Assembly (NCBI GenBank): GCA_023101725.1
Contig: JALJCO010001381.1
Span: forward strand, 1-64,000
Direction: 5' to 3'
Length of the DNA: 64,000 bases
Origin: Atherinomorus stipes
Taxonomy: Eukaryota > Chordata > Actinopteri > Atheriniformes > Atherinidae
In this document: piece after piece, positions 1-64,000 of the stretch
Layout: each line of letters opens with the position of its first letter
Numbering within the stretch: the first letter of the stretch is position 1
The notes under the pieces: generated by a model
The model's input: the letters and a program-made list of their open reading frames with translations, nothing else
Database searches by the model: none
Told to the model about the DNA's origin: nothing
Translations under genes and position numbers: made by a program

Positions 1-317
1 TGTTAGGTTAATTCTTTATAAACCCAAAAGGAATGAGAGACAAGAAAGAGTCAACACCAAGTTAGAGTTTTAACTTGCAAGGGGAGACAGTCTCATACCA
101 TCTCCGAGGTTTTTCTGAGCCTTGCAGCTTTTTATTCACACAGGTCATGTTAGACAAAACAACTCCTTGTATGGAAACGGGTTGACAGATACAGTAGCAG
201 AAGATAGGAGTACTTCTCCATAGCAGTAATTTTCCACTGAGAGCATGTCACACTGAAGCAGATCATGCATGTCACACACTTATCATTGATAATATAGAAT
301 TATTCTAACATACACAG
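1..317. other. Non-coding, nothing recognised
   Basis: No open frame, splice-flanked exon or familiar repeat was recognised. The stretch TTTTTATTCACACAGGTCAT could be part of a retroviral-type LTR, but no second copy or paired end is visible. Confidence 0.4.
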
Positions 318-1449
318 CCTTATTATTGCAAACACACTGAAGGCATTGGTTCCAGGTTCATTTGTAAACTTCTGAAAGTTCCAGTGAGCACCATTGGGAC
401 CATCATCCGGAAGTGGAAAGAACACGGCATGGTCATAAAGCGGCCACGGCCAGGTGCTCCTCACAAGATTTCAGACAGAGGAGTCAGAACGATCATCAGA
501 AAGGTTCTCCAACAGCCCAGGACCACTCGTGGAGAGCTTCAGAAAGACCTGGAACCAGCAGCTACAGTTGTTTCAGAGAAAACAAGAAGGAATGCACTCA
601 ATCGCCATGGCCTTCATGCACGCACACCACGCAAGACTCCATTTCTGAAGAAGAAGCAGGTTGATGCTGGTTTGAAGTTTGCAACACAACATCTGGACAA
701 ACCCATGACATTCTGGAAAACAAAGTCTGGTCAGATGAGACCAGAACTGAACTCTGCAGATGTCATAGTCCACAACATGTTTGGAGGAGAAATGGCACCA
801 AAAACACCATAGAAACGGTGAAGTTTGGAGGTGGGAACATCATGGTGGGGGCTGTTTTTCAGCATGTGGTACTGGCAGGCTTCATATCATTGAAGGAAGA
901 ATGAATGGAGGAAAGTCGAGACATTCTGGACCAGAATCTGCTGAAGGTGAAAAGAGGCTGGATCTTTCAGCAAGACGACCGTCCCACCACACAGCCAAGA
1001 AACACTCACCTGCTTTAAGAGGAAGATAAAGCTGCTAGAACGGACCAGTCAATCACCCGACCCGAAAGAACTGAAGATCCGAGTTGACAGAAGAGACCTG
1101 GAACCTTGAAAATTTGAAGACAGTTTGTGGAAGAATGGACCAAAATCACACCTGAGCAACATTTTCCACTGGTTTCTCCATACAGGAGGTGTCTGGAGGC
1201 TGGAACCACCAACAAAGACTTTTGCACTAAATAAATTTCAGTAAGCGTATTCAATACTTATTCCCTGTGTCATTTCACTATATTACACATAACTTCATTT
1301 ATGGACATAAATGTTAGGATTTCTTTGGATGTGTGCATTACTTTGGTTGTTGCCGACATCTGGTGAAAATTTCATGTTAATAGCTCTACTAGAAATATAT
1401 TTTCTGAGAAAAATGTAGATGTGTTCAATACTTTTTTCCCCTGCTGTAT
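318..1449 (+). pseudogene. Tc1-like transposase relic and 3' end
   Basis: This is a decayed Tc1/mariner-superfamily DNA transposon that cannot make active transposase. The frame from 384 encodes the second helix-turn-helix of the paired DNA-binding domain (TIIRKWKEHG, GAPHKISDRG, TTRGELQKDL). It is followed by the region leading to the first catalytic Asp, readable as VWSDET near 728-745 in another frame. After a stop at about 810 the protein can be followed only by switching frames (GGGNIMVGAV, then FQQDDRPTTQP near the second Asp). The sequence CAATACTTTTTTCCCCTGCTG just before TA at about 1447-1450 matches a Tc1-like terminal repeat. The matching 5' terminus is not visible, so the copy is 5'-truncated as well as frame-broken. 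Family membership is clear; the exact subfamily is not assigned. Confidence 0.85.
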
Positions 1450-2360
1450 ATTTTTTTTTATTTAAAACGGACCCATGCCTTCTTTACAATAAAGACTTGT
1501 TTCTGGGCAGACCCCTCCTTCCTGGTACAAACAGAGGAGTGAGTGCACTTGAGGATGATGGTGACCAACAGTCAGCGTTTAAGGAAAGATGCTAAAACAT
1601 CAATCAGACGTGCTGTGGAGATGACCAGAAACAAATTCAAACAGAAAGATTAAAACAAAAGAACAAAAATGAGTTTAAATGTCTTTTTGCAAAAAGTGAA
1701 CGGTAGAAATAATTTGGTGGAAGCTGAGAAAACAGCCACGGGGAGATCTGACTTCGTGTACAGAACAATAAATCCACAGAGTAAAGAGGGTGTGGGAACA
1801 GGGTAAGTCATGGAGAGGACAAGCTGCTGTCCTGCTGTTACCTAACATTAAGGTGACTTTGTCCCTGGCAGGATGTCCCAGAGGCCTCTACCCACCAACC
1901 CAACACATCCCAGCTGCTTTCCCCTTTAAATCCCGGCTGTGTCCCTGCATGGCTCCTCTGTTTGGGGCTTTCTTTAGACTATATTGGCACTCTGTCTTTA
2001 GTACTGACTATTCAAGGATGCATTGGCAGGGAACTGTGCTGTTCTAGTGCAGCAAAAGGCCATGACAGCAGCAGACTATGCCAGCTGTTGCCACCTTTAT
2101 ATCCAGCGATGTGTCATCTCTTCTCAGCCTGTCTCATCGGTCTACCCCCCTCTCCACCAGGGCTCTCCATCTTCCTTTCATGTGGTGGCTCTGTGTTTTC
2201 TTTCCCTCTGTCATCTTTGGCTCGGTCCTGTCTCCTCTCCTTAGGTTGAGTGTATATCCATCTGTATCACTTCCCCTCCTTCCTCTCTCAATGCTTACTC
2301 TGATTCTCTTCCTGACCTTTGCTCTTTTTGTTGCAGATTCAGTGGGAGGATGTGTTTCTG
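1450..2360. other. Non-coding, partly pyrimidine-rich
   Basis: The region contains a C/T-rich tract at about 2080-2335 that keeps several short frames open. It ends in a good-looking 3' splice acceptor (CTCTTTTTGTTGCAG, ending 2336), but no exon with recognisable coding content follows. No function is assigned. Confidence 0.4.
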
Positions 2361-2865
2361 CACTGTAAAAAGAGTATCTGGGCTGTAGTTGATATGAAGG
2401 ACTTATTTACGTTGATCTAACTTAATTATTTTGGTTTAGTGATGAAATCTAATGTTTTTAGTTAAATAAACTTACAAATCACACTCTTTAGTCCAAAATA
2501 TTTTTTTTTACTTTCACTTAAAGTAAATTTATTAAGTTGTCTCAGGTTTAGAGTGCATGAACAACCAAGGGGGCGGGGCTATTTTCAAAACTTACAAAGG
2601 CTCATGGGAAATACAAAGTCAGCAGGAATTTAACCTTTTGTGATTATCCTATAAATTTGAGTTATGTGCTTTACTGCCTTTATGTTCACATTCAGAGGAC
2701 GTTGTTGAGAAATTCTGTTCAGTTTGGACGTTAAAGTTGCACCATGAGTGTGAAGAACAGTTCAAAGAGATAAACTCCCAACCCATTTGTACTTTTTTGC
2801 TAGTTTAATGGGAAGAATTTGAGTTAGTTGTGTTCATTTGTGTGAGTGTGTATATACTTATATAT

Positions 2866-2869
<4 letters not shown>

Positions 2870-2909
<40 letters not shown>
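2870..2909. repeat. (TA)n microsatellite
   Basis: This is a near-perfect AT dinucleotide run of about 40 bp with short imperfect TATA/TGTA flanks. It lies inside the AT-rich repeat 2361-3751. Confidence 0.95.
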
Positions 2910-2911
<2 letters not shown>

Positions 2912-3281
2912 GTATATATAACATAATAGTTTTCTTTGGCCGGGGTGGGGGGAAAGTAGACTGTAACTGTCAAGTCTCTTATCCTGGATTCTGTTCAGTA
3001 GGTGGCAGTAATGCTCCCTGAAATGGGTAGCAAACTGCTATAAAACTCAAGATAAGCAGGAGAAGAAGAAAAATAAGAAAACTCCATTAACTATGCGACT
3101 CAAAACCAACATGACATAAATACTGTTTGTTGTGGTTCAGTCAGACTCATACATTAAGTTCCACTTAAGCTTGGTACTAAATATAATGTTTTGAGTAAGA
3201 TATAAATAAAATCCTACTTTGTCTTAAATCAGAAATTTACCTTATTTTTTTAAATGCACGTTACAGAATTACAGCTATTTC

Positions 3282-3716
3282 TTTAGTTTGTTCCAAGATG
3301 AAAAATTAAGTTGTAACAAAGTAAAGAAATTGTCTCTGCAATGAATTGTATTTTTACTTTTTATCAAAGCAATTTCTTTATTTGTTTCAAAGTAAAAAAA
3401 AGATTTCATGCACTTCAAAATTTCTGTTTTTAACCAAATCATAAATTTTGCTTGTCAAAAACAAAAGAAAAAATAGATGTGACAAGTTGACACAATTTGT
3501 TTAGTTTATTCCAAGATGAAAAAATTAAGTTGTAACAAGGTAAAAAAAAGTTTCTTTGATATGAATTATATATTTACTTTGTATCAAAGCAATTTCTGTA
3601 AAAAAAAAAATAGATGTTCAGTAAATCAAAATTTATGGTTTCAACCAAATCCTGAATTCAGTTTGAGAAAAACTAAAGAAAAAAAAAGAAAGATATGTGA
3701 CAAGTTGACGCAATTT
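3282..3716. repeat. 217-bp tandem duplication
   Basis: Two consecutive copies (about 3282-3497 and 3499-3716) share TTCCAAGATGAAAAA, AAGTTGTAACAA, TATCAAAGCAATTTCT, AACCAAATC and GACAAGTTGAC in the same order and spacing. They differ by many substitutions and small indels, so the duplication is not recent. Confidence 0.85.
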
Positions 3717-3751
3717 TGAAAATTTGATCCAAAGTAACAATTTTTACAGCA

Positions 3752-5379
3752 TCCCGACACTCTGCACACGCCTCCAGTATTACACAGGACGTGAGATGAA
3801 TGTGCACGGCTCCAGATTAATGAAGTGATTCTCAGGACAGTCCATATTACTGACAGAAACTTGCAGTCACACATTCAGAGCGGATTCCTGCTCTGGTCTG
3901 GTACACGCAGACTCATCCAGAAGCAGACAAACGCACTCCGACTGCTTGTCGATGAAGGATAGACCTGCCTGTTAGGACGGGGCTGAAGGGTGGGAAGAAA
4001 GCTACTGAGGAATATGAGTGATAAGACATCCACTGTAATCATTCTCTGCTATTCATCCTCCCTCCTCCACCGCTCCCTCTCACCTCTGCATCTCCCCATC
4101 AACTCATCTCCTTCCTTTCATTACCGGAGCTTTTCAAGTTTTCTTTTTTCCCCCTTTCCCTCTCGGGGACGATATTTTCTCTCCAAGTTTCCCCTCCGCT
4201 GCTTTTGCTGACTGTGGTGCAGATTCTACATTATAAGCTAATATAACAAAATATTACCCTCAGAAAAGTGACCTGCTGTGTCACGCAGATTTTTCCTCTC
4301 CCGTTATTTGTTGGAGAACCTTATAGAAGAATCTGGCAACAGCACAGCGCTAATAGCTTTGGATACCAATTTTATAATAATTTGGATGGTTTTAAATCTT
4401 TCCCGTGGCCTGGGTCTGGATCGTGTCCCAGACTTTGAAAAATCACAGGCTAATGTATCTCTCCGGCGTGTTTTCACACTGCCGTGATGTTTAATTGGTC
4501 AGGTTTTCCACAAACTGCTCGTCTGCCATGAGCCATAAATCAATTCTCTGAATATTTGTAATTCTAACGCTGAGTGTCAAAAGTCTGACTGATCTGATGG
4601 TGGCGGAAATCAATGCTTCTCATTTATTTTGGTCACAGTTTCTTTTTATCTTTTGGAAAATACAGCAGCGTGAGCAAACGTTCTGACCCTGATTCATAAA
4701 TCAGAGGCATTTTCAGGTAAAGACAAAGGTTTTTCCAACAGCAGAAATCTGCTGCTGCCTTCTTTTCATTTCTATACATTAAAAAAAATCAATAACTTGA
4801 CCCTTGAACCTTTTTTGGGTTGTGTGTTCCATTACATTCAACCGCTGCATGAATTTATGTCAGTGTGTCACATTAATGTTTCTTCCCACAGCAGCGTAAG
4901 CACATATTTGAAAAGTATCCGGTGTGTTACCTCATAACAATAACTCAAAGAAAGTTTAATGGAGCACTAACACCAAAATAAGTCACATTATTGGCCCCAT
5001 TGGCCCAAATTGATTCGAGGTGTATGTGGTTTCCAGTAAAAGGGGTCACACATGTAGATGAACTGGTAGTGTTCTTTAATACATCAGCAAGAATTACAAA
5101 CAAATTAGATGACGGGGTGTTTTTGAATTGGTTTTAGTAAAATGAAGTCATATCTCATCCAACGATCACAAGTTTGGAGTAAATCATAAACAGATGTAAT
5201 GTTTCAATTTAATTAAAAGGATTTGTTAAAAAAAAAAACACCTTCATTTAGGAAGAACTTGTCTAATGTCAGGACTGGATTCAGGTCTGGGTTGAGGTTG
5301 AGGATGGGGGGGGTCTTGATCGGTGGTTCAGGATTGTGAGCGAGTGGTTCAGGTCTTGGATCAGGTCTAGGATTTGTGG
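3752..5379. other. Non-coding, unique-looking sequence
   Basis: No gene was recognised. The 4220-4660 part has balanced composition with homeobox-type TAAT/ATTA words and could be conserved regulatory DNA, but single-sequence inspection cannot show this. A short G/T-rich degenerate repeat (GGTTCAGGTCT-like) lies at about 5275-5370, next to the Tc1-like fragment. Confidence 0.35.
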
Positions 5380-5893
5380 ATAATGGTTCTCACTGTGGTT
5401 CTCTGGAGTCCCAAAGCTTTAGAAATGGCTTTGGAACCTTTTCCAGACTGATAGATCTCAATGACTTTGTTTCTCATTTGTTCCTGAATTTCTTTGGATG
5501 GCAGCACGATGTCTAGCTTTGGAGGATCTTTTGGTCTACTTCACTTTGTCAGGCAGGTCCTATTTAAGTGATTTCTGATGGAGAACAGGTGTGGCAGTAA
5601 TCAGGCCTGCAGGTGTGGATAAAGAAACTGAACTCAGCTTTCCAAAGATGATAAACCACAGTTTATTTATGTTTTAACAGAGGGGGCAATCACTTTTTCA
5701 CACAGTGCCATTGAGGTTTGGATCCCCCCCCCCCCCCCCCACCCTTATTAATGAAAATCTTCATTTAAAAACTGCATTTTGTGTTTGCTTGTGTTATCTT
5801 TTTCTAATATTCAAATTTCTTAGATGATCTGAAATATATAGTGTGACAAACATGCAAAACAATAAGAAATCAGGAACTTTTTCACCCCACTGT
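5380..5893 (-). mobile_element. Tc1-like transposon 5' end fragment
   Basis: Read on the minus strand, 5505-5385 encodes the first helix-turn-helix of a Tc1-type transposase (KVIEIYQSGKGSKAISKALG, then LQRTTVRTI). Upstream of it, towards 5893, lies a long untranslated leader ending in a terminal-repeat-like sequence (CAGTGGGGTGAAAAAGTTCC in reverse complement). Only the 5' end survives; the catalytic part is absent. A poly(C) tract at 5725-5740 interrupts the leader. Confidence 0.8.
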
Positions 5894-6871
5894 AACTTAG
5901 TTTCATTTAATCTGATCCTGTTTCATTCAGATGTTACCCGTTTCAAAGCAGAAGATGTGGAAATCCTGAATATTTAAACAGCCTTATAGATAAAATTCTG
6001 CATGTAGATATAAGAATATGGATACGTTGTGTTTCCTCAAACCATTTTACACTGAAATGGTTGTGAAATCTATAATCACATTATAGATGCTGCACATCTG
6101 ATCATTGGGTACCGTCTCCGCGGCGGTGGCACATTATTGCATACTGAACGACGCCCTCTCAGGACCCCCAGAGTAGGATGGACCCTCAGACCAGGCAAAC
6201 ACCGGAATCTTTACTTTATGCCAAAAGTCATTTAATTCATGGCGTGGTTTCTGCTGTTGGCCATGTTGAAACTCGGTTGCGCCAAAGGATTAGGATCAGG
6301 GTCTGAGTCAGGGCTCCAGTTGGGCTCTCTGTTAGACTAAAAATGAAGAACCAACTAATATTTTTTAAATATAACATTTGTACATTTTAGTAGTTTTTTC
6401 ATAGAATAATTGTGTTAAATTATCACAACGTGATGACCCTAACAGCAGCCGTAGGTAGCTGTAATATATTTCTGTATAGCTGTAATACGTCTCAAATTAA
6501 AAGTTGCACTAAAATCACAGCTTTTTTTCACCCAGTCTCGTTCTATCTTTACTCACATTGTCTATGTCTGGCTCGTGCGTGTGCTTCTGCTTCTGAGCAT
6601 CATCAGTCAGAGAGGAGACAACTCTGATCCAAGCTCAGAAGTACATACTTACTAGAAAGATACTTTCTTTTTTCCTGGTCTAAGTATGATAAGGTGCATT
6701 TTGGCTTTCCTATGGCATTATTTCATTTGTTTCTTTTAGCTGCAGCATCCATATATATATTATAGCCTATTATAACAGTTGCTGCTTGTTTCCCATGATG
6801 CATTGTGGCACACCTGGGTCTTCTTTGCACCAGTAGCCTTGTAAATTGGCAAAAGTTCACGTCAAACAAAG
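5894..6871. other. Non-coding, nothing recognised
   Basis: No coding frame with family similarity, paired repeat end or tandem array was recognised here. Confidence 0.35.
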
Positions 6872-6956
6872 ACATGCCGCTCAAAACCAGTATGAAGTTG
6901 TAAATAAAGGTGATGTAAAAAAAAAAAAAAAAAAAAAAAAAGAAAAACATGCCGCT
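6872..6956 (+). mobile_element. Tiny 5'-truncated retroposon with poly(A)
   Basis: The 10-mer ACATGCCGCT occurs at 6872-6881 and 6947-6956. Between them are about 35 bp ending TAAATAAAGGTGATGT (with an AATAAA signal) and about 25 A residues. This is the layout of a target-primed retroposition product with target-site duplication and A-tail, truncated to almost nothing. The source transcript cannot be identified from so few bases. Confidence 0.7.
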
Positions 6957-6959
6957 TCC

Positions 6960-7165
6960 ACGGGGATCGCGCATGCGCATCATAGACTGCCCGTCGCGGT
7001 GACGTCATTTAGCGGCTTCTGGCGACTTTTTAGCCAGCCAATAGCAAATTTTCTTCCTGAGGAGTTGGCAACAGTGGTTGCGCCGTCTTCACTTCTAGTG
7101 CGAGGGGGGGGGTACCTGCCTTCCCATGGGCGGGTATAAACCCACGTGGGCGACGCCCTTTTCGA
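6960..7165 (+). promoter_or_regulatory. Promoter-like motif cluster
   Basis: A cluster typical of a vertebrate core promoter is visible: GCGCATGCGC (NRF1-type, 6969-6978), TGACGTCA (full CRE, 7000-7007), CCAAT (7038-7042), GGGCGGG (GC box, 7128-7134), TATAAA (7135-7140) and the palindromic E-box CCACGTGG (7142-7149). Transcription would start near 7165 on the plus strand. No downstream coding exon could be tied to it, so the gene is unknown. The cluster could also be a repeat-borne promoter. Confidence 0.45.
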
Positions 7166-9046
7166 TGTGACGTGGAAGTGAAAGGCTTTTCCTGATTCGC
7201 TCCCTTCTCCGTATTGTTTCTATGAATAGGAAAAACAGCCGGTGGAGGTGACGCGCTGCTTGCGAGCGCAGCATGTGCATGTGATGAGGGGTGACCCTCC
7301 GTACTTTAGAAGGAGCAAGTTAAACTGGTTTTCAGTGGAAGGAGCCACTGAAGACCGTTTCATGTTTCCATGTTTGCGCTCATTCAGCTGAAGAAAGGCC
7401 AGAAAAATAAATCTGCTGTTTCCGATGTTTCTAAATCTGAAGTGTAACTCCAGCTAAGAGTTACGCCGAGTGTAAAGGACAAACCTGCAGTTCCCAGAAA
7501 AGGGAATTTTCTCTCCAACTTTATTGTGTGGTGAAGCACAACAGCAGAAATGACTGTGATGGAAGCCTGCTTAGGAAAGCTTGGAGCAGGACTTCCTCCT
7601 CTCAGTGCAGCAGCAGGATCTCGGGGGGGCTAATCGCCTTGTCAGAGTATAAGTAATCGACTGCTGCCTACACGGATGAGGATTTGATTTCTGCTCATAC
7701 ACACACACACACACACGGATGCTGTACTGGGGGGCTCCGGTGGCGCGCCGCGCTGACATTGGGCCGTGGCCAGAGATGACGACCCTCATACAGACACACG
7801 GACCATCCAGGTAAAAAAATCTCTCTCTCTACGTCAGCCATCCATCTCTGTCAATGTCTCTCTGCCAGTCTGCCTGGCACCCATCTATCTCAGTCTTTAC
7901 CACTCTTTTTCCTGTCTTTGGCAGCCCCCTCCAGCTCACCCCATCAGGCTCTCACCCCCCCTACTCACCGAGCTCACCCTTCCCATTATCATAGTCCTCT
8001 ATATCTTCATCCACCTCTTCGTCAGTCCAGGTTTTTTGCCCTCATCAGTTGAGTTTCATTGATGTTTTCCTGGATGACCTCTGCTTCCCACCGAGGTCTT
8101 TCCTCCTCCACCCCCACCTTTGTCTCCCTTGACCAAACACCAGTCACTGAATCTGTTCAAAACATGACACAGTTCACTTCCAGGACGATGTTTTCAGAAC
8201 TGTCCACTACGAAGCAGTGAAAAGGCAGCAGAGGTGCTTCGGGAAATAATGATTTTTTAAGTTTTTGCATAAATTCCTGATAAGTGTTATTTTTGTTATT
8301 ATTATTTTTGTCCACAATAATTGAAGAAGATAATGCATAGAGATTATATTTTTGGTGAATCAAAAGTCTAACTGAGGCGAGGAGCAGCTACGGCTCCAAT
8401 AATCTGCAGCTGAAGTCAAGACTAAAAATAGTTTGCAACTTATATTCTGTGGACAAATGTACCAAGCAGGTGCAGTTTTTTTCATGTGTGCATGCACAAG
8501 TGTACATTTCCATATGCATGCGCCTGTGTTTGTGAATGCATGTGGCACTGCATTGGCTGTTTACTGCAATGCAGAAAATCTGTCCCACCTGGGGGGAGCG
8601 CAGCCTCCCTCAGCATGGGAGCCTCGTATCATAAAGAACCCGCTTCAGTCCCTGGAAAACAATCAAACTTTACCTTCCTCTCTGAATATTCACACAGCAG
8701 CGGAGTTCATGAATGAGCCTCACACACACAAGGTTGATGGCAACCAACAACTTTTCCTGCTGACTCAGCAGTTTTTGTCCGTTTTTAATGATCCTTATTG
8801 ATTGTTAATCCAGTTCTCCACTTGCTCACTTTTTTTTCTTTGTCTACTTACCTTTTATACCTAACATACGTTCAGACACTTTTGCTAACTCCTCAGTAAG
8901 AGAAGTAACTATTGGCTGTCAGCAAAATGATGTCATCACCTAATTTGCATAATCAACCTGGTGCATGTAATTGCAACAAACGCTGTAGCAGAGAGGAATA
9001 ATGTTGTGGAAGAGGCAAAAAAGGAAAAAAGGAGACCATAAATATG
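7166..9046. other. Non-coding; one possible first exon at 7776-7810
   Basis: The sequence is CpG-containing to about 7310 and again near 7740. An ATG at 7776 opens 35 nt ending CATCCAG followed by GTAAAA (donor at 7811), which could be the start of a coding exon. The eleven-residue peptide (MTTLIQTHGPS) is not recognisable. An (AC)n run lies at 7698-7716. The remainder is C/T-rich and shows nothing further. Confidence 0.25.
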
Positions 9047-9606
9047 TTGGTAACACTTTATAAAAAAGTACACACTATTTAGCATTTATTAAGCATTAAT
9101 AAATATTGAATTCATCATTTACAAAGCATATTCTGACAGAAATACTCATTAGTATGTAGTTTAAAAGCCCAGATGTAGATGTTTGATTCATCATTAATAA
9201 GCACCTTTGTTATGAGTTAGCAAATCATGAATTCATTTAAAAAGCAAGTTTCTGACATTAGTACTCATTAGTAAATATTTTATTAACACATTTATTAATG
9301 TTTTCTGGGATGTGTTAACTGATTGTATTTTCATAGTGTTAAGGTTAGATTCAGCTTTTCATAATATGGTATTTGCATCACTAACAAACCAGTTATTTTT
9401 TTTATTTATGCTTTTACTTATATACAATGTTAAGACATGTACTAATAGTTAATAAATATGTTAGTAAATAGTTTGTACAAACACAAATTTTCTAATCAAT
9501 GTCCTATAAGCAGTTAATAACACAGGAATTCATTATTGCAGGTAGTTATGAAGCACTTACAACTCATTAATTAAGTACATGGTGTGAGCTCATCTAAAGT
9601 GTGCTC
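9047..9606. mobile_element. AT-rich palindromic MITE-like repeat
   Basis: The left end (GGTAACACTTTATAAAAAAG) and the reverse complement of the right end (GAGCACACTTTAGATGAG) share ACACTTTA. They are followed by similar AT-rich words (AGTACACAC / ATGTACTTAAT, GCATTTATTAAG / TTAATTAATGAG). The interior is dominated by TTATTAATG-type words. It has no coding capacity. Confidence 0.45.
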
Positions 9607-9682
9607 TATCTATGCCTTATAAAGCAGTTACAGATGAGATGTAAAGGTTGGTAATGCAAAAGACTCACAAAACTGTCAGATA

Positions 9683-9970
9683 CAGATGCGGGCATGAAAA
9701 AGTTCCCCTTTCTGCCGACTGCCAGCCACTTACCAGCGGCTTGTCTGCTAGTTCAATCGCACAGAGAAACACCTGTGTGCCCAGGTGAAACGATGTCAGA
9801 GCATAAATGAACGCCCGGAACACGGATGTTTCCACACACCAAGTTTGGACACCGTGCGTGATGACTTATTCACGGGACAAATCGTTCAGCCAGTGATAGT
9901 GCAGTAATGGTGCACTATTACTGCACCACTTCTGGCAGAAAAAGGAGGAACTTTTCATGCCCACATCTGT
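9683..9970. mobile_element. MITE with ~36-bp inverted ends
   Basis: The left end CAGATGCGGGCATGAAAAAG is matched by the right end, which reads CAGATGTGGGCATGAAAAG in reverse complement. The match continues through GTTCC...TTTCTGCC. Both ends abut TA, fitting a Tc1/mariner-type TA duplication. The 288-bp interior is non-coding and includes the hairpin at 9899-9926. Confidence 0.8.
9899..9926. repeat. Perfect 10-bp-arm hairpin
   Basis: GTGCAGTAAT and ATTACTGCAC are exact reverse complements separated by GGTGCACT. They lie near the right end of the MITE 9683-9970. Confidence 0.85.
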
Positions 9971-9973
9971 ATT

Positions 9974-10540
9974 CTAAAAAAGGAAAGACACAGCATATCA
10001 GATAAATTGCTTTAATAATTATTACACCTTTCACAATAAAGAACATGGCTCAGTAAAAACTAACAAAAAGTGGGGGAGTCATAGGCCTAATTCACAAATC
10101 AAGTATCAAAATTATAAAACAGAAACAATAAAAAAAAAAAAAAAATTCGGGAAATGCAATTTATTACATTAGTAAAAAAAAGCACACTCTCCAAGAAATC
10201 TAATCTGACCCAAACACCCACCACTCACACAAATGGACACATGACTGATCTATTTTACTTGTGTGTATATATATATAATTATATATATATATATAAATAT
10301 ATATATATGTATGTATACAAGTATGTACATACATACACAAAACTTACAAAAAGTTAGGGATAGTCATTTAGTCAACTTTCAGTTTTTCCAGAACAGAATG
10401 ATTTAATCATTAAACAATGAACATGTGCATTGAAAAGTTTAGAGAAAGTCTAATTCAGTTCACCTGGAAGGGTTGTAGTGAATTTTAGATTCATTCTGAC
10501 ATCATACAAAAAGCCAAATATCCTGAACTTTTTTTGAGGA

Positions 10541-10597
<57 letters not shown>

Positions 10598-11236
10598 ATG
10601 TTATATATATATATTCTTTTTAAAAAAATGCAATATACATGTTGCTTCAAGGTTAAGAAGTATTAAGTTTTTGTTTTTTTTCAAGCACATTATTTTAATG
10701 AACTCCTTTATTTATACTTTTAGAAATAATAAATACTTTTATACTTCACTTGTCTTTCTTTATACTGTTTATACTCTGTGTGAGCATGTGTGTGTAAGAG
10801 AGTAAGGTCAGGTGTGTGTTTTTAAATTATCTTATATAGGTGGTGTTTAAAGTCTTTGATCTCTTAATGTGCAAAACTTGTAGGTTTTGTTGGGTAAATG
10901 ACTTTATGCTTTTTTTGTATGAAAAGTACTTTTATAAACACAATCAGATTTGATCTGGTGAGCTTTATCACTAAAAGAAAAGATGAAAATGGGCAGAAGT
11001 TCTTGCTGAAGTGATGATGTGACTGCAGCAGACCAGAGTGGACAAAGTGGAGCAGGGAATGGAAGCATGTGAAAGTGATAATGTAATCTCCTCCCAGCTG
11101 CTGCAGCGTGTAGCACAAAACCCCACCAGGGGACAAGGTTACAGGGATGTGAGTTAGCACCAGTCTGCTTTCCTGCAGGAACGCTCAAACCGACGTCCTC
11201 TGCAGCACATGAAAACCCAACCAAGCATTAACAGTC

Positions 11237-11237
<1 letters not shown>
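9974..11237. other. Non-coding with TA microsatellites
   Basis: This stretch holds imperfect (TA)n tracts at about 10260-10345 and a long one at 10541-10614. The words ACTAACAAAAAGT (10058) and ACTTACAAAAAGTTAGGGATAG (10341) may be related repeat ends. No coding content was recognised. Confidence 0.5.
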
Positions 11238-11273
<36 letters not shown>

Positions 11274-11304
11274 CGAGCGCGCGTGTGTGTGTGTGTGTGT
11301 GTGG
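11238..11304. repeat. (GT)n microsatellite
   Basis: This is a GT dinucleotide run of about 66 bp interrupted once by GCGTGCGAGCGCGC. Confidence 0.95.
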
Positions 11305-11585
11305 TGGGGGCTAAGCTGTGGTATCAGTCAAACTGTCTTCCGCATGCATGAGTGAATGGTCCCACCTCAGGCCTGGTGGCAGGAAGGGGGAACGTGGAAG
11401 AAGAGGATGAGCAGGATGACGCGAGAAGAATTGACCTATTGCTAAACCACGCCCCCAAACGCAATGAGCCAATCACAGTGCACACAGCTAACCCAATACT
11501 CTCGGACATTCTCTGCTTGAACGTCCATTGAAGTTCGTCCATTTTTGTTTGTTTTTATGTCTCGATGTGTTTTTTTTAGTTTAAA

Positions 11586-11777
11586 ATGGTCAGACGGTGT
11601 GCATGTGGTACATGCAACCCCGAAATCAGGTATCCTGAGAGGCTGAGTGTAGTTTTTGCTCTTTCCCAAACCACATCTCAAACGAGGAAAGTGTCTGCTT
11701 TGGATAAGTTATGCAGCAGACCACAACATCAAGTGGACGTGGATAAAATGAACAAGGACGTCTACATCTGTTCTAAG
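11586..11777 (+). pseudogene. THAP-type zinc-finger first exon, degenerate
   Basis: A 64-codon frame starting MVRRCACGTCN and ending NKDVYICSK runs exactly into a splice donor (AAG followed by GTAAGG at 11778). This matches the first exon of vertebrate THAP-domain proteins, which bind DNA through a C2CH zinc finger. The first Cys pair is C5/C10 and the third Cys is C62. The missing zinc-ligand His would be the first residue of the next exon. Between about 11655 and 11705 the family-like reading (LFPKPHLKRGKCLLWI) is in a neighbouring frame, so two compensating indels have scrambled the middle while leaving the frame open. No second exon was found; minisatellites follow. A CCAAT word sits upstream near 11470. 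It is either a pseudogene remnant or an exon with assembly errors. Confidence 0.6.
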
Positions 11778-11940
11778 GTAAGGCAACATCACATTTGAGG
11801 CAACATGTTGTCACTTTGCTGGGAAGAAATATGAAGTTATCTTTAACATCCCTAATGTTAGCTTAAGTTAGCTAACGTCAGCCAAACGTGCTAGTTTTTG
11901 TACTTTGGTAATGGTACACAAGAGGTCAGCTATAGATGTG
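11778..11940. other. Putative intron start, nothing else seen
   Basis: The sequence follows the THAP-like exon donor and leads into the 16-bp minisatellite. It contains GTTAGCTTAAGTTAGCTAACG-type words but no further signal. Confidence 0.35.
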
Positions 11941-13095
11941 ATGTAGTGTAAGTTGTGGTGTAGTACAGCGTTCATGTGGTACAGGTATGGTGTAGTATAG
12001 CTGTCATGTAGTATAGCTTGGGTATAGTACTAGGTGTAGTGTAGTATAGCTGTGGTGTAGTATAGGTCTGTATGGTGTAGTATAGCTGTCATGTAGTATA
12101 GCTTTGGTATAGTACAGGTGTGGTGTAGTATAGCTTTGGTGTTACAGGTGTGGTGTAGTATAGGTGTTGTGTAGTACAGGTGTGGTGTAGTATAGGTGTT
12201 GTGTAGTATAGGTCTGTATGGTGTAGTAGCTGTCATGTAGTATAGCTTTGGTATAGTAAGGGCGTGTTGTAGTATAGCTGTGGTGAAGTAAAGCTGTAGT
12301 GTACTACAGGTGTGGGTGGTGAACTATAGCTGTCATGTAGTATAGGTGTGTTGTAGTATAGCTGTGGTGTAGCACAGCTTTTACGTAGTACAGATGTGGT
12401 GTACTATAGCGGCGGTGTAGTATAGCTATCACATGGTATAGCTGTGGTGTAGTACAGCTTTTATGTAGTATAGGTGTGGTGTAGTATAGCTGTGGTGTAG
12501 TATAGCTGTCAGGTAGTATAGCTTTGGTATAGTACAGGTGTAGTGTAGTATAGGTGTGGTGTAGTACAGGGGTGGTGTAGTATAGCTGTGGTGTAGTACA
12601 GGTGTGGTGTAGTATAGGTGTTGTGTAGTATAGGTCTGTATAGTGTAGTAGCTGTCATGTAGTATAGCTTTTGTATAGTACAGGTGTGGTGTACTATAGG
12701 TGTGGTATAGTATAGCTGTCACGTAGTATAGCTGTAGTGTAGTACAGCTTTCATGTAGTATAGGTGTGGTGTAGTATAGCTTTGGTGTAGTACAGGTGTG
12801 GTGTAGTATAGTTGTCATGTAGTATAGTTGTGGTGTAGTATAGGTGTGTACTAAGCTTTGGTGTTGTACAGGAGTGGTGTAATATAGCTTTCATGTAGTA
12901 TAGCTGTGGTGTAGTATAGCTTTCATGTAGTAAAGGTGTGGTGTAGTGGAGCTTTGGTGGAGTGGATGTGTGCTGTAGTATAGTTGTCATGTTGTATAGT
13001 TGTGGGTTAGGGGTGTAGTACAGGTGGGGGTGTAGTATAGGTGTGGTTTAGTACAGCTGTCATGTAGTATGGGTGTGGTGTAGTATATGTAGTAG
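11941..13095. repeat. 16-bp minisatellite, ~1.15 kb
   Basis: The array consists of degenerate units such as GTGTAGTATAGCTGTG, with variants GGTGTG, GCTTTG and CTGTCAT, and occasional 14- or 20-bp steps. Long minus-strand frames rich in Tyr, Thr, His and Leu exist only because the unit lacks stops; they are not genes. Confidence 0.95.
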
Positions 13096-13250
13096 ATGTG
13101 TGCACCTGTACACCAACTCTGATCCTTGTTCACCAACAGTTTGGGGACAGGAAACTTGGGACGTGAGATGATGAACTTCAGCATCCTAAAATACTGCAGG
13201 ATGGATCCTGGATCGAGCAATATGTTTAACACTCATTTAATGATTGCATC

Positions 13251-13977
13251 ACAGTTTCCTCATTTGCAGCTTTTATTCTGAAGGCTGCATTTTCCTTATT
13301 TGCAGCTTTTATTCAGAAGACTGCATTTTCTACATTTTACAGCTTTTATTTTGAATGCTACATTCTTGTATTATTAGCTTTTATTCTGAAGGCTGCATTT
13401 TTCTCATTTGCAGCTTTTATTCTAAAGGCAACATTTTCCTCATTTGCAGCTTTTATTATGAAGGCTACATTGTTCTCGTTTGCAGCTTTTACTCTGAAGG
13501 CTACATTTTCCTCATTTGCAGCTTTTATTCTGAAGGCTACATTTTCCTCATTTGCAGCTTTAACTCTGAAGGCTACATTTTCCTCTTTTACAGCTTTTAT
13601 TCTGAAGGCTGCATTTTCCTCATTTGCAGCTTTTATTCTGAAGGCTGCATTTTCCTCGTTTTGCAGCTTTTATTCTGAAAGCTGCATTTTCCACATTTGC
13701 AGCTTTTATTCTGAAAGCTGCATTTTCCTCGTTTGCAGCTTTTATTCTGAAAGCTGCATTTTCCACATTTGCAGCTTTTATTCTGAAGGCTGAATTTTCC
13801 ACGTTTGCAGCTTTTATTCTGAAAGCTGCATTTTCCATGTTTGCAGCTTTTATTCTGAAGGCTGCATTGTCCACATTTGCAGCTTTTATTTTGAAAGCTG
13901 CATTTTCCACGTTTGCAGCTTTTATTCTGAAAGCTGCATTTTCCACGTTTGCAGCTTTTATTCTGAATACAGTTTTC
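13251..13977. repeat. 36-bp minisatellite, ~20 copies
   Basis: The unit contains CATTTGCAGCTTTTATTCTG followed by AAGGCTGCATTTTCC. Because 36 is a multiple of three, each frame that lacks a stop in one unit stays open through the array, giving repetitive 12-residue peptides (FAAFILKAAFSS on plus, FRIKAANVENAA on minus). A real protein is unlikely: there is no start context, no flanking domain, and some units have lost the phase. Confidence 0.95.
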
Positions 13978-14529
13978 CCGGTTTGCATGTGTTTCTTTGG
14001 ATGCTCTACGTGTTTTCATTCAGACATGAGGCTCACATGAGATCACACACACACACAGATGCAATAAACACAGACTGACGGGGCCTATTTTGGTCTCCTG
14101 TGAAAGTTTAGTAAACTCAGCTGGCCCTGTGGCCCATATCCTTTTGCTACCTTATCCTTAGCCTTTGTATGTGTGTATGCGTGTGTGTGCGTGTGTGTGT
14201 GCAGCAACTACATCATAGGCTGACAGAGCCCTTTCTTTTTATAACTGCCCCCCGAGTAACCAGCCCAGAAAAGGGAAGAGGACAGGGGACAGACGCCGTG
14301 TCACATTCTCACACACACCTGCTTGGTAACACACACGCCAACATGCACACACCCCGACACGCAACCTGCAGTGCAATGCTATCACGAGCACGGCACCACA
14401 GCTTATTCAAAGGCACTGCTAGCTTTTAATGCCTGTAAACAGATGTAGACACATAAAAGTAGACACGCGTACACACACACGGACCAGACACGTTCATGTG
14501 CCCATAACAATAAAGGTGATCTCTGCTCT
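13978..14529. other. Non-coding with (TG)n
   Basis: An imperfect TGTG/CGTG run lies at about 14164-14202, and CACA-rich words continue to about 14480. No gene was recognised. Confidence 0.5.
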
Positions 14530-14900
14530 GCTTACGCTGAGATACACGGTTCCTCTCCATGCTGCTGATCTACATGTTTTCTAATTAACAACAATAATTC
14601 CAAGCTCTCTCTATTTACTGCTGCGGTAATAGAGGATATCATGACAGGTATTAACCCAATTATCATGAGAATTATAGCCCCGTTCCTGCCCTCGCTGTGT
14701 ACCAGTGTGAAACAGTGGCCATCACCATCTATCCCGCCTCCGTAACAAAGCCCATTAGGGGCCTCGCGGCCGTCGTTATGGCCTGGTAGATGTTTGTATG
14801 AAAGGAAATAAGCTTTATCTAAACGTCTCACGTTGAGATAAGAAGTACTGAACTTTTATAAGGTTGCCTCTAATTAAGCCAACGGCGCTGCATCTGAAGC
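14530..14900. promoter_or_regulatory. Candidate conserved non-coding element
   Basis: This 370-bp block differs from its surroundings in having balanced base composition and no tandem structure. It has dense homeodomain-type words (CTAATTAAC, CCAATTATCATG, GAGAATTAT, CCCATTAGGGG). This is how developmental enhancers conserved across vertebrates usually look, but conservation cannot be tested from one sequence. Confidence 0.3.
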
Positions 14901-15040
14901 AGAGAAACAGAATTTCTGATCCTCTTCATTCCTACAGCTGTGCTTAATGACTGCTGAAACACTGCTCGCTCAGATTGTTAGCTTACAGAAGATTGTGTTC
15001 CGTACATGACCAAATTATCTTTTACCACTGAGCATGTCTA

Positions 15041-17126
15041 CAGGGTTCCTATGCAACCTGGAAAACCTGGAAAATGATTGAACATTTTTCCAGTCATGGA
15101 AAACGCATGGAAAATTAGAGACAGCGTAGAATGTCTTTGAAAAGTTAGTGGTCCAGGAAAATAGTTTTTCCTCCCTCGGCTTCATCGTTTCTTCGTCTCT
15201 GCTTCTTCGTCTCTGCTTCATTGTCTCTGCTTCGTCTCTGCTTCATTGTCTCTGCTTGTGTCTACTTCATCGTTTCATCTCTGCTTCGTCGTCTCTTCTT
15301 CTCTGCTTCACTGTCTCTGCTTTGTGTCTATTTCATCGTTTCGTCTCTGCTTAGTCCGTTCTTCGTCTCTGCTTCACTGTCTCTTCGTCTATATTTCATG
15401 TCTACTTTGTCTCTGCTTCGTGTCTACTTCATCGTCTCTTCGTCTCTGCTTCATTGTCTTTTTGTCTCTGTTTCGTGTCTACTTCATCTCTGCTTCGTCG
15501 TCTCTTCTTCTCTGCTTCATTGTCTCTGCTTTGTGTCTATTTCATTGTTTCGTCTGCTTCGCGTCTACTTCGTCTCTGCTTTGTAGTCTCTTCGTCTCTG
15601 CCTCATCGTCTCTGCTTTGTGTGACCTTTGTCTCTGCGTAATCATCTCTTCGTCTCTGCTTCGTAGTCTCTTCGTCTCTACTTCTTCGTCTCTGCTTCAT
15701 TGTCTCTGCTTCGTGTCTACTTCATCGTTTTGTCTCTGCTTCTTCGTCTCTGCTTCATTGTTTCTGCGTCGTGTCTACTTCATCGTTTTGTCTCTGCTTA
15801 GTCGTCTCTTCATCTCTGCTTCACTGTCTCTTCGTCTCTGTTTAATGTCTACTTTATCTCTGCTTCGTGTCTACTTCATCGTTTTGTCTCTGCTTCTTCG
15901 TCTCTGCTTCATCGTTTCTTCGTCGCTGCTTCGTGTCTACTTCATCGTTTTGTCTCTGCTTCTTCGTCTCTGCTTCATCGTTTCTTCGTCGCTGCTTCGT
16001 GTCTACTTCATCGTTTTGTCTCTGCTTAGTCGTCTCTTCATCTCTGCTTCACTGTCTCTTCGTCTCTGTTTAATGTCTACTTTATCTCTGCTTCGTGTCT
16101 ACTTCATCGTTTCGTCTCTGCTTCGTCGTCTCTTCATCTCTGCTTATTGTCTTTTCGTCTCTGTTTCGTGTCTACTTCATCTCTGCTTCGTCGTCTCTTT
16201 GTCTGTTTCGTGTCTACTTCGTCTCTGCTTCGTGTCTACTTCATTGTTTCGTCTCTTCTTTGTTGTCTCTGCTTCGCGTCTACTTCATCTCTGCTTTGTA
16301 GTCTTCGTCTCTGCTTCATCGTCTCTGCTTTGTGTGTACTTCGTCTTTGCGTAATCATCTCTTCGTCTTTGCTTCGCTGTCTCTTTGTCTGTTTCATGTC
16401 TACTTTGTCTCTGCTTCGTGTCTACTTCATCGTTTCGTCTCTGCTTCGTCGTCTCTCCTTCATTGTCTCTTCGTCTCCGTTTCATGTCTACTTTGTTCCT
16501 GCTCTCTGTCTACTTCATCTCTGCTTCCTCGCCTCTTCGTCTCTGCTTCATTGTCTCTGCTTTGTGTCTACTTCGTCATCACTTCATCACCGCTTCATCT
16601 CTGCTTCATCTCTGCTTCGTGTCTACTTTGTCTCTGCTTTGTAGTCTCTTCGTCTCTGCGTAATCATCTCTTCGTCTTTGCTTCGTTGTCTTTTAGTCTC
16701 TGCTTCGTCGTCTCTTCTTGTCTGCTTCGTGTCTGCTTTATCTCTGCTTCATCGTCTCTTCGTTGTCTCTTCGTTGTCTCTTAATTTCTGCTTTGTGTTA
16801 ACTTCGTTTCGGCATCGTTGTCTCTTCATCTCTGCTTTGTGTCAACTTCGTCGTTTCTGCTTCGTTGTCTCTTCCTCTCTGTTTTGTGTTAACTTCGTCT
16901 CTTCTTCGTTGTCTCTTCGTGTCTGCTTCGTTGTCTCTTCGTCTCTGCTTCGTCGCAGTACAAAATATAAGCAATGTACAATTGTAGAACACTTCTCCGA
17001 AGCTTGGGGTGGAATTTATGAGTCTACGTTGTGATAACTTGACTCGTACTGTAGCAGCTGGAAAAGCCCTGAAAATGTCCTGGAAAAGTCCTGGAAAATA
17101 ACTTCAAGAAAAGAGTGTGAACCCTG
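15041..17126. mobile_element. TIR element filled by a minisatellite
   Basis: The element starts CAGGGTTC and ends GAACCCTG, an 8-bp perfect terminal inverted repeat. It is flanked by the identical 6-mer TGTCTA at 15035-15040 and 17127-17132. Subterminal regions on both sides carry repeated CCTGGAAAA words. The interior is almost entirely the degenerate minisatellite 15173-16955, and no transposase is present. The superfamily is not certain; a 6-bp duplication is unusual among vertebrate cut-and-paste elements. Confidence 0.75.
15173..16955. repeat. Degenerate ~12-bp minisatellite, 1.8 kb
   Basis: The array is built from TCTCTGCTTCGT-like words with variants (TCTACTTCATCG, TCTCTTCGTCTC). Higher-order copies exist: a 66-bp block beginning CTTCGTGTCTACTTCATCG near 15863 is repeated at once, and a block of about 97 bp near 15770 recurs near 15998. 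The strand is strongly pyrimidine-biased, so stop codons are rare and long Ser/Leu/Phe/Val-rich frames appear; they are not genes. Confidence 0.95.
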
Positions 17127-17132
17127 TGTCTA

Positions 17133-18867
17133 CATTATCAGCATCACTGAAGATGTAGAAATACTGTCAGGGTTTTCTCTGCTGGGTTGGGGGGGGTCAT
17201 CCATCCAATTAAATTTGATAATATTTGACTAAAACTTTCTTTCAAGCTCATTCTGCAAATTAAAGAATATGAACAGTTTGGCCACTTATTAAATTTCAGC
17301 TCGGTGCGACATTACAGGCAGGCCATTTTCTCAGTGGGTTAGGCCACTCGCTGCCTGACTGGAATGAGTTAATTATTGCCTCTAAATCATTTTTTGGGGG
17401 GGCTCATCTGTGTCAGTCGTAATTCCTGGCTGTGTGATTTGATTTGATCGGCTTTTTCCCCCCAGACTCATCTCTGCAGTAAAGATGTTGGGACATTCAT
17501 TTTCCTACTATATGAATTTATTCCCTCTGCTGCTCCAAAGCCAGTTACACAAGGCCTCAAACTTCTGCAAATTAAACCACCTGAAAAACATTTTTAAGGG
17601 TAATTGGGTCACAAAGACTGTGATCATATTAAACCGATATAAACTTAACCAGCAACATGGGGCAAAAAGCAACCGCCTCGTCAGCCTGACTCGAGGGCTG
17701 AACTGCATCATGCTTAGGAAAGACTGAATCGTCTCTTTTGTTCAGGGTGCAGTAGGAGCTAGAAACTGCATCACTCACTGCAACTCAAACTTCTAATGAA
17801 GGAAGAAAATGCCAATAAGATGGAACCTTTTTATTGCAAATGTATTCTAATTTTATGCCACCTATCGGTTTTTGAATAACAAATGTAAAGGGTGGCCCTG
17901 CACTGTTTGATGAATTTTATTAGGAATAAAGAGGAATAACGGGATGTTTGCAGGTATTCCATTTTCAGCTCTCTGTTTTCAGAATTTCATTAAGGATAAA
18001 CAGGAATGATAAGACATTCAGGTTTTGTGCCTAAAGTCAACAGATTCCTCTTGGAAAGATTATTTTCAATCAGATTCAACCATTAATAGTTCTTGCACCT
18101 CATCCTGGAGTGCATTCTTACTTCTAACCCCCTCTGTCCACTGCCTGCGCCCACGACTCCGTCAGCGCTCCGCTCCGATACGTCCACTCAGGTCCGTCGG
18201 CCTCCGCCAAAAATACGGATCACCTCTGTTTTCTGGTCCGCTCCAGTCCGCCCCATTCCGTTTGGAGGAAGTTGCAAAGATCAAACATCCGGTTTATAGT
18301 TATTTTTTACATCACTACAGAGGAAATTGTTTGCTGTGTATAAAACTTACTGGCATATTGTAGCATCTCAATAAAAACTGTTTCATGAAATAATATTGCG
18401 TCTTATGTGACTTGAGAATGGGCGAATTGGGCAATGTGTGGTTCAATGTGCCGTATACATACGCTGTGTTACCATGCCTGCCTGGTGATGAGACAGGACA
18501 TCACCGCGAAGAAAGTCACCACATGTAGTCCTCAAACATCGGTGTCGAGAGATCAGGGACATATTCCAGATAGGAGCTTCAACAAACTGAGTCTAAACAG
18601 AAATTGTGGGTTAACTGTCTCTGAACTGAGCAACTGTGAGTTTTCAGTTCCAGATCAGCTGATTTGAGTCAGTTCCATCAGTTCACAGCAGCATCACGTC
18701 AGATGGTTTTACCAGTAGAATATTTATGCCTATCCACTTAAGACAGAAATTAGGAGTTGGGGTCGTGTAGAATTGGGAGGGGGATGTATATGTTTGTGTT
18801 TTGAGTTATATACTTTCATGTGTGAAGGCTTTTTTTCTTTTAATATGCATTTGTTTTTATTATGTCT
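17133..18867. other. Non-coding, nothing firmly recognised
   Basis: No gene was recognised. The 17270-17740 part has a mixed, non-repetitive composition with GAGTTAATTATTGCC and similar words and could contain regulatory DNA. The 18110-18260 part is C/G-richer, with TCCG-rich words of the kind seen in fish MITEs. Neither is assigned. Confidence 0.3.
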
Positions 18868-18935
18868 AGCACTTTGTGGTGCCTTTGAATGGTATGAAAA
18901 GTGCTTTATAAATTAAGTTTGATTTGATTTGAACT
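18868..18935 (+). mobile_element. L2-type LINE/SINE 3' tail
   Basis: GCACTTTGTGGTGCCTTTGA leads to AAAAGTGCTTTATAAATTAAG and then TTTGATTTGATTTG. This is the conserved 3' stem and short-repeat tail used by L2-clade LINEs and the SINEs they mobilise. No coding part is attached. Confidence 0.75.
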
Positions 18936-19110
18936 CTTGAGAAAGCCCTCATCAATGGAGCCTGGATACCTGGATTCACCATGGCAACCACAGACAAAAA
19001 CCTGGTTATTTCACCTGATTGGAGGGAGAAGTTTTTATCCAAGCATGGGGCAATGCAAAGAGGTATTAAAGGGATAAAACACCTACAGAATGATGTGTGA
19101 TGTAAGTCCC

Positions 19111-19230
19111 ACTCAGGACACTTGGATTACATTGGACGAGCAGTATGGAGGAATATTGACAAGTTTTTGTGGACTTTCATGGACCTTTTTGGTTCAGTTG
19201 CCAGTGAACTCCATTATATGAAAGTTGGGG
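19111..19230 (+). repeat. Dispersed repeat A, copy 1
   Basis: About 120 bp from CCCACTCAGGACACTTGGAT to TATGAAAGTTGGGGG is nearly identical to 34581-34702. The family is not identified. The surrounding 18936-19110 and 19231-20620 contain no recognisable gene. Confidence 0.85.
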
Positions 19231-20620
19231 GAAAACGAAACCCCAAGTCCACGTGGAAGTGGGAATCCACTGCTCCCACTGACCGAATATTTAACTAACA
19301 TGTGGATTGAAATATTTGTGGATAAAATAAAATCTAATTTTTATTTGGAATCAGTTCCACAGGAGGAAAAGATACATGGAGGAAACTGAAAGATATGTTT
19401 AAAGACATCTTCTAGAAGGTAATTTATTGTACTAGACTACGATTGGACATCTTTTACTTTTAAAGGGGCCATATGCACTTTCCCCCCATGTGAAACAATT
19501 CTGTGATATCTTCATGTAATCCAGGAGTCGTGGTTTGATCCAGATGATATCAGATCAGATCCGTCCTCATGGTTTCTGGTCTCTACTGGTGTTGTGCAGG
19601 ACAGCATGCTAGATCCTCTCTGAAGCCAGAGACGTGTCAGTCTGGGAAGCAGAGCGGTGCTAGTTAATCATGTCTGGAAGTGGACGGTGTTCCAGCCTGG
19701 AGAGACCAGACAGTGTTGTATGAAGAAAATGCAGAAGTCAGGCCAGTTGTAGAAATTGCTTCATTTAAAAGGCTTAATGACTTTAATATCTACCAAGTTG
19801 TTTTCATGGGCATTTTTAGTCTCTTTGTAAGTTAAAATACCCCAAAAGACGATTTCAAGCACTTAGAAAGTCAATATGCAGAAATTGGGCCCTTTAATTT
19901 CACGCTGACTGTCTACTGGGATCCAGATGCAACAGCAGATGTCTACCATCACATGTTTATGGAGCTATAATCTCACATGTGTGAAGACTTACCTGATGAC
20001 TCATCATTGTCTCTCTTATATGTTCTGTTACTGACATTATAAAGAAAGATCCCATTTACAAAAGAAATGTTAAAAGTATCACACAAACCTTTCTGTGACG
20101 TCGTCTCATGCTCGTGTCATGTCGGATAAGCTCAGCTGGAGAATCTGAGTAACTGCAGAACGGTGCCATTTGATGACATATTGATAAAGAGATTATATCA
20201 CAAATGTTTAAATTATGAAAAGCCCTCTAACTGTCTTTATTATTGTGTATTAATTCAGCTTCTAAATCTTTGGAATCATGTTTGTACGGATAATCCATGT
20301 CTGACAGCTGCTGCAGGTGGAGGAGACGGTAGAAACTCTGGGTTTCTTAACGATAACCTGCCAATGAGCAGTTTATGTTAAAAAAAGTCTGTTACCATGG
20401 TGCCAGACTCATGAGTTTACCTCATCCCAGGGTTAACATGCTCAGAGTTCACCACAGAACCCGCTTTCTGGAACACCCCCAGGACTGACAGAACTAAACA
20501 CTCAATCACAAACCCACAGAAACGAGAACTGTCAGTGGCTTCATTTGCACCGACAAATATGTTTTCTAGCCATAGTTACACAGACGCTGGCTGAAGTGAT
20601 CAATGATGGACAGATTTAAC
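19231..20620. other. Non-coding, nothing recognised
   Basis: No coding similarity, tandem array or paired repeat end was recognised. Confidence 0.35.
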
Positions 20621-20629
20621 ACTATAGTA

Positions 20630-20870
20630 ATCAAGCAGCGCCCTCTAGTGGCCAACTGTGTAGCCACTTAGAAGTCCCCCCCCCCAAAAAATGTAGTTTA
20701 CTCTTCATCCACTAGGGGCTGGCTCCAAAACCAGCAAATCCCCACAGACTCCCATGTTAAAAAGGCCAACTTCACAGCAGAAATAAACGTTTACAGCAGA
20801 AATAAACATGTTTACAGAAGAAATAAACATATTTACAGCATAAATAAACATGTTTACAGCCTGGTTTAAA
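20630..20870. repeat. Dispersed repeat with 21-bp tandem units
   Basis: Four or so units of TTTACAGCAGAAATAAACATG (one per about 21 bp, 20771-20860) follow a block with CAGCGCCCTCTAGTGGCC and CCACTAGGGGCTGGCTCC. The CCCTCTAGTGG-type core is common in fish interspersed repeats. No coding capacity. Confidence 0.65.
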
Positions 20871-20979
20871 ACATCATTTTAGGTCTAAAAGGTCAAGTTT
20901 ACCTTCATGTCAATTGTGATGAGTTCTTTTTTTATAACTCATCCGGTAAGACATTATTTAATCTTGAAAGTACACATAA

Positions 20980-21080
20980 TTAGGGGCATGTCCTTTTGAT
21001 CTACAGACAGCAGACTGGGTGCCGGCCTGCTGGCTAACAGTTAGCTCCTTGTTTGCTGTCAGGAAGGCCTCAGCTTGAAG
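20980..21080. repeat. Dispersed repeat C, copy 1
   Basis: GGGGCATGTCCTTTTGATC and then GGCTAACAGTTAGCTCCTTG recur in altered form at 34830-34935. The shared words are in the same order. Confidence 0.6.
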
Positions 21081-23580
21081 AGCAGCATAACGTAGGGTTG
21101 TGCGGTATACCGGTTCATACCGAAAACCGGGGTTTTTCTTATATGTATTTTTAATATACTGCTATACCGGTAAATAGTCCAGACAACGCCCAGAACGTGC
21201 GCAGTGGGAATGTCTTTCAGTCCATTTCACTGCTGGACACAAACACCACAACGTCTGAAAAGCTGGATAAAGCTGTCAAAAGGCGCTTTCGGACTGTAGG
21301 AACCTTTGTAAGTTCCTTGAACCTTTTTGGGAACTGGCCGTTTTTTTGCGCATTCAGACATATAGGAACCAGGGACCTCGGACCTCAGTTCCTCAAACCT
21401 TTTTAGCTCCTACTCCGAGGCAGGATCTTTTCAGGGTTCCATAGGAACTGAAACACGTAGATGTTTGGTGATTGGTAGAACTGGTAAGCCCCGCCCCTTG
21501 TGTGATCTCCGCTTCTCCCAGCCCCGTCATATTTAAAAAGTCTCACAGCTGTTTACCTGTTTACCGAGATCATTATGACAACAAGAACAATAGGAGCATA
21601 CCAATTCATTATTAAATCCATCACAATGGTGCACGTCCTGAACTGATTACTATTTTGAAATGTCCAAAAGCGATTATTTTCATATTAATCTAGTGACCCA
21701 AATACAGCTGCAAAGTATAGCAGCAGATTCTGTTTTTCGGCTTTAAAAGATCGGACGTGGAACAAACAACTGTTTACAAATGCTGTTGAGTAAAAGTAGC
21801 AGCTGGTGGTGGCAACACCACCGCTGCGCTCTGACGTGGTGTCTACAAGACTTTTCTGGTTCTGAAGCAACTACAAAAAAAGGCAGAAAAAATGTTTTTA
21901 ACATTCAGTATGAGGTTTCCGAGAGGAAGATATCAACCTCAGCCTGGGGAAGGTTGTCTGAAATGGAAGAAAAGCAACTTTTCCTGAGTTTGTGTTTCTG
22001 CGTGAGACCATATGCCCCCCACCCCCAGCCTGAAGGACAGACTATTCTCCGGCTGGTTTCATCTTCTAAGTGATGTCATCATCCCCTCTCCATTTACTCT
22101 GAGTGGCTTTCTTTCTCTTTCTAACCAACACCTTTAACATCAGCTCTCATCACAGAAATACTGTCAGAACTTGCTCACACACATCACTCTCTATCTCTTC
22201 CGTTATTGGTGTTATCTTTTACACAAACACCCAACCCCCGCCCCCCTTCCACCTCTTTTAAACCTATTTTTCCAACACACTTATTCCTTTGGCCTTTGTT
22301 TCCCCCCTAAAAACCTCATGGTTAAATCCTTGCTCCTCTCTCTGCGTTTGTCTTCTCCTTGACCCTGCTGTGGTTTCCTACTGATTTCTTAGATCAGCAT
22401 TTTATTCCCCTACACTGTTCGTTTCTTCTTTGTGAGGGGACAGGGTTGGAGTTGCAATGCCAGCCCCTTAATCCCCCGCTCCAGGGGTTGGTGGGGGGGG
22501 GGTAAAAGGGAAGTTCATCATCAGCATACTGTCCTTCAAGAATCACTTCCTTCTTCTCACAACCTGAGTCAGCATCGGATCACCTTTGGAGAGAAAGATG
22601 TTAATGGACTCTGTTCATCTGAAAACACTTCATACCAATAAGCCAGACATGCACGAACACACATGCAATCATACACACACAAACTAAGTACCACTCTACT
22701 AAACCATAAGGTACGTGGATCAATCACAGTCAACTCATTTCCATTTTCCATAGGACAAGGAGGACTAGCTGCACATGAATCAAACATGCCAACAATGAAC
22801 ACAAAAGACTTAAACAAGCTTCAACATTTGCATTGAATTAATCATCAAATAGCTAATTCCCTGATTTGGTACATCCAAGGGCATTTACCTGATTTGGCCT
22901 GCGTTCCCTTGACAGATTGTGCAAACGCAAGATGCCATTATCTTAATGACTTCTGTTCGGAATGTGCAGGAAAAAAGAAAAAGACCAACAATGCAGTTCA
23001 AGCTTCATTAAAAAGTTTGTTATGGGCTACGTCCACAGTGGACTGCTCACTTCTTTCCATGGTGGTGTATTCATAAAGCGTAAGTATGCTGTGATTACAG
23101 ATCCACCTGGATCTATTTTAAGTCCATGTGTCAGTCTGCTGCACATCATTCTAACATTGTTTGTTATTGACAACCTGTCTGACCCGCAGGGTCCCGTGTG
23201 CCTACAGCAGACACTTATGTAAATTCAGGCTAGCGCTGTGGCTCAGTAACAGCGGCTTCCTCACCTTTCAAAGTGAGAGCAAGCTACTCTTTCCAGCACC
23301 TGTCACCTTGGCTGATAGTTTCTTACTTATTCAACTTCACTGGAGAGTTTCAGGAGTAATACAGCTGAAAGGAAATAGCATTGTTCATCTTGGTTTATTC
23401 TCAGTAAACACTAAGCCCCATAGCAGGTACATAAAATCTCTGCACATATATTCTGTGTAAAATTGTTCTGGTTGCAAGAATTTTTCACAATACTGCAAAG
23501 CTCAGGACTTTGTAGCTGTTAAAATGTCTACTTTTTACTATATCTGCATTCAGCACTTGTGATTAGGTTATATTTACTCA
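21081..23580. other. Non-coding, repeat-like fragments only
   Basis: 21100-21175 has GCGGTATACCGG/CTATACCGG words that suggest a hAT-type end, but no partner is found. 21280-21430 contains TTCGGACTGTAGGAACC / GGTTCCATAGGAAC-type inverted words. A C/T-rich part lies at about 22080-22400 and a G11 run near 22493. No gene was recognised. Confidence 0.35.
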
Positions 23581-23745
23581 TTTATTTTGTTTAAAGGCAT
23601 ATGCCACCTCTGGGTGAAACTGAGCCTCCCCCCGCAGTCCCCTTAGTTGGATAAGTGGGCAAAAACGTTTTCGAACCGACCCAGTCATTCTCTGAATCTG
23701 GCAGTACTGACTTTAGCTTAGCTTAGCTTAGCATAGTTGCTGTGA
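23581..23745. repeat. Fish interspersed-repeat fragment
   Basis: It contains GGCATATGCCACCTCTGGG and a short TTAGC array (TTTAGCTTAGCTTAGCTTAG), a signature often seen in fish interspersed repeats. The family is not named. Confidence 0.4.
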
Positions 23746-24290
23746 TCTGGCGGGTCCAACTTAACCTGACCCTGCCAGATGGATTTGCTCTGCATATCCA
23801 TCTGGGAATCATCCGTTAGAGTAGTTTTAGGAAGGGGTGAAAATACTGGTTAGCTGATTGGATAAAGCGTCTGTCTATCACCACCTATGTTGGTGATAGA
23901 CGAGCCAAATCAACCAATCAGGTCAACGAAGCATATGCCGTACTAACAGAGCAACGACGAAAACACGAGCAAAAACATCTTTTCCTTTGAGAAAAGCCTC
24001 CAGAGCAGTGTTTTGCTCTCCTTTCAGTGAAGAAATACTCTGTAATTCCGATAAAACTTGAGCGATAGTCACTGACGCTAGTTTCATCCGCTAAAGCCGC
24101 CATGTTGTTCAGACTGAACTGTCGCTTCTTGTTGCGTCACACCTCAACCTGCCTCAAAGCCAACGCTGATTGGACGTTCGTTTGGTGAACTGCTCCAAAT
24201 TCTCTTCAACAGAAAGTAGCCAGACTGATCTGCGAGTGAAAACCTGAAGCTCGCGAGATCAGGATGGTCTCATGAGGCTAGATCCAACTT
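23746..24290. mobile_element. MITE-like block with two hairpins
   Basis: Two hairpins are visible: CCAGATGGAT with ATCCATCTGG (23778-23808) and GTCTATCACC with GGTGATAGAC (23872-23900). The block is non-coding, shows a CCGCCATGTTG word near 24098 and CTCGCGAGATC near 24251, and lies between ordinary repeat sequence and a SINE. Terminal repeats could not be paired, so limits are approximate. Confidence 0.4.
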
Positions 24291-24391
24291 ACACCACCTG
24301 GCGAAAGTGAACTAATTAACTTGAAGGTTTTTCCAATTACGTTTCGTGACCCGCACATTCTGATCGAGCACAAATGAGAAGCCAATTTCAC

Positions 24392-24645
24392 AGGGGCGGC
24401 TGTAGCTCAGGTGGAAGAGACGTCGTCTTTCAACCGGAGGGTTGGTGGATCAATTCTAGGCTTCCCCAGGCTACATGCCGAAGTGTCCTTGAGCAAGACA
24501 CTGAACCCCAAGCTGCCTCCCGATGTGCCTATCAGGGTATAAATGTGTGTGTGACTGGGTGAATGTGATATGTAGTGTAAAGCGCTTTGAGCGTTTAGTA
24601 TGACTGGAAAAGCGCGATATAAGTACAGTCCATTTACCATTTACA
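24392..24645 (+). mobile_element. tRNA-derived SINE
   Basis: The head AGGGGCGGCTGTAGCTCAGG contains an RNA polymerase III A box (TAGCTCAGGTGG), and a B box follows (GGTTGGTGGATCAATTC). The body reads GTGTCCTTGAGCAAGACACT, and the tail AAAGCGCTTTGAGC...GCGATATAAGTACAGTCCATTTACCA is the L2-like end used for reverse transcription. It appears full length and is moderately diverged. Confidence 0.9.
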
Positions 24646-24702
24646 TCAAAGGACTGACTAGGCGGCATTCAATAGGGGAACTATATCCAGCAGAAGTACG
24701 GG

Positions 24703-24843
24703 CCAATCACAGGGAAGCACCGCAGATAGTAGCAAAAGCAGCACACATGCTCAGCATCCCCTACTTCCATAAACAGGGTTGCCATCAGATGCTGCGCATG
24801 CGCGCTGCCTTTACTACTATCTGCGGTGCTTCCCTGTGATTGG
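24703..24843. repeat. Foldback repeat with 40-bp arms
   Basis: Arm 24703-24742 begins CCAATCACAGGGAAGCACCG, and arm 24804-24843 is its reverse complement with about two mismatches. The spacer is 61 bp and contains GCGCATGCGCGC. Weaker similarity extends outward (CAGCAG...TAC words on both sides), suggesting a slightly larger palindromic element. It lies about 60 bp after the SINE 24392-24645. Confidence 0.85.
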
Positions 24844-24849
24844 TACTGC

Positions 24850-25404
24850 TGATACTGCTGCGCCCGAATTGAAACATTTCAAATTTGGGCACAGCTGTGA
24901 AGACATCCTAGTGCGTCCAACAGGAGAAGCCAGTTCAGAAAAAAAGTGGTCCTTGGTTGTCTGAAGTGAACCTGGAAACGGTCTGTGTGAAAGAATGCAG
25001 CTTCCGGACGAGCCTGAACTTCCCCAAGTCCTGCCTTCAGGATCAGGTGACCCACACCCTTTTATTTGCTGCTGATCTCCTTCTCCTCAGAAGAAGAAAA
25101 GCTCTTTGCTGTGATGATGAGAGGTACATCTTCCACAACGAAGCGGGCTGGGGAGAAAACACTTCCTGGTCTGTGGCTGGCTCTGCGCAGCAAAAGCCGC
25201 GTTCTATCTGAAAGGCCCTTTAGCGTCCGCAGATCACATGATTTCAAGATGGCAGCTTGTGGCGACGTAGTATCTTCCATTTTAGAGGTTAAACTGGTGG
25301 AAATACGGCCAGACTAGACCTGCTTATATGATGTTTCGTTGGACCTCAAAACATCCATCCAGATATCGTCTCTGTATAAGTTTCATTCATTTTTCTTACA
25401 TAAC
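24850..25404. other. Non-coding, nothing recognised
   Basis: Overlapping short frames exist, but none resembles a known protein. A CAAGATGGCAGC word (YY1-type) lies at 25241. Confidence 0.3.
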
Positions 25405-26200
25405 TTCTTTTTTTTTCTCTTTAACTTGTCCTGTCTAGCATCATAGCAAGCAGAATGGTGATCTGGTTGCTTTATTGTGTTGAACAGATTTGCTTTGCCA
25501 GGGGGAGCTTTATGAACACAAGGTTCCCCTTGATATCCTGTTTACTTATTTTATTTCTTTAATTAAACATTTATCTATAACAGCATTCCATTTCATACTG
25601 CTGGGCCTGACAAGGGAGAAATGAAAGTTAACAGAGGTAATGATAGAAAGTGGAACAGAGAGAAAGGAGTGAGGAAGAGGAAGAGAGAGAGGAGAGAAAA
25701 CATGAATCCACTTACACAGGTCACTGGTGCATCTTTACAGAAAACCCTAAACAACATTCCAAGGTCTCTGTTGGAAAACAAAACTGGCAATAATAATGGA
25801 TTAGATTTCTATAGCGCTTTTCAAGGCACTCAAAGCGCTTTACAGTAGGTCCTTTATTCTTTCACCCCTCATTCATACTTGGTGATGGTAAGCTACATAT
25901 GTAGCCACAGCTGCCCTGGGGCAGGCTGACGGAAGCGTGGCTGCCATTTCGCGCCTACGGCCCCTCCGACCCCCACCGGAACCATTCACACACATTCACA
26001 CACCAGCAGTGCCCCCACTGGAGGGAAGGAGGGTTAAGTGTCTTGCCCAAGGACACAACAACTCATGGCTGGGGGAACGGGATTCAAACCACCGATCCTT
26101 CGATCATTGGCCAACCTGCTCTACCACCTGAGCCACAGCCGCCCCACAGGAGGACCCGCAGGTGGCTTGAGTATCCTCAGATCATACAAACACACGCAGA
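25405..26200 (-). mobile_element. Retroposon family B, copy 1 (interrupted)
   Basis: Parts 25425-25790 and 26146-26180 match, in reverse complement, the elements at 43605-43945 and 49490-49868. Shared words are CAGAATG(G)TGATCTGG, GTTGAACAGATTTGCTTTGCC, AACAACATTCCA(A/C)GGTCT and CAGGAGGACC(C/T)GCAGGTGG. The A-rich 3' end of the family lies at the low-coordinate side (TTTTTTTTTC at 25406-25417). The SINE 25794-26145 sits inside it. Family identity is unknown; no open frame is shared among copies. Confidence 0.7.
25794..26145 (-). mobile_element. tRNA-derived SINE, minus strand
   Basis: Read on the minus strand it begins GGGGCGGCTGTGGCTCAGGT with A box and B box (GGTGGTTTGAATCCC). It continues GTGTCCTTGGGCAAGACACT and ends AAAGCGCTTTGAGTGCCTTG...GCGCTATAGAAATC. 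It interrupts retroposon B copy 1. No clean flanking duplication was found. Confidence 0.9.
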
Positions 26201-26647
26201 ACTACGCAGAGAAGAGGTACAACCTAGTCAGAGCAACGGGAAGCAGCGTCACAGTGTCAACATGCAGAATAAAGGGTCCCTATGGTGATGCAGTCATGCA
26301 GATGCAGCCTCATCTCTGCAAGGAGGAGGAAGCCCGCCCCTTACTTGCGCAGGTAGGCTAGCCACAATAGACGTGATGCACAACTGTGCTACACGATTAA
26401 GTTGTTTTTCAAAAAGAAATGCTGCAATATCAACATGTTCAAACATACAGAATTATTGCCACGTTAAACGTTTGTAAGAAACCAAACCGTTTGTAAATCC
26501 ATCAAGATTTCAGTGAATTAAGATGATTGGCGTTTGCAGAGATCATTGTCAGAAACCAGAGGGCCCGAGACAGAGCTGCTGTGGTGAGATGGTCACCAGT
26601 GATGCCGTTCAGCAATCCACCATAAGAGAGCTAGCAATTACAAAGAT
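26201..26647. other. Non-coding, nothing recognised
   Basis: No recognisable gene or paired repeat end was found. Confidence 0.35.
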
Positions 26648-27328
26648 TAGTGATGTACGGATCGATACCGAAATATAGATATTTCTGACACCAGCCTTTC
26701 ACTTTCTAGAATCAATTTTCATGTCAGAATATTAATATTTTTGTCATTTTTTTTTTGTTAATATGGGATTTTCCCCAAACTAGATCATATTCTATCTGTC
26801 TGCCAGGTTTAGATTAGGTTAGGATAAAATAGACTGAGACATTCTACTTATGTATAGGATGTCTTAATATTTATGTATTTCACTATTAATTTAAGTTTTA
26901 TGTACAAAGTATTCTACAAAAATGTAAACTATCAATTTATTTTTATCTTACCTTTGTTTTTCTAGTCAGAAAATCAAATGATGTTTTTAAAAGCAGGGCC
27001 GTCCAACATGGCAGCAGCAACAAACATGGAAGTACTCATTAAAGCAATAATACAATAAAAAAGTAAAGAACATTTACCAGGACAAAGTATTACAACCCAC
27101 ATCTCCATCAACATTTCCGTATCAAGAGTATTAAACTGAGAGGGGACTGCAAGGGTCTGCTTGATGTTTGTTTTTTTATTTCTTTCCCTCAGTGAAGTCT
27201 GTTTTCAAAGCAGTTTTTAAAAACAGGTTAGATTTTTGTTAAAAGTATTGGATCAGTATCGCCGATACTGGCTTCAGTTTTACTTGGTATTGTATTGGAA
27301 AGCATTTCAGCAGTATCGCACATCGCTA
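26648..27328. mobile_element. hAT-like MITE
   Basis: The left end TAGTGATGTACGGAT is matched by the right end, which reads TAGCGATGTGCGATA in reverse complement; both are followed by GATAC-type words. The 680-bp interior is AT-rich and non-coding. The TA-G-GATG type terminus resembles hAT elements. The flanking 8-mers (ACAAAGAT, AAAGAGAT) match only partly, so the assignment is tentative. Confidence 0.5.
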
Positions 27329-27777
27329 AAAGAGATATCTATGTTTGCTGCAGCATTGCTAACGGTTGACGCGGTTGCTTGTTTGCTGGTTCGGTCACTG
27401 CGAGTGGACGTAGACTGAAACAGACCGAAAGGGCTGACCGGGTCCTGCTCTAGTCAGCATTCATACAGCAAACGGTCCGTTTAGAGAGACATCTGATGTT
27501 CTACTCACCCACGGACCCGAACCACCTTCAACTTTGACCTCCGTCACGAGAATGGAAAAGTCCCGTAAACACTACATTTTCAGACACGACCGCTCAGTGA
27601 GAGCTGGGCTCCATTGATTTTTAATCTCCTAAAGCACTGTGTCATTATCGCGATAAAAACAGCCACACCTGCTTTTCCTTGATGATCTCTAATGTTTATT
27701 GACAATAAGCCCAGATGGAGTTTGTGAGAATTGCCGTGTCCCTTCTGTCCATCACACTGTGTCCGTGTTACCCATTA

Positions 27778-27815
27778 GATGGATGGATGGATGGATGGAT
27801 GGATGGATGGATGGA
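27778..27815. repeat. (GATG)n microsatellite
   Basis: This is a perfect GATG/ATGG tetranucleotide run of about nine units. Confidence 0.97.
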
Positions 27816-28908
27816 GTACAAACGCATTGACACCCACCTGCCTCTGCACACATAAGCTGCAACACACCGCCTCTCCCTGTGGCCGACCTCTGCGATGCTC
27901 CCCAGCCCTGTAGCGCTGAGAGCCCAACTCCTGCCAGCAGCAGCACTTTAGGGTTAATAAATGAAGCCCAAATGGGTTTGACCTCCAGAAGAGACACAAA
28001 GCGATGAAAAATGGCACTTTGACACAGCACGGATACTGAGCCTATCACAGTATGGCGACCTTGATATTTTAACCAAGTGCTTTGTGGGCCATAATTGACT
28101 TTCCTCTCTAAAAATCCATCCTCTACTAACAATCAGATCCTTCACATGCTTCCTCTCTCACTCTGCTCCTTCATCCATATGTTATAGAGGATCACAGCTC
28201 GTATGCTGTAGAGCCCAGATTGATGTGACTCTTCATACTAATGTTGTCATGCACTACACAAGACACTGTATACATCAAATGCTGTTGGAAAGTGCACATG
28301 AAGCCTTGACAGTGTGAAGTGGCTCCCAATTCACACATCAGCTTTTAGTCCTCTGCAGACAAAAATGACAGATAAGAAAGAATCTAATTCTTTTCTGTAT
28401 ATAAACGCAATGAAGCAGAATTTCTGAATAGCAAAGGCTGGAAGTCTTCTAAGGTTTTACTGGTATAGATATTTGCTAGTTGCAGTTTTATGACTTGTGC
28501 ACTCAGTTTGGCACAAACATAGTCATACAAAAGCAGAGGCTTTTGTTTTTAAGCCGTTTAAGCAGAATATTACTGTTTGAGACAGGTTGGAGCATCTGAC
28601 AGGGAGCTGAAACTCTCTGAAGCTGTCCCTTCGTAAGATGTTAGTTTCAAGGTGCAATAAGCATCACATGGAAGCTGTGCTTAAAGTGCTGATGACACGA
28701 CCTTAACTTCCAGTAATTTACCCACAGAACAACACAACAAAACACAATCAGCAGTTCTGTGCAGTTAGAAGTCAATCAGACTGATATTCACGTAAATATC
28801 CGATGTTAAATAGCCAAAACTCGCTAGCCGCTAGCAATTAGCCTCTCTATGACACAACATCATTGATTTACATGTTAAATCACTCTTGTGGAAAACATGA
28901 AAGATGCT
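27816..28908. other. Non-coding, nothing firmly recognised
   Basis: No gene was recognised. The 28020-28260 part is of mixed composition (for example GGGCCATAATTGAC) and could be regulatory, but there is no direct evidence. Confidence 0.3.
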
Positions 28909-29188
28909 CCAGAAACAGCTGGACTGGAACTGGTCTGTGGTGGATCATCGCCAGTCCAGAACAGCTGGACTGGAACTGGTCTGTGGTGGATCATCACCAG
29001 TCCAGAACAGCTGGACTGGAACTGGTCTGTGGTGGATCATCGCCAGTCCAGAACAGCTGGACTGGAACTGGTCTGTGGTGGATCATCACCAGTCCAGAAC
29101 AGCTGGACTGGAACTGGTCTGTGGTGGATCATCACCAGCTCAGAACAGCTGGACTGGAACTGGTCTGTGGTGGATCATCACCAGTTCA
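28909..29188. repeat. 46-bp minisatellite, 6 copies
   Basis: The unit contains ACAGCTGGACTGGAACTGGT, then CTGTGGTGGATCATC, repeated every 46 bp with very few differences (CGCC/CACC). Because 46 is not a multiple of three, the same peptide (LELVCGGSSP) appears in all three frames in turn; the frames are artefacts. Each junction forms CCAGTCCAG...CTGGACTGG, a 9-bp-arm hairpin. Confidence 0.95.
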
Positions 29189-29795
29189 GAAGAATGATAA
29201 TGATGATGAGGAAGATGGGGACAACAGGTTAGAACTGGACTTGAACTGAAGTCAGCTCCAAGACCTTCTCACCGAGCTGGTCCACTGGTTCAGCTCCAGC
29301 ATGCAAGAGACCCCCACAGACTGAGAACTATACGGACACCCAGACCAGGACCAAGTGAACTGAGAACTGTATAAAGACCAAGACCAGGACCAAGCGGACT
29401 GAGAACTGGAAGGACACCCAGATCAGAACCAAGCGGACTCACAACTGTTAGCTGCTTAGATCAGCACCGAGCAGACCAGGTCCAGCATGGTACAAGGCAG
29501 AGTCAGGAATAAGTGTGGAGAGGCAGCACGGCTATTAGCTCTCGGCTAATGCTAGCGGCTAACTGCTAACTCTCTGTAGCCTTTAAAAATAAGATAACTT
29601 TCATGGTTCTAGTGGAGTTTTAAATAGTTCCTGTTTCTAAAGATGAGGATGGAGGGAACGATGCATCTTTGGAAGCAGCCAGAAAAGTCCTGTGATGTCC
29701 TGAGAAGACGCTGTCTCTGTCCACAGCTGGACATCACAGCTTTGTGAAGCAAACACTGATGAATGCAGAATAATCCAGCAGATGTGATGCAGCTC
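29189..29795. other. Non-coding with degenerate GACCAGGACCAAG repeats
   Basis: 29300-29480 contains three or four diverged units with GACCAGGACCAAG and GACTGAGAACTG at a spacing of roughly 45-55 bp. They may be a decayed relative of the neighbouring minisatellite. No gene was recognised. Confidence 0.45.
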
Positions 29796-29836
29796 CATGT
29801 GTTAAAGTCTCATTAATGATGAGACTTTAACACATG
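29796..29836. repeat. Perfect 18-bp-arm hairpin
   Basis: CATGTGTTAAAGTCTCAT and ATGAGACTTTAACACATG are exact reverse complements separated by TAATG. No poly(T) or pairing partner suggests a specific RNA class. Confidence 0.95.
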
Positions 29837-30202
29837 CTCCGCCACCTCCGGTCTGAGCTCCGCCACCTCGAGGTTGGGCTCCCTCAGCTTCACCGCCTTA
29901 GTCAAATAAATAAATCATTTAAATCAGACTGGCAGAAGCGTCACACATCATTTTCATGTGCACAGTGCATGGCTCTCATAATTGCTGAGATGCTCAACAG
30001 TCAAAGCGCAAAATCCTCCTCACCGTTCCGCTGGTCTCGCCTCCTCTCTACCGACTATTACGCACGCCACACTGCTGAGACGCTGATTTTTTGGATGCGT
30101 TGAGTCAAGCGGACAATATACAATATAGCACCCATGTGGGATTGATGACTAAGTCACTCTAAAACCGGCTATATTGTTACTGTCAGCACCACGTCAAATT
30201 TC
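29837..30202. other. Non-coding, nothing recognised
   Basis: A frame of 89 codons opens at 29834 but resembles no known protein and has no flanking splice support. Confidence 0.3.
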
Positions 30203-30976
30203 TTACCCTGACTTTACACCGGGTCCGTGAGCGCAGCGGCACGCCATGCGCACCGGATCACGCCCATGTAGTTAATGGTTTGAAATAAATCGAACACGGC
30301 GTGGCGCATGAGCGGTCCATCGTCGCTCCGGCATGTCGTGCCGCTGCGCTAAAGATACACGCCAGCTCTATTTTTGACGGAGCACACACCGACACCGCGT
30401 CAGTTTCAGTAGTTCAGCTCGGACCAGATGGGAAATCAGACACAGATTCAGTGTAAAACATCCGGTAACTTCCTAAACAAAAACCACTGCGCAGATTTTA
30501 AACTGCTGAACATATCAGAACATGACATCATCTCCGTGTCCACAAGGTTTCAGGGAAATACGAAACCATGACGCACAAACATGTGGACAAAATTAACCAT
30601 TTGGATGAGAACCACGGGCTAACTTGCAGTCCCTCCCATGACTCCGTGATGTCACGAATCGAGCAACAGCTGGTGCGCTCGCGGGCACACAGTGCACGGT
30701 GTAAATGCTCACGCTGTGGAGGTCGCAGCAAAGCTGTTGCACTGCGCTCACGGACCCGGTGTAAAGCCGAGCAACTGACAGCAGCTGACATTCATTCATT
30801 CATTCAGCTACAAAACCCAAACATCAGGAGGCACGTAACCACTCTGACCAATCACAAGAAAGTACTTCCTTGACTCTGCGTTCGCGTAGCCGGGATGCAG
30901 GTTGAGGAGAAGTGACAGTATAAATCCAGCTGTGACGCTGCGCAGCGCTCACGGACCCGGCATGACGTCAGGGTAA
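30203..30976. mobile_element. MITE with ~35-bp inverted ends
   Basis: The ends are TTACCCTGAC and GTCAGGGTAA. In both ends the match continues with CCGGGTCCGTGAGCGC after a short mismatched stretch. A further inverted copy of CACCGGGTCCGTGAGCGCAG lies inside at 30741-30764, so the element may be composite. TTC occurs on both outer sides (a 3-bp candidate duplication). The interior is CpG-rich and non-coding. Confidence 0.6.
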
Positions 30977-31270
30977 TTCTGCCATCAGATAGATATCTGC
31001 TCAGAGAAGCGGGGCCTTACATCTGATTAAATGTCTGACACGCTCTGGAATGAGCTGATGGGCCAGAGATCACCACTGGGCTGGTGCGAGCCCTCCATAA
31101 GGCTTTGAAGAAATAATAAACCATAAATAAATGAGGAGATAAAAATTTTTAAGGTGACTTCAGCACGAGTAGTTTAGCTGATAAAAAATTACGTGTTTTA
31201 ATTTCACAGATTAATCTCTCTTGATTACAACATATATTTGGCAGACTTTACATTATTATTTATTATTTTA
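30977..31270. other. Non-coding, AT-rich
   Basis: Nothing was recognised apart from AT-rich sequence with TTATTATTTATT words near 31255. Confidence 0.4.
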
Positions 31271-31520
31271 TTGGTTTTATGATAATCTGGTGTAACAGTG
31301 TGGGGTCCTGTCACTATGCCTCCGAGTGATCATGCGCCCTGGCGACTTGGCCACAGGGATATCTCTTTGGCTGGATGGTCAGCACGCATGACTCTCGCAT
31401 GACTCTCTGGGAATCATATCCTCCCCGGGCCCTCTGTTGTGTACCTTGCAACCCCCTGAAATCACATGCAGACTCCAGTTTGGGTAAAGCTGTGCAGGCT
31501 GTCATCAAGCACTGATATCT
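31271..31520. other. Possible tRNA-like interspersed repeat
   Basis: TCATGCGCCCTGGCGACTTG, GGGATATCTCTTTGGCTGG and CATGACTCTCTGGGAATC have the look of a decayed tRNA-related repeat. No complete A and B box pair or cloverleaf could be drawn, so this is a weak call. Confidence 0.2.
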
Positions 31521-33199
31521 GAAAGGTGTCAGATCTGCCTCCAGGTGATGCTGACTGATGGATGCTGCTTGATAAGAGAAAATTTATGGAAAAAATAAAT
31601 GTGTTCTGAAAGTGAACTACAGTATGTTTAAGGATCCCCCCACAGAGTATCAGCTGAATGTGTCTAAGGGAGCTTTTCTGGGGAGCCGAGCTCCCCTTCG
31701 CTCCCTCACAAATGAGGAATCACTGATTACATCCAGGGTCAGGATTGGTTTGAAAAAGATAGAACAGCCAGTGAAAAGTCCATGAAGTCACAATGTTGTT
31801 TAAGTAAAACAATGATGTTGTTTTATTAAAATTGTTAACAATGACTTCAGATGGATTATTTCATGTTTTAACTATTCATCGGCTCCTGTGATTCTCTGAT
31901 GAGGCCTCTCAGAGCAGAGGAGACTTTTTCCTCCATCCTTTGCTCTTGTTGTCACTGCCAATTTAAAATGTCCCTTTTGTATATTCATCATCTCTTGATG
32001 AATTTCATATTTTTTTACTATGATTAGGGACTGAAAGCCAAGGTCATTCGTCTTTGTCCAAGCCTTATTTTTAGGCTTATTTACTGCATTTCTTCATATT
32101 AATTAGCTACGTTATATGTTAATCCAGCCAGTTCAGGTCTTTGATATAATTTTTTTTTAATTTGGAAAAAAAATTCACAGTTTTCCCAACACTGAATTTT
32201 AGGGCTCCCCCACCTGCCAAATCCCACTTTAATCACTGCTCATCATGTCCAGTTAACGGTGTCTGCAGACAGGAATTTTACTGCAGAGACTCCAGGAGGC
32301 TCCTACAGCTGGACACCGGTAAGAGCACCTATTTATCCTCTTGTAATGTATTTAGTATCCATAGGAAAAATAAATAACCTAACACCATCCTGATAAGCTT
32401 TTAAACATTAACTGGCAATAAAACAGAAGTCTGAGCCGTTACTGTCCATCTGTAAAACTGGAAAAGGAACTTAAAATCTAGAATTATCCCATTAAAATCC
32501 ATACTGACAGCGGTGTAGAGCTCCTACTTGCAACGTCACATCTGGTGTCTACGAACAGTGCCACAGTCTGGTCAGATGCTGAAATGCAGCCATGTTTTCT
32601 AAAAAAAAGTCGTTCATGCAGGCGCCTGTTTCTATTACATAGATCATCATGAGGAACATTTTAGTCTATAAAACAAACTAAAAAAGGCAAAATCATGTCA
32701 TCAGCACTTTAAATCAGTGAAATAATTTTTAAAGTCAGAGTTTGTAACATTACAGAAAATCCTGCCAAACATACATGATTAAAATAATTGCCTTGTCTGA
32801 AGACACTGGTAACAGGGGAACTAGTCAGCCCACAGACGGACATATTCATCAGTAGTGTGACAAAATTGGTGTCAAACTGTATATTTGACTTAAATCCAAG
32901 GCAGCCGCTGGACCGTACAGTTAGTCAAACTGATCAGTGTGAATGAGCAGAGATAAGGATATCAGAATTTCTGTCCATAAGTTATGTTGGCAGCACCACC
33001 TGAAGAAGAAAAGCCTGCAGCCGAGATGTTCCAGGAGTCGACTGCTCTGGAAGCTGCTGTTAAATCTGATCCAGCGGTTTCATTGATAGTGCTGGAGTCC
33101 CTCAGAGTGGCAAAGCTCAGACAGTCATGATGTTTCTACCTTATGGGAGCTACTTCCTCACACGCTGGCTGAAAACCAACGGCGATGTGAGCCAGACCA
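31521..33199. other. Non-coding, nothing recognised
   Basis: A small nested hairpin occurs at 31668-31703 (AGGGAGC, GGGGAGC, GCTCCCC, GCTCCCT). Otherwise no gene or repeat was recognised. Confidence 0.35.
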
Positions 33200-33480
33200 C
33201 TGTGGGCCACGCAGATCTGTAAATGAGCCCACTTTCATTCTCCATATTGCATTTTAATTCAGGCTGAATCATGAATTTATTCCTGCAAATTAACTTTATC
33301 AAATATCCATTAGACCTGCTGGAAATATTTGCATATCTCCAGTGGAAAATGAGATTATGGTGATTGCCAAGCCAGAATCCACAGCAGCTAAGAATACAGA
33401 TGTAGAATACAGATGCTGATGCCAAATAGATAAACTTGTTTAAAGCCAATGCACAATGGTAAATAAAAAAAGAGAGAAAT
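33200..33480. promoter_or_regulatory. Candidate conserved non-coding element
   Basis: This is a non-repetitive block with balanced composition and developmental-factor words. It contains the POU octamer ATTTGCAT (about 33328), GAATCATGAATTTATTCC, TATCCATTAGACC and TTTAATTCAGG. Conservation is untested. Confidence 0.28.
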
Positions 33481-34315
33481 TCATCAACAGAACACACTAT
33501 CCCCCAAAGTCAGGCGTACTATAGACCCTTTCCACTGTGTCCACTAATACCTGGATGTCAGGGCCTGTCCGCCATTTTTGGGGTCAAATGATGTAAATGA
33601 CCTAATGTGTAACAATATTGATATTGAGTTTGCCAGCAACATGACTTTGTCGCTTTATAAAAAGACAGAAAAAAAGAAAAGTACAGGGACAGTTTGGATG
33701 CCACATCTTGGGAAAGGCATGACCAATAACTTGGACTTATCAGTGGCAGAAATCCATACGGTGACTACTTTGCCCTAAGTGGGTGGTTGACAGACCAGAA
33801 CGCTTTCCCCAAAGTTGCTTATGTGGACTAGGGATGTAACAATAATCCATAAAAGATAAATTCCCTGTCAATTAGTATTAATGTTTCAGACTTTAATGAT
33901 GGTAAAACCATGATTATCGCACTTTGAAAAGCTCCCAGTGATGCTGTTCATAGCCAGGAAAAGCAGCATCAGTCCCTCAGACACAGTTTGCATGTTTGGC
34001 CGCTGAAAACATGGCGGAAGGCACCGCATGGAAGCTCTGGAGATGTTTTCTGTTCTGAAAGGACAAAGTCTGGATGTATTTTTGATTTTTTTTTAAAGGA
34101 TAACTTTCTTTTTTCAATCTGGACCTTTTTTCTAGGAGTTTATACATGCGCTTACTCACGTATAAAATTTCTGCATCACTTTGAGTCCTTCGGAAGATAT
34201 TACGCCGAGTCGCCCTTTGGTGAATGTCCAGTATAATGGTGGAGACGGGGCAGCCTCTCTATAAGACATTATCTGCAGCAAAACTCCTTGATTTCATCAA
34301 TGCTTTCACTAGAAT
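33481..34315. other. Non-coding, nothing firmly recognised
   Basis: CTAGGGATGTAACAATAATCC at 33828 resembles a hAT-type terminus, but no opposite end was found. No gene was recognised. Confidence 0.3.
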
Positions 34316-34519
34316 GAACGAACGAATGAGTACTATTGTCCTGTGAGTTTAGAGTTACGCAAATTGTGTTTTTGTTGTTGTCTGGGTAGTAGCTGCTCTT
34401 CTCAGCTGTACTACGGAAGAGCGCATCATGAACGCATGGCCCCTAAAAAAGTGTGTAGTACACCCTGATAACTTACGGAACTAAATCTGGACTCACAGGG
34501 CAATAGTACTCGTTCGTTC
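34316..34519. repeat. Inverted repeat, ~35-45-bp arms
   Basis: GAACGAACGAATGAGTACTA followed by TTGTCCTGTGAGT (34316-34349) is matched in reverse complement by 34486-34519 (GAACGAACGA, GTACTATTGCCCTGTGAGT). The spacer is about 135 bp. This is a MITE or foldback remnant. Confidence 0.7.
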
Positions 34520-34580
34520 AGCTACATGTTCTACTCTTTAGGCTATAAATAATGTTGTTTGGAGTAAATTCTGGACGCTA

Positions 34581-34702
34581 CCCACTCAGGACACTCGGAT
34601 TACATTGGACGAGCAGTATGGAGGAATATTGACGAGTTTTTGTGGACTTTTATGGACCTTTTTGGTTCAGTCGCCAGTTAACTCTATTATATGAAAGTTG
34701 GG
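34581..34702 (+). repeat. Dispersed repeat A, copy 2
   Basis: It is nearly identical to 19111-19230 over about 120 bp (CCCACTCAGGACACTCGGAT through TATGAAAGTTGGGGG). Only scattered substitutions separate the two, suggesting recent activity of the family. Confidence 0.85.
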
Positions 34703-34829
34703 GGGAAAACCAAAACCTGTTTGATCTCTGGCTGCATTTGAGATATTAAAAAAGTGCTCCAGAGTCTTGCTCAGCATGAGAGTGAGTAGAAAATGAATGC
34801 ACATCATTCTTTGGGTGAACTATTCCTTT

Positions 34830-34935
34830 AAGGGCGTGGCCTTTTTCTTTGACATGCGGCAGACCAGAAGCCCAGCCTGCCAACCAGTGGCTAACAGTTA
34901 GCTCCTTGTTAGCTTTCAGTAAGTTCTCAGCTGAG
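34830..34935. repeat. Dispersed repeat C, copy 2
   Basis: GGGCGTGGCC, then GTGGCTAACAGTTAGCTCCTTG and TTTCAGTAAG, parallel 20980-21080. Confidence 0.6.
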
Positions 34936-35860
34936 AGCATCGGTGGTTTTTAGTCGGATACTAGCAAGTCTAAGCGTGTCTTACCGTTACCCCAGCACTT
35001 AGGGGACTAATCTTCGTTAGCTCCTGGTAGTTTCGAGTTGGCTCAGTTAGCGTTTAGCTCAGAGAACGTCAGCTGTCAATCATTTGTCCCGCAGCTCAGA
35101 GCGGCCTTGCCTTTGCCCATTTTAGTATTTTCAGGGAGTGACGACACACACAACATGGCAAGATGGCCGACAGAGTTCAGTTTACCACTAGTAAGCTGAG
35201 ACTTTGTACAAATACATAAAACTACACTTCAGTGCTCCATGACAACGTCCTCGTGGAAACACGCTGTTAGGGCGCATTAAGGAGAGCAGGCGAGTTTTAT
35301 GCACTAGTTTTAGTGAGAATATTAGCATTTTAACTTTGCAAGCTCCCTTTTTAAGTGAAATAAACAAAGATGCAGCTGCTAACTCCATTTCTACTACTAG
35401 CTATTATACAGCATGTTACGCTTTGTAAGTTGCTTTTTTGTGACACAGACAAGATAAACGCAACTGTTAATCTCCATCTCCACTGTTATCTAACATAATA
35501 TTATTATACTCAGTAGAATGATCCATAAGATTATTATACTGGGTCCCACTACACTTCATGGCATGCAGGTTTTACTGGGGCTCATAAATTCAGAAGTTTA
35601 AGTTTTCATTAAACTAGTTAAAAGGCAGTTAAAAGGCCTGATGTATTTAGTTGTAATTCTGTTTAGAGGTTTTAAAAGCTGCAACATTGCTCCTTAAATC
35701 TAGTTTGGTCCCTTGTGTTAATCGGAAGATGGGACTTTTTAAAGCCTGTAAAGACTTTATTCATGACTTTACTATATTTCTAAGGTGTTTTAATGAATAA
35801 GTCTTAAAAATGTACCAGTTACAAAACACCTCCCATCAGCCTGTATGTTATCACTAGCTG
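34936..35860. other. Non-coding, nothing recognised
   Basis: GTTAGC-rich words are frequent from 34880 to 35060. No gene was recognised. Confidence 0.35.
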
Positions 35861-36930
35861 GGTTTCCATTTCACGTGGAATTAGCAAAACCTATCACAAT
35901 TTAAAACTGCTAATGGAAACACCTACATTTTGAAAAAACTCTCAAATACCACAAAAAAGTTTTCACGATTTCATGAGTCGTAAATTCAGACGTTCGATAA
36001 AGCAGTTTTTACATAAGTGTAATGAAAACACTTTTTTCGCAATTATACGCCATCAGGCGTGACGAAAGGGTTAAAATCCAGTTATTCCTTCTTAATTATG
36101 ATGAATATGATCATTTACAAGCATTAACTGTGAAATCAGAGTGATGGGGGAAGTTTTATCAGTCACATATGAAAAATCCCCAAATCACCGTAACTCAGCA
36201 AGCTGAGTTCATTTAGGACATTATACAGATGGTTTAAGTTCTTCATGAATTAACGACTGGACACCAGCTGTATATGTTGTTTCCACACATTTGTAACACC
36301 ATGACTCGATTATCTGGTTCCCACATGTTAATTATACGTCACCAGGATTTAATAAAACGTGACCACAGATAACATCGTATGGCTGCGCCTTTGTATCAAC
36401 AGCTGCATCACCACATCAGTCAGGAACTGGTGCCGATAAAAGTGGAAGAAAGATCCAGAAATGACAAATGACAAATAGACAAATGTTTAATTAAAGAAAT
36501 AAATGAAAGAAATAAAATGAATAAACAGAATATCAAGGGGAGCCTGGTGTTCATAAAGCTCCCCTTGGTAAAGCAAAACTGTTCAACACAATAAGGCAAT
36601 CGGATTTCCATTCTGCTTGCTATGATGCTGGACAGGACAAGTAGAAAAAAAGAAAAAAAAAAGATCCAGAAACAACATCCACACTCCAGAAGTTGATCCT
36701 GAGGGGTTTTTCATTTGTGGTACATTTCGGGCGTCTGTCCTGGAAGTTACCACGAGTGTTTTTCTCTGCTGATGTGATCGGAGGCTCCGTACATACGGAC
36801 TTTACCTCTGAATCATCATGAAGAGCAGCAGCTCTGAAACACAACATGTTTATATCTCCATCCTCCTGAAAGTGGAGTCTCGCGAGACGGGATTTAACCA
36901 GAATTACGGTTTATACCATTCAATGGAAAC
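35861..36930. mobile_element. GGGTTTCCAT / ATGGAAAC element, nested
   Basis: The left side reads AGCTGGGTTTCCATTTCACG and the right side CAATGGAAACACCTGCG. These are complementary words seen at the edges of fish DNA-transposon remnants. Retroposon B copy 2 (36466-36660) is inserted inside. A palindromic GTCTCGCGAGAC lies at 36877-36888. No transposase frame is visible, and limits are approximate. Confidence 0.4.
36466..36660 (+). mobile_element. Retroposon family B, copy 2 (3' part)
   Basis: AATATCAAGGGGAGCCTGGT, GTTCATAAAGCTCCCCTTGG and CTGTTCAACACAATAAGGCA match 49740-49850. It ends in GGACAGGACAAGTAGAAAAA followed by an A-rich run, as expected for a poly(A)-tailed retroposon. The 5' part is missing. 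Confidence 0.75.
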
Positions 36931-37134
36931 ACCTGCGTATTGCTATTGTACTTTTTCGAAATTTAAGAAATATCGATTTTATTTTTTTTTTTAAATGCAG
37001 TTGAACCCCAGCTACTGTAAGCTGTTTGCAACAACTCGTTTTTATTTTGAAAAAGCATCTATAGTACTTAAATCTAATTACCAAAATACACTAAATGTAT
37101 ATATTCATTCCCAGGCAGCGGGTGAGAGTAAGGT
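36931..37134. other. Non-coding, nothing recognised
   Basis: This is AT-rich sequence between the preceding element and the target duplication of the giant palindrome. Confidence 0.4.
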
Positions 37135-37140
37135 GTGGAG

Positions 37141-40100
37141 GGTCCGTGTACCTCGCGGCCATTCGTTTTTCGTTTTGATATCAAAAAACGAAAAACGAGA
37201 ATCCAACCTATTTCCGATTTTCGTTTGGAAGATGGTAAACAAAAAACGGTAAACGAGTTATTTCCCGTTTTTCGTTTTGAGATCGGAAATCGAAAAACGG
37301 AAAACGAACCTTTATCTGATTTTCCATTAAAAGCTTTATTTTTACAAAGTCGGGAAATAAAATACGACCAAAATTCATTTCTTAATCTTGCTTTGGCTTG
37401 AACCGGAAGAGCGTTCTTCTTCGTCTGCTGCTGCTGAAACTACCCTGCGGCGTATGGACCAATCACCTGACTTTGTTCGCTCACACCCACCTCCACCTAC
37501 TGCTGTGGGCTCGGCTGCTAAAGCTAACAGCTTGCCTCGGGAAATAATGGTTGATTTGTGCTTTTGATGTTCTGATCGACATTCCAGGATTGGATTTAAT
37601 TTTCTAGGCCGCTAGTTGATCCTGAACGACGAGCTAAATGTGATGCTGCTATAAAACGTGACAACTGGAGGCCATCGGAGAGTTCTCGGCTGGGCAGCAG
37701 CCTGGTAGCAACACTTTCTCAGTGGTAAGTTCCTGATTATTCTGTTTTGTTCGCTTTTCAAGTATATTTTGGGTGAGCTGGTGTAAGTTTATGTAAAATG
37801 AAGATAATGCATCACTAAAATGCAGCATCCGCGGTTGATTAACGTTGTTACGACCAGATACTTCACGTTTGTCGGTTGTACAAAACACGTCTGACGAAGG
37901 CTTTTGTGTCTCCCCAGGTGACAATACGCCGTCCCAGCTGATACTCTGTCCATATCGTGTTTGTTGCGATCGTGAGAAAAGAAGAACAAGGGAAGATTGG
38001 AAACGTTTGAAGAAGAAACAAGCTAACGAGGTTTTAAGTTCTCAGTACAAATAAAAATTAGATTTTTTGTATTTGTGGTGTATAAATAAACATAAAGAGC
38101 TGTTTCTCAGTTTTGTGACGTTAGTTAAATATAATGTTGGGATGTTTAATGTTTATGGTGTTAACGTTATCTGGGTCTGTTTTTGTCTGTAAATGAAAAG
38201 GAAATATACTTTGGGACACTGTCCACATCCGACGGTCTGATGCCACCTGCACCAGATATTTACATGTAGAAATGCTTTGACTTTAGCTTTTGTTTCTCCT
38301 TGGTGAGGATTTTGACTGATGTGGTTGTTGTAAATGTATGGTAGAGGAGAACATGTTGTTGGAGTTTTGAAAGTTTGTAAAAAGGATTTGGGAAAATGTT
38401 GGTCTTGGCACAAGGAATTTATTTAATTTATTAAAATATTCCTGTCTGATCTGCCCACATAAAAGCTGAACTGGTTTGAAAGAGTAAAATCCTCCAGCAC
38501 CGTCCATCCTAAACTAGAGCAGAGCAAGTTAGTCACTCCGCAGCTGTTGAGTCGTCTCTCTTCGTTTTAAAATATTTATACCAAATACTGTCCTAAAAAA
38601 ATGGGGAGGGGAGATGACTTAATTAGAGAAATAGAGTGGAGTTATTGGGGTTGGATATTATTAGTGGTGAAGGGAAACGAGATAGCTGGGTGGTGGGGGT
38701 GTAAAGGTTTGAAAGGTGACCTTGATTAGGTTGTTGGATGGATGAGGAGTGGGGTTGAGCCCGGCGGTTGTATTTGTTGAGGCGTATTATTTTGGAGCTT
38801 TGTTCGTTTAGTTTTGATTGTGGACATTTTTTGAAAAAAGGAATAGGATGAAGAGGTTTCGGAGTTGCTCCTGGAAAGGTCTGAAGATACAGAGTAGCCG
38901 GCGGACTTTGTACGTTTTGCGTTAATAAGAAACATTAGTTAATATTAAACGGATGCGGTTGTAAAGACTGGTTAGTTTTGATAAATTTTGTTTTTTGTTT
39001 TTATGGTGAATTGTTTGAGAAAATATGTAGGTGGAGTCTGACCATTCTTTGTGGAGGTGGAATTTACAAGAAAATCACAGGTTTCTCTCCATAGCATATT
39101 TCGTTTTATAGAAACATTTATAAAATTTTCTCCTCTTTATATTTCATGTAACATTTGTGTAATAAAATGAAAATAGGTGAGAATCCAGCCAGGTTGCTTT
39201 TGCCACATGAGTAAAAGATGAACAAGTAAGTTTTTTTCTGTGTGAAGAGACGACCAGATGTTCACCATGTAACTTGTACATCCCAACATTTATTTGGTAC
39301 GAAATATGAGGAAACAGCTGCTTTTGTTTAGTTTATTGACAAAATGAAATAAAAGTTGTAAGTTTTTTTTGTACTGAGAATTAAAACTCTCGTAGTTGTT
39401 GTTTTTGCAAACGTTTAGATCTTCCCTTGTTTTCTTTTTCTGGATGAGAAATGAAGGTGGAAGAGTTAGCTGGGGACGGCGTATTGTCACCTGGGGGAGA
39501 CAAAAAGCCTTCGTCAGACGGGTTTTGTCAACCGAAAACGAAGTTTGGTCGTAAAACGTTAAATACCGCGGATTGTGCATTATCTTCATTTTATAAACTT
39601 CACAGCTCACCAAAATATATTGAAAAGGAAAAAAAGAATAATAGGGGACTTACCACTGAGAAAGTGTTGCTACCAGGCTGCTGCCCAGCCGAGAACTCTC
39701 CGATGGCCTCCAGTTGTCACGTTTTATAGAGCATCACATTTAGCTCGTCGTTAGGATTACTAGCGGCCTAGAAAATTAAATCCAATGCTGGAATGTCGAT
39801 AGAACATCAAAAGCACAAATCAACCATTTTTCCGAGGCAAGCTGTTAGCTTTAGCAGCCGAGCCCACAGAGTAGGTGGAGGTGGGTGTGAGCGAAAAAGT
39901 AGGTGATTGGTCATACGCCGAGGTTAGTTTAGCAGCAGCAGAAGAAGAAGAACGCTCTTCCGGTTAAGCCAAAGCAGATTAAGAAATGAATTTTGGTCGT
40001 ATTTTTTTCCCGACTTTGTAAAATAAAGTTTTAATGGAAAATAGATAAAGGTTCGTTTTCCGTTTCGATTTCCGATTTCAAAACGAAAAACGGGAAATAA

Positions 40101-40214
40101 CTCATTTACCGTTTTTTGTTTACCATCTTCCAAACGAAAATCGGAAATAGGTTGATTTCGTTTTTGTTTTTTGATATCAAAACGAAAAACGAATGGCCGC
40201 GAGGTACACGGACC
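37141..40214. mobile_element. Giant foldback element, ~1-kb inverted arms
   Basis: The element starts GGTCCGTGTACCTCGCGGCC and ends with its exact reverse complement. It is flanked by the 6-mer GTGGAG at 37135-37140 and 40215-40220. The arms run from 37141 to about 38146-38185 and from about 39240-39279 to 40214. They are collinear throughout with indels and substitutions. The loop of about 1.1 kb (38186-39239) shows no domain. Each arm starts with iterated CGTTTTTCGTTTT palindromes. No transposase was recognised, so this is a non-autonomous or long-TIR element of unassigned superfamily. Confidence 0.9.
37164..37197. repeat. Subterminal palindrome CGTTTTTCGTTTT
   Basis: CGTTTTTCGTTTT and its reverse complement AAAACGAAAAACG flank a GATATC centre. 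A looser second palindrome follows at 37262-37308 (CCCGTTTTTCGTTTTGAGATC...). Both are mirrored in the right arm near 40080-40192. Confidence 0.85.
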
Positions 40215-40220
40215 GTGGAG

Positions 40221-41258
40221 CACTTCATTTAGTTGGATGCAAAATCTGCGGTGTGAACGTTAGCCTGGACTGCAGCAGTAGGGCAAAAACACGACAAATT
40301 AATGTCAACACCTAAAACAACATCACACATTCTGGAGTGTTCTGGTTCTTAGTCCTGAATAATATTTTGGTCATTATTAGAATTTAAGGTCTTCTTTGCT
40401 GGAAAATATTGGGGACCCCCTCAAAAAGAAGGGGGAAAATCCAAAGGGGGGTATATAAAAAAAAAAAAAAAAAAAAGTTGGATACAGTTGGACAGTACAT
40501 ATGCTGCGTACATGTCCATGTTCATTTTTTAATATCCTGGCTGATATATATCGGCTGACATCGATTATCGGCTGATATCAGATATCGGCCAATACATTGG
40601 ATATAGTTTTTTTTAAAGCTCCCAATATTGGTACCTCAAAAATCCCATATCAGGCGTGCTCTTATCATAACTATGCCTTTTCCTTCCTTTCTTCGGCTAG
40701 TGATGGGAAGTCTGACTCTTCACAGATTCAGCTCTTTCGGTTTCTAAATGTCTCTTAATTTAGGATCATTCAGCACTTTGTTAAAGGGTGATTAAGTAAA
40801 AATGGATGCTTTTTGTGTGTTTGTTATTGATTAGCAATTTCAAAAAAGGAAAAGTTATTCCCCCCCCCCCAAAAAAAGTGTAGTTACCATAATATTTTCA
40901 CCAAGCCTCTCTAACGTGGCCTGTAGCCCTGTATTTCATCTGAGGGTCCACATATCACACTTTAAAAAGAAATTAAGAAAAAAATCTATGAAGATTAAAT
41001 GCAAGACATAAAAAAGGCGGATCTGGGATGAAGGAGGAGTAGAATCTTTTCCTTCCTATCCTGCTCTCCAAACAAACATTTACAAAAATAATCAATATTT
41101 ACATCAAATTTATAAAGGAAAACAAAAAAACAAGATTAAGCTATAGACTAATCCGTCCAAACACCACAACTAGACCATCCACCATTGCAGTGGGGGCGTT
41201 TCTGTATGTGTAATGAGAACAGATGAGAATCAGACTTTTTTTCTTTCCAACATGGAGG
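40221..41258. other. Non-coding; poly(A) and hAT-like words
   Basis: An A21 run lies at 40458-40478. 40535-40600 has repeated ATCGGCTGATA / TATCGGC words typical of hAT-type subterminal repeats, and GTGATGGGAAGTCTGACTC at 40700 also resembles a hAT end. No paired termini or gene were recognised. Confidence 0.4.
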
Positions 41259-41261
41259 AAA

Positions 41262-43021
41262 TTAAATTAAATGAAAAATACTTTATTTATTCCAGAAGGG
41301 GAATTCAACATTGTAAAAAAGCTCACTTTTTTTTCTTTTTTTGTTTTTAACAATATAACATTTATATGAAATAATAACATAACAATAAATAAGTCAGTCA
41401 GTCAGTCTTGTTCTTCAGGGTGATGCTGCTGGCAGGAATGAATTTCTGTATCTCTCCGTCCTACAGTGAACCTGACGCAGCCTCCCACTGAACACACTCT
41501 GTTGATTCTTCACTGTGTTGTGGAGAGGATGGGAAGTGTCCTCCATCATCTTCATCAGCTTGTGCAGCATTCTTTTTTGAACGATCAGCTCCAGCGGCTC
41601 CAGAGTTCTCCCCAGCACAGAACCAGCTTTCTTGATCAGCTTGTTTAGTTTCTTCAAGTCTCTGGTTCTGATGCTGCTGCCCCAGCAGATGCTGCAAAGC
41701 TGATTGCACTTTCCACAACAGACTTGTAGAAGATCTGCAACATCTTGGTGCAGACGTTGAATGATCTCAGCTTCCTTAAGAAGTAGAGTCTGCTCTGACC
41801 TTTCTTGTAGATGTAGTCACTGTTGCATTTCCAATCGAGTCTGTTGTCCAGCTGAACTCCAGGTATTTGTAGTTCTCCACCACCTCCACCTCCTCTTCCA
41901 GGATGTAGACAGGACTATGCTGCTTATTCTTGCTCCTCCTGAAGTCAACAATCATCTCTTTAGTCTTGCTGGTATTTAAGATGAGCTGATTGTTACTGCA
42001 CCATTTCACAAACTGACTGACCAGTTCCCTGTACTCGGCTTCTTGTCCATCACTAATCCACCCCACAACTGCAGAGTCATCAGAGTATTTCTGCAGATGA
42101 CAGGATCAGAGTTGTACTGGAAGTCTGAGGTGTACAGTGTAAAGAGGAATGGTGACAGTACAGTCCCTTGTGGTGCTCCAGTGCTGCTGACCACTATCTC
42201 AGACACACAACCTTTCAGTCTCACAAACTGTGGTCTGTTTGTTAGGTAGTCGTAAATCCATGTGGTTGTGGAGGGATCCACCTGGAAGTTATGGAGCTTC
42301 TCACATAGCAAAGCAGGCTGAATAGTATTAAATGCACTTGAAAAATCAAAGAACATGACCCTCAAAGTGCTGCCTGACTGGTCCAGATGAGAGTGGGCTC
42401 TCTGAAGCAGGAAGATGATGGCGTCTTCAACCCCAAGCCCATTACGATATGCGAACTGTAATGGGTCCTGAAAGGTATTCACTTGCTTGTTGAGGTGAGC
42501 CAGTAAGAGTCTCTCCAGGACTTTCATGATGTGAGATGTCAGAGCAACTGGTCTGTAGTCATCTGGTTCTGGTCCTGGTTCTGGTTCTGGTCTGTGTCTT
42601 GGTTCTGCTGGTTGTGGTTTTTTAGGGACTGGAACAAGACAGGATGTTTTCCACAGCACAGGAACTCTGTTCTGTCTCAGGCTGGTGTTAAAAAGGTGCT
42701 GGAGAACCGGACATAGTTGTTCTGAGCAGGTCTTGAGAACTCTGGGACTGACACCATCTGGACCTGCAGCCTTGTTCCGGTTCAGTTTCTCTAGTTGTTT
42801 CTTGACCTGGTCACAGGAGACAGTCAGGCTGGAGGTGGAGACAGAGGAGGTCTCAGGATGTCCTGATGTGGAGACAGAGGAGGTCTCAGGATGTCCTGAT
42901 GTGGGGGGAGATGAGGCTGTGTTCAGGTCCATGACTGAGGTGCAGGGTGACAGAGTGGAGGTGGTGGGACAGGAAAGCTGTGGGCTCATGGAGGGTGTGT
43001 GGTGTGTTGGGTTGTCGGCAG
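41262..43021 (-). pseudogene. LINE reverse transcriptase half (Rex1/CR1-L2 type)
   Basis: The long minus frame 42989-42006 covers the start of the reverse transcriptase (RT): NKAAGPDGVSPRVLK, DDYRPVALTSHIMKVLERLL, DPLQFAYRNGLGVEDAI, FFDFSSAFNTIQPALL with the first catalytic Asp, and TGAPQGTVLSPFLFTLY. A frameshift near 42090-42100 moves the catalytic YSDD (42078-42092) into the frame that continues as DSAVVGWISDGQEAEYR and SKTKEMIVDFRR. Further frame changes follow before HPLHNTVKNQQSVF and YRNSFLPAA at the C-terminus. The 3' end carries CCAGAAGGGGAATTCAACAT in + sense near 41290, with TTTAATTTAATT-type tail. It is dead as an enzyme and lacks its endonuclease, which is probably the block 49869-51057. 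Confidence 0.9.
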
Positions 43022-43094
43022 AGGGGGCCGTGATTGATGGTAATGATGAGCTCTAAAACCAGAATGAAACTTTTGTTGTTGTTTTTGTTGTTAT

Positions 43095-43340
43095 AATAAT
43101 AATAATAAAAATTTTATTAATCCAAATTAGGAAATTGGTTCTCTGCATTTTACCCATCTCAGGTTGAACCTGAGAGAAGTGGGATGCCAGTTACAGCACT
43201 CAGGGAGCAGTTGGTGGGGGTTCAGGACCTTGCTCAGGGGCCCATGGTGGTTCACCTGGATGCCCCGTCAGGGACTCGAATCCGCTTTTGCTGTGCTAAA
43301 GCCAGCAATACGTGTATTGCCACGATGCTACCCTCTCCAA
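43095..43340 (-). mobile_element. tRNA-derived SINE with (ATT)n tail, minus strand
   Basis: Read on the minus strand: a head with B box GCGGATTCGAGTCCC, then CCCCTGAGCAAGGTCCTGAA, CTGCATTTTACCC in reverse complement, CCTAATTTGGATTAATAAAA, and a tail of ATT repeats. This differs in family from the two GGGGCGGCTGT SINEs. Confidence 0.7.
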
Positions 43341-43604
43341 ATATGAGCAAAGTTGGGTCTTTGCCAGTGCGCACAGCCATCCACAAAAAGATTATTGCCA
43401 ATACTCCGGCCCTGCAGGCTTTCTCTGGCCCTCGCAGAGACGAGGTTGCATCTGCATGACTGCACTCACCGTAGAACACTTTTATTCTGCATATTCAACA
43501 TGCTGACACTGATTGTGTTTTCTGTTGGGTGTGTACAAATAACTACTTCTGCCTCCGTTTTGCACCTTTTCTGCGTAGTTCTCTAAGATTATGTATGATC
43601 TGAT
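43341..43604. other. Non-coding, nothing recognised
   Basis: Several short overlapping frames exist with no family similarity. Confidence 0.35.
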
Positions 43605-43945
43605 TATTCTCCAGTAGCTGTCTTAAGATGCTTTCAGCCAGGTTGTCACCTGCAGGTCCTTCTGTAGGGGATTAACAGCATTTTTTGGTCCGCCCCTTAT
43701 CATTTCTTTTCTTAAGCTTCTCTTTTCTCCTTGTCAAGCCCAGCAATATTATACAAAATGCAGTTATAAACAAGAAATCAATTAAACAAATTTTGATCAA
43801 ATGAATACATAATTGAGAAAATGCCTTATATTTATAAAACTCTCCTTAGCAAAGCAAATTTGTTCAACTCAAAAAACAGCCAGATCATTATTCTGCTTGC
43901 TGCAATGACGGACAGTATGAGTAAAAAAAACAAAAACAATAATGA
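43605..43945 (+). mobile_element. Retroposon family B, copy 3
   Basis: CTGTCTTAAGATGCTTTCAG, GTTGTCACCTGCAGGTCC, TTGTCAAGCCCAGCAA, TTAGCAAAGCAAATTTGTTC and ACAGCCAGATCATTATTCTG run in the same order as in 49490-49868, more diverged. It ends GGACAGTATGAGT followed by an A-rich tail. Confidence 0.8.
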
Positions 43946-43979
43946 TTCATTCGCAGATATTGTATATAATCCATGTATA

Positions 43980-44138
43980 ATAATATAATATAATATAATA
44001 TAATATAATATAATAGAATATAAATTTTATATATATATATATACATATACTTTATATATGTATATGCTTTAGCAGATATGAGATTAAAAACAATTAAGAT
44101 AATTTTTTTTAATTGCCTGATAGCCCTAATATACATAT

Positions 44139-44221
<83 letters not shown>
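43980..44221. repeat. AT pentamer, (CA)n and (TA)n microsatellites
   Basis: TAATA/ATAAT pentamers lie at about 43978-44020, (CA)n at 44146-44169 and (TA)n at 44170-44223. The Tc1-like element that follows begins exactly in the TA run, as TA is its target. Confidence 0.95.
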
Positions 44222-44224
<3 letters not shown>

Positions 44225-45115
44225 TGGCTGGCCAAAAAAAAAGTCACAATCTGAATTAACTAAGCAAATAGGTAGGAGCCTCCTATTGGATAATTACTGA
44301 ATGGGCGATTATCTTTCAGCTGGCAACAAGTTATTTAACCCCAACTGGTGCAATGAGTTGCTTCTCATTTCCTAAACAACCATGTGGAAAGACACATCCG
44401 TGGTCGTGGAAAAGATGTTTGTCTGTCTGAGAAGGGTCAAATCATTGGCATCAAGAGGTGAAAACATCTAAGGAGATGCAGAAACTACTAAAACTGGGTT
44501 CAGAACAGTCCAACGCATTATGAAAAACTGGAAGGATAGTGGACCATTGTCTTCCAGGAAGAAATGTGGCCGGAAAGGCAGATGAAGTGATGCAGCATCA
44601 TGCCTAGTGCTACTGTACGAGCCTGTGGGGACAGTGTGATGATCTGGGGTTGCTGCAGTTGCTCAGGTCCAGGTTCAGCAACAGTATGAGCTCAGATAAT
44701 GAGGTCAGCTGATACCTGAATATACTGAATGAGCAGGTTATTCCATCAATGGATGTTTCTTTCCTGATGGCACGGCCATATTCCAAGATGACCGTGCCAG
44801 AATTTATCGGGCTCAGATTGTGAAAGATGGTTCAGGGATCATCAGACATCATTTTCACACATGGATTGGCCCCCACAGAGTCCAGACCTGAACCCCATTG
44901 AGAATCTTTGGGATGTGCTCTGGTCGACACTCAATCATCATCAAGATCTTGGTGAAAAATTGATGCAACAGGATGCAAATAAATCTGGTGACATTGCAGA
45001 AGCTTCTGGAAACACAGCAAATGCTGCCGCAATCAAAGCTAAAGATGGTCCAACCAAATGTTAAATGTTTGACCTTTTTTTGTTGGCGACTTCTTTTTTT
45101 GGCCGGGCAGTGTTA
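44222..45115 (+). pseudogene. Tc1-like transposon, internally deleted
   Basis: The ends are inverted: CTGGCTGGCCAAAAAAAAAG on the left and, in reverse complement, CACTGCCCGGCCAAAAAAAG on the right, each next to TA. Inside, fragments of a transposase can be read in several frames: an HTH region with QRIMKNWKDSG (about 44500), GDSVMIWGC (about 44630), [10 protein letters not shown] with the second catalytic Asp (about 44790), and [16 protein letters not shown] with the region of the third acidic residue (44873-44920). The stretch coding for the first Asp is missing and stops are frequent. It is inactive. Confidence 0.9.
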
Positions 45116-45340
45116 TATATGTATATATATCTATATATACACATACATACTGTACATATATAATTCATATTGTATATTTTCATGTCATTCAATTCATCAC
45201 AACCTCAGTTTAAAAGCTTTGAAGAACCTGAGGTGGCCCCGTTGCCAGGGATACAAGACACATGACCTCATCATCAAGATCAGAGGACTTGACCTGTCGC
45301 TATGGTGATCCTGGAACTCTTGATGCAACTTTGATGACAC
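45116..45340. other. Upstream region of the kinase gene
   Basis: It contains a TATATA-rich tract to about 45165 and then non-repetitive sequence leading to the heat-shock element. No exon was recognised. Confidence 0.4.
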
Positions 45341-45346
45341 AACAGA

Positions 45347-45361
45347 GTTCTAGAATGTTCA
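45347..45361 (+). promoter_or_regulatory. Perfect three-unit heat-shock element
   Basis: TTC TA GAA TG TTC at 45348-45360 matches the nTTCnnGAAnnTTCn consensus for HSF1 trimers without mismatch. It lies about 207-219 bp upstream of the start codon of the kinase-SGNH gene. A weak TATA-like TTTAAGAG follows at 45369-45376, which would place a start site near 45400 and give a leader of about 165 nt. Regulation by heat shock is inference. Confidence 0.55.
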
Positions 45362-45566
45362 GATACCTTTAAGAGACAGCAGGAGACAATTTTGAATCAG
45401 ACAGTTTTACCACAGCGGCCAGTTCAGACACTCATTGAGTTGAAGACGACACCGAACAAAACCTGCACATAAAATTGTCTACAGAGGGAAATATTTCCAG
45501 AATAACTGGATAATACTTCACCTATACAACACTCAACATTTCAATACAAGATTTCAACAGTGAAAG

Positions 45567-47627
45567 ATGACCAGCTATTACAAACAAATGGAGTTTCATT
45601 CTTCCTCTTTGGGAGATGAACTTGAACCCATTGGGGACTCCCTCGTCTCTCAGTCCTCTACCTACCTGATCCACTCAAAACTTGGTGAAGGCGCCTTTGG
45701 AAAAGTAGCCAAGTGTTACAAGGTAGCCACAAACGAAATTGTGGCTTGTAAGATCATCACGGCGAACGACATGACATTTGAGAGCCAGAATGAGTTGGAT
45801 GTTCTCAAGAGACTGAAGAACTTTGATGCAGACAGGTACAACTTTGTTAAGTTCAACGATGCGTTTATGTACAACAACCACGTTTGTATGGATTTTGAAA
45901 TGCTGGACATGAGTCTGTACGACATGATGATGAAGAGACCTGAACGCTCTTTCAGCGTGAATGAAATCCGGCCAATCCTGCACCAGGTGGCCACAACCCT
46001 TGAATTTCTACGGTCTCAAGACATCGTCCACACAGATCTGAAATCAGACAACATCATGCTGGTGGACCATGTAAAACAGCCACTGCAGGTCAAAGTGATT
46101 GACTTTGGTCTGGCCTGCACTTCAGCATATTTTGGACAGGTCTTGTACCTCCAGGCACTTGCTTACAGAGCACCAGAGGTCATCCTTGGACTTCCTTTTA
46201 CATCGGCCATTGACATGTGGGGTCTTGGCTGCATTGCTGCTGAATTGTTCCTGGGAGATCTGCTTTTCCCTGCAACCAGTGAATACAACATGCTTCAACA
46301 TATAATCCAGACACGAGGAGAGCTCCCACAAAAGCTTCTGAGGGAAGGCACCAGGACACAGAAGTTTTTTATCCAAAAGACAGACGGCGCATTTTGTAGA
46401 CCTAGATGGGTACTGATGGACCCCGACTGGTACGACGAGGAGGAACACACGGACATCAGTTCCATATGTCTGGATGATCTCCTGGCCTTGAAAATGCCCC
46501 TCCACAAAACAGAAGAAAACATGGCCGAATATGAAGACCTGAAGGACTTTTTTGAACTTCTAAAGAAGATGCTGGATGTGGATCCAGAAAAGCGCATCAC
46601 ACCGAGAGAACTCCTTCAGGATCCGTTCATGACCATGAGAAATGTCGAACACAGGAACCCCGACAGCTTCTATTTGATCTCTTGCTGTGACATGATGGAA
46701 GCTTGTCAAGGCCAGAACCTGGATGTAAAGATGTCCAGGTCCGATAACGATGGAAAGACGGCAGCCAAACGGATAGACAGTGATAGACAGAGACAGACAG
46801 ATAGACAGATACACAGAAACAGACAGACACAAAAGAGGCTCAGGCAGAATGATGCAGATGGACACAAACAAAGAAAAGGCAGACACAGACAGATTCACGG
46901 ACAGATAGAGACGCAGGCAGAAAGGCAGAGAGAGAAAGACAACACAAGTCCAGGAAGACAAAGACGTAGAGGAGAAGACGCTGAAGTCAAAGCTCTCTGG
47001 AAGGAGCAGGCCTGGAGATCTCAGCGTGACAGCAGGTCCTCACAAACTAGGAAGGTAAAACCCGCCACAAAGATCTGGCTCATTGGATCAAGTTACATCA
47101 GACGAGGAGAAGAAGCAGCCCGTCAGAAGTTCGGGGAAAACCTCGGCCTCAATGCCAAAGTGGAATGGTTTGGTAAAGGAGGCATGGGCTGGAGCGGCGT
47201 CCTTCCACGCTTTTACTCAGAGATGTCCACTCAGAGTCCCCCGGACATTTTAGTTGTCCACGCTGGAGGCAACGACCTGGGACTCACATCTGCAGCAGAG
47301 CTCACAGCAGCCATGCAAAGAGACCTGATGCAGCTTCACAGAGAGTTTCCACACATGAAAATCCTGCTTTCCAGCATCAACGAGCGTCAGGCGTGGAGGT
47401 ACGGACCAATCAAGAGAATCATCACCGACAGAAAGTTCGTTAACGCGAAGATGAGGAAGGCTGCCAAGGGCTTCGGAGGTGTGATAATCGAACATCCCTT
47501 CCTGAGACATTACAATGACACACTGTACCTGCCAGACGGAGTCCACTTCACTAGAAAAGGGAACCACGTCTTTACAAGCAGCATTCGTGCCGCCGTCAAA
47601 GAGACTCTAAAGCAAACGTCTCTGTGA
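45567..47627 (+). CDS. HIPK-like kinase fused to SGNH hydrolase domain
   Basis: This is a single uninterrupted frame of 686 codons, the only intact large gene in the window. Residues about 33-352 form a protein kinase domain of the HIPK/DYRK group. It has the glycine loop GEGAFG (40-45), VACK with Lys62, the helix-C Glu76, HTDLKSDN (155-162, where most kinases have HRD) with Asp157, DFG at 179-181, YRAPEVILGLPF around 200-211, and AIDMWGLGCIAAELFLG. The wording YLQ...YRAPE and ILGLPF is HIPK-like. Residues about 395-461 are a low-complexity Arg/Gln/Asp/Thr linker encoded by CAGA-type repeats. Residues about 497-686 form an SGNH/GDSL-type hydrolase domain: block I IGSSYI (Ser509 as probable nucleophile, usual Asp replaced by Ser508), block II GKGGMGW, block III HAGGND (565-570) and block V DGVH (657-660), so the catalytic residues are present. 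The ATG has an A at -3. No signal peptide or membrane segment; a cytoplasmic or nuclear protein is expected. No introns are needed. Function is unknown. Confidence 0.9.
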   Translation: MTSYYKQMEFHSSSLGDELEPIGDSLVSQSSTYLIHSKLGEGAFGKVAKCYKVATNEIVACKIITANDMTFESQNELDVLKRLKNFDADRYNFVKFNDAFMYNNHVCMDFEMLDMSLYDMMMKRPERSFSVNEIRPILHQVATTLEFLRSQDIVHTDLKSDNIMLVDHVKQPLQVKVIDFGLACTSAYFGQVLYLQALAYRAPEVILGLPFTSAIDMWGLGCIAAELFLGDLLFPATSEYNMLQHIIQTRGELPQKLLREGTRTQKFFIQKTDGAFCRPRWVLMDPDWYDEEEHTDISSICLDDLLALKMPLHKTEENMAEYEDLKDFFELLKKMLDVDPEKRITPRELLQDPFMTMRNVEHRNPDSFYLISCCDMMEACQGQNLDVKMSRSDNDGKTAAKRIDSDRQRQTDRQIHRNRQTQKRLRQNDADGHKQRKGRHRQIHGQIETQAERQREKDNTSPGRQRRRGEDAEVKALWKEQAWRSQRDSRSSQTRKVKPATKIWLIGSSYIRRGEEAARQKFGENLGLNAKVEWFGKGGMGWSGVLPRFYSEMSTQSPPDILVVHAGGNDLGLTSAAELTAAMQRDLMQLHREFPHMKILLSSINERQAWRYGPIKRIITDRKFVNAKMRKAAKGFGGVIIEHPFLRHYNDTLYLPDGVHFTRKGNHVFTSSIRAAVKETLKQTSL
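46770..46950 (+). repeat. CAGA-type simple repeat inside the coding frame
   Basis: GATAGACAG, AGACAGACAG and CACAGACAG words run through this part of the kinase-SGNH gene and encode the linker DRQRQTDRQIHRNRQTQKR. The period of four does not preserve codons, yet the frame stays open because CAGA repeats lack stops in this orientation. Confidence 0.85.
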
Positions 47628-47738
47628 AGCAAACTTCAGGTGTCCTCGGAGACACTGACTGGACAAAAGTCATCTACTGTAATTACTTTGGTTGGAAATA
47701 CTTTGTTTTTTTCAGTTAAATAGTTTTAGAAACTTTGT
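47628..47738 (+). other. 3' flank of the kinase-SGNH gene
   Basis: The frame closes with TGA at 47625-47627. No AATAAA is present before the microsatellite; the first one is at about 48389. The real 3' end is not determined. Confidence 0.5.
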
Positions 47739-48271
47739 TTGAACTTTTATTTATTATTATATTATTATTGTTATTGTTATTATTATTATTATTACTGTTG
47801 TTATAATTGTTATTATTATTATATTATCATTATTATTGTTAGCATTATTATTATTATATTATTAGTGTTAGTATATTTTATTATTATTATTATCATTATT
47901 GTTGTTATTGTTAAATATTATTATTATTACTGTTGTTATTATTGTTATTATTATATTATCATTATTATTGTTGTTAGCATTGTTATTATTATATTATTAG
48001 TGTTAGTATTATTATTATTATTATTATTATAATTATTGTTGTTTTTATTGTTAAAAATTATTATTATTATTGTTATTATTGTTATTATTATATTTATTAT
48101 TATTGTTAGCATTATTATTATTATATTATTAGTGTTAGTATTATTATTATTGTTAGTTTTAATATTATCATTATTATTATTATTGTAGTAGTTGTTGTTA
48201 TTATTGTTAGCAGTATTACTATTATTAGTGTTAGTAGTATTATTAATATTAGTATTATTATTATTAGTGTT

Positions 48272-48306
<35 letters not shown>

Positions 48307-48326
48307 CAACATTATTAATATTAACA
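47739..48326. repeat. (TTA)n microsatellite, ~590 bp
   Basis: A long impure TTA/TTG trinucleotide array keeps frames of poly(Leu/Ile/Tyr) or poly(Asn/Thr) open on both strands; none is a gene. It may have grown from the (ATT)n tail of a SINE such as that at 43095-43340. Confidence 0.97.
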
Positions 48327-48480
48327 TCAGCAAAACTAGCATTTTTCTTCACCTTGTCATGTATTATAAAATATAAAAAAATAATTCAATAAAAAAAATA
48401 CACAAAAAAACAATAAAGGCACTGGTATGGTACTCTCAGTAATGGGATGGGGTTCAATTCCCTGCGGTGCCCTTAAGCAT
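48327..48480. repeat. Direct repeat D, copy 1
   Basis: From AACATCAGCAAAACTAGC through TTCTTCACCTTGTCATGTAT to GGGATGGGGTTCAATTCCCT this matches 49331-49492 in order. The last part has a pol III B-box-like word (GGGGTTCAATTCC), suggesting a SINE-related unit following a TTA array in both copies. Confidence 0.85.
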
Positions 48481-48489
48481 ATGACATTC

Positions 48490-49125
48490 ACATGCTATAC
48501 AATAACAATAACAACTAGAAAATTTCTGAAGAAACACCACAGAGCAGATGAATCTTCACCACTGAAAAAGGGACAAAACTGTAATAAAAAGAAGGAATTA
48601 CAATAATCCAATCTGGAAGGAACAAAAGCATGGACTAGTTTTTCTGCCTCATTCTGGGAGAGGATGTTCCTAATTTTAGCAATAGTACATAGGTGGAAGA
48701 AGGTGGTTCTAGAAACCTGTTTTATATGTGAGCCAAAAGACAAATCCTGGTCAACAATGACTCCAAGATTCTTCACTGTAGTGCTGGAAGCCAAATTAAT
48801 GCATCCAGGTCAACTATAAAGCTAGATAATTTAGTCCTGAGTTTTTCAGGTCCAAAGACAACGGCATCGGTCTTGTCTGAATTTAGAAGCAGAAAATTCA
48901 GAGTCATCCAGGTCTTGATGTCACTAAGACATACAGTATTTGTAATCTAAAAAACTGATTGGTTCCATCAGACTTTATAGATACTGTACGTATATCTGAG
49001 TGTCGTCTTCATAACAATAAAAATTTATGCCATGTTGTCTGATGATATTACCAAAAGGAATCATATATAATGTGAAGAGAATTGGTCCGAGCACAGAACC
49101 CTGGGGAACTCAGGAAAGATGAAAA
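48490..49125 (-). pseudogene. L2-type LINE reverse transcriptase fragment
   Basis: On the minus strand, conserved RT blocks are readable in changing frames: [20 protein letters not shown] (near 49100), YEDDTQIY with the catalytic Asp pair (about 48997-49014), NLGVIVDQDLSFGSHIKQ (48770-48717) and EAEKLVHAFVPSRLDYCNS (about 48655-48600). The fragment lacks the endonuclease and is broken by frameshifts. It lies between two copies of repeat D, so it was inserted into, or duplicated along with, that unit. The clade call (L2) rests on the VPQGSVLGP and LVHAFVxSRLDYCN wording. Confidence 0.85.
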
Positions 49126-49142
49126 AAAACACCTGGGGAGTG

Positions 49143-49205
49143 GGTAGCCTAGTGGTAGCGTCATGGGCTGTGGAGCGGAGGACTCGGGTTTGAGTCTCTG
49201 ACACG
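49143..49205 (+). mobile_element. tRNA-like SINE head
   Basis: GTGGGTAGCCTAGTGGTAGCG (A-box type) and CGGGTTTGAGTCTC (B-box type) at tRNA-like spacing are followed directly by (ATT)n. This is a 5' fragment of the SINE family also seen at 43095-43340. Confidence 0.6.
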
Positions 49206-49492
49206 ACATTAATATTATTATTATTATTATTGTAGTTGTTATTATTGTTAGCAGTATTATTATTGTATTATTATATTATTTTATTAGTGTTATTATTATT
49301 ATATTTTTCATTATCAACATTATTACTAATAACATCAGCACAAGTTTCATTTTTCTTCACCTTGTCATGTATTATAAAAATGAAAAAAAAAATTTATAAA
49401 AAAAAACAAAACAAACATAAAACAATAACAAAGGTGCTGGTATGGTTCTCTCAGTGATGGGATGGGGTTCAATTCCCTGCAGTGCCCTTAAG
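49206..49492. repeat. (TTA)n plus direct repeat D, copy 2
   Basis: A shorter TTA array (49206-49315) is followed by AACATCAGCACAAGTTTC, TTCTTCACCTTGTCATGTAT and GGGATGGGGTTCAATTCCCT. This parallels 48327-48480. Confidence 0.85.
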
Positions 49493-49868
49493 TTGTCTTC
49501 AGCTATGTTGCCACCTGCAGGTCCTCCTGTAGGGACAGTCGTTTTATTTTCCAGCAAAGACCGTGGAATGTTGTTTCTGTGCAGATGCATCAGTTGACTG
49601 TAAGTAGATCCATGTTTCTTCTGTCCTTCATCACTCATTTCTCTCTGGTCCACTCCATGTTGTTTCTTCTCTTAACTTTCATTTTCCTCTTGTCGAGCCC
49701 AGCAACACAATTTAAAATGCAGTTATGAACAAATACTTAATATCAAGGGGAGCCTGGTGTTCATAAAGCTCTCCTTGGCAAAGCAAATCTGTTCAACACA
49801 ATAAAGCAGCCAGATCATCATTCTGCTGCTACCATGCTGGACAGGACGAGTAAAAAAAAAAAAAAAAA
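49490..49868 (+). mobile_element. Retroposon family B, copy 4, with poly(A)
   Basis: It runs from TTGTCTTCAGCTATGTTGCC through CACCTGCAGGTCCTCCTG, TTGTCGAGCCCAGCAACAC and TTCAACACAATAAAGCAGCC (AATAAA-type signal) to GGACAGGACGAGT followed by A17 (49852-49868). Immediately after the A-tail comes GGTTGTCGGCAG, which recurs at 43010-43021. It shows no open frame and the family is unnamed. Confidence 0.85.
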
Positions 49869-51057
49869 GGTTGTCGGCAGGGGGAAACTGAACCTATTGA
49901 AGAACATGTTCAGTTTGTTAGCTCTGTCCAGACCTCCATCAGTCTGGTCCCCCTTTAACTTGAAGCCAGTGATTTTCTTCATTCCCGACCACACATCCCT
50001 CACGTTGTTCTGCTGGAGCTGCTCTCCAACTTCTTCTTGTCGTCCTCCTTCACTTCTTAGTCTGTGTTTTCAGTTGTTTTTGTGTGGTCTTCAGTAACTC
50101 CCTGTCTCCATCCCTAAAAGCTTTCTTTTTGATGTTCAGCAGCTTTTTCAGGTCACTGGTTATCCAGCGTTTGTTGTTGGGGAAGCACCTCACTGTTCTT
50201 GTTGGAACGATGTTGTCCACACAGAAGTTTATGTAATCTGTCCCACACTCAGTCATAGTGTTAATGTCATCTCCATGAGGTTCACAGAGGACATTCCAGT
50301 CTGTGGCCTCAAAGCACCCTCTCAGAGCATCTTCAGCCTCAGTAGACCAGGTTTTAATCGTCCTCCTAATGACTGGCTGCTGCTGAACGATGGGCTTGTA
50401 GGTGGAGGTGAGAAGAACCAGATTATGATCTGATCTTCCTAAAGGAGGCAGGACAGAGGAGCTGTATGCATTCTTTGTATTTGCATAAAATAAGTCCATC
50501 TTATTTTCTCTGGTGGAGCAGCTGACAAACTGCTGGAAAGTTGGCAACGTAGCAGAGAGGGAGACGTTGTTGAAGTCTCCAGAGATCGCCATGAATGAGT
50601 TTGGATGCTGTGTTTGTAGTTTAGCCATGACGGAGCTGATTACATCACAGGCTGTCTCTGGTGCAGTACCTGGTATTATATAAACCGCTACCAGAATAAC
50701 ACAGGCAAACTCTCTGGGTAAATATTATGGACGGAAACTCACAGCTAACAGTTCAATGTCTCTTGTGCAGATCTTCTCCTTGACAGTGATGTGTCCTGGA
50801 TGGCACCAACACTGATTGACCAGCACTTCAATTCCGCCTCCCTTTAGCTTCTCGCTGAGCTGCTTATTTCGGTCTGCACGGACCGTCTTGAAGCCGTGTA
50901 CAGACGCATTACAGTCCGGGATGTGTTCATGCAGCCATGTCTCAGTGGCAGATGCAAGGTAATTGGGACTCGTTCCCCGCCGTAATGGTAGCGCTGCAAG
51001 ATGGTGCAACACACAAAACGCTCGTCGGATTAGTCTGTACAATAATTCAGAGGCCAA
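49869..51057 (-). pseudogene. LINE endonuclease half (Rex1/CR1-L2 type)
   Basis: The minus strand encodes an apurinic-type endonuclease. The N-terminal part in frame 51057-50725 contains ETWLHEHIPDCNA with the catalytic Glu and VRADRN, then ELLAVSFRP. After a frameshift near 50720 the reading FACVILVAVYIIPGT leads into the frame 50628-50050 with AISGDFN and GRSDHNLVLL (the conserved SDH). The linker towards the RT (WSGMKKITGFKLKGDQTDGG, then FNRFSFPLPTT) ends exactly at 49869. The RT-half pseudogene at 41262-43021 begins with the same LPTT codons, so the two are probably one split element. Confidence 0.88.
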
Positions 51058-51190
51058 AAAGAAAAGGGTGGTCTACATTGATTGATACCTATTCCGCTCT
51101 CGACGGAGGTGGACGCCTTTCTCTCCTCTGTCCAGTCGACTCTCTGAGCCTCTGTCTACATAACTTTCTGAATCTGAAACAACAGCTACG

Positions 51191-51649
51191 ATGGATTTGG
51201 TCAACTGGTCTTTCAATGCAATTGATCAAATTTTTTCCACCCGGAGAGCGGGACAGGGTGACGCTCCTTGCCCCGACGTTACGCACCCGGCTGGATATGT
51301 GATTGACTCCTGGGGCAAATGGAAGATCATGCGTCTGTCGGTGCTGTCCATCGAGGTCGTTGAAGATCTCTACCTATTTGGATTTATGATAGCCGGGTTC
51401 CTGCTGATTGGTGTGGGCATTTTCCTGGTTTATCGCAAAGTTGGAGGGCTGCTGGCAGCTACTGGCACGCTGCCTGACATTTGTGTGGGGATGAGTCGTG
51501 CTATCAACACTCAGACTCTGGCGTTGCATGAGATTCATCGCAAGCTAGATGCCATTCAGGCCCAGCTTGGCACGCTGGCTGCGGTTCCGAACCCCGTCCG
51601 CGAAGTGAATACATCTGTGGAGAAGTTGGCACAGCTCCTGGAAAATTGA
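51191..51649 (+). CDS. 152-aa single-TM protein of unknown family
   Basis: The frame begins MDLVNWSFNAIDQIF with a good start context (ACGATGG) and ends KLAQLLEN. Residues about 53-75 (EDLYLFGFMIAGFLLIGVGI...) form one strong hydrophobic membrane segment followed by YRK. The N-terminal part (RRAGQGDA, CPDV, VIDSWGKWKIMRLSVLSIEVV) and the C-terminal part (SRAINTQTLALHEIHRKLDAIQAQLG) are soluble, the latter helical with heptad-like spacing that could be a coiled coil. I do not recognise a characterised family. It sits in an element with a LINE-type tail, so it may be a small transposon-borne protein. Part of the coding region is repeated in inverted orientation at 52165-52289 with two or three changes. 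Confidence 0.5.
   Translation: MDLVNWSFNAIDQIFSTRRAGQGDAPCPDVTHPAGYVIDSWGKWKIMRLSVLSIEVVEDLYLFGFMIAGFLLIGVGIFLVYRKVGGLLAATGTLPDICVGMSRAINTQTLALHEIHRKLDAIQAQLGTLAAVPNPVREVNTSVEKLAQLLEN
51437..51561. repeat. Left arm of 125-bp inverted repeat
   Basis: From AAAGTTGGAGGGCTGCTGGC to GATGCCATTCAGGC. The right arm is 52165-52289 and the spacer is 603 bp. It lies in the coding frame of the 152-aa protein. Confidence 0.93.
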
Positions 51650-52164
51650 CCCCTGATTCGGCTGATTGATGCTGCCATGGAGACCTGTTAAGGACTCAAG
51701 GCAGACACCACCACGTCTGAACTGTTTCAAAACATCTTCTGCTATCTGCTTTGGCGACCCTGAGGAGAGGCCTGTGTTTGGGTTAACACGGGCTGTCTCT
51801 GCAAACTCCCCAAGAAAGTTATGCGAATGGACTCTCAGCATCCCTCCCTGTTCCCTCCCCCGCACATCTCTCACGGGAAGTGGACCACCTGGCCAGCACC
51901 CCCAAGGCCACCATAACATCTGTGGACAGAGACTGGGTGTGAACTCAGGCGGGTTCACAGCCTGACACACACACACACATCCACGGACACACAAGATCCC
52001 TTACACACCCCCCTAAGACTCTCCGCTTCCATTGCCCCTCCTCCTTTCCCGCCTCTCTGGACACACTGGGCCTGGAGGGTGCCTGAGCGTCCCCGCTCAG
52101 CTGTCTGGAGGGGATACACCTCCTTTCTGCCCACAGTGTGTCTTTCATGTTGTGATTGCTAGAT

Positions 52165-52289
52165 GCCTGAATGGCATCTAGCTTGCGATGAAGCTCATGC
52201 AACGCCAGAGTCTGAGTGTTGATAGCACAACTCATCCCCACACAAATGTCAGGCAGCGTGCCAGTAGCTGCCAGCAGCCCTCCAACTTT
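52165..52289. repeat. Right arm of 125-bp inverted repeat
   Basis: Reverse complement of 51437-51561 with two or three substitutions (for example CGTGCT versus TGTGCT, GAGATT versus GAGCTT). In reverse it still encodes AINTQTLALHELHRKLDAIQ. Confidence 0.93.
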
Positions 52290-52621
52290 TTTGTCTCCAA
52301 GGTCTCCACCGGTGTACGTGGAGAGTTTGGAGACCTCTTTTTTTTTATCACTTACCGACCTTTCCTCATGTCACCGTTTTCTTTCTGCAAAGGTGCAGGA
52401 AGGTGCAAAGGGCTGCTTGACCACGGTCTGCCTGATCCTGTTATGTTTTTGCCTATGTGTCTTGGACGGGTTGTACTGAAATATGAATTTCCCCTCGGGG
52501 ATCAATAAAGTATATTTGATTTGATTGATTGATTGACATTTACCCAATATAAAAAAACAAACAAAAAAACAGACATTGAGCATCACATTAAAAAGAACTG
52601 AAAACGCGGATCGATAAAGAT

Positions 52622-53898
52622 TAGTCCCAGATTTCAGGTCTGAGTAGAAGACTATAGTCCCAGATTTCAGGTCTCAGTAGAAGACTGTAGTCCTAGATTT
52701 CAGGTCTAAGTAGAAGACTGTAGTCCCAGATTTCAGGTCTCAGTAGAAGACTGTAGTCCCAGATTTCAGGTCTGAGTAGAAGACTATAGTCCCAGATTTC
52801 AGGTCTCAATAGAAGACTGTAGTCCTAGATTTCAGGTCTGAGTAGAAGACTGTAGTCCCAGATTTCAGGTCTCAGTAAAAGACTGTAGTCCCAGATTTCA
52901 GGTCTCAGTAGAAGACTGTAGTCCCAGATTTCAGGTCTGAGTAGAAGACTGTAGTCCCAGATTTCAGGTCTCAGTAGAAGACTGTAGTCCCAGATTTCCG
53001 GTCTGGGTAGAAGACTGTAGTCCCAGATTTCTGGTCTGAGTAGAAGACTATAGTCCCAGCTTTCAGGTCTCAGTAGAGGACTTATAGTCCCAGATTTCAG
53101 GTCTGAGTAGAAGACTGTAGTCCCAGATTTCAGGTCTGGGTAGAAGACTATAGTCCCAGATTTCAGGTCTCAGTAGAGGACTTATAGTCCCAGATTTCAG
53201 GTCTGAGTAGAAGACTGTAGTCCCAGATTTCCGGTCTGAGTAGAAGACTGTAGTCCCAGATTTCAGGTCTGTGTAGAAGACTGTAGTCCCAGATTTCAGG
53301 TCTGAGTAGAAGACTGTAGTCCCAGATTTCAGGTCTGAGTAAAAGACTGTAGTCCCAGATTTCAGGTCTGAGTGGAAGACTATAGTCCCGGATTTCAGGT
53401 CTCAGTAGAAGACTATAGTCCCAGATTTCAGGTCTGAGTAGAAGACTTTAGTCCCAGATTTCAGGTCTCAGTAGAGGACTTATAGTCCCAGATTTCAGGT
53501 CTGAGTAGAAGACTGTAGTCCCAGATTTCAGGTCTGTGTAGAAGACTGTAGTCCCAGATTTCAGGTCTCAGTAGAGGACTTATAGTCCCAGATTTCAGGT
53601 CTGAGTAGAAGACTGTAGTCCCAGATTTCAGGTCTGAGTAGAAGACTGTAGTCCCAGATTTCAGGTCTCAGTAGAGGACTTATAGTCCCATATTTTAGGT
53701 CTGAGTAGAAGACTATAGTCCCAGATTTCAGGTCTGAGTAGAAGACTGTAGTCCCAGATTTCAGGTCTGAGTAAAAGACTGTAGTCCCAGATTTCAGGTC
53801 TGGGTAGAAGACTATAGTCCCAGATTTCAGGTCTGAGTAGAAGACTATAGTCCCAGATTTCAGGTCTGAGGAGAAGACTATAGTCCCAGATTTCAGGT
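52622..53898. repeat. 33-bp minisatellite, ~38 copies
   Basis: The unit is TAGTCCCAGATTTCAGGTCT followed by GAGTAGAAGACTG, with GAG/CAG/GGG/GTG variants. Some units have an extra TA (GACTTATAGTCC). Runs of similar variant units show that amplification has been recent and local. No coding content. Confidence 0.97.
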
Positions 53899-54091
53899 CC
53901 AGTATTGCCTGTTTTTCTTGATGGGGGTATAGTGAAAACTTCTCATTTATGAGAGTTTTCCCCTCATCGATTAAAGCAATCCCAAACAGTACAAGTGTCC
54001 AGCATAGTTTAAATTTACTCTATGTCAGTGGACAGCCAATCTCCAAGTCCTGCGGGTGCACTTGCAAGCATGCACGAGTGACATACGCATT
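53899..54091. other. Non-coding, nothing recognised
   Basis: This is a short spacer between the minisatellite and a hAT-like end. Confidence 0.35.
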
Positions 54092-54245
54092 CAGTGTTGG
54101 GGAGAATACTTCCTAAATGTATTTTGTTACAGAATACTGAATACACACTTAAAAATGTATTTTGTAATGTATTCTGTTACATTTTTTAATTCTAGTACTG
54201 TATTCTAAATACTGTAAATACTTATTTTTAAACAGCATTTATGTA
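54092..54245. mobile_element. hAT-like terminus CAGTGTTGGGGAG, left
   Basis: CAGTGTTGGGGAGAATACTTCC followed by TGTATTTTGTTACAGAATAC and similar words is a common fish hAT-type terminus. A related inverted terminus lies at 62100-62249. Confidence 0.55.
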
Positions 54246-54715
54246 TATTAAAAGCCACATTATGCAATAGCAGCTCCTCCCGCAGGAAAACAGAGTATAT
54301 TAAAGCAGAACTCAGTAACTTCAGCTCGGGGCTCCCCCTAGTGGTGTCCTTTCACAATCGTAAAGTTCGTACTCCCGTACTCCCCTTTCTCATAGGGTGA
54401 GTAGCTTAGCTTGTTGATGCTATTGCTAGGTTGGTAGCAGCAGCTCGCCTCCCTCTACACAAGCCGGATTAAAGAAGCAAGGGCCCCTGGGCATAAAGCC
54501 TTGAAGGGCCCCTCCAATCACTACCAAAAGGACACTGTCCATCATACAGATTTCACACTGCATTGTTGTAAAACAACATTTCTCTGCAGGCAGCAACATC
54601 AACACGCTACGTTGTGGTCAAACGTAATAGCAGATGTAAATACCTGGACTTTCTTTCCCGTCTTTGTCTTCCTCCTATCTCTGTCTTTCTTTGTCCTCCT
54701 CTTATGTCTTTATTA
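54246..54715. other. Non-coding, nothing recognised
   Basis: It contains a CCCCCTAGTGG word at 54334, common in fish repeats, and a GTTAGC-poor mixed sequence. No gene was recognised. Confidence 0.35.
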
Positions 54716-54863
54716 ACAACCAGAACCAGATGACTACAGACCGGTTGTCCTCACATCTCACATCAAAGTCCTGCAGAAACTGTTCTTGGCTTTACCTCGA
54801 TATGCAGTCGACATCTCTCACGACCCGTTCCAGTCTGCATATCATAATGTTCTTGGGGTGAAA
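54716..54863 (+). pseudogene. LINE reverse transcriptase fragment
   Basis: The plus frame reads PEPDDYRPVVLTSHIKVLQK, then DPFQSAYHNVLGVKTST. It matches the RT-half pseudogene of 41262-43021 (PEPDDYRPVALTSHIMKVLE, DPLQFAYRNGLGVEDA) but is shorter and more diverged. Only the RT finger region remains. Confidence 0.85.
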
Positions 54864-55140
54864 ACATCCACCTTCTTCCCACAAAAGACAAATGTTGTTT
54901 GTGGGAATTCTTCTGTCCCCTTTTCAAGGAAAAATTCAAATTACTAAATCTCTTAAAAAAATTTTAGGTCTAGATAATAATAAAAATAAAAGTGGTATAT
55001 AAGACAATAAAGTAATAAATAGAAAATGATTCAGCAGTTTTAGACAAAGCCGATAAGAAAAATTGCCCCGAGTATTTAAAATAAATAGTTACAAATGCGA
55101 GAATAGATACCTGGTGTATACTGTTTGCTTTTTTAATACT
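54864..55140. other. Non-coding, AT-rich
   Basis: Nothing was recognised before the target duplication of the IS3EU-like element. Confidence 0.4.
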
Positions 55141-55370
55141 GTTTTCTACGGAGCCCCTCTAATGACATGGACAGAAAAAAAGTTGGCAAGATGTCAAGTC
55201 GTGGCCACGCATTAATAACTCGTGGCCACGAGTTATTAATGCGTGGCCACGAGATAGTATGTCGTGGCCACGAGTTATTAATGCGTGGGAACGAGATAGT
55301 ATGTCGTGGCCACGAGTTATTAATGCGTGGGAACGAGATAGCATGAGTCGTATAAGTAGAGAATATAGAC

Positions 55371-55601
55371 TTGATTTCATATTATTTCAAGCTTGGAATG
55401 AACTATAATAATATCCTGCGATCTCTTGCAATCAAACACAGGGTGGTAATTTGTAAGAGACGCTTAATTCGGGTGCTGAAAGCATACGTATTGAGACGTA
55501 AACAGTATGCGGACATTGGCCAAGTTATTGACTCCATCCAGAAGGAGCTGCAAGGACCCGCATGGTTGGCTATAGGTGGATGCACAACAAATGTCAGATG
55601 A
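55371..55601 (+). pseudogene. IS3EU-like transposase N-terminal exon
   Basis: The frame reads MISYYFKLGMNYNNILRSLA, then IKHRVVICKRRLIRVLKAYV and RRKQYADIGQVIDSIQKELQ. This is a helix-turn-helix-like N-terminus of the kind found in fish integrase-core transposases. Near the end an indel changes the expected LHGYRWMH-type reading into AIGGCTTNVR. It lies in the left inverted arm, and a second, inverted copy is at 58254-58466. Confidence 0.65.
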
Positions 55602-56971
55602 ACGGCATCAGGGTGTAAAAAGTAGGATGTGCAGCAGGCGCTGAGGAAGTGTACATTGCAGAGTGGGCGGGGACTTGTAGTGGGCTCTTATGAGATTTAA
55701 TTTGTTCACTAGACAGCAGATCATTTATAAAACAAGGTAAATGGACATCAGACACTGTGCAGTGACGGCCTGTAATGGCACAGCTGCTCAATTAGTAGAA
55801 TAACAATGGCAAACAGAGACAGAAGGACGAAATGGAGAGATTGTTGATTAGATGAGTTCTGCAGCACAATTTGCGCTATTTCAGCACCACAGACAGCGCC
55901 ATGGCCTTATGGGTGTGCCAGGGTGTGTGGGGGCCACACAGAGGCAGCTGGCACACATGGCTAACTACAACTAAGTGACCCCTCGCCCAGCGAGCATTGG
56001 GAGAAGCTAACTGCTGCTTAAAGCTATGAAACAGACACCTGGACGAACTGAATAGTTTTCAGAGTGTTGGAATAATGAAGCTGCTGCCTGTCCGATGCGT
56101 TTTGCCAGCTGAACATTGCTCGCGCCGAACAGGCAGTCAGATCCTGTCCATTATTGTTGGACTCGTTTCCCAATATGAACCGCTTACTGTATTCTGGTAA
56201 CACCGCCTGTTCCAGTTGCTGTGTGGACTCTGTTTCCAGTTGTAAACTGGGTTAAATCCACCAGCAGAGCCACGATGCTCAGAGAGACTGGACACCATCT
56301 TGCTGCGCATCTTTGAAAAACAGCTCGCGGACAAACCGGACTCTGATGATAAAATAATAAATGCGTAAAGGCCAAGCGGCCGTCTCTGAACTTCAAACTA
56401 AGAGCTGCAGTGTGCACAGCTGCTTTATTGTGTCCTTTATTCTGCTGCTGAGCCCGATGTGTTCAGATAAATAGTTGTTGATCATGTGTAATGTGGATAC
56501 TTTATGGCTCTATGAGAGTGTATGTACACACGGGAGTTTTATATTTCACTTCATCTTATTGGGCAATAATGTCTGTTATGTTTTTGTTTGCGGCGCTGAG
56601 AGTTCACGTGTGATGTCTTCTCTGTTTGCTGGCGATCTAAGATTGCCTAAAAAAATCTGTAACAGGCGCAAACAGCAGAATTTAAATGGGGATTTAGCTG
56701 CACTGTCACTTTGCCATGGAAAGTTGGAGAACATATGGTAAACAAAATGAAATTCGACCCTATGGAGACAGATGGAAGAAGTAAATGCAATATAGAATAG
56801 GCTACAAAATGAGTAATAATTATAAATGAAATATAAACAATACAGCAGGTTTCCCTGCAGAGCTCGAGAAGAGGCCCGTTTGGTCATGGATAAGGAGTTG
56901 CTGTTGAAGCAAGTGACATTACGCACAGAATGCGCGCATGTGGCACAGAACCAGCAGCTTCAGCGCAGCAG

Positions 56972-57108
56972 CGGGTCCAGAGAGGAGGAACCGGGTCCAG
57001 AGAGGAGGAACTGGGTCCAGAGAGGAGGAACCGGGTCCAGAGAGGAGGAACTGGGTCCAGAGAGGAGGAACCGGGTCCAGAGAGGAGGAACTGGGTCCAG
57101 AGAGGAGC
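56972..57108. repeat. 20-bp minisatellite, 7 copies
   Basis: CGGGTCCAGAGAGGAGGAAC alternates with TGGGTCCAGAGAGGAGGAAC in a perfect two-unit rhythm. It lies inside the IS3EU-like element, and the short frames across it are artefacts. Confidence 0.97.
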
Positions 57109-57337
57109 AGCACTGATGGATCCAAGCTAACAATGGGACACTGAGGAAAAAGGGAATTCCATCCATCCTGTTTTTCAGGTTTTTACACTAATATCCTTAC
57201 AGGTACTGCAGTAAGAGAACAACTGCATCTTCACTTTTTTTCCCCTTGGTCATGTTGGGTATGTATGACGTGGGCAAGTGGGCCCCTTAGCCGTGGGCCC
57301 AGGGCGGCAGCACCCTCTGCACCCCCGCCCTCTCCTC

Positions 57338-57690
57338 TACAGATGTGCGGTTAATCCTCTCATCTCTGGATCCACTGGCGTCCGCTCAGCGTCAAGCCCG
57401 GAGGCTAAACCGAAGGCTGCTTTAAGGACATACTGCACGCGGAAGCACGCCGAAGCACTGCAGTTTTATTTCTGCGCCCATGTTAACAGATGTTGTCAAC
57501 CACATCAGGCGCTGTGTGGTGCGCCGCGGCGCGCGCCATGGAGCGATCTTTCAGCTTTTGTCCTATTTCCTATGCAAAGAAGGAATGGAGTTCTGGATCC
57601 AGTTCTTCGGAGAGCTGAAAGATGAAGGCCTTTTCTGGGGGGACTTCCTGGACATAAGGTTACTCCTTTTTGTTGGCGCTGTTACATCAG
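57338..57690 (+). pseudogene. IS3EU-like transposase middle and C-terminal pieces
   Basis: A polypyrimidine tract and CTCTACAG form an acceptor before 57338. The frame then reads DVRLILSSLDP and RQARRLNRRLL to a stop at 57424. This is the segment that normally precedes the integrase-like DDE core. From about 57558 another frame reads KEGMEFWIQFFGELKDEG and GDFLDIRLLLF, a typical C-terminal region. The core between them is essentially gone, leaving about 130 bp. Confidence 0.6.
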
Positions 57691-58253
57691 GATGACGCAG
57701 ATTACAGAGAAAACATTCTGTTTGGGTGCAGAGTTCGAAGTTTGTTCTCCTGGAAACACCCCACAAAGGGGAAATCTACAAATAGTCCACTTTCAGGTTA
57801 TATTAACTTATCTTGAGGTTCCTGATATTTTGTAAATTAAACGAATCTCACTTAGTGGTCAGCGTTGTGTTTTTATTGATTTATTACACATTATATCAAC
57901 GATGCAGGTGATCCGTTTCTTTCAGCACCATGGACAGCAACATTGTTTATTGTGTACTGTGAACCAATAGTGACCACTTGTTTTTTTATTTATTTGTTTG
58001 TTTGTTTGTTTATTTTCTGTGGTTGTTAAAAGACTTTCCGTCCGTCTGTGATATGTTTTTATATCAGCTGCATACAGTAGACTAGTAGCCGAATGTTCGT
58101 GACAGTTACCCTGTTTTTGACCTCATGCATACAAGACTGCACAGTGCGCACGCAAGCTACTTGCGAAAAGAAGGCTCCCTCTAAAGCCCACATGTATTTC
58201 TAATGCTAATGGGGGGACGCGGTTGGATCCAGAGATGCGAGGAAACCGCACAT

Positions 58254-58466
58254 CTACCTATAACCATGCAGTCTCCCGGGTCTTTGCAGCTCCTTCTGGA
58301 CGAAGTTAATAAATTGACCAATGTCCGCGTACTGTTCACGTCTCAATACGTTTGCTTTCAGCACCTGAATTAAGCGTCTCTTACAAATTACCACCCTGTG
58401 TTTGATTGCAAGAGATCGCAGGATATTATTATAGTTTATTCCAAGGTTGAAATAATATGAAATCAA
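58254..58466 (-). pseudogene. Inverted second copy of IS3EU-like N-terminal exon
   Basis: The minus frame reads MISYYFNLGINYNNILRSLA, then RRLIQVLKANVLRREQYADI and ending LHGYR. It is closer to the expected family reading than the left copy. It lies in the right inverted arm. Confidence 0.65.
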
Positions 58467-58679
58467 GTCTATATTCTCTACTTATACGACTCATGCTATC
58501 TCGTTCCCACGCATTAATAACTCGTGGCCACAAATTATACTATCTCGTTCCCACGCATTAATAACTTGTGGCCACGCATTAATAACTCATGGCCACGAGT
58601 TATTAATGCGTGGCCACGACTTGACATCTTGCCAACTTTTTTTTTCTGTCCATGTCATCAGAGGGGCTCCGTAGTTTTC

Positions 58680-59835
58680 AGCTGCTACTTATCCTCATCC
58701 ACAAGTCCAGCAGGAGCTCTCTTCTTCCTCATAAAATGAGATCCTCTTTCTCACTGCTGCGCAACTTCACACACTGTTGTCTTTACCGTAATGTACTGCA
58801 TATCAGTGCAAAGCTGCACTTTTCAGCTTTCAGAATCTGTTGAAATTATGTCAATAGCGTAAGCGGTTGGAGAGTTACGGTAATTCTAAGAACCTAAGTT
58901 AGTGTACTTTATATTATTTTGCCAGCAGCAACATCCAGTTTAAAAGGCGCTGCTGCTGGCAGCCAGACCGAGAGGTGGTGGGGCCGCTTTCATGAGTTCT
59001 CCTCCAGTCAACCACTCAAACCAAACTGTCCACTGAGAGAGCCACTACTCTGTAGTATTCATGGTCAGTTAGTCCTCGGTGGCCCCCTGCTGGCTGGAGG
59101 ACGGATGCATTGCATGCATTCCTGCCAAGCGGAGATTCTGATCCGATTCTGTTTTCTTCAGGGGCCCACGTGGGTGTGGGCCCCTGGACCTGTGCCCAGA
59201 ATGCCCACTGGATAATCCAGCCATGCCTCTACAAAGCAGAGTCCTGTGTCTCCTGCAGCGGGACGTTTTACTCATGTTTTTCGGGTAAATATGCCGTGGA
59301 TAATATTTTTCTCTGGTGATGGTTGGTTGGAGGTGAGAATACAAACTTTTTAAAAACTTTTTGTGGACATGACAAGTGATTATTGAGCCTATTCAGCCGT
59401 GAGGCTTGGAGTTGCTTTACCCGGCGCCCAGCGAGCACAAGCTACATGAACCGGATTTTCACTCTGGTCCAGAAAAGAGACGGTTTTAGAGCCAGGAGCC
59501 GGTGTTTAGGTGGTGGGAAGCTGAAGAACCGGTTTTTAGTCTGGTTCTGGTTCCAACCAGCACTGGCAGCTCGGTGGATAGGGGACCCGAGTGCTGTACT
59601 GCAGTTTGGGTTGTCACAAGATTCGTTTAGGTTGGCCACAGAGAAAGTTGCAAGTGCCGCTTACAGGCCAGAGGCACCAGGGGGAGGAGGGAAACATTGA
59701 ATCGCTCCGTAAACACTTTGTTTAGCCCCAATGGGATTCTGCAAAGCATTTATTATGGAAAAAAAAGGTTACTTCATTCTGCATTAAGTTAAACATTATT
59801 TGAAATAACTTAAACAATTACCAACTTGTACCGTA
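58680..59835. other. Non-coding, nothing firmly recognised
   Basis: CAGGGGCCCACGTGGGTGTGGGCCCCTGG at 59159-59187 contains GC-rich inverted words. Short frames at 58919-59215 and 59383-59700 resemble no known family. No gene was recognised. Confidence 0.35.
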
Positions 59836-59837
59836 CC

Positions 59838-61533
59838 GTACTGTCTTCTTCTGCTTATCCGGGATTGGGTCGCGGGGGCAGCTGCCTAAGCAGGGAAGCC
59901 CAGACTTCCCTCACCCCGGCCACAGCCGCCAGCTCATCCGGGGGGATCCCAAGGCGTTCCCAGGCCAGCTGGGAGACGTAGTCCCTCCAGCGTGTCCTGG
60001 GTCTCCCCCAGGGTCTGGTCCCGGTGGGACGTGCCTGGAACACCTCACCAGGGAGGCGTCCAGGAGGCATCCTAACCAGATGCCCGAGCCACCTCATCTG
60101 GCTCCTCTCTATACGGAGGAGCAGCGGCTCTACTTTGAGTCCCTCCAGGATGACCAAGCTCCTCCCCCTATCTCTAAGGGAGAGCCCGGCCACCCTGCGG
60201 AGGAAACTCATTTCGGCCGCTTGTACCCGCGATCTCGTTCTTTCGGTCATGACCCACAGCTCATGGCCATAGGTGAGGGTAGGAACGTAGATGGACCGGT
60301 AAATCGAGAGCTTCACCTTCTGGCTCAGCTCCTTCCGGGCGGATCTCATCCACCCCAGGGGCCCGGCCACCGAGGAGCTTTTTGACTACCTCGGCGAGCT
60401 CAGCCCCCGTGACAGGGAAGTCCACCCCTGAGTCCCCAAACTCTGCTTCCTCCTCGGAAGACGTGTTGGTGGGATTGAGGAGTTCTTCGAAGTATTCCCT
60501 CCACCGGCCCACGACGTCCTGAGTCGAGGTCAGCAGCCCACCATCCCCACTGTACATAGTGTTGACGGTGCACTGCTTCCCCCTCCTGAGCCGCCGGATG
60601 GTGGACCAGAAACGCCTCGAAGCCGTCCGGAAGTCGTTCTCCATGGCCTCACCGAACTCCTCCCATGTCCGAGTTTTTGCCTCAGTGACCGCCAGAGCCG
60701 CGCTCCGCTTGGCCCGCCGATACCTGTCAGCTGCCTCAGGAGTCCCACAGGCCAGGAAGGCCCGGTAGGACTCCTTCAGTCCCACAGGCCAGGAAGGCCC
60801 GGTAGGACTCCTTCTTCAGCTTGACGGCATCCCTCACCGCTGGTGTCCACAAGCGAGTTCGGGGGTTACCGCAACGACAGGCACCGACAACCTTACGGCC
60901 ACAGCTCCGACTAGCAGCCTCAGCAATAGAGGTGCGGAACATAGCCCATTCCGACTCGATGTCCCCCACCTCCCTCGGAACATGGGTGAAGCTCTCCCGG
61001 AGGTGGGAGTTAAAGCTCTCTCTGACAGGAGACTCAGCCAGACGTTCCCAGCAGACCCTCAAAACACGTTTGGGCCTGCCAGGTCTGACCGGCAACCTCC
61101 CCCACCATCTGAGCCCACTCACCACCAGGTGGTGATCAGTGGACAGCTCCGCCCCTCTCTTCACCCGAGTGTCCAGGACAAGGGGCCGCAAGTCCGATGA
61201 CACGACTACGAAGTCGATCATGGAACTGCGGCCTAAGGTGTCCTGATGCCAGGTGTAAATGTGGACACTCTTGTGCCTGAACATGGTGTTTGTTATTGAC
61301 AATCCATGACGAGCACAGAAGTCCAACAACAAAACACCACTCGGGTTCAGATCAGGGGGGCCGTTCCTCCCGATCACGCCCCTCCAGGTCTCACTGTCGT
61401 TGCCCACGTGAACATTGAAGTCCCCCAGCAGAACAATGGAGTCCCCGGGGGGCGCGCTTTCCAACACGCCGTCCAAGGACTCCAGAAAGGGTGGGTACTC
61501 TGAACTGCCGTTCGGTGCATAGGCACAAACAAC
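59838..61533 (-). pseudogene. RTE-clade LINE, reverse transcriptase core deleted
   Basis: Minus frames encode the C-terminal part of an endonuclease ([48 protein letters not shown] with the conserved SDH-like motif). The linker to the RT follows (RRLRRGKQCTVNTMYSGDGG, GAELAEVVKKLLGGRAPGVD). At about 60342-60355, after DEIRPE, the frame jumps directly to KELSQKVKLSIYRSIYVPTL, HELWVMTERTRSRVQAAEMS and GRPRTRWRDYVSQLAWERLG at the C-terminus. The whole catalytic RT core is therefore missing. A 37-bp tandem duplication at 60744-60817 shifts the frame. The 5' end is truncated inside the endonuclease near 61533 and the 3' end carries GGATAAGCAGAAGAAGACAG in reverse complement. Confidence 0.9.
60744..60817. 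repeat. 37-bp tandem duplication in the RTE LINE
   Basis: CCCACAGGCCAGGAAGGCCC plus 17 bp occurs at 60744-60780 and again at 60781-60817 without change. Being one more than a multiple of three, it shifts the reading frame. Confidence 0.97.
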
Positions 61534-62099
61534 AGGATGAACAAATTACCATTTTGTTCAAAATGAATTTTAATATTTATTACAGTGCACAGATTATATT
61601 TCTGTCTCTGTAATAAAGGGACAAAGTGCTTGTACATAAACTACTGTACTTCATGCAACCTTTAAAGCAGATCACAATCTTGGCTGAATCTGAGCAGATT
61701 TCTTATCATGTGAGGCTCCTTCAGCTGTCAAAAATGCAATAAAAAGCATTTCTGACGGTGTTTTAAAGCAAGGTGTTTCTTCAGATTAGAGTTTGAGTGT
61801 TTGGGTGCAGCTAGCAGGTTGTTCCCAGGCAGACAGATCATCCTGCAGCGTCAGGTGTTGCTCCTTTTTAATGTTGCTTGTATTTCCAGGACGTGACTGC
61901 ATGTTTCCATCATTGATGCCGGAGGATTCAGCTGTGGTTGATTCCAGGTCCTGGTCTGAATCCAGACCTGACCACGCATGTGAATGCGGCCGTCATGCTA
62001 GCTACAGCAGCATGCTAGGGAGTGTTTAGGTAACATGTTATTTCCTGGAAATTATGGGAAAACCTACGCAACACTAGGCTTGTGCCACAAATAGTTAGG
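61534..62099. other. Non-coding, nothing recognised
   Basis: AT-rich to 61780, then mixed. No gene was recognised. Confidence 0.35.
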
Positions 62100-62249
62100 G
62101 AAATGAGGAAAAACACACAAGTATTCTAAAAGTAACTGTATTCTAAATACACAGATTTAAAATAGTAACTTTACCGGAATACAGTAACTCGTAAATAGTA
62201 TTCTAAATATGCATTCTCTATACATAAAGTCCGTTACTTCCCAGCACTG
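62100..62249. mobile_element. hAT-like terminus CAGTGCTGGGAAGTAACGG, right (inverted)
   Basis: In reverse complement it reads CAGTGCTGGGAAGTAACGGA, then TTTAGAATACTATTTACGAG and ACTGTATTCCGG. It parallels the terminus at 54092-54245. Flanking 8-mers of the two ends do not match. Confidence 0.55.
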
Positions 62250-64000
62250 TGCATGAATTACGAAAAGGGTCTATTGACCCTGGTTAAAACCTCTAGGAAA
62301 GATAATGTGAAAGCTTTTCATTTCAAGCAAAGGAGAACCTTCACTGGCTCTGGCCTGTTAGGCAACCTTTAAAAAATGGCAGGGGGTTGCATTTTAACAA
62401 GATTCCAACTGGGACCTCCAGGGGATTCAGACAGTTCATAGATCAGTGAATCTTTGAAGTTTTTAGACAAATTATAAATGCAAAATGATAGAAGCCAAAG
62501 TCAGTCACAGTAACAGCAGCTACAAAATATCAATGGCCACTTCAACTTTTTTAATGGTCACATTTGTTTCTGGGATCAAACATAAATGTCCGTTTTCCTG
62601 ATTGTCAAAATACAGCCTACTGTCTGTTGAATTATGTTAAAAAGTATTAACATATAACTTCTACTTCATCATTACTTCCAGCACTTTGTTACATTGCTAC
62701 TTCTACTTAGTTTTTAACCTTACGTTTGTTTTAACAGCTGGCTTTGGTGGTGGCTCCCAGCCAAGGGTCTTTCCCTGATCCCCCAAGGAGGTCCCCAAAG
62801 ACCACGGCTGGAGTGCAAGGTTTTGTTATAAACCCTGTGGGATAGTTAGAATTAAGTCCATTTCCACAAGTTGAGGTGTATCCACTGAAGTTTTTGGACA
62901 TTTAGTTCATATGGAACCAGAGTTTTAGGAGCCAGAAATCAAAATCTGCTATAGAGGACAAGGATATTTTAAAACCTAAACTTGCAGTGGAGATGTGACG
63001 TTCATGAACGGATCGATTCTTTTAAAAGAACAATAAGAATCGGATCTCAGTTGTGAGCCATTTTTTAAAATATCCAAATTGTCAATGCTGCCTTCATATG
63101 ACACGTGTGTGCAACGTGGGCGTGTGATGTCCAACACGCTTCATTCATGTGCATTTATACACAGGCAGAAAGTGTGGGAGGCAATTGCCACTCCGACATT
63201 CCTCCACTCCGACATCGGTCCCCAATTGTTGAAACGGCAACACTTAAATTTCTGCCAAACGTCTCATTATTCAGACAATTATTTTATTTTATGATCAGAA
63301 TGACGGTATTTTAAAAAATGAAAAACATCCCACAATTCCTTAAAAGCCTCCCCCTCCCCCGGTCATTCAGATTTATATGTGCTTTTACAGCAGATGGACT
63401 CCACAACCTCTCAAACCAATTTAATAATCTTTTATCAAAATCTCCTGAAACGGGAAATATAATCTCCTCCACGTATCAATGTAACTCCAGCTGGTCTGAA
63501 ACATGTTAGATTCATGTCTGAATCTCACGGACTGAAGCAGAAACACAGTCAGTCACCGTCCCAGCAGCAGCTGGAGCGGAGTCTCCACAGAGCCGTGCGT
63601 CTTCGTGCACGCTGGCATCTATGCAGCATTAATAGCTGCACTTACATCAATGACAGCGTTGCAGGTGACACCTGAAGTCACCGACTAATTCCTGAGAAAC
63701 ATGTGAATGATGTCCAGTCTCCTTCATGTTGTACAGGGGAGCGGATTTACACACATTTACGTACGTCGCACAAAACTCTTTGATCTCCAGACACGCTGCA
63801 GGTCGTCCAGGTTCGGTGAGATGGTTCGGAATGAAGCTGCATCATCCAGATTAATGAGCTCCATCAGAAGTGTTAAAAATCTGATTTCAGGTGCTAAAAC
63901 TTTATTTCGGAAATGAATCAGTACACAATCGAAGAAATCACCAGCGTGCTCGCTCTCCACATCATTTAAAAAGCAACAGGAGATGACTGAAGCCCAGAGT
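62250..64000. other. Non-coding, nothing firmly recognised
   Basis: 63001-63060 has GAACGGATCGATTC / TTAAAAGAAC words seen in hAT-type elements. Several short frames (63079-63294, 63707-63916) have no recognisable family. No gene was recognised. Confidence 0.35.

What the first reader, a model, noticed from the sequence alone, without database searches (positions are those of the whole stretch)
45567..47627. Kinase-SGNH hydrolase fusion in one exon
A HIPK-family kinase domain and an SGNH/GDSL-type hydrolase domain, each with catalytic motifs in place, are read from one 686-codon frame without introns. SGNH domains are known as extra domains in some retroelements (Ngaro/DIRS-type elements and CR1 ORF1), so the C-terminus may be a domesticated transposon domain. 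I do not know of a described kinase with this architecture. A long open frame in a region where every other coding block is broken suggests selection.
Basis: partly seen in the sequence, partly recalled or inferred. Interest (0 to 1): 0.9.

Follow-up and report, generated by a model that had tools for sequence, protein, structure and literature searches.

The report
Fish kinase fused to a lipase-like domain
In a bony-fish genome, a kinase and a lipase-like enzyme are encoded as one uninterrupted gene that belongs to a multi-copy family under selection, in which the lipase-like half appears to have been attached to different kinases more than once.

Summary
The 686-codon frame at 45567-47627 is real. 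Its halves are an intact HIPK-like kinase and an SGNH domain with all catalytic residues. It is neither a chance read-through nor unique: the window's own genome holds at least 14 open frames that join a kinase (or its C-lobe) to this SGNH domain. Five, the window's included, are near-identical; one has three kinases plus SGNH in 1561 codons. Six database proteins have the same order; those with organism names are fish. Both halves show purifying selection (window versus class A3 relatives: dN/dS 0.21-0.35 kinase, 0.18-0.26 SGNH), and the linker stays in frame through 66-73 substitutions and 76 codons of indels. The halves have different histories: the kinase groups with SGNH-free tandem kinases, while the SGNH nests inside a family joined to degenerate pseudokinases. 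The junction lies near 46945, at the edge of an AGAC-type repeat. Best reading: DNA-level recombination moved an SGNH module onto a new, intact HIPK-like kinase. I found no good evidence for a transposon origin of SGNH; its predicted fold is closest to PAF-acetylhydrolase Ib. Expression and function are untested. Nine literature searches found no description.

The parts
45199..45566 (+). 5' unit (promoter and/or 5' UTR) shared by class A and class A3 loci; homology between loci starts about 360-370 nt before the ATG
   Evidence: blastn of upstream regions: C5384, C656 and C794 align with the window from about -358/-368 to the ATG
45567..47627 (+). Single-exon ORF, 686 aa, HIPK-like kinase + linker + SGNH hydrolase
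45600..46724 (+). Kinase module; repeat unit of the tandem-kinase genes (classes A3 and C)
   Evidence: nucleotide homology of full units to class C (74-77%) ends at 46712-46721 and to class A3 (91-92%) at 46724; Pkinase residues 35-355; intact K62, D157, D179
46725..46944 (+). Basic, low-confidence linker with degenerate AGAC/GATAGACA repeat; shared with class A3, not alignable to class B
   Evidence: tandem repeats 46771-46831; residues 431-494 pLDDT under 50; in-frame evolution
46939..46952 (+). Apparent fusion point between kinase/linker and SGNH module, beside a shared AACAACA
   Evidence: identity of the window to six class B copies: 0.38-0.45 in 46850-46909, 0.57-0.70 in 46910-46969, 0.75-0.92 in 46970-47029
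46945..47627 (+). SGNH module coding part (PAF-AH Ib-like predicted fold), shared with class B genes
   Evidence: model of residues 490-686 pLDDT 90.2, pTM 0.87
47091..47093 (+). Presumed nucleophile Ser509 codon (GSS)
   Evidence: sequence, alignment; role recalled
47535..47546 (+). Asp657 to His660 codons (DGVH block)
   Evidence: sequence, alignment; role recalled
47628..48534 (+). 3' flank, including the TTA repeat (47751-48323), shared in part with other loci at DNA level; the stretch past 48416 is shared with both class A3 loci and 4 of 6 class B loci compared

Best explanation
The protein joins an apparently competent HIPK-like kinase, through a basic and probably unstructured linker, to an apparently competent PAF-acetylhydrolase-like SGNH esterase. 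SHOWN: the fused frame, its recurrence, selection on both halves, a homology break near 46945, and conflicting trees for the two halves. INFERRED: (1) in an ancestor of classes A and A3, DNA-level recombination at a short match beside an AGAC-type repeat placed the 3' half of a class B gene (pseudokinase + SGNH) behind an intact HIPK-like kinase; (2) the product is one polypeptide in which the SGNH domain hydrolyses an acyl or acetyl ester and the kinase regulates or targets it, by acting on the linker or on partners; (3) rapid duplication, kinase-array expansion and module exchange suggest a role in conflict (immune or germline) rather than housekeeping. Step 3 is the weakest.
For: Frame and domains. 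75 matches in the own genome at E <= 0.001, a lower bound since 65 of 2348 first-look candidates were scored. 14 open frames with kinase sequence and SGNH: 5 class A, 2 class A3, 7 class B; three more frames (C3541:25957, C131:12418, C1552:25783) join SGNH to a shorter kinase piece. Six fused proteins among the 29. dN/dS: window kinase vs four class A3 kinases 0.21-0.35; SGNH vs two class A3 0.18-0.26, vs 11 class B domains 0.24-0.43. Linker vs class A3: 66-73 substitutions of 315 nt and 76 gap codons, no stop; chance of no stop from the substitutions alone 0.017-0.026. The four other intact class A copies have no frame-breaking coding indel; the 110 nt after the stop show 1-, 4-, 5- or 9-nt indels. 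Kinase tree: A+A3 beside SGNH-free class C (100/99), away from B + P0002/P0004/P0129 (100/99); AU test against A+A3+B as one clade p 1.6e-11 and 1.5e-6. SGNH tree: A and A3 nested in own-genome class B (100/99); all class B SGNH as one clade p 0.013. Homology break. Shared 3' flank.
Against: No transcript, protein or enzyme evidence for this genome. The AU groups were named after the trees were seen. A+A3 SGNH as one clade is not rejected (p 0.079), so a later exchange between A and C5633 rests on support 96/94 and dS 0.07-0.09 versus 0.27-0.38 to class A3. dN/dS is between paralogues that may undergo gene conversion; near-identical copies give few changes, and one kinase pair has a ratio above 1 (1 synonymous, 4 nonsynonymous). 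Kinase dN/dS against class C is 0.43-0.55. The stop estimate uses frames that were picked because they match, so it is somewhat biased. The 1-nt and 4-nt differences after the stop are shared by several copies, so they are few events. Three class A copies are broken or partial (C4400:56603, C131, C3541:25957) and further fragments lie on C1084, C1129, C5051, C5719 and C335. Of 30 SGNH domains from the database only 15 keep all five catalytic positions.
Confidence: 0.7

Rival explanations
1. One ancient kinase-SGNH fusion, with later loss of SGNH in many kinase lineages and gene conversion homogenising SGNH halves within this genome; no new fusion in A/A3.
For: Fused proteins exist in several fish (P0001, P0002, P0003, P0004, P0018, P0129). 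SGNH-only proteins P0063 and P0125 keep, by eye, kinase remnants, so kinase loss or skipping from a fused gene occurs. Exchange between A and C5633 is likely.
Against: A/A3 kinases sit among kinases without an SGNH label at several successive nodes, needing many losses; their 3' flanks were not checked for SGNH. A and A3 share a linker unlike class B and a homology break near 46945.
Confidence: 0.2
2. The SGNH half is a domesticated retroelement or Helitron-carried domain.
For: texim SGNH genes in fish are reported near Helitrons (PMC4021074, parts 1 and 2 of 5 and passages read). The zebrafish LINE ORF1 esterase 4c1b appears among distant matches (E 0.1; Foldseek rank 43). Copies are dispersed over several contigs.
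Against: No RT-labelled protein among 29 relatives; of four window ORFs scanned, the two with RT or endonuclease hits lie at 42006-42989 and 60736-61476, not next to the gene; PAF-AH Ib is closer in fold. Helitron sequences were not sought.
Confidence: 0.08
3. The frame is a decaying pseudogene family or assembly artefact with no product.
For: Several copies are broken; no expression data.
Against: Same junction at separate loci; 14 open fused frames; purifying selection on both halves; 20 of 20 own-genome SGNH domains of 165 or more residues keep all five catalytic positions (shorter pieces on C1084, C335, C4400 and C5051 were left out).
Confidence: 0.05

Closest known systems
HIPK1-3 (homeodomain-interacting protein kinases)
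   Same: Best sequence match of the kinase half (HIPK2); a Tyr in the activation loop (LYLQALAYRAPE) aligns with that of the canonical HIPK rows (TYLQSRYYRAPE; its role is recalled)
   Different: Separate fast-evolving fish clade; carries SGNH; multi-copy; coding part in one exon
Expanded fish HIPK genes (yellow goosefish, PMC7729161, one passage read)
   Same: HIPK family expansion in a fish genome
   Different: That passage mentions neither SGNH nor tandem kinase domains
texim / teximY SGNH genes (PMC4021074, parts 1 and 2 of 5 and passages read)
   Same: Multicopy fish SGNH hydrolase genes, reported as related to PAF-AH and CR1 domains
   Different: teximYa/b have 15 exons, are Helitron-associated, and no fused kinase is described in what I read (the word kinase occurs once, for amhr2). 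Texim sequence was not compared here
PAF-acetylhydrolase Ib catalytic subunits
   Different: 17-18% identity; several bacterial GDSL esterases lie within 1 Z unit
Tandem kinase proteins of plant immunity (recalled)
   Same: Several kinase or pseudokinase domains in one chain, sometimes with an added domain
   Different: Unrelated kinase family and kingdom; an analogy only

Membership tests
HIPK-like kinase | Kinase domain nearest to HIPK among solved structures | tested here: met
   HIPK2 5.7e-86, ahead of DYRK1A 3.7e-50
HIPK-like kinase | Catalytic Lys, HxD Asp, DFG intact | tested here: met
Canonical HIPK orthologue | Groups with canonical HIPKs in a tree | tested here: not met
   Separated from rows named HIPK1 and HIPK3 at 100/100; no row named canonical HIPK2 or HIPK4 was used as such
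SGNH hydrolase superfamily | Ser, Gly, Asn, His (Asp) blocks in order | tested here: met
   PF13472 above its curated cut-off (39.4 vs 32.9 bits)
SGNH hydrolase superfamily | SGNH fold | tested here: met
   predicted model only
PAF-acetylhydrolase Ib | Sequence-level relationship or PAF hydrolysis | tested here: inconclusive
   Fold only, 17-18% identity, tied with bacterial esterases; activity not testable here
CR1/L2 retroelement ORF1 esterase | Associated with reverse transcriptase or ORF1 relatives | tested here: inconclusive
   No RT label among 29 relatives; 4c1b only a distant match
texim | Sequence orthology to texim SGNH | not tested
   No texim sequence in hand; no hit is named texim
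texim | Multi-exon coding region (15 exons in teximYa/b) | tested here: not met
   Single-exon coding frame; exon count from PMC4021074

The most novel reading that the evidence does not exclude
Percomorph fishes carry a mobile SGNH esterase module that has been joined repeatedly, perhaps three times, to different HIPK-like kinases and pseudokinases, including chains with several tandem kinases, giving a rapidly evolving class of two-enzyme proteins, perhaps acting in immune or germline conflict as tandem kinase proteins do in plants.
Probability: 0.35. Interest if true: 0.8.

Novelty: new variant of a known kind. Interest (0 to 1): 0.62.

Why it matters
It documents a two-enzyme architecture (protein kinase + SGNH esterase) not found in nine literature searches, in a vertebrate, and in a family large enough to compare intact-kinase, pseudokinase, tandem-kinase and SGNH-only versions. 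It offers a natural experiment on how domain fusions arise (a repeat-edge junction shared by several loci) and a concrete biochemical question: whether a kinase regulates a tethered ester hydrolase. One fused database protein (P0129) is simply annotated HIPK1, so fish HIPK expansions reported in genome papers may include such genes.

Tried and rejected
Retroposed SGNH insertion (module ending at a poly(A) site): early alignments ended near the AATAAA at about 48388, but the window shares the stretch from 48416 on with both class A3 loci and with 4 of 6 class B loci compared (not found in C6629; the C5633 piece ended too early), so DNA-level recombination fits better. Missing N-lobe exon of class B: sought in the loci and genome-wide with P0002; class B matches start at residue 106-108 (85, with stops, in C5633 and C335), so I read the N-lobe as lost. 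Viral source: one scan of viral contigs gave no relative; the 50 rows shown from the viral structure library (of 929) are mostly kinases. Heat-shock-element idea: a perfect element occurs 219 nt before the ATG in 5 of 6 class A regions but in none of the 2 class A3, 6 class B and 5 class C regions; post hoc, chance 0-2.5% per region in shuffles. Cis-substrate idea ([ST]P-basic motifs in linkers): 16 of 23 proteins have at least one, 8 of 23 exceed shuffles at p < 0.05, but the window linker and the two other class A/A3 linkers scored have none. Literature: nine searches found no kinase-SGNH fusion; most subscription papers and all bioRxiv preprints are outside the library. The genome search with HIPK1 (P0033) was asked seven times and never answered, so intron loss relative to canonical HIPKs is untested. 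Rows dropped before counts: P0137 and SGNH pieces under the length limits; 56 of 94 database kinase segments were not used in the first tree or were thinned further in the second (searches use 38 and fewer).

Full report
OBSERVATION. The frame 45567-47627 (+) starts with ATG and has 686 codons. Pfam finds Pkinase at residues 35-355 (E 1.9e-49) and Lipase_GDSL_2 at 519-666 (E 1.1e-9). The nearest solved kinase is HIPK2 (E 5.7e-86), well ahead of DYRK1A (3.7e-50). The kinase and SGNH motifs are in place. The linker holds degenerate AGAC/GATAGACA repeats (46771-46831) and is predicted with low confidence (residues 431-494 below pLDDT 50).

FAMILY IN THE SAME GENOME. The window is 1-64000 of contig C713 in a 1.18 Gb assembly of 7656 contigs. 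A protein search gave 75 matches at E <= 0.001, a lower bound because 65 of 2348 first-look candidates were scored. I fetched most of the better places and mapped domains on open frames. The class names are mine. Class A (one kinase + SGNH): five intact frames (C713, two on C4400, one on C3541, one on C794; the four others are 97-99% identical to the window protein); three more copies are broken or partial (C4400:56603, C131, C3541:25957). Class A3: C5384:118786 has three kinases plus SGNH in one 1561-codon frame; C656 has two kinases plus SGNH, the first kinase split by a frame break and the SGNH end shortened. Class B: a kinase lacking the N-lobe and the DFG motif, a long linker and SGNH; seven open frames (C1552, C3955, C5384:295684, C5759, C6629, two on C5633) and further split ones. 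Class C: tandem kinases without SGNH, up to five full kinases and part of a sixth in one 2530-codon frame (C5900), also C4335, C4063, C5599 and C2423; searches list no SGNH match on these five contigs.

OTHER FISH. Of three database searches, one search listed 120 of 471 matches, (SGNH region) 13, and (SGNH-family profile, 7992 candidates scored) 29. The organism names shown are fish, apart from six clusters that also list Mustela putorius; that they are percomorphs is recalled. The SGNH-only proteins P0063 and P0125 begin, by eye, with remnants of the kinase N-terminus, which points to kinase loss or skipping from a fused gene. P0002, P0003, P0004 and P0129 all have Arg in place of the VAIK Lys, and the six class B kinases scored lack the N-lobe and DFG, so that lineage looks like pseudokinase + SGNH. 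Class A instead pairs SGNH with an intact kinase, as P0001 does.

SELECTION. Nei-Gojobori dN/dS: window kinase versus four class A3 kinases 0.21-0.35; versus class C 0.43-0.55; SGNH versus two class A3 domains 0.18-0.26; versus four C5633 domains 0.29-0.33; versus seven other class B domains 0.24-0.43. Among near-identical class A copies changes are few and one kinase pair exceeds 1. Of own-genome SGNH domains with at least 165 aligned residues, 20 of 20 keep the five catalytic positions; 15 of 30 database domains do. The linker: against class A3 it differs by 66-73 of 315 aligned nucleotides and by 76 gap codons with no stop; 5.4% of single changes in it are nonsense, so the chance of no stop from those substitutions alone is 0.017-0.026. 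In the four other intact class A copies there is one coding indel (42 nt, in frame, C794), while the 110 nt after the stop show 1-, 4-, 5- or 9-nt indels, some shared between copies. This argues for translation through both domains.

TWO HISTORIES. Kinase trees (quick, 71 rows; careful, 44 rows) put A+A3 beside class C (100/99), then with P0005 and P0009, which bear no SGNH label, and place class B with P0002/P0004/P0129 (100/99); P0001 lies elsewhere. The AU test is against A+A3+B as one clade (p 1.6e-11; 1.5e-6) and against all SGNH-bearing kinases as one clade (p 2.9e-33; 4.4e-6); the groups were named after the trees were seen. The SGNH tree (35 rows) nests A and A3 inside the own-genome class B clade (100/99), with A next to C5633 (96/94). 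All class B SGNH as one clade has p 0.013; A+A3 as one clade p 0.079, not rejected. Nucleotide alignments agree: the window shares about 45600-46721 with class C and about 46939-48330 with class B. At the junction A and A3 share the repeat-like linker up to about 46945, where similarity to class B begins beside a shared AACAACA. A and C5633 also share an 18-nt gap absent from the other class B and A3 copies aligned, so a later exchange between them is likely; its direction is open.

HOW THE FUSION AROSE. The window shares 3' flanking DNA past the polyadenylation-signal region with both class A3 loci and 4 of 6 class B loci compared. Class A and A3 share a 5' unit of about 365 nt. C794 shows homology to the window over 45209-49111 and otherwise only short repeats in the 9 kb and 7 kb of flank fetched. 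This fits DNA duplication and recombination better than insertion of a retroposed cDNA.

NOVELTY. Nine literature searches gave no kinase-SGNH fusion. Closest in print: texim SGNH genes (PMC4021074, parts 1 and 2 of 5 and passages read) and a note of HIPK expansion in goosefish (PMC7729161, one passage read); the marine medaka paper lists Hipk1 among families unique to that species (PMC7493909, one passage read). The library holds open-licence papers only, so absence is not proof.

Noticed in passing
window 51191-51649 (+): 152-codon ORF with a hydrophobic stretch (by eye) and no Pfam match; the surrounding 51128-52159 is 94% identical to C4400:52445-53479, between two class A copies, so it seems to travel with the duplicated block.
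   Followed up: partly
L019, L023, L027, L028 (C5900:5284-14784): A 2530-codon open frame with five full HIPK-like kinase domains and part of a sixth, without SGNH; a striking tandem-kinase gene in its own right.
   Followed up: partly
window 45348-45360: Perfect heat-shock-element-like TTCTAGAATGTTC 219 nt before the ATG, perfect in 5 of 6 class A loci and in neither class A3 locus; the window and one C4400 copy have a second perfect match at -568 or -566.
   Followed up: partly
window 48416-48534: Short segment found in the 3' flanks of class A3 and 4 of 6 class B loci compared, and again near 49.35-49.49 kb; it looks like a tRNA-derived SINE (recalled, not tested).
   Followed up: no
window 44200-45110: Upstream stretch repeated near SGNH genes on C335 and C5633 (87-91%) and on C1084 (96%); reads like a decayed Tc1-type transposon (by eye).
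   Followed up: no
P0129, P0088, P0095: SGNH domains with lost catalytic positions: P0129 lacks the nucleophile Ser and the His, P0088 and P0095 lack the nucleophile Ser, so some members may be pseudo-hydrolases.
   Followed up: no
window 42006-42989 (-) and 60736-61476 (-): Reverse transcriptase and endonuclease-type fragments, as of LINE elements (LINE label recalled).
   Followed up: no
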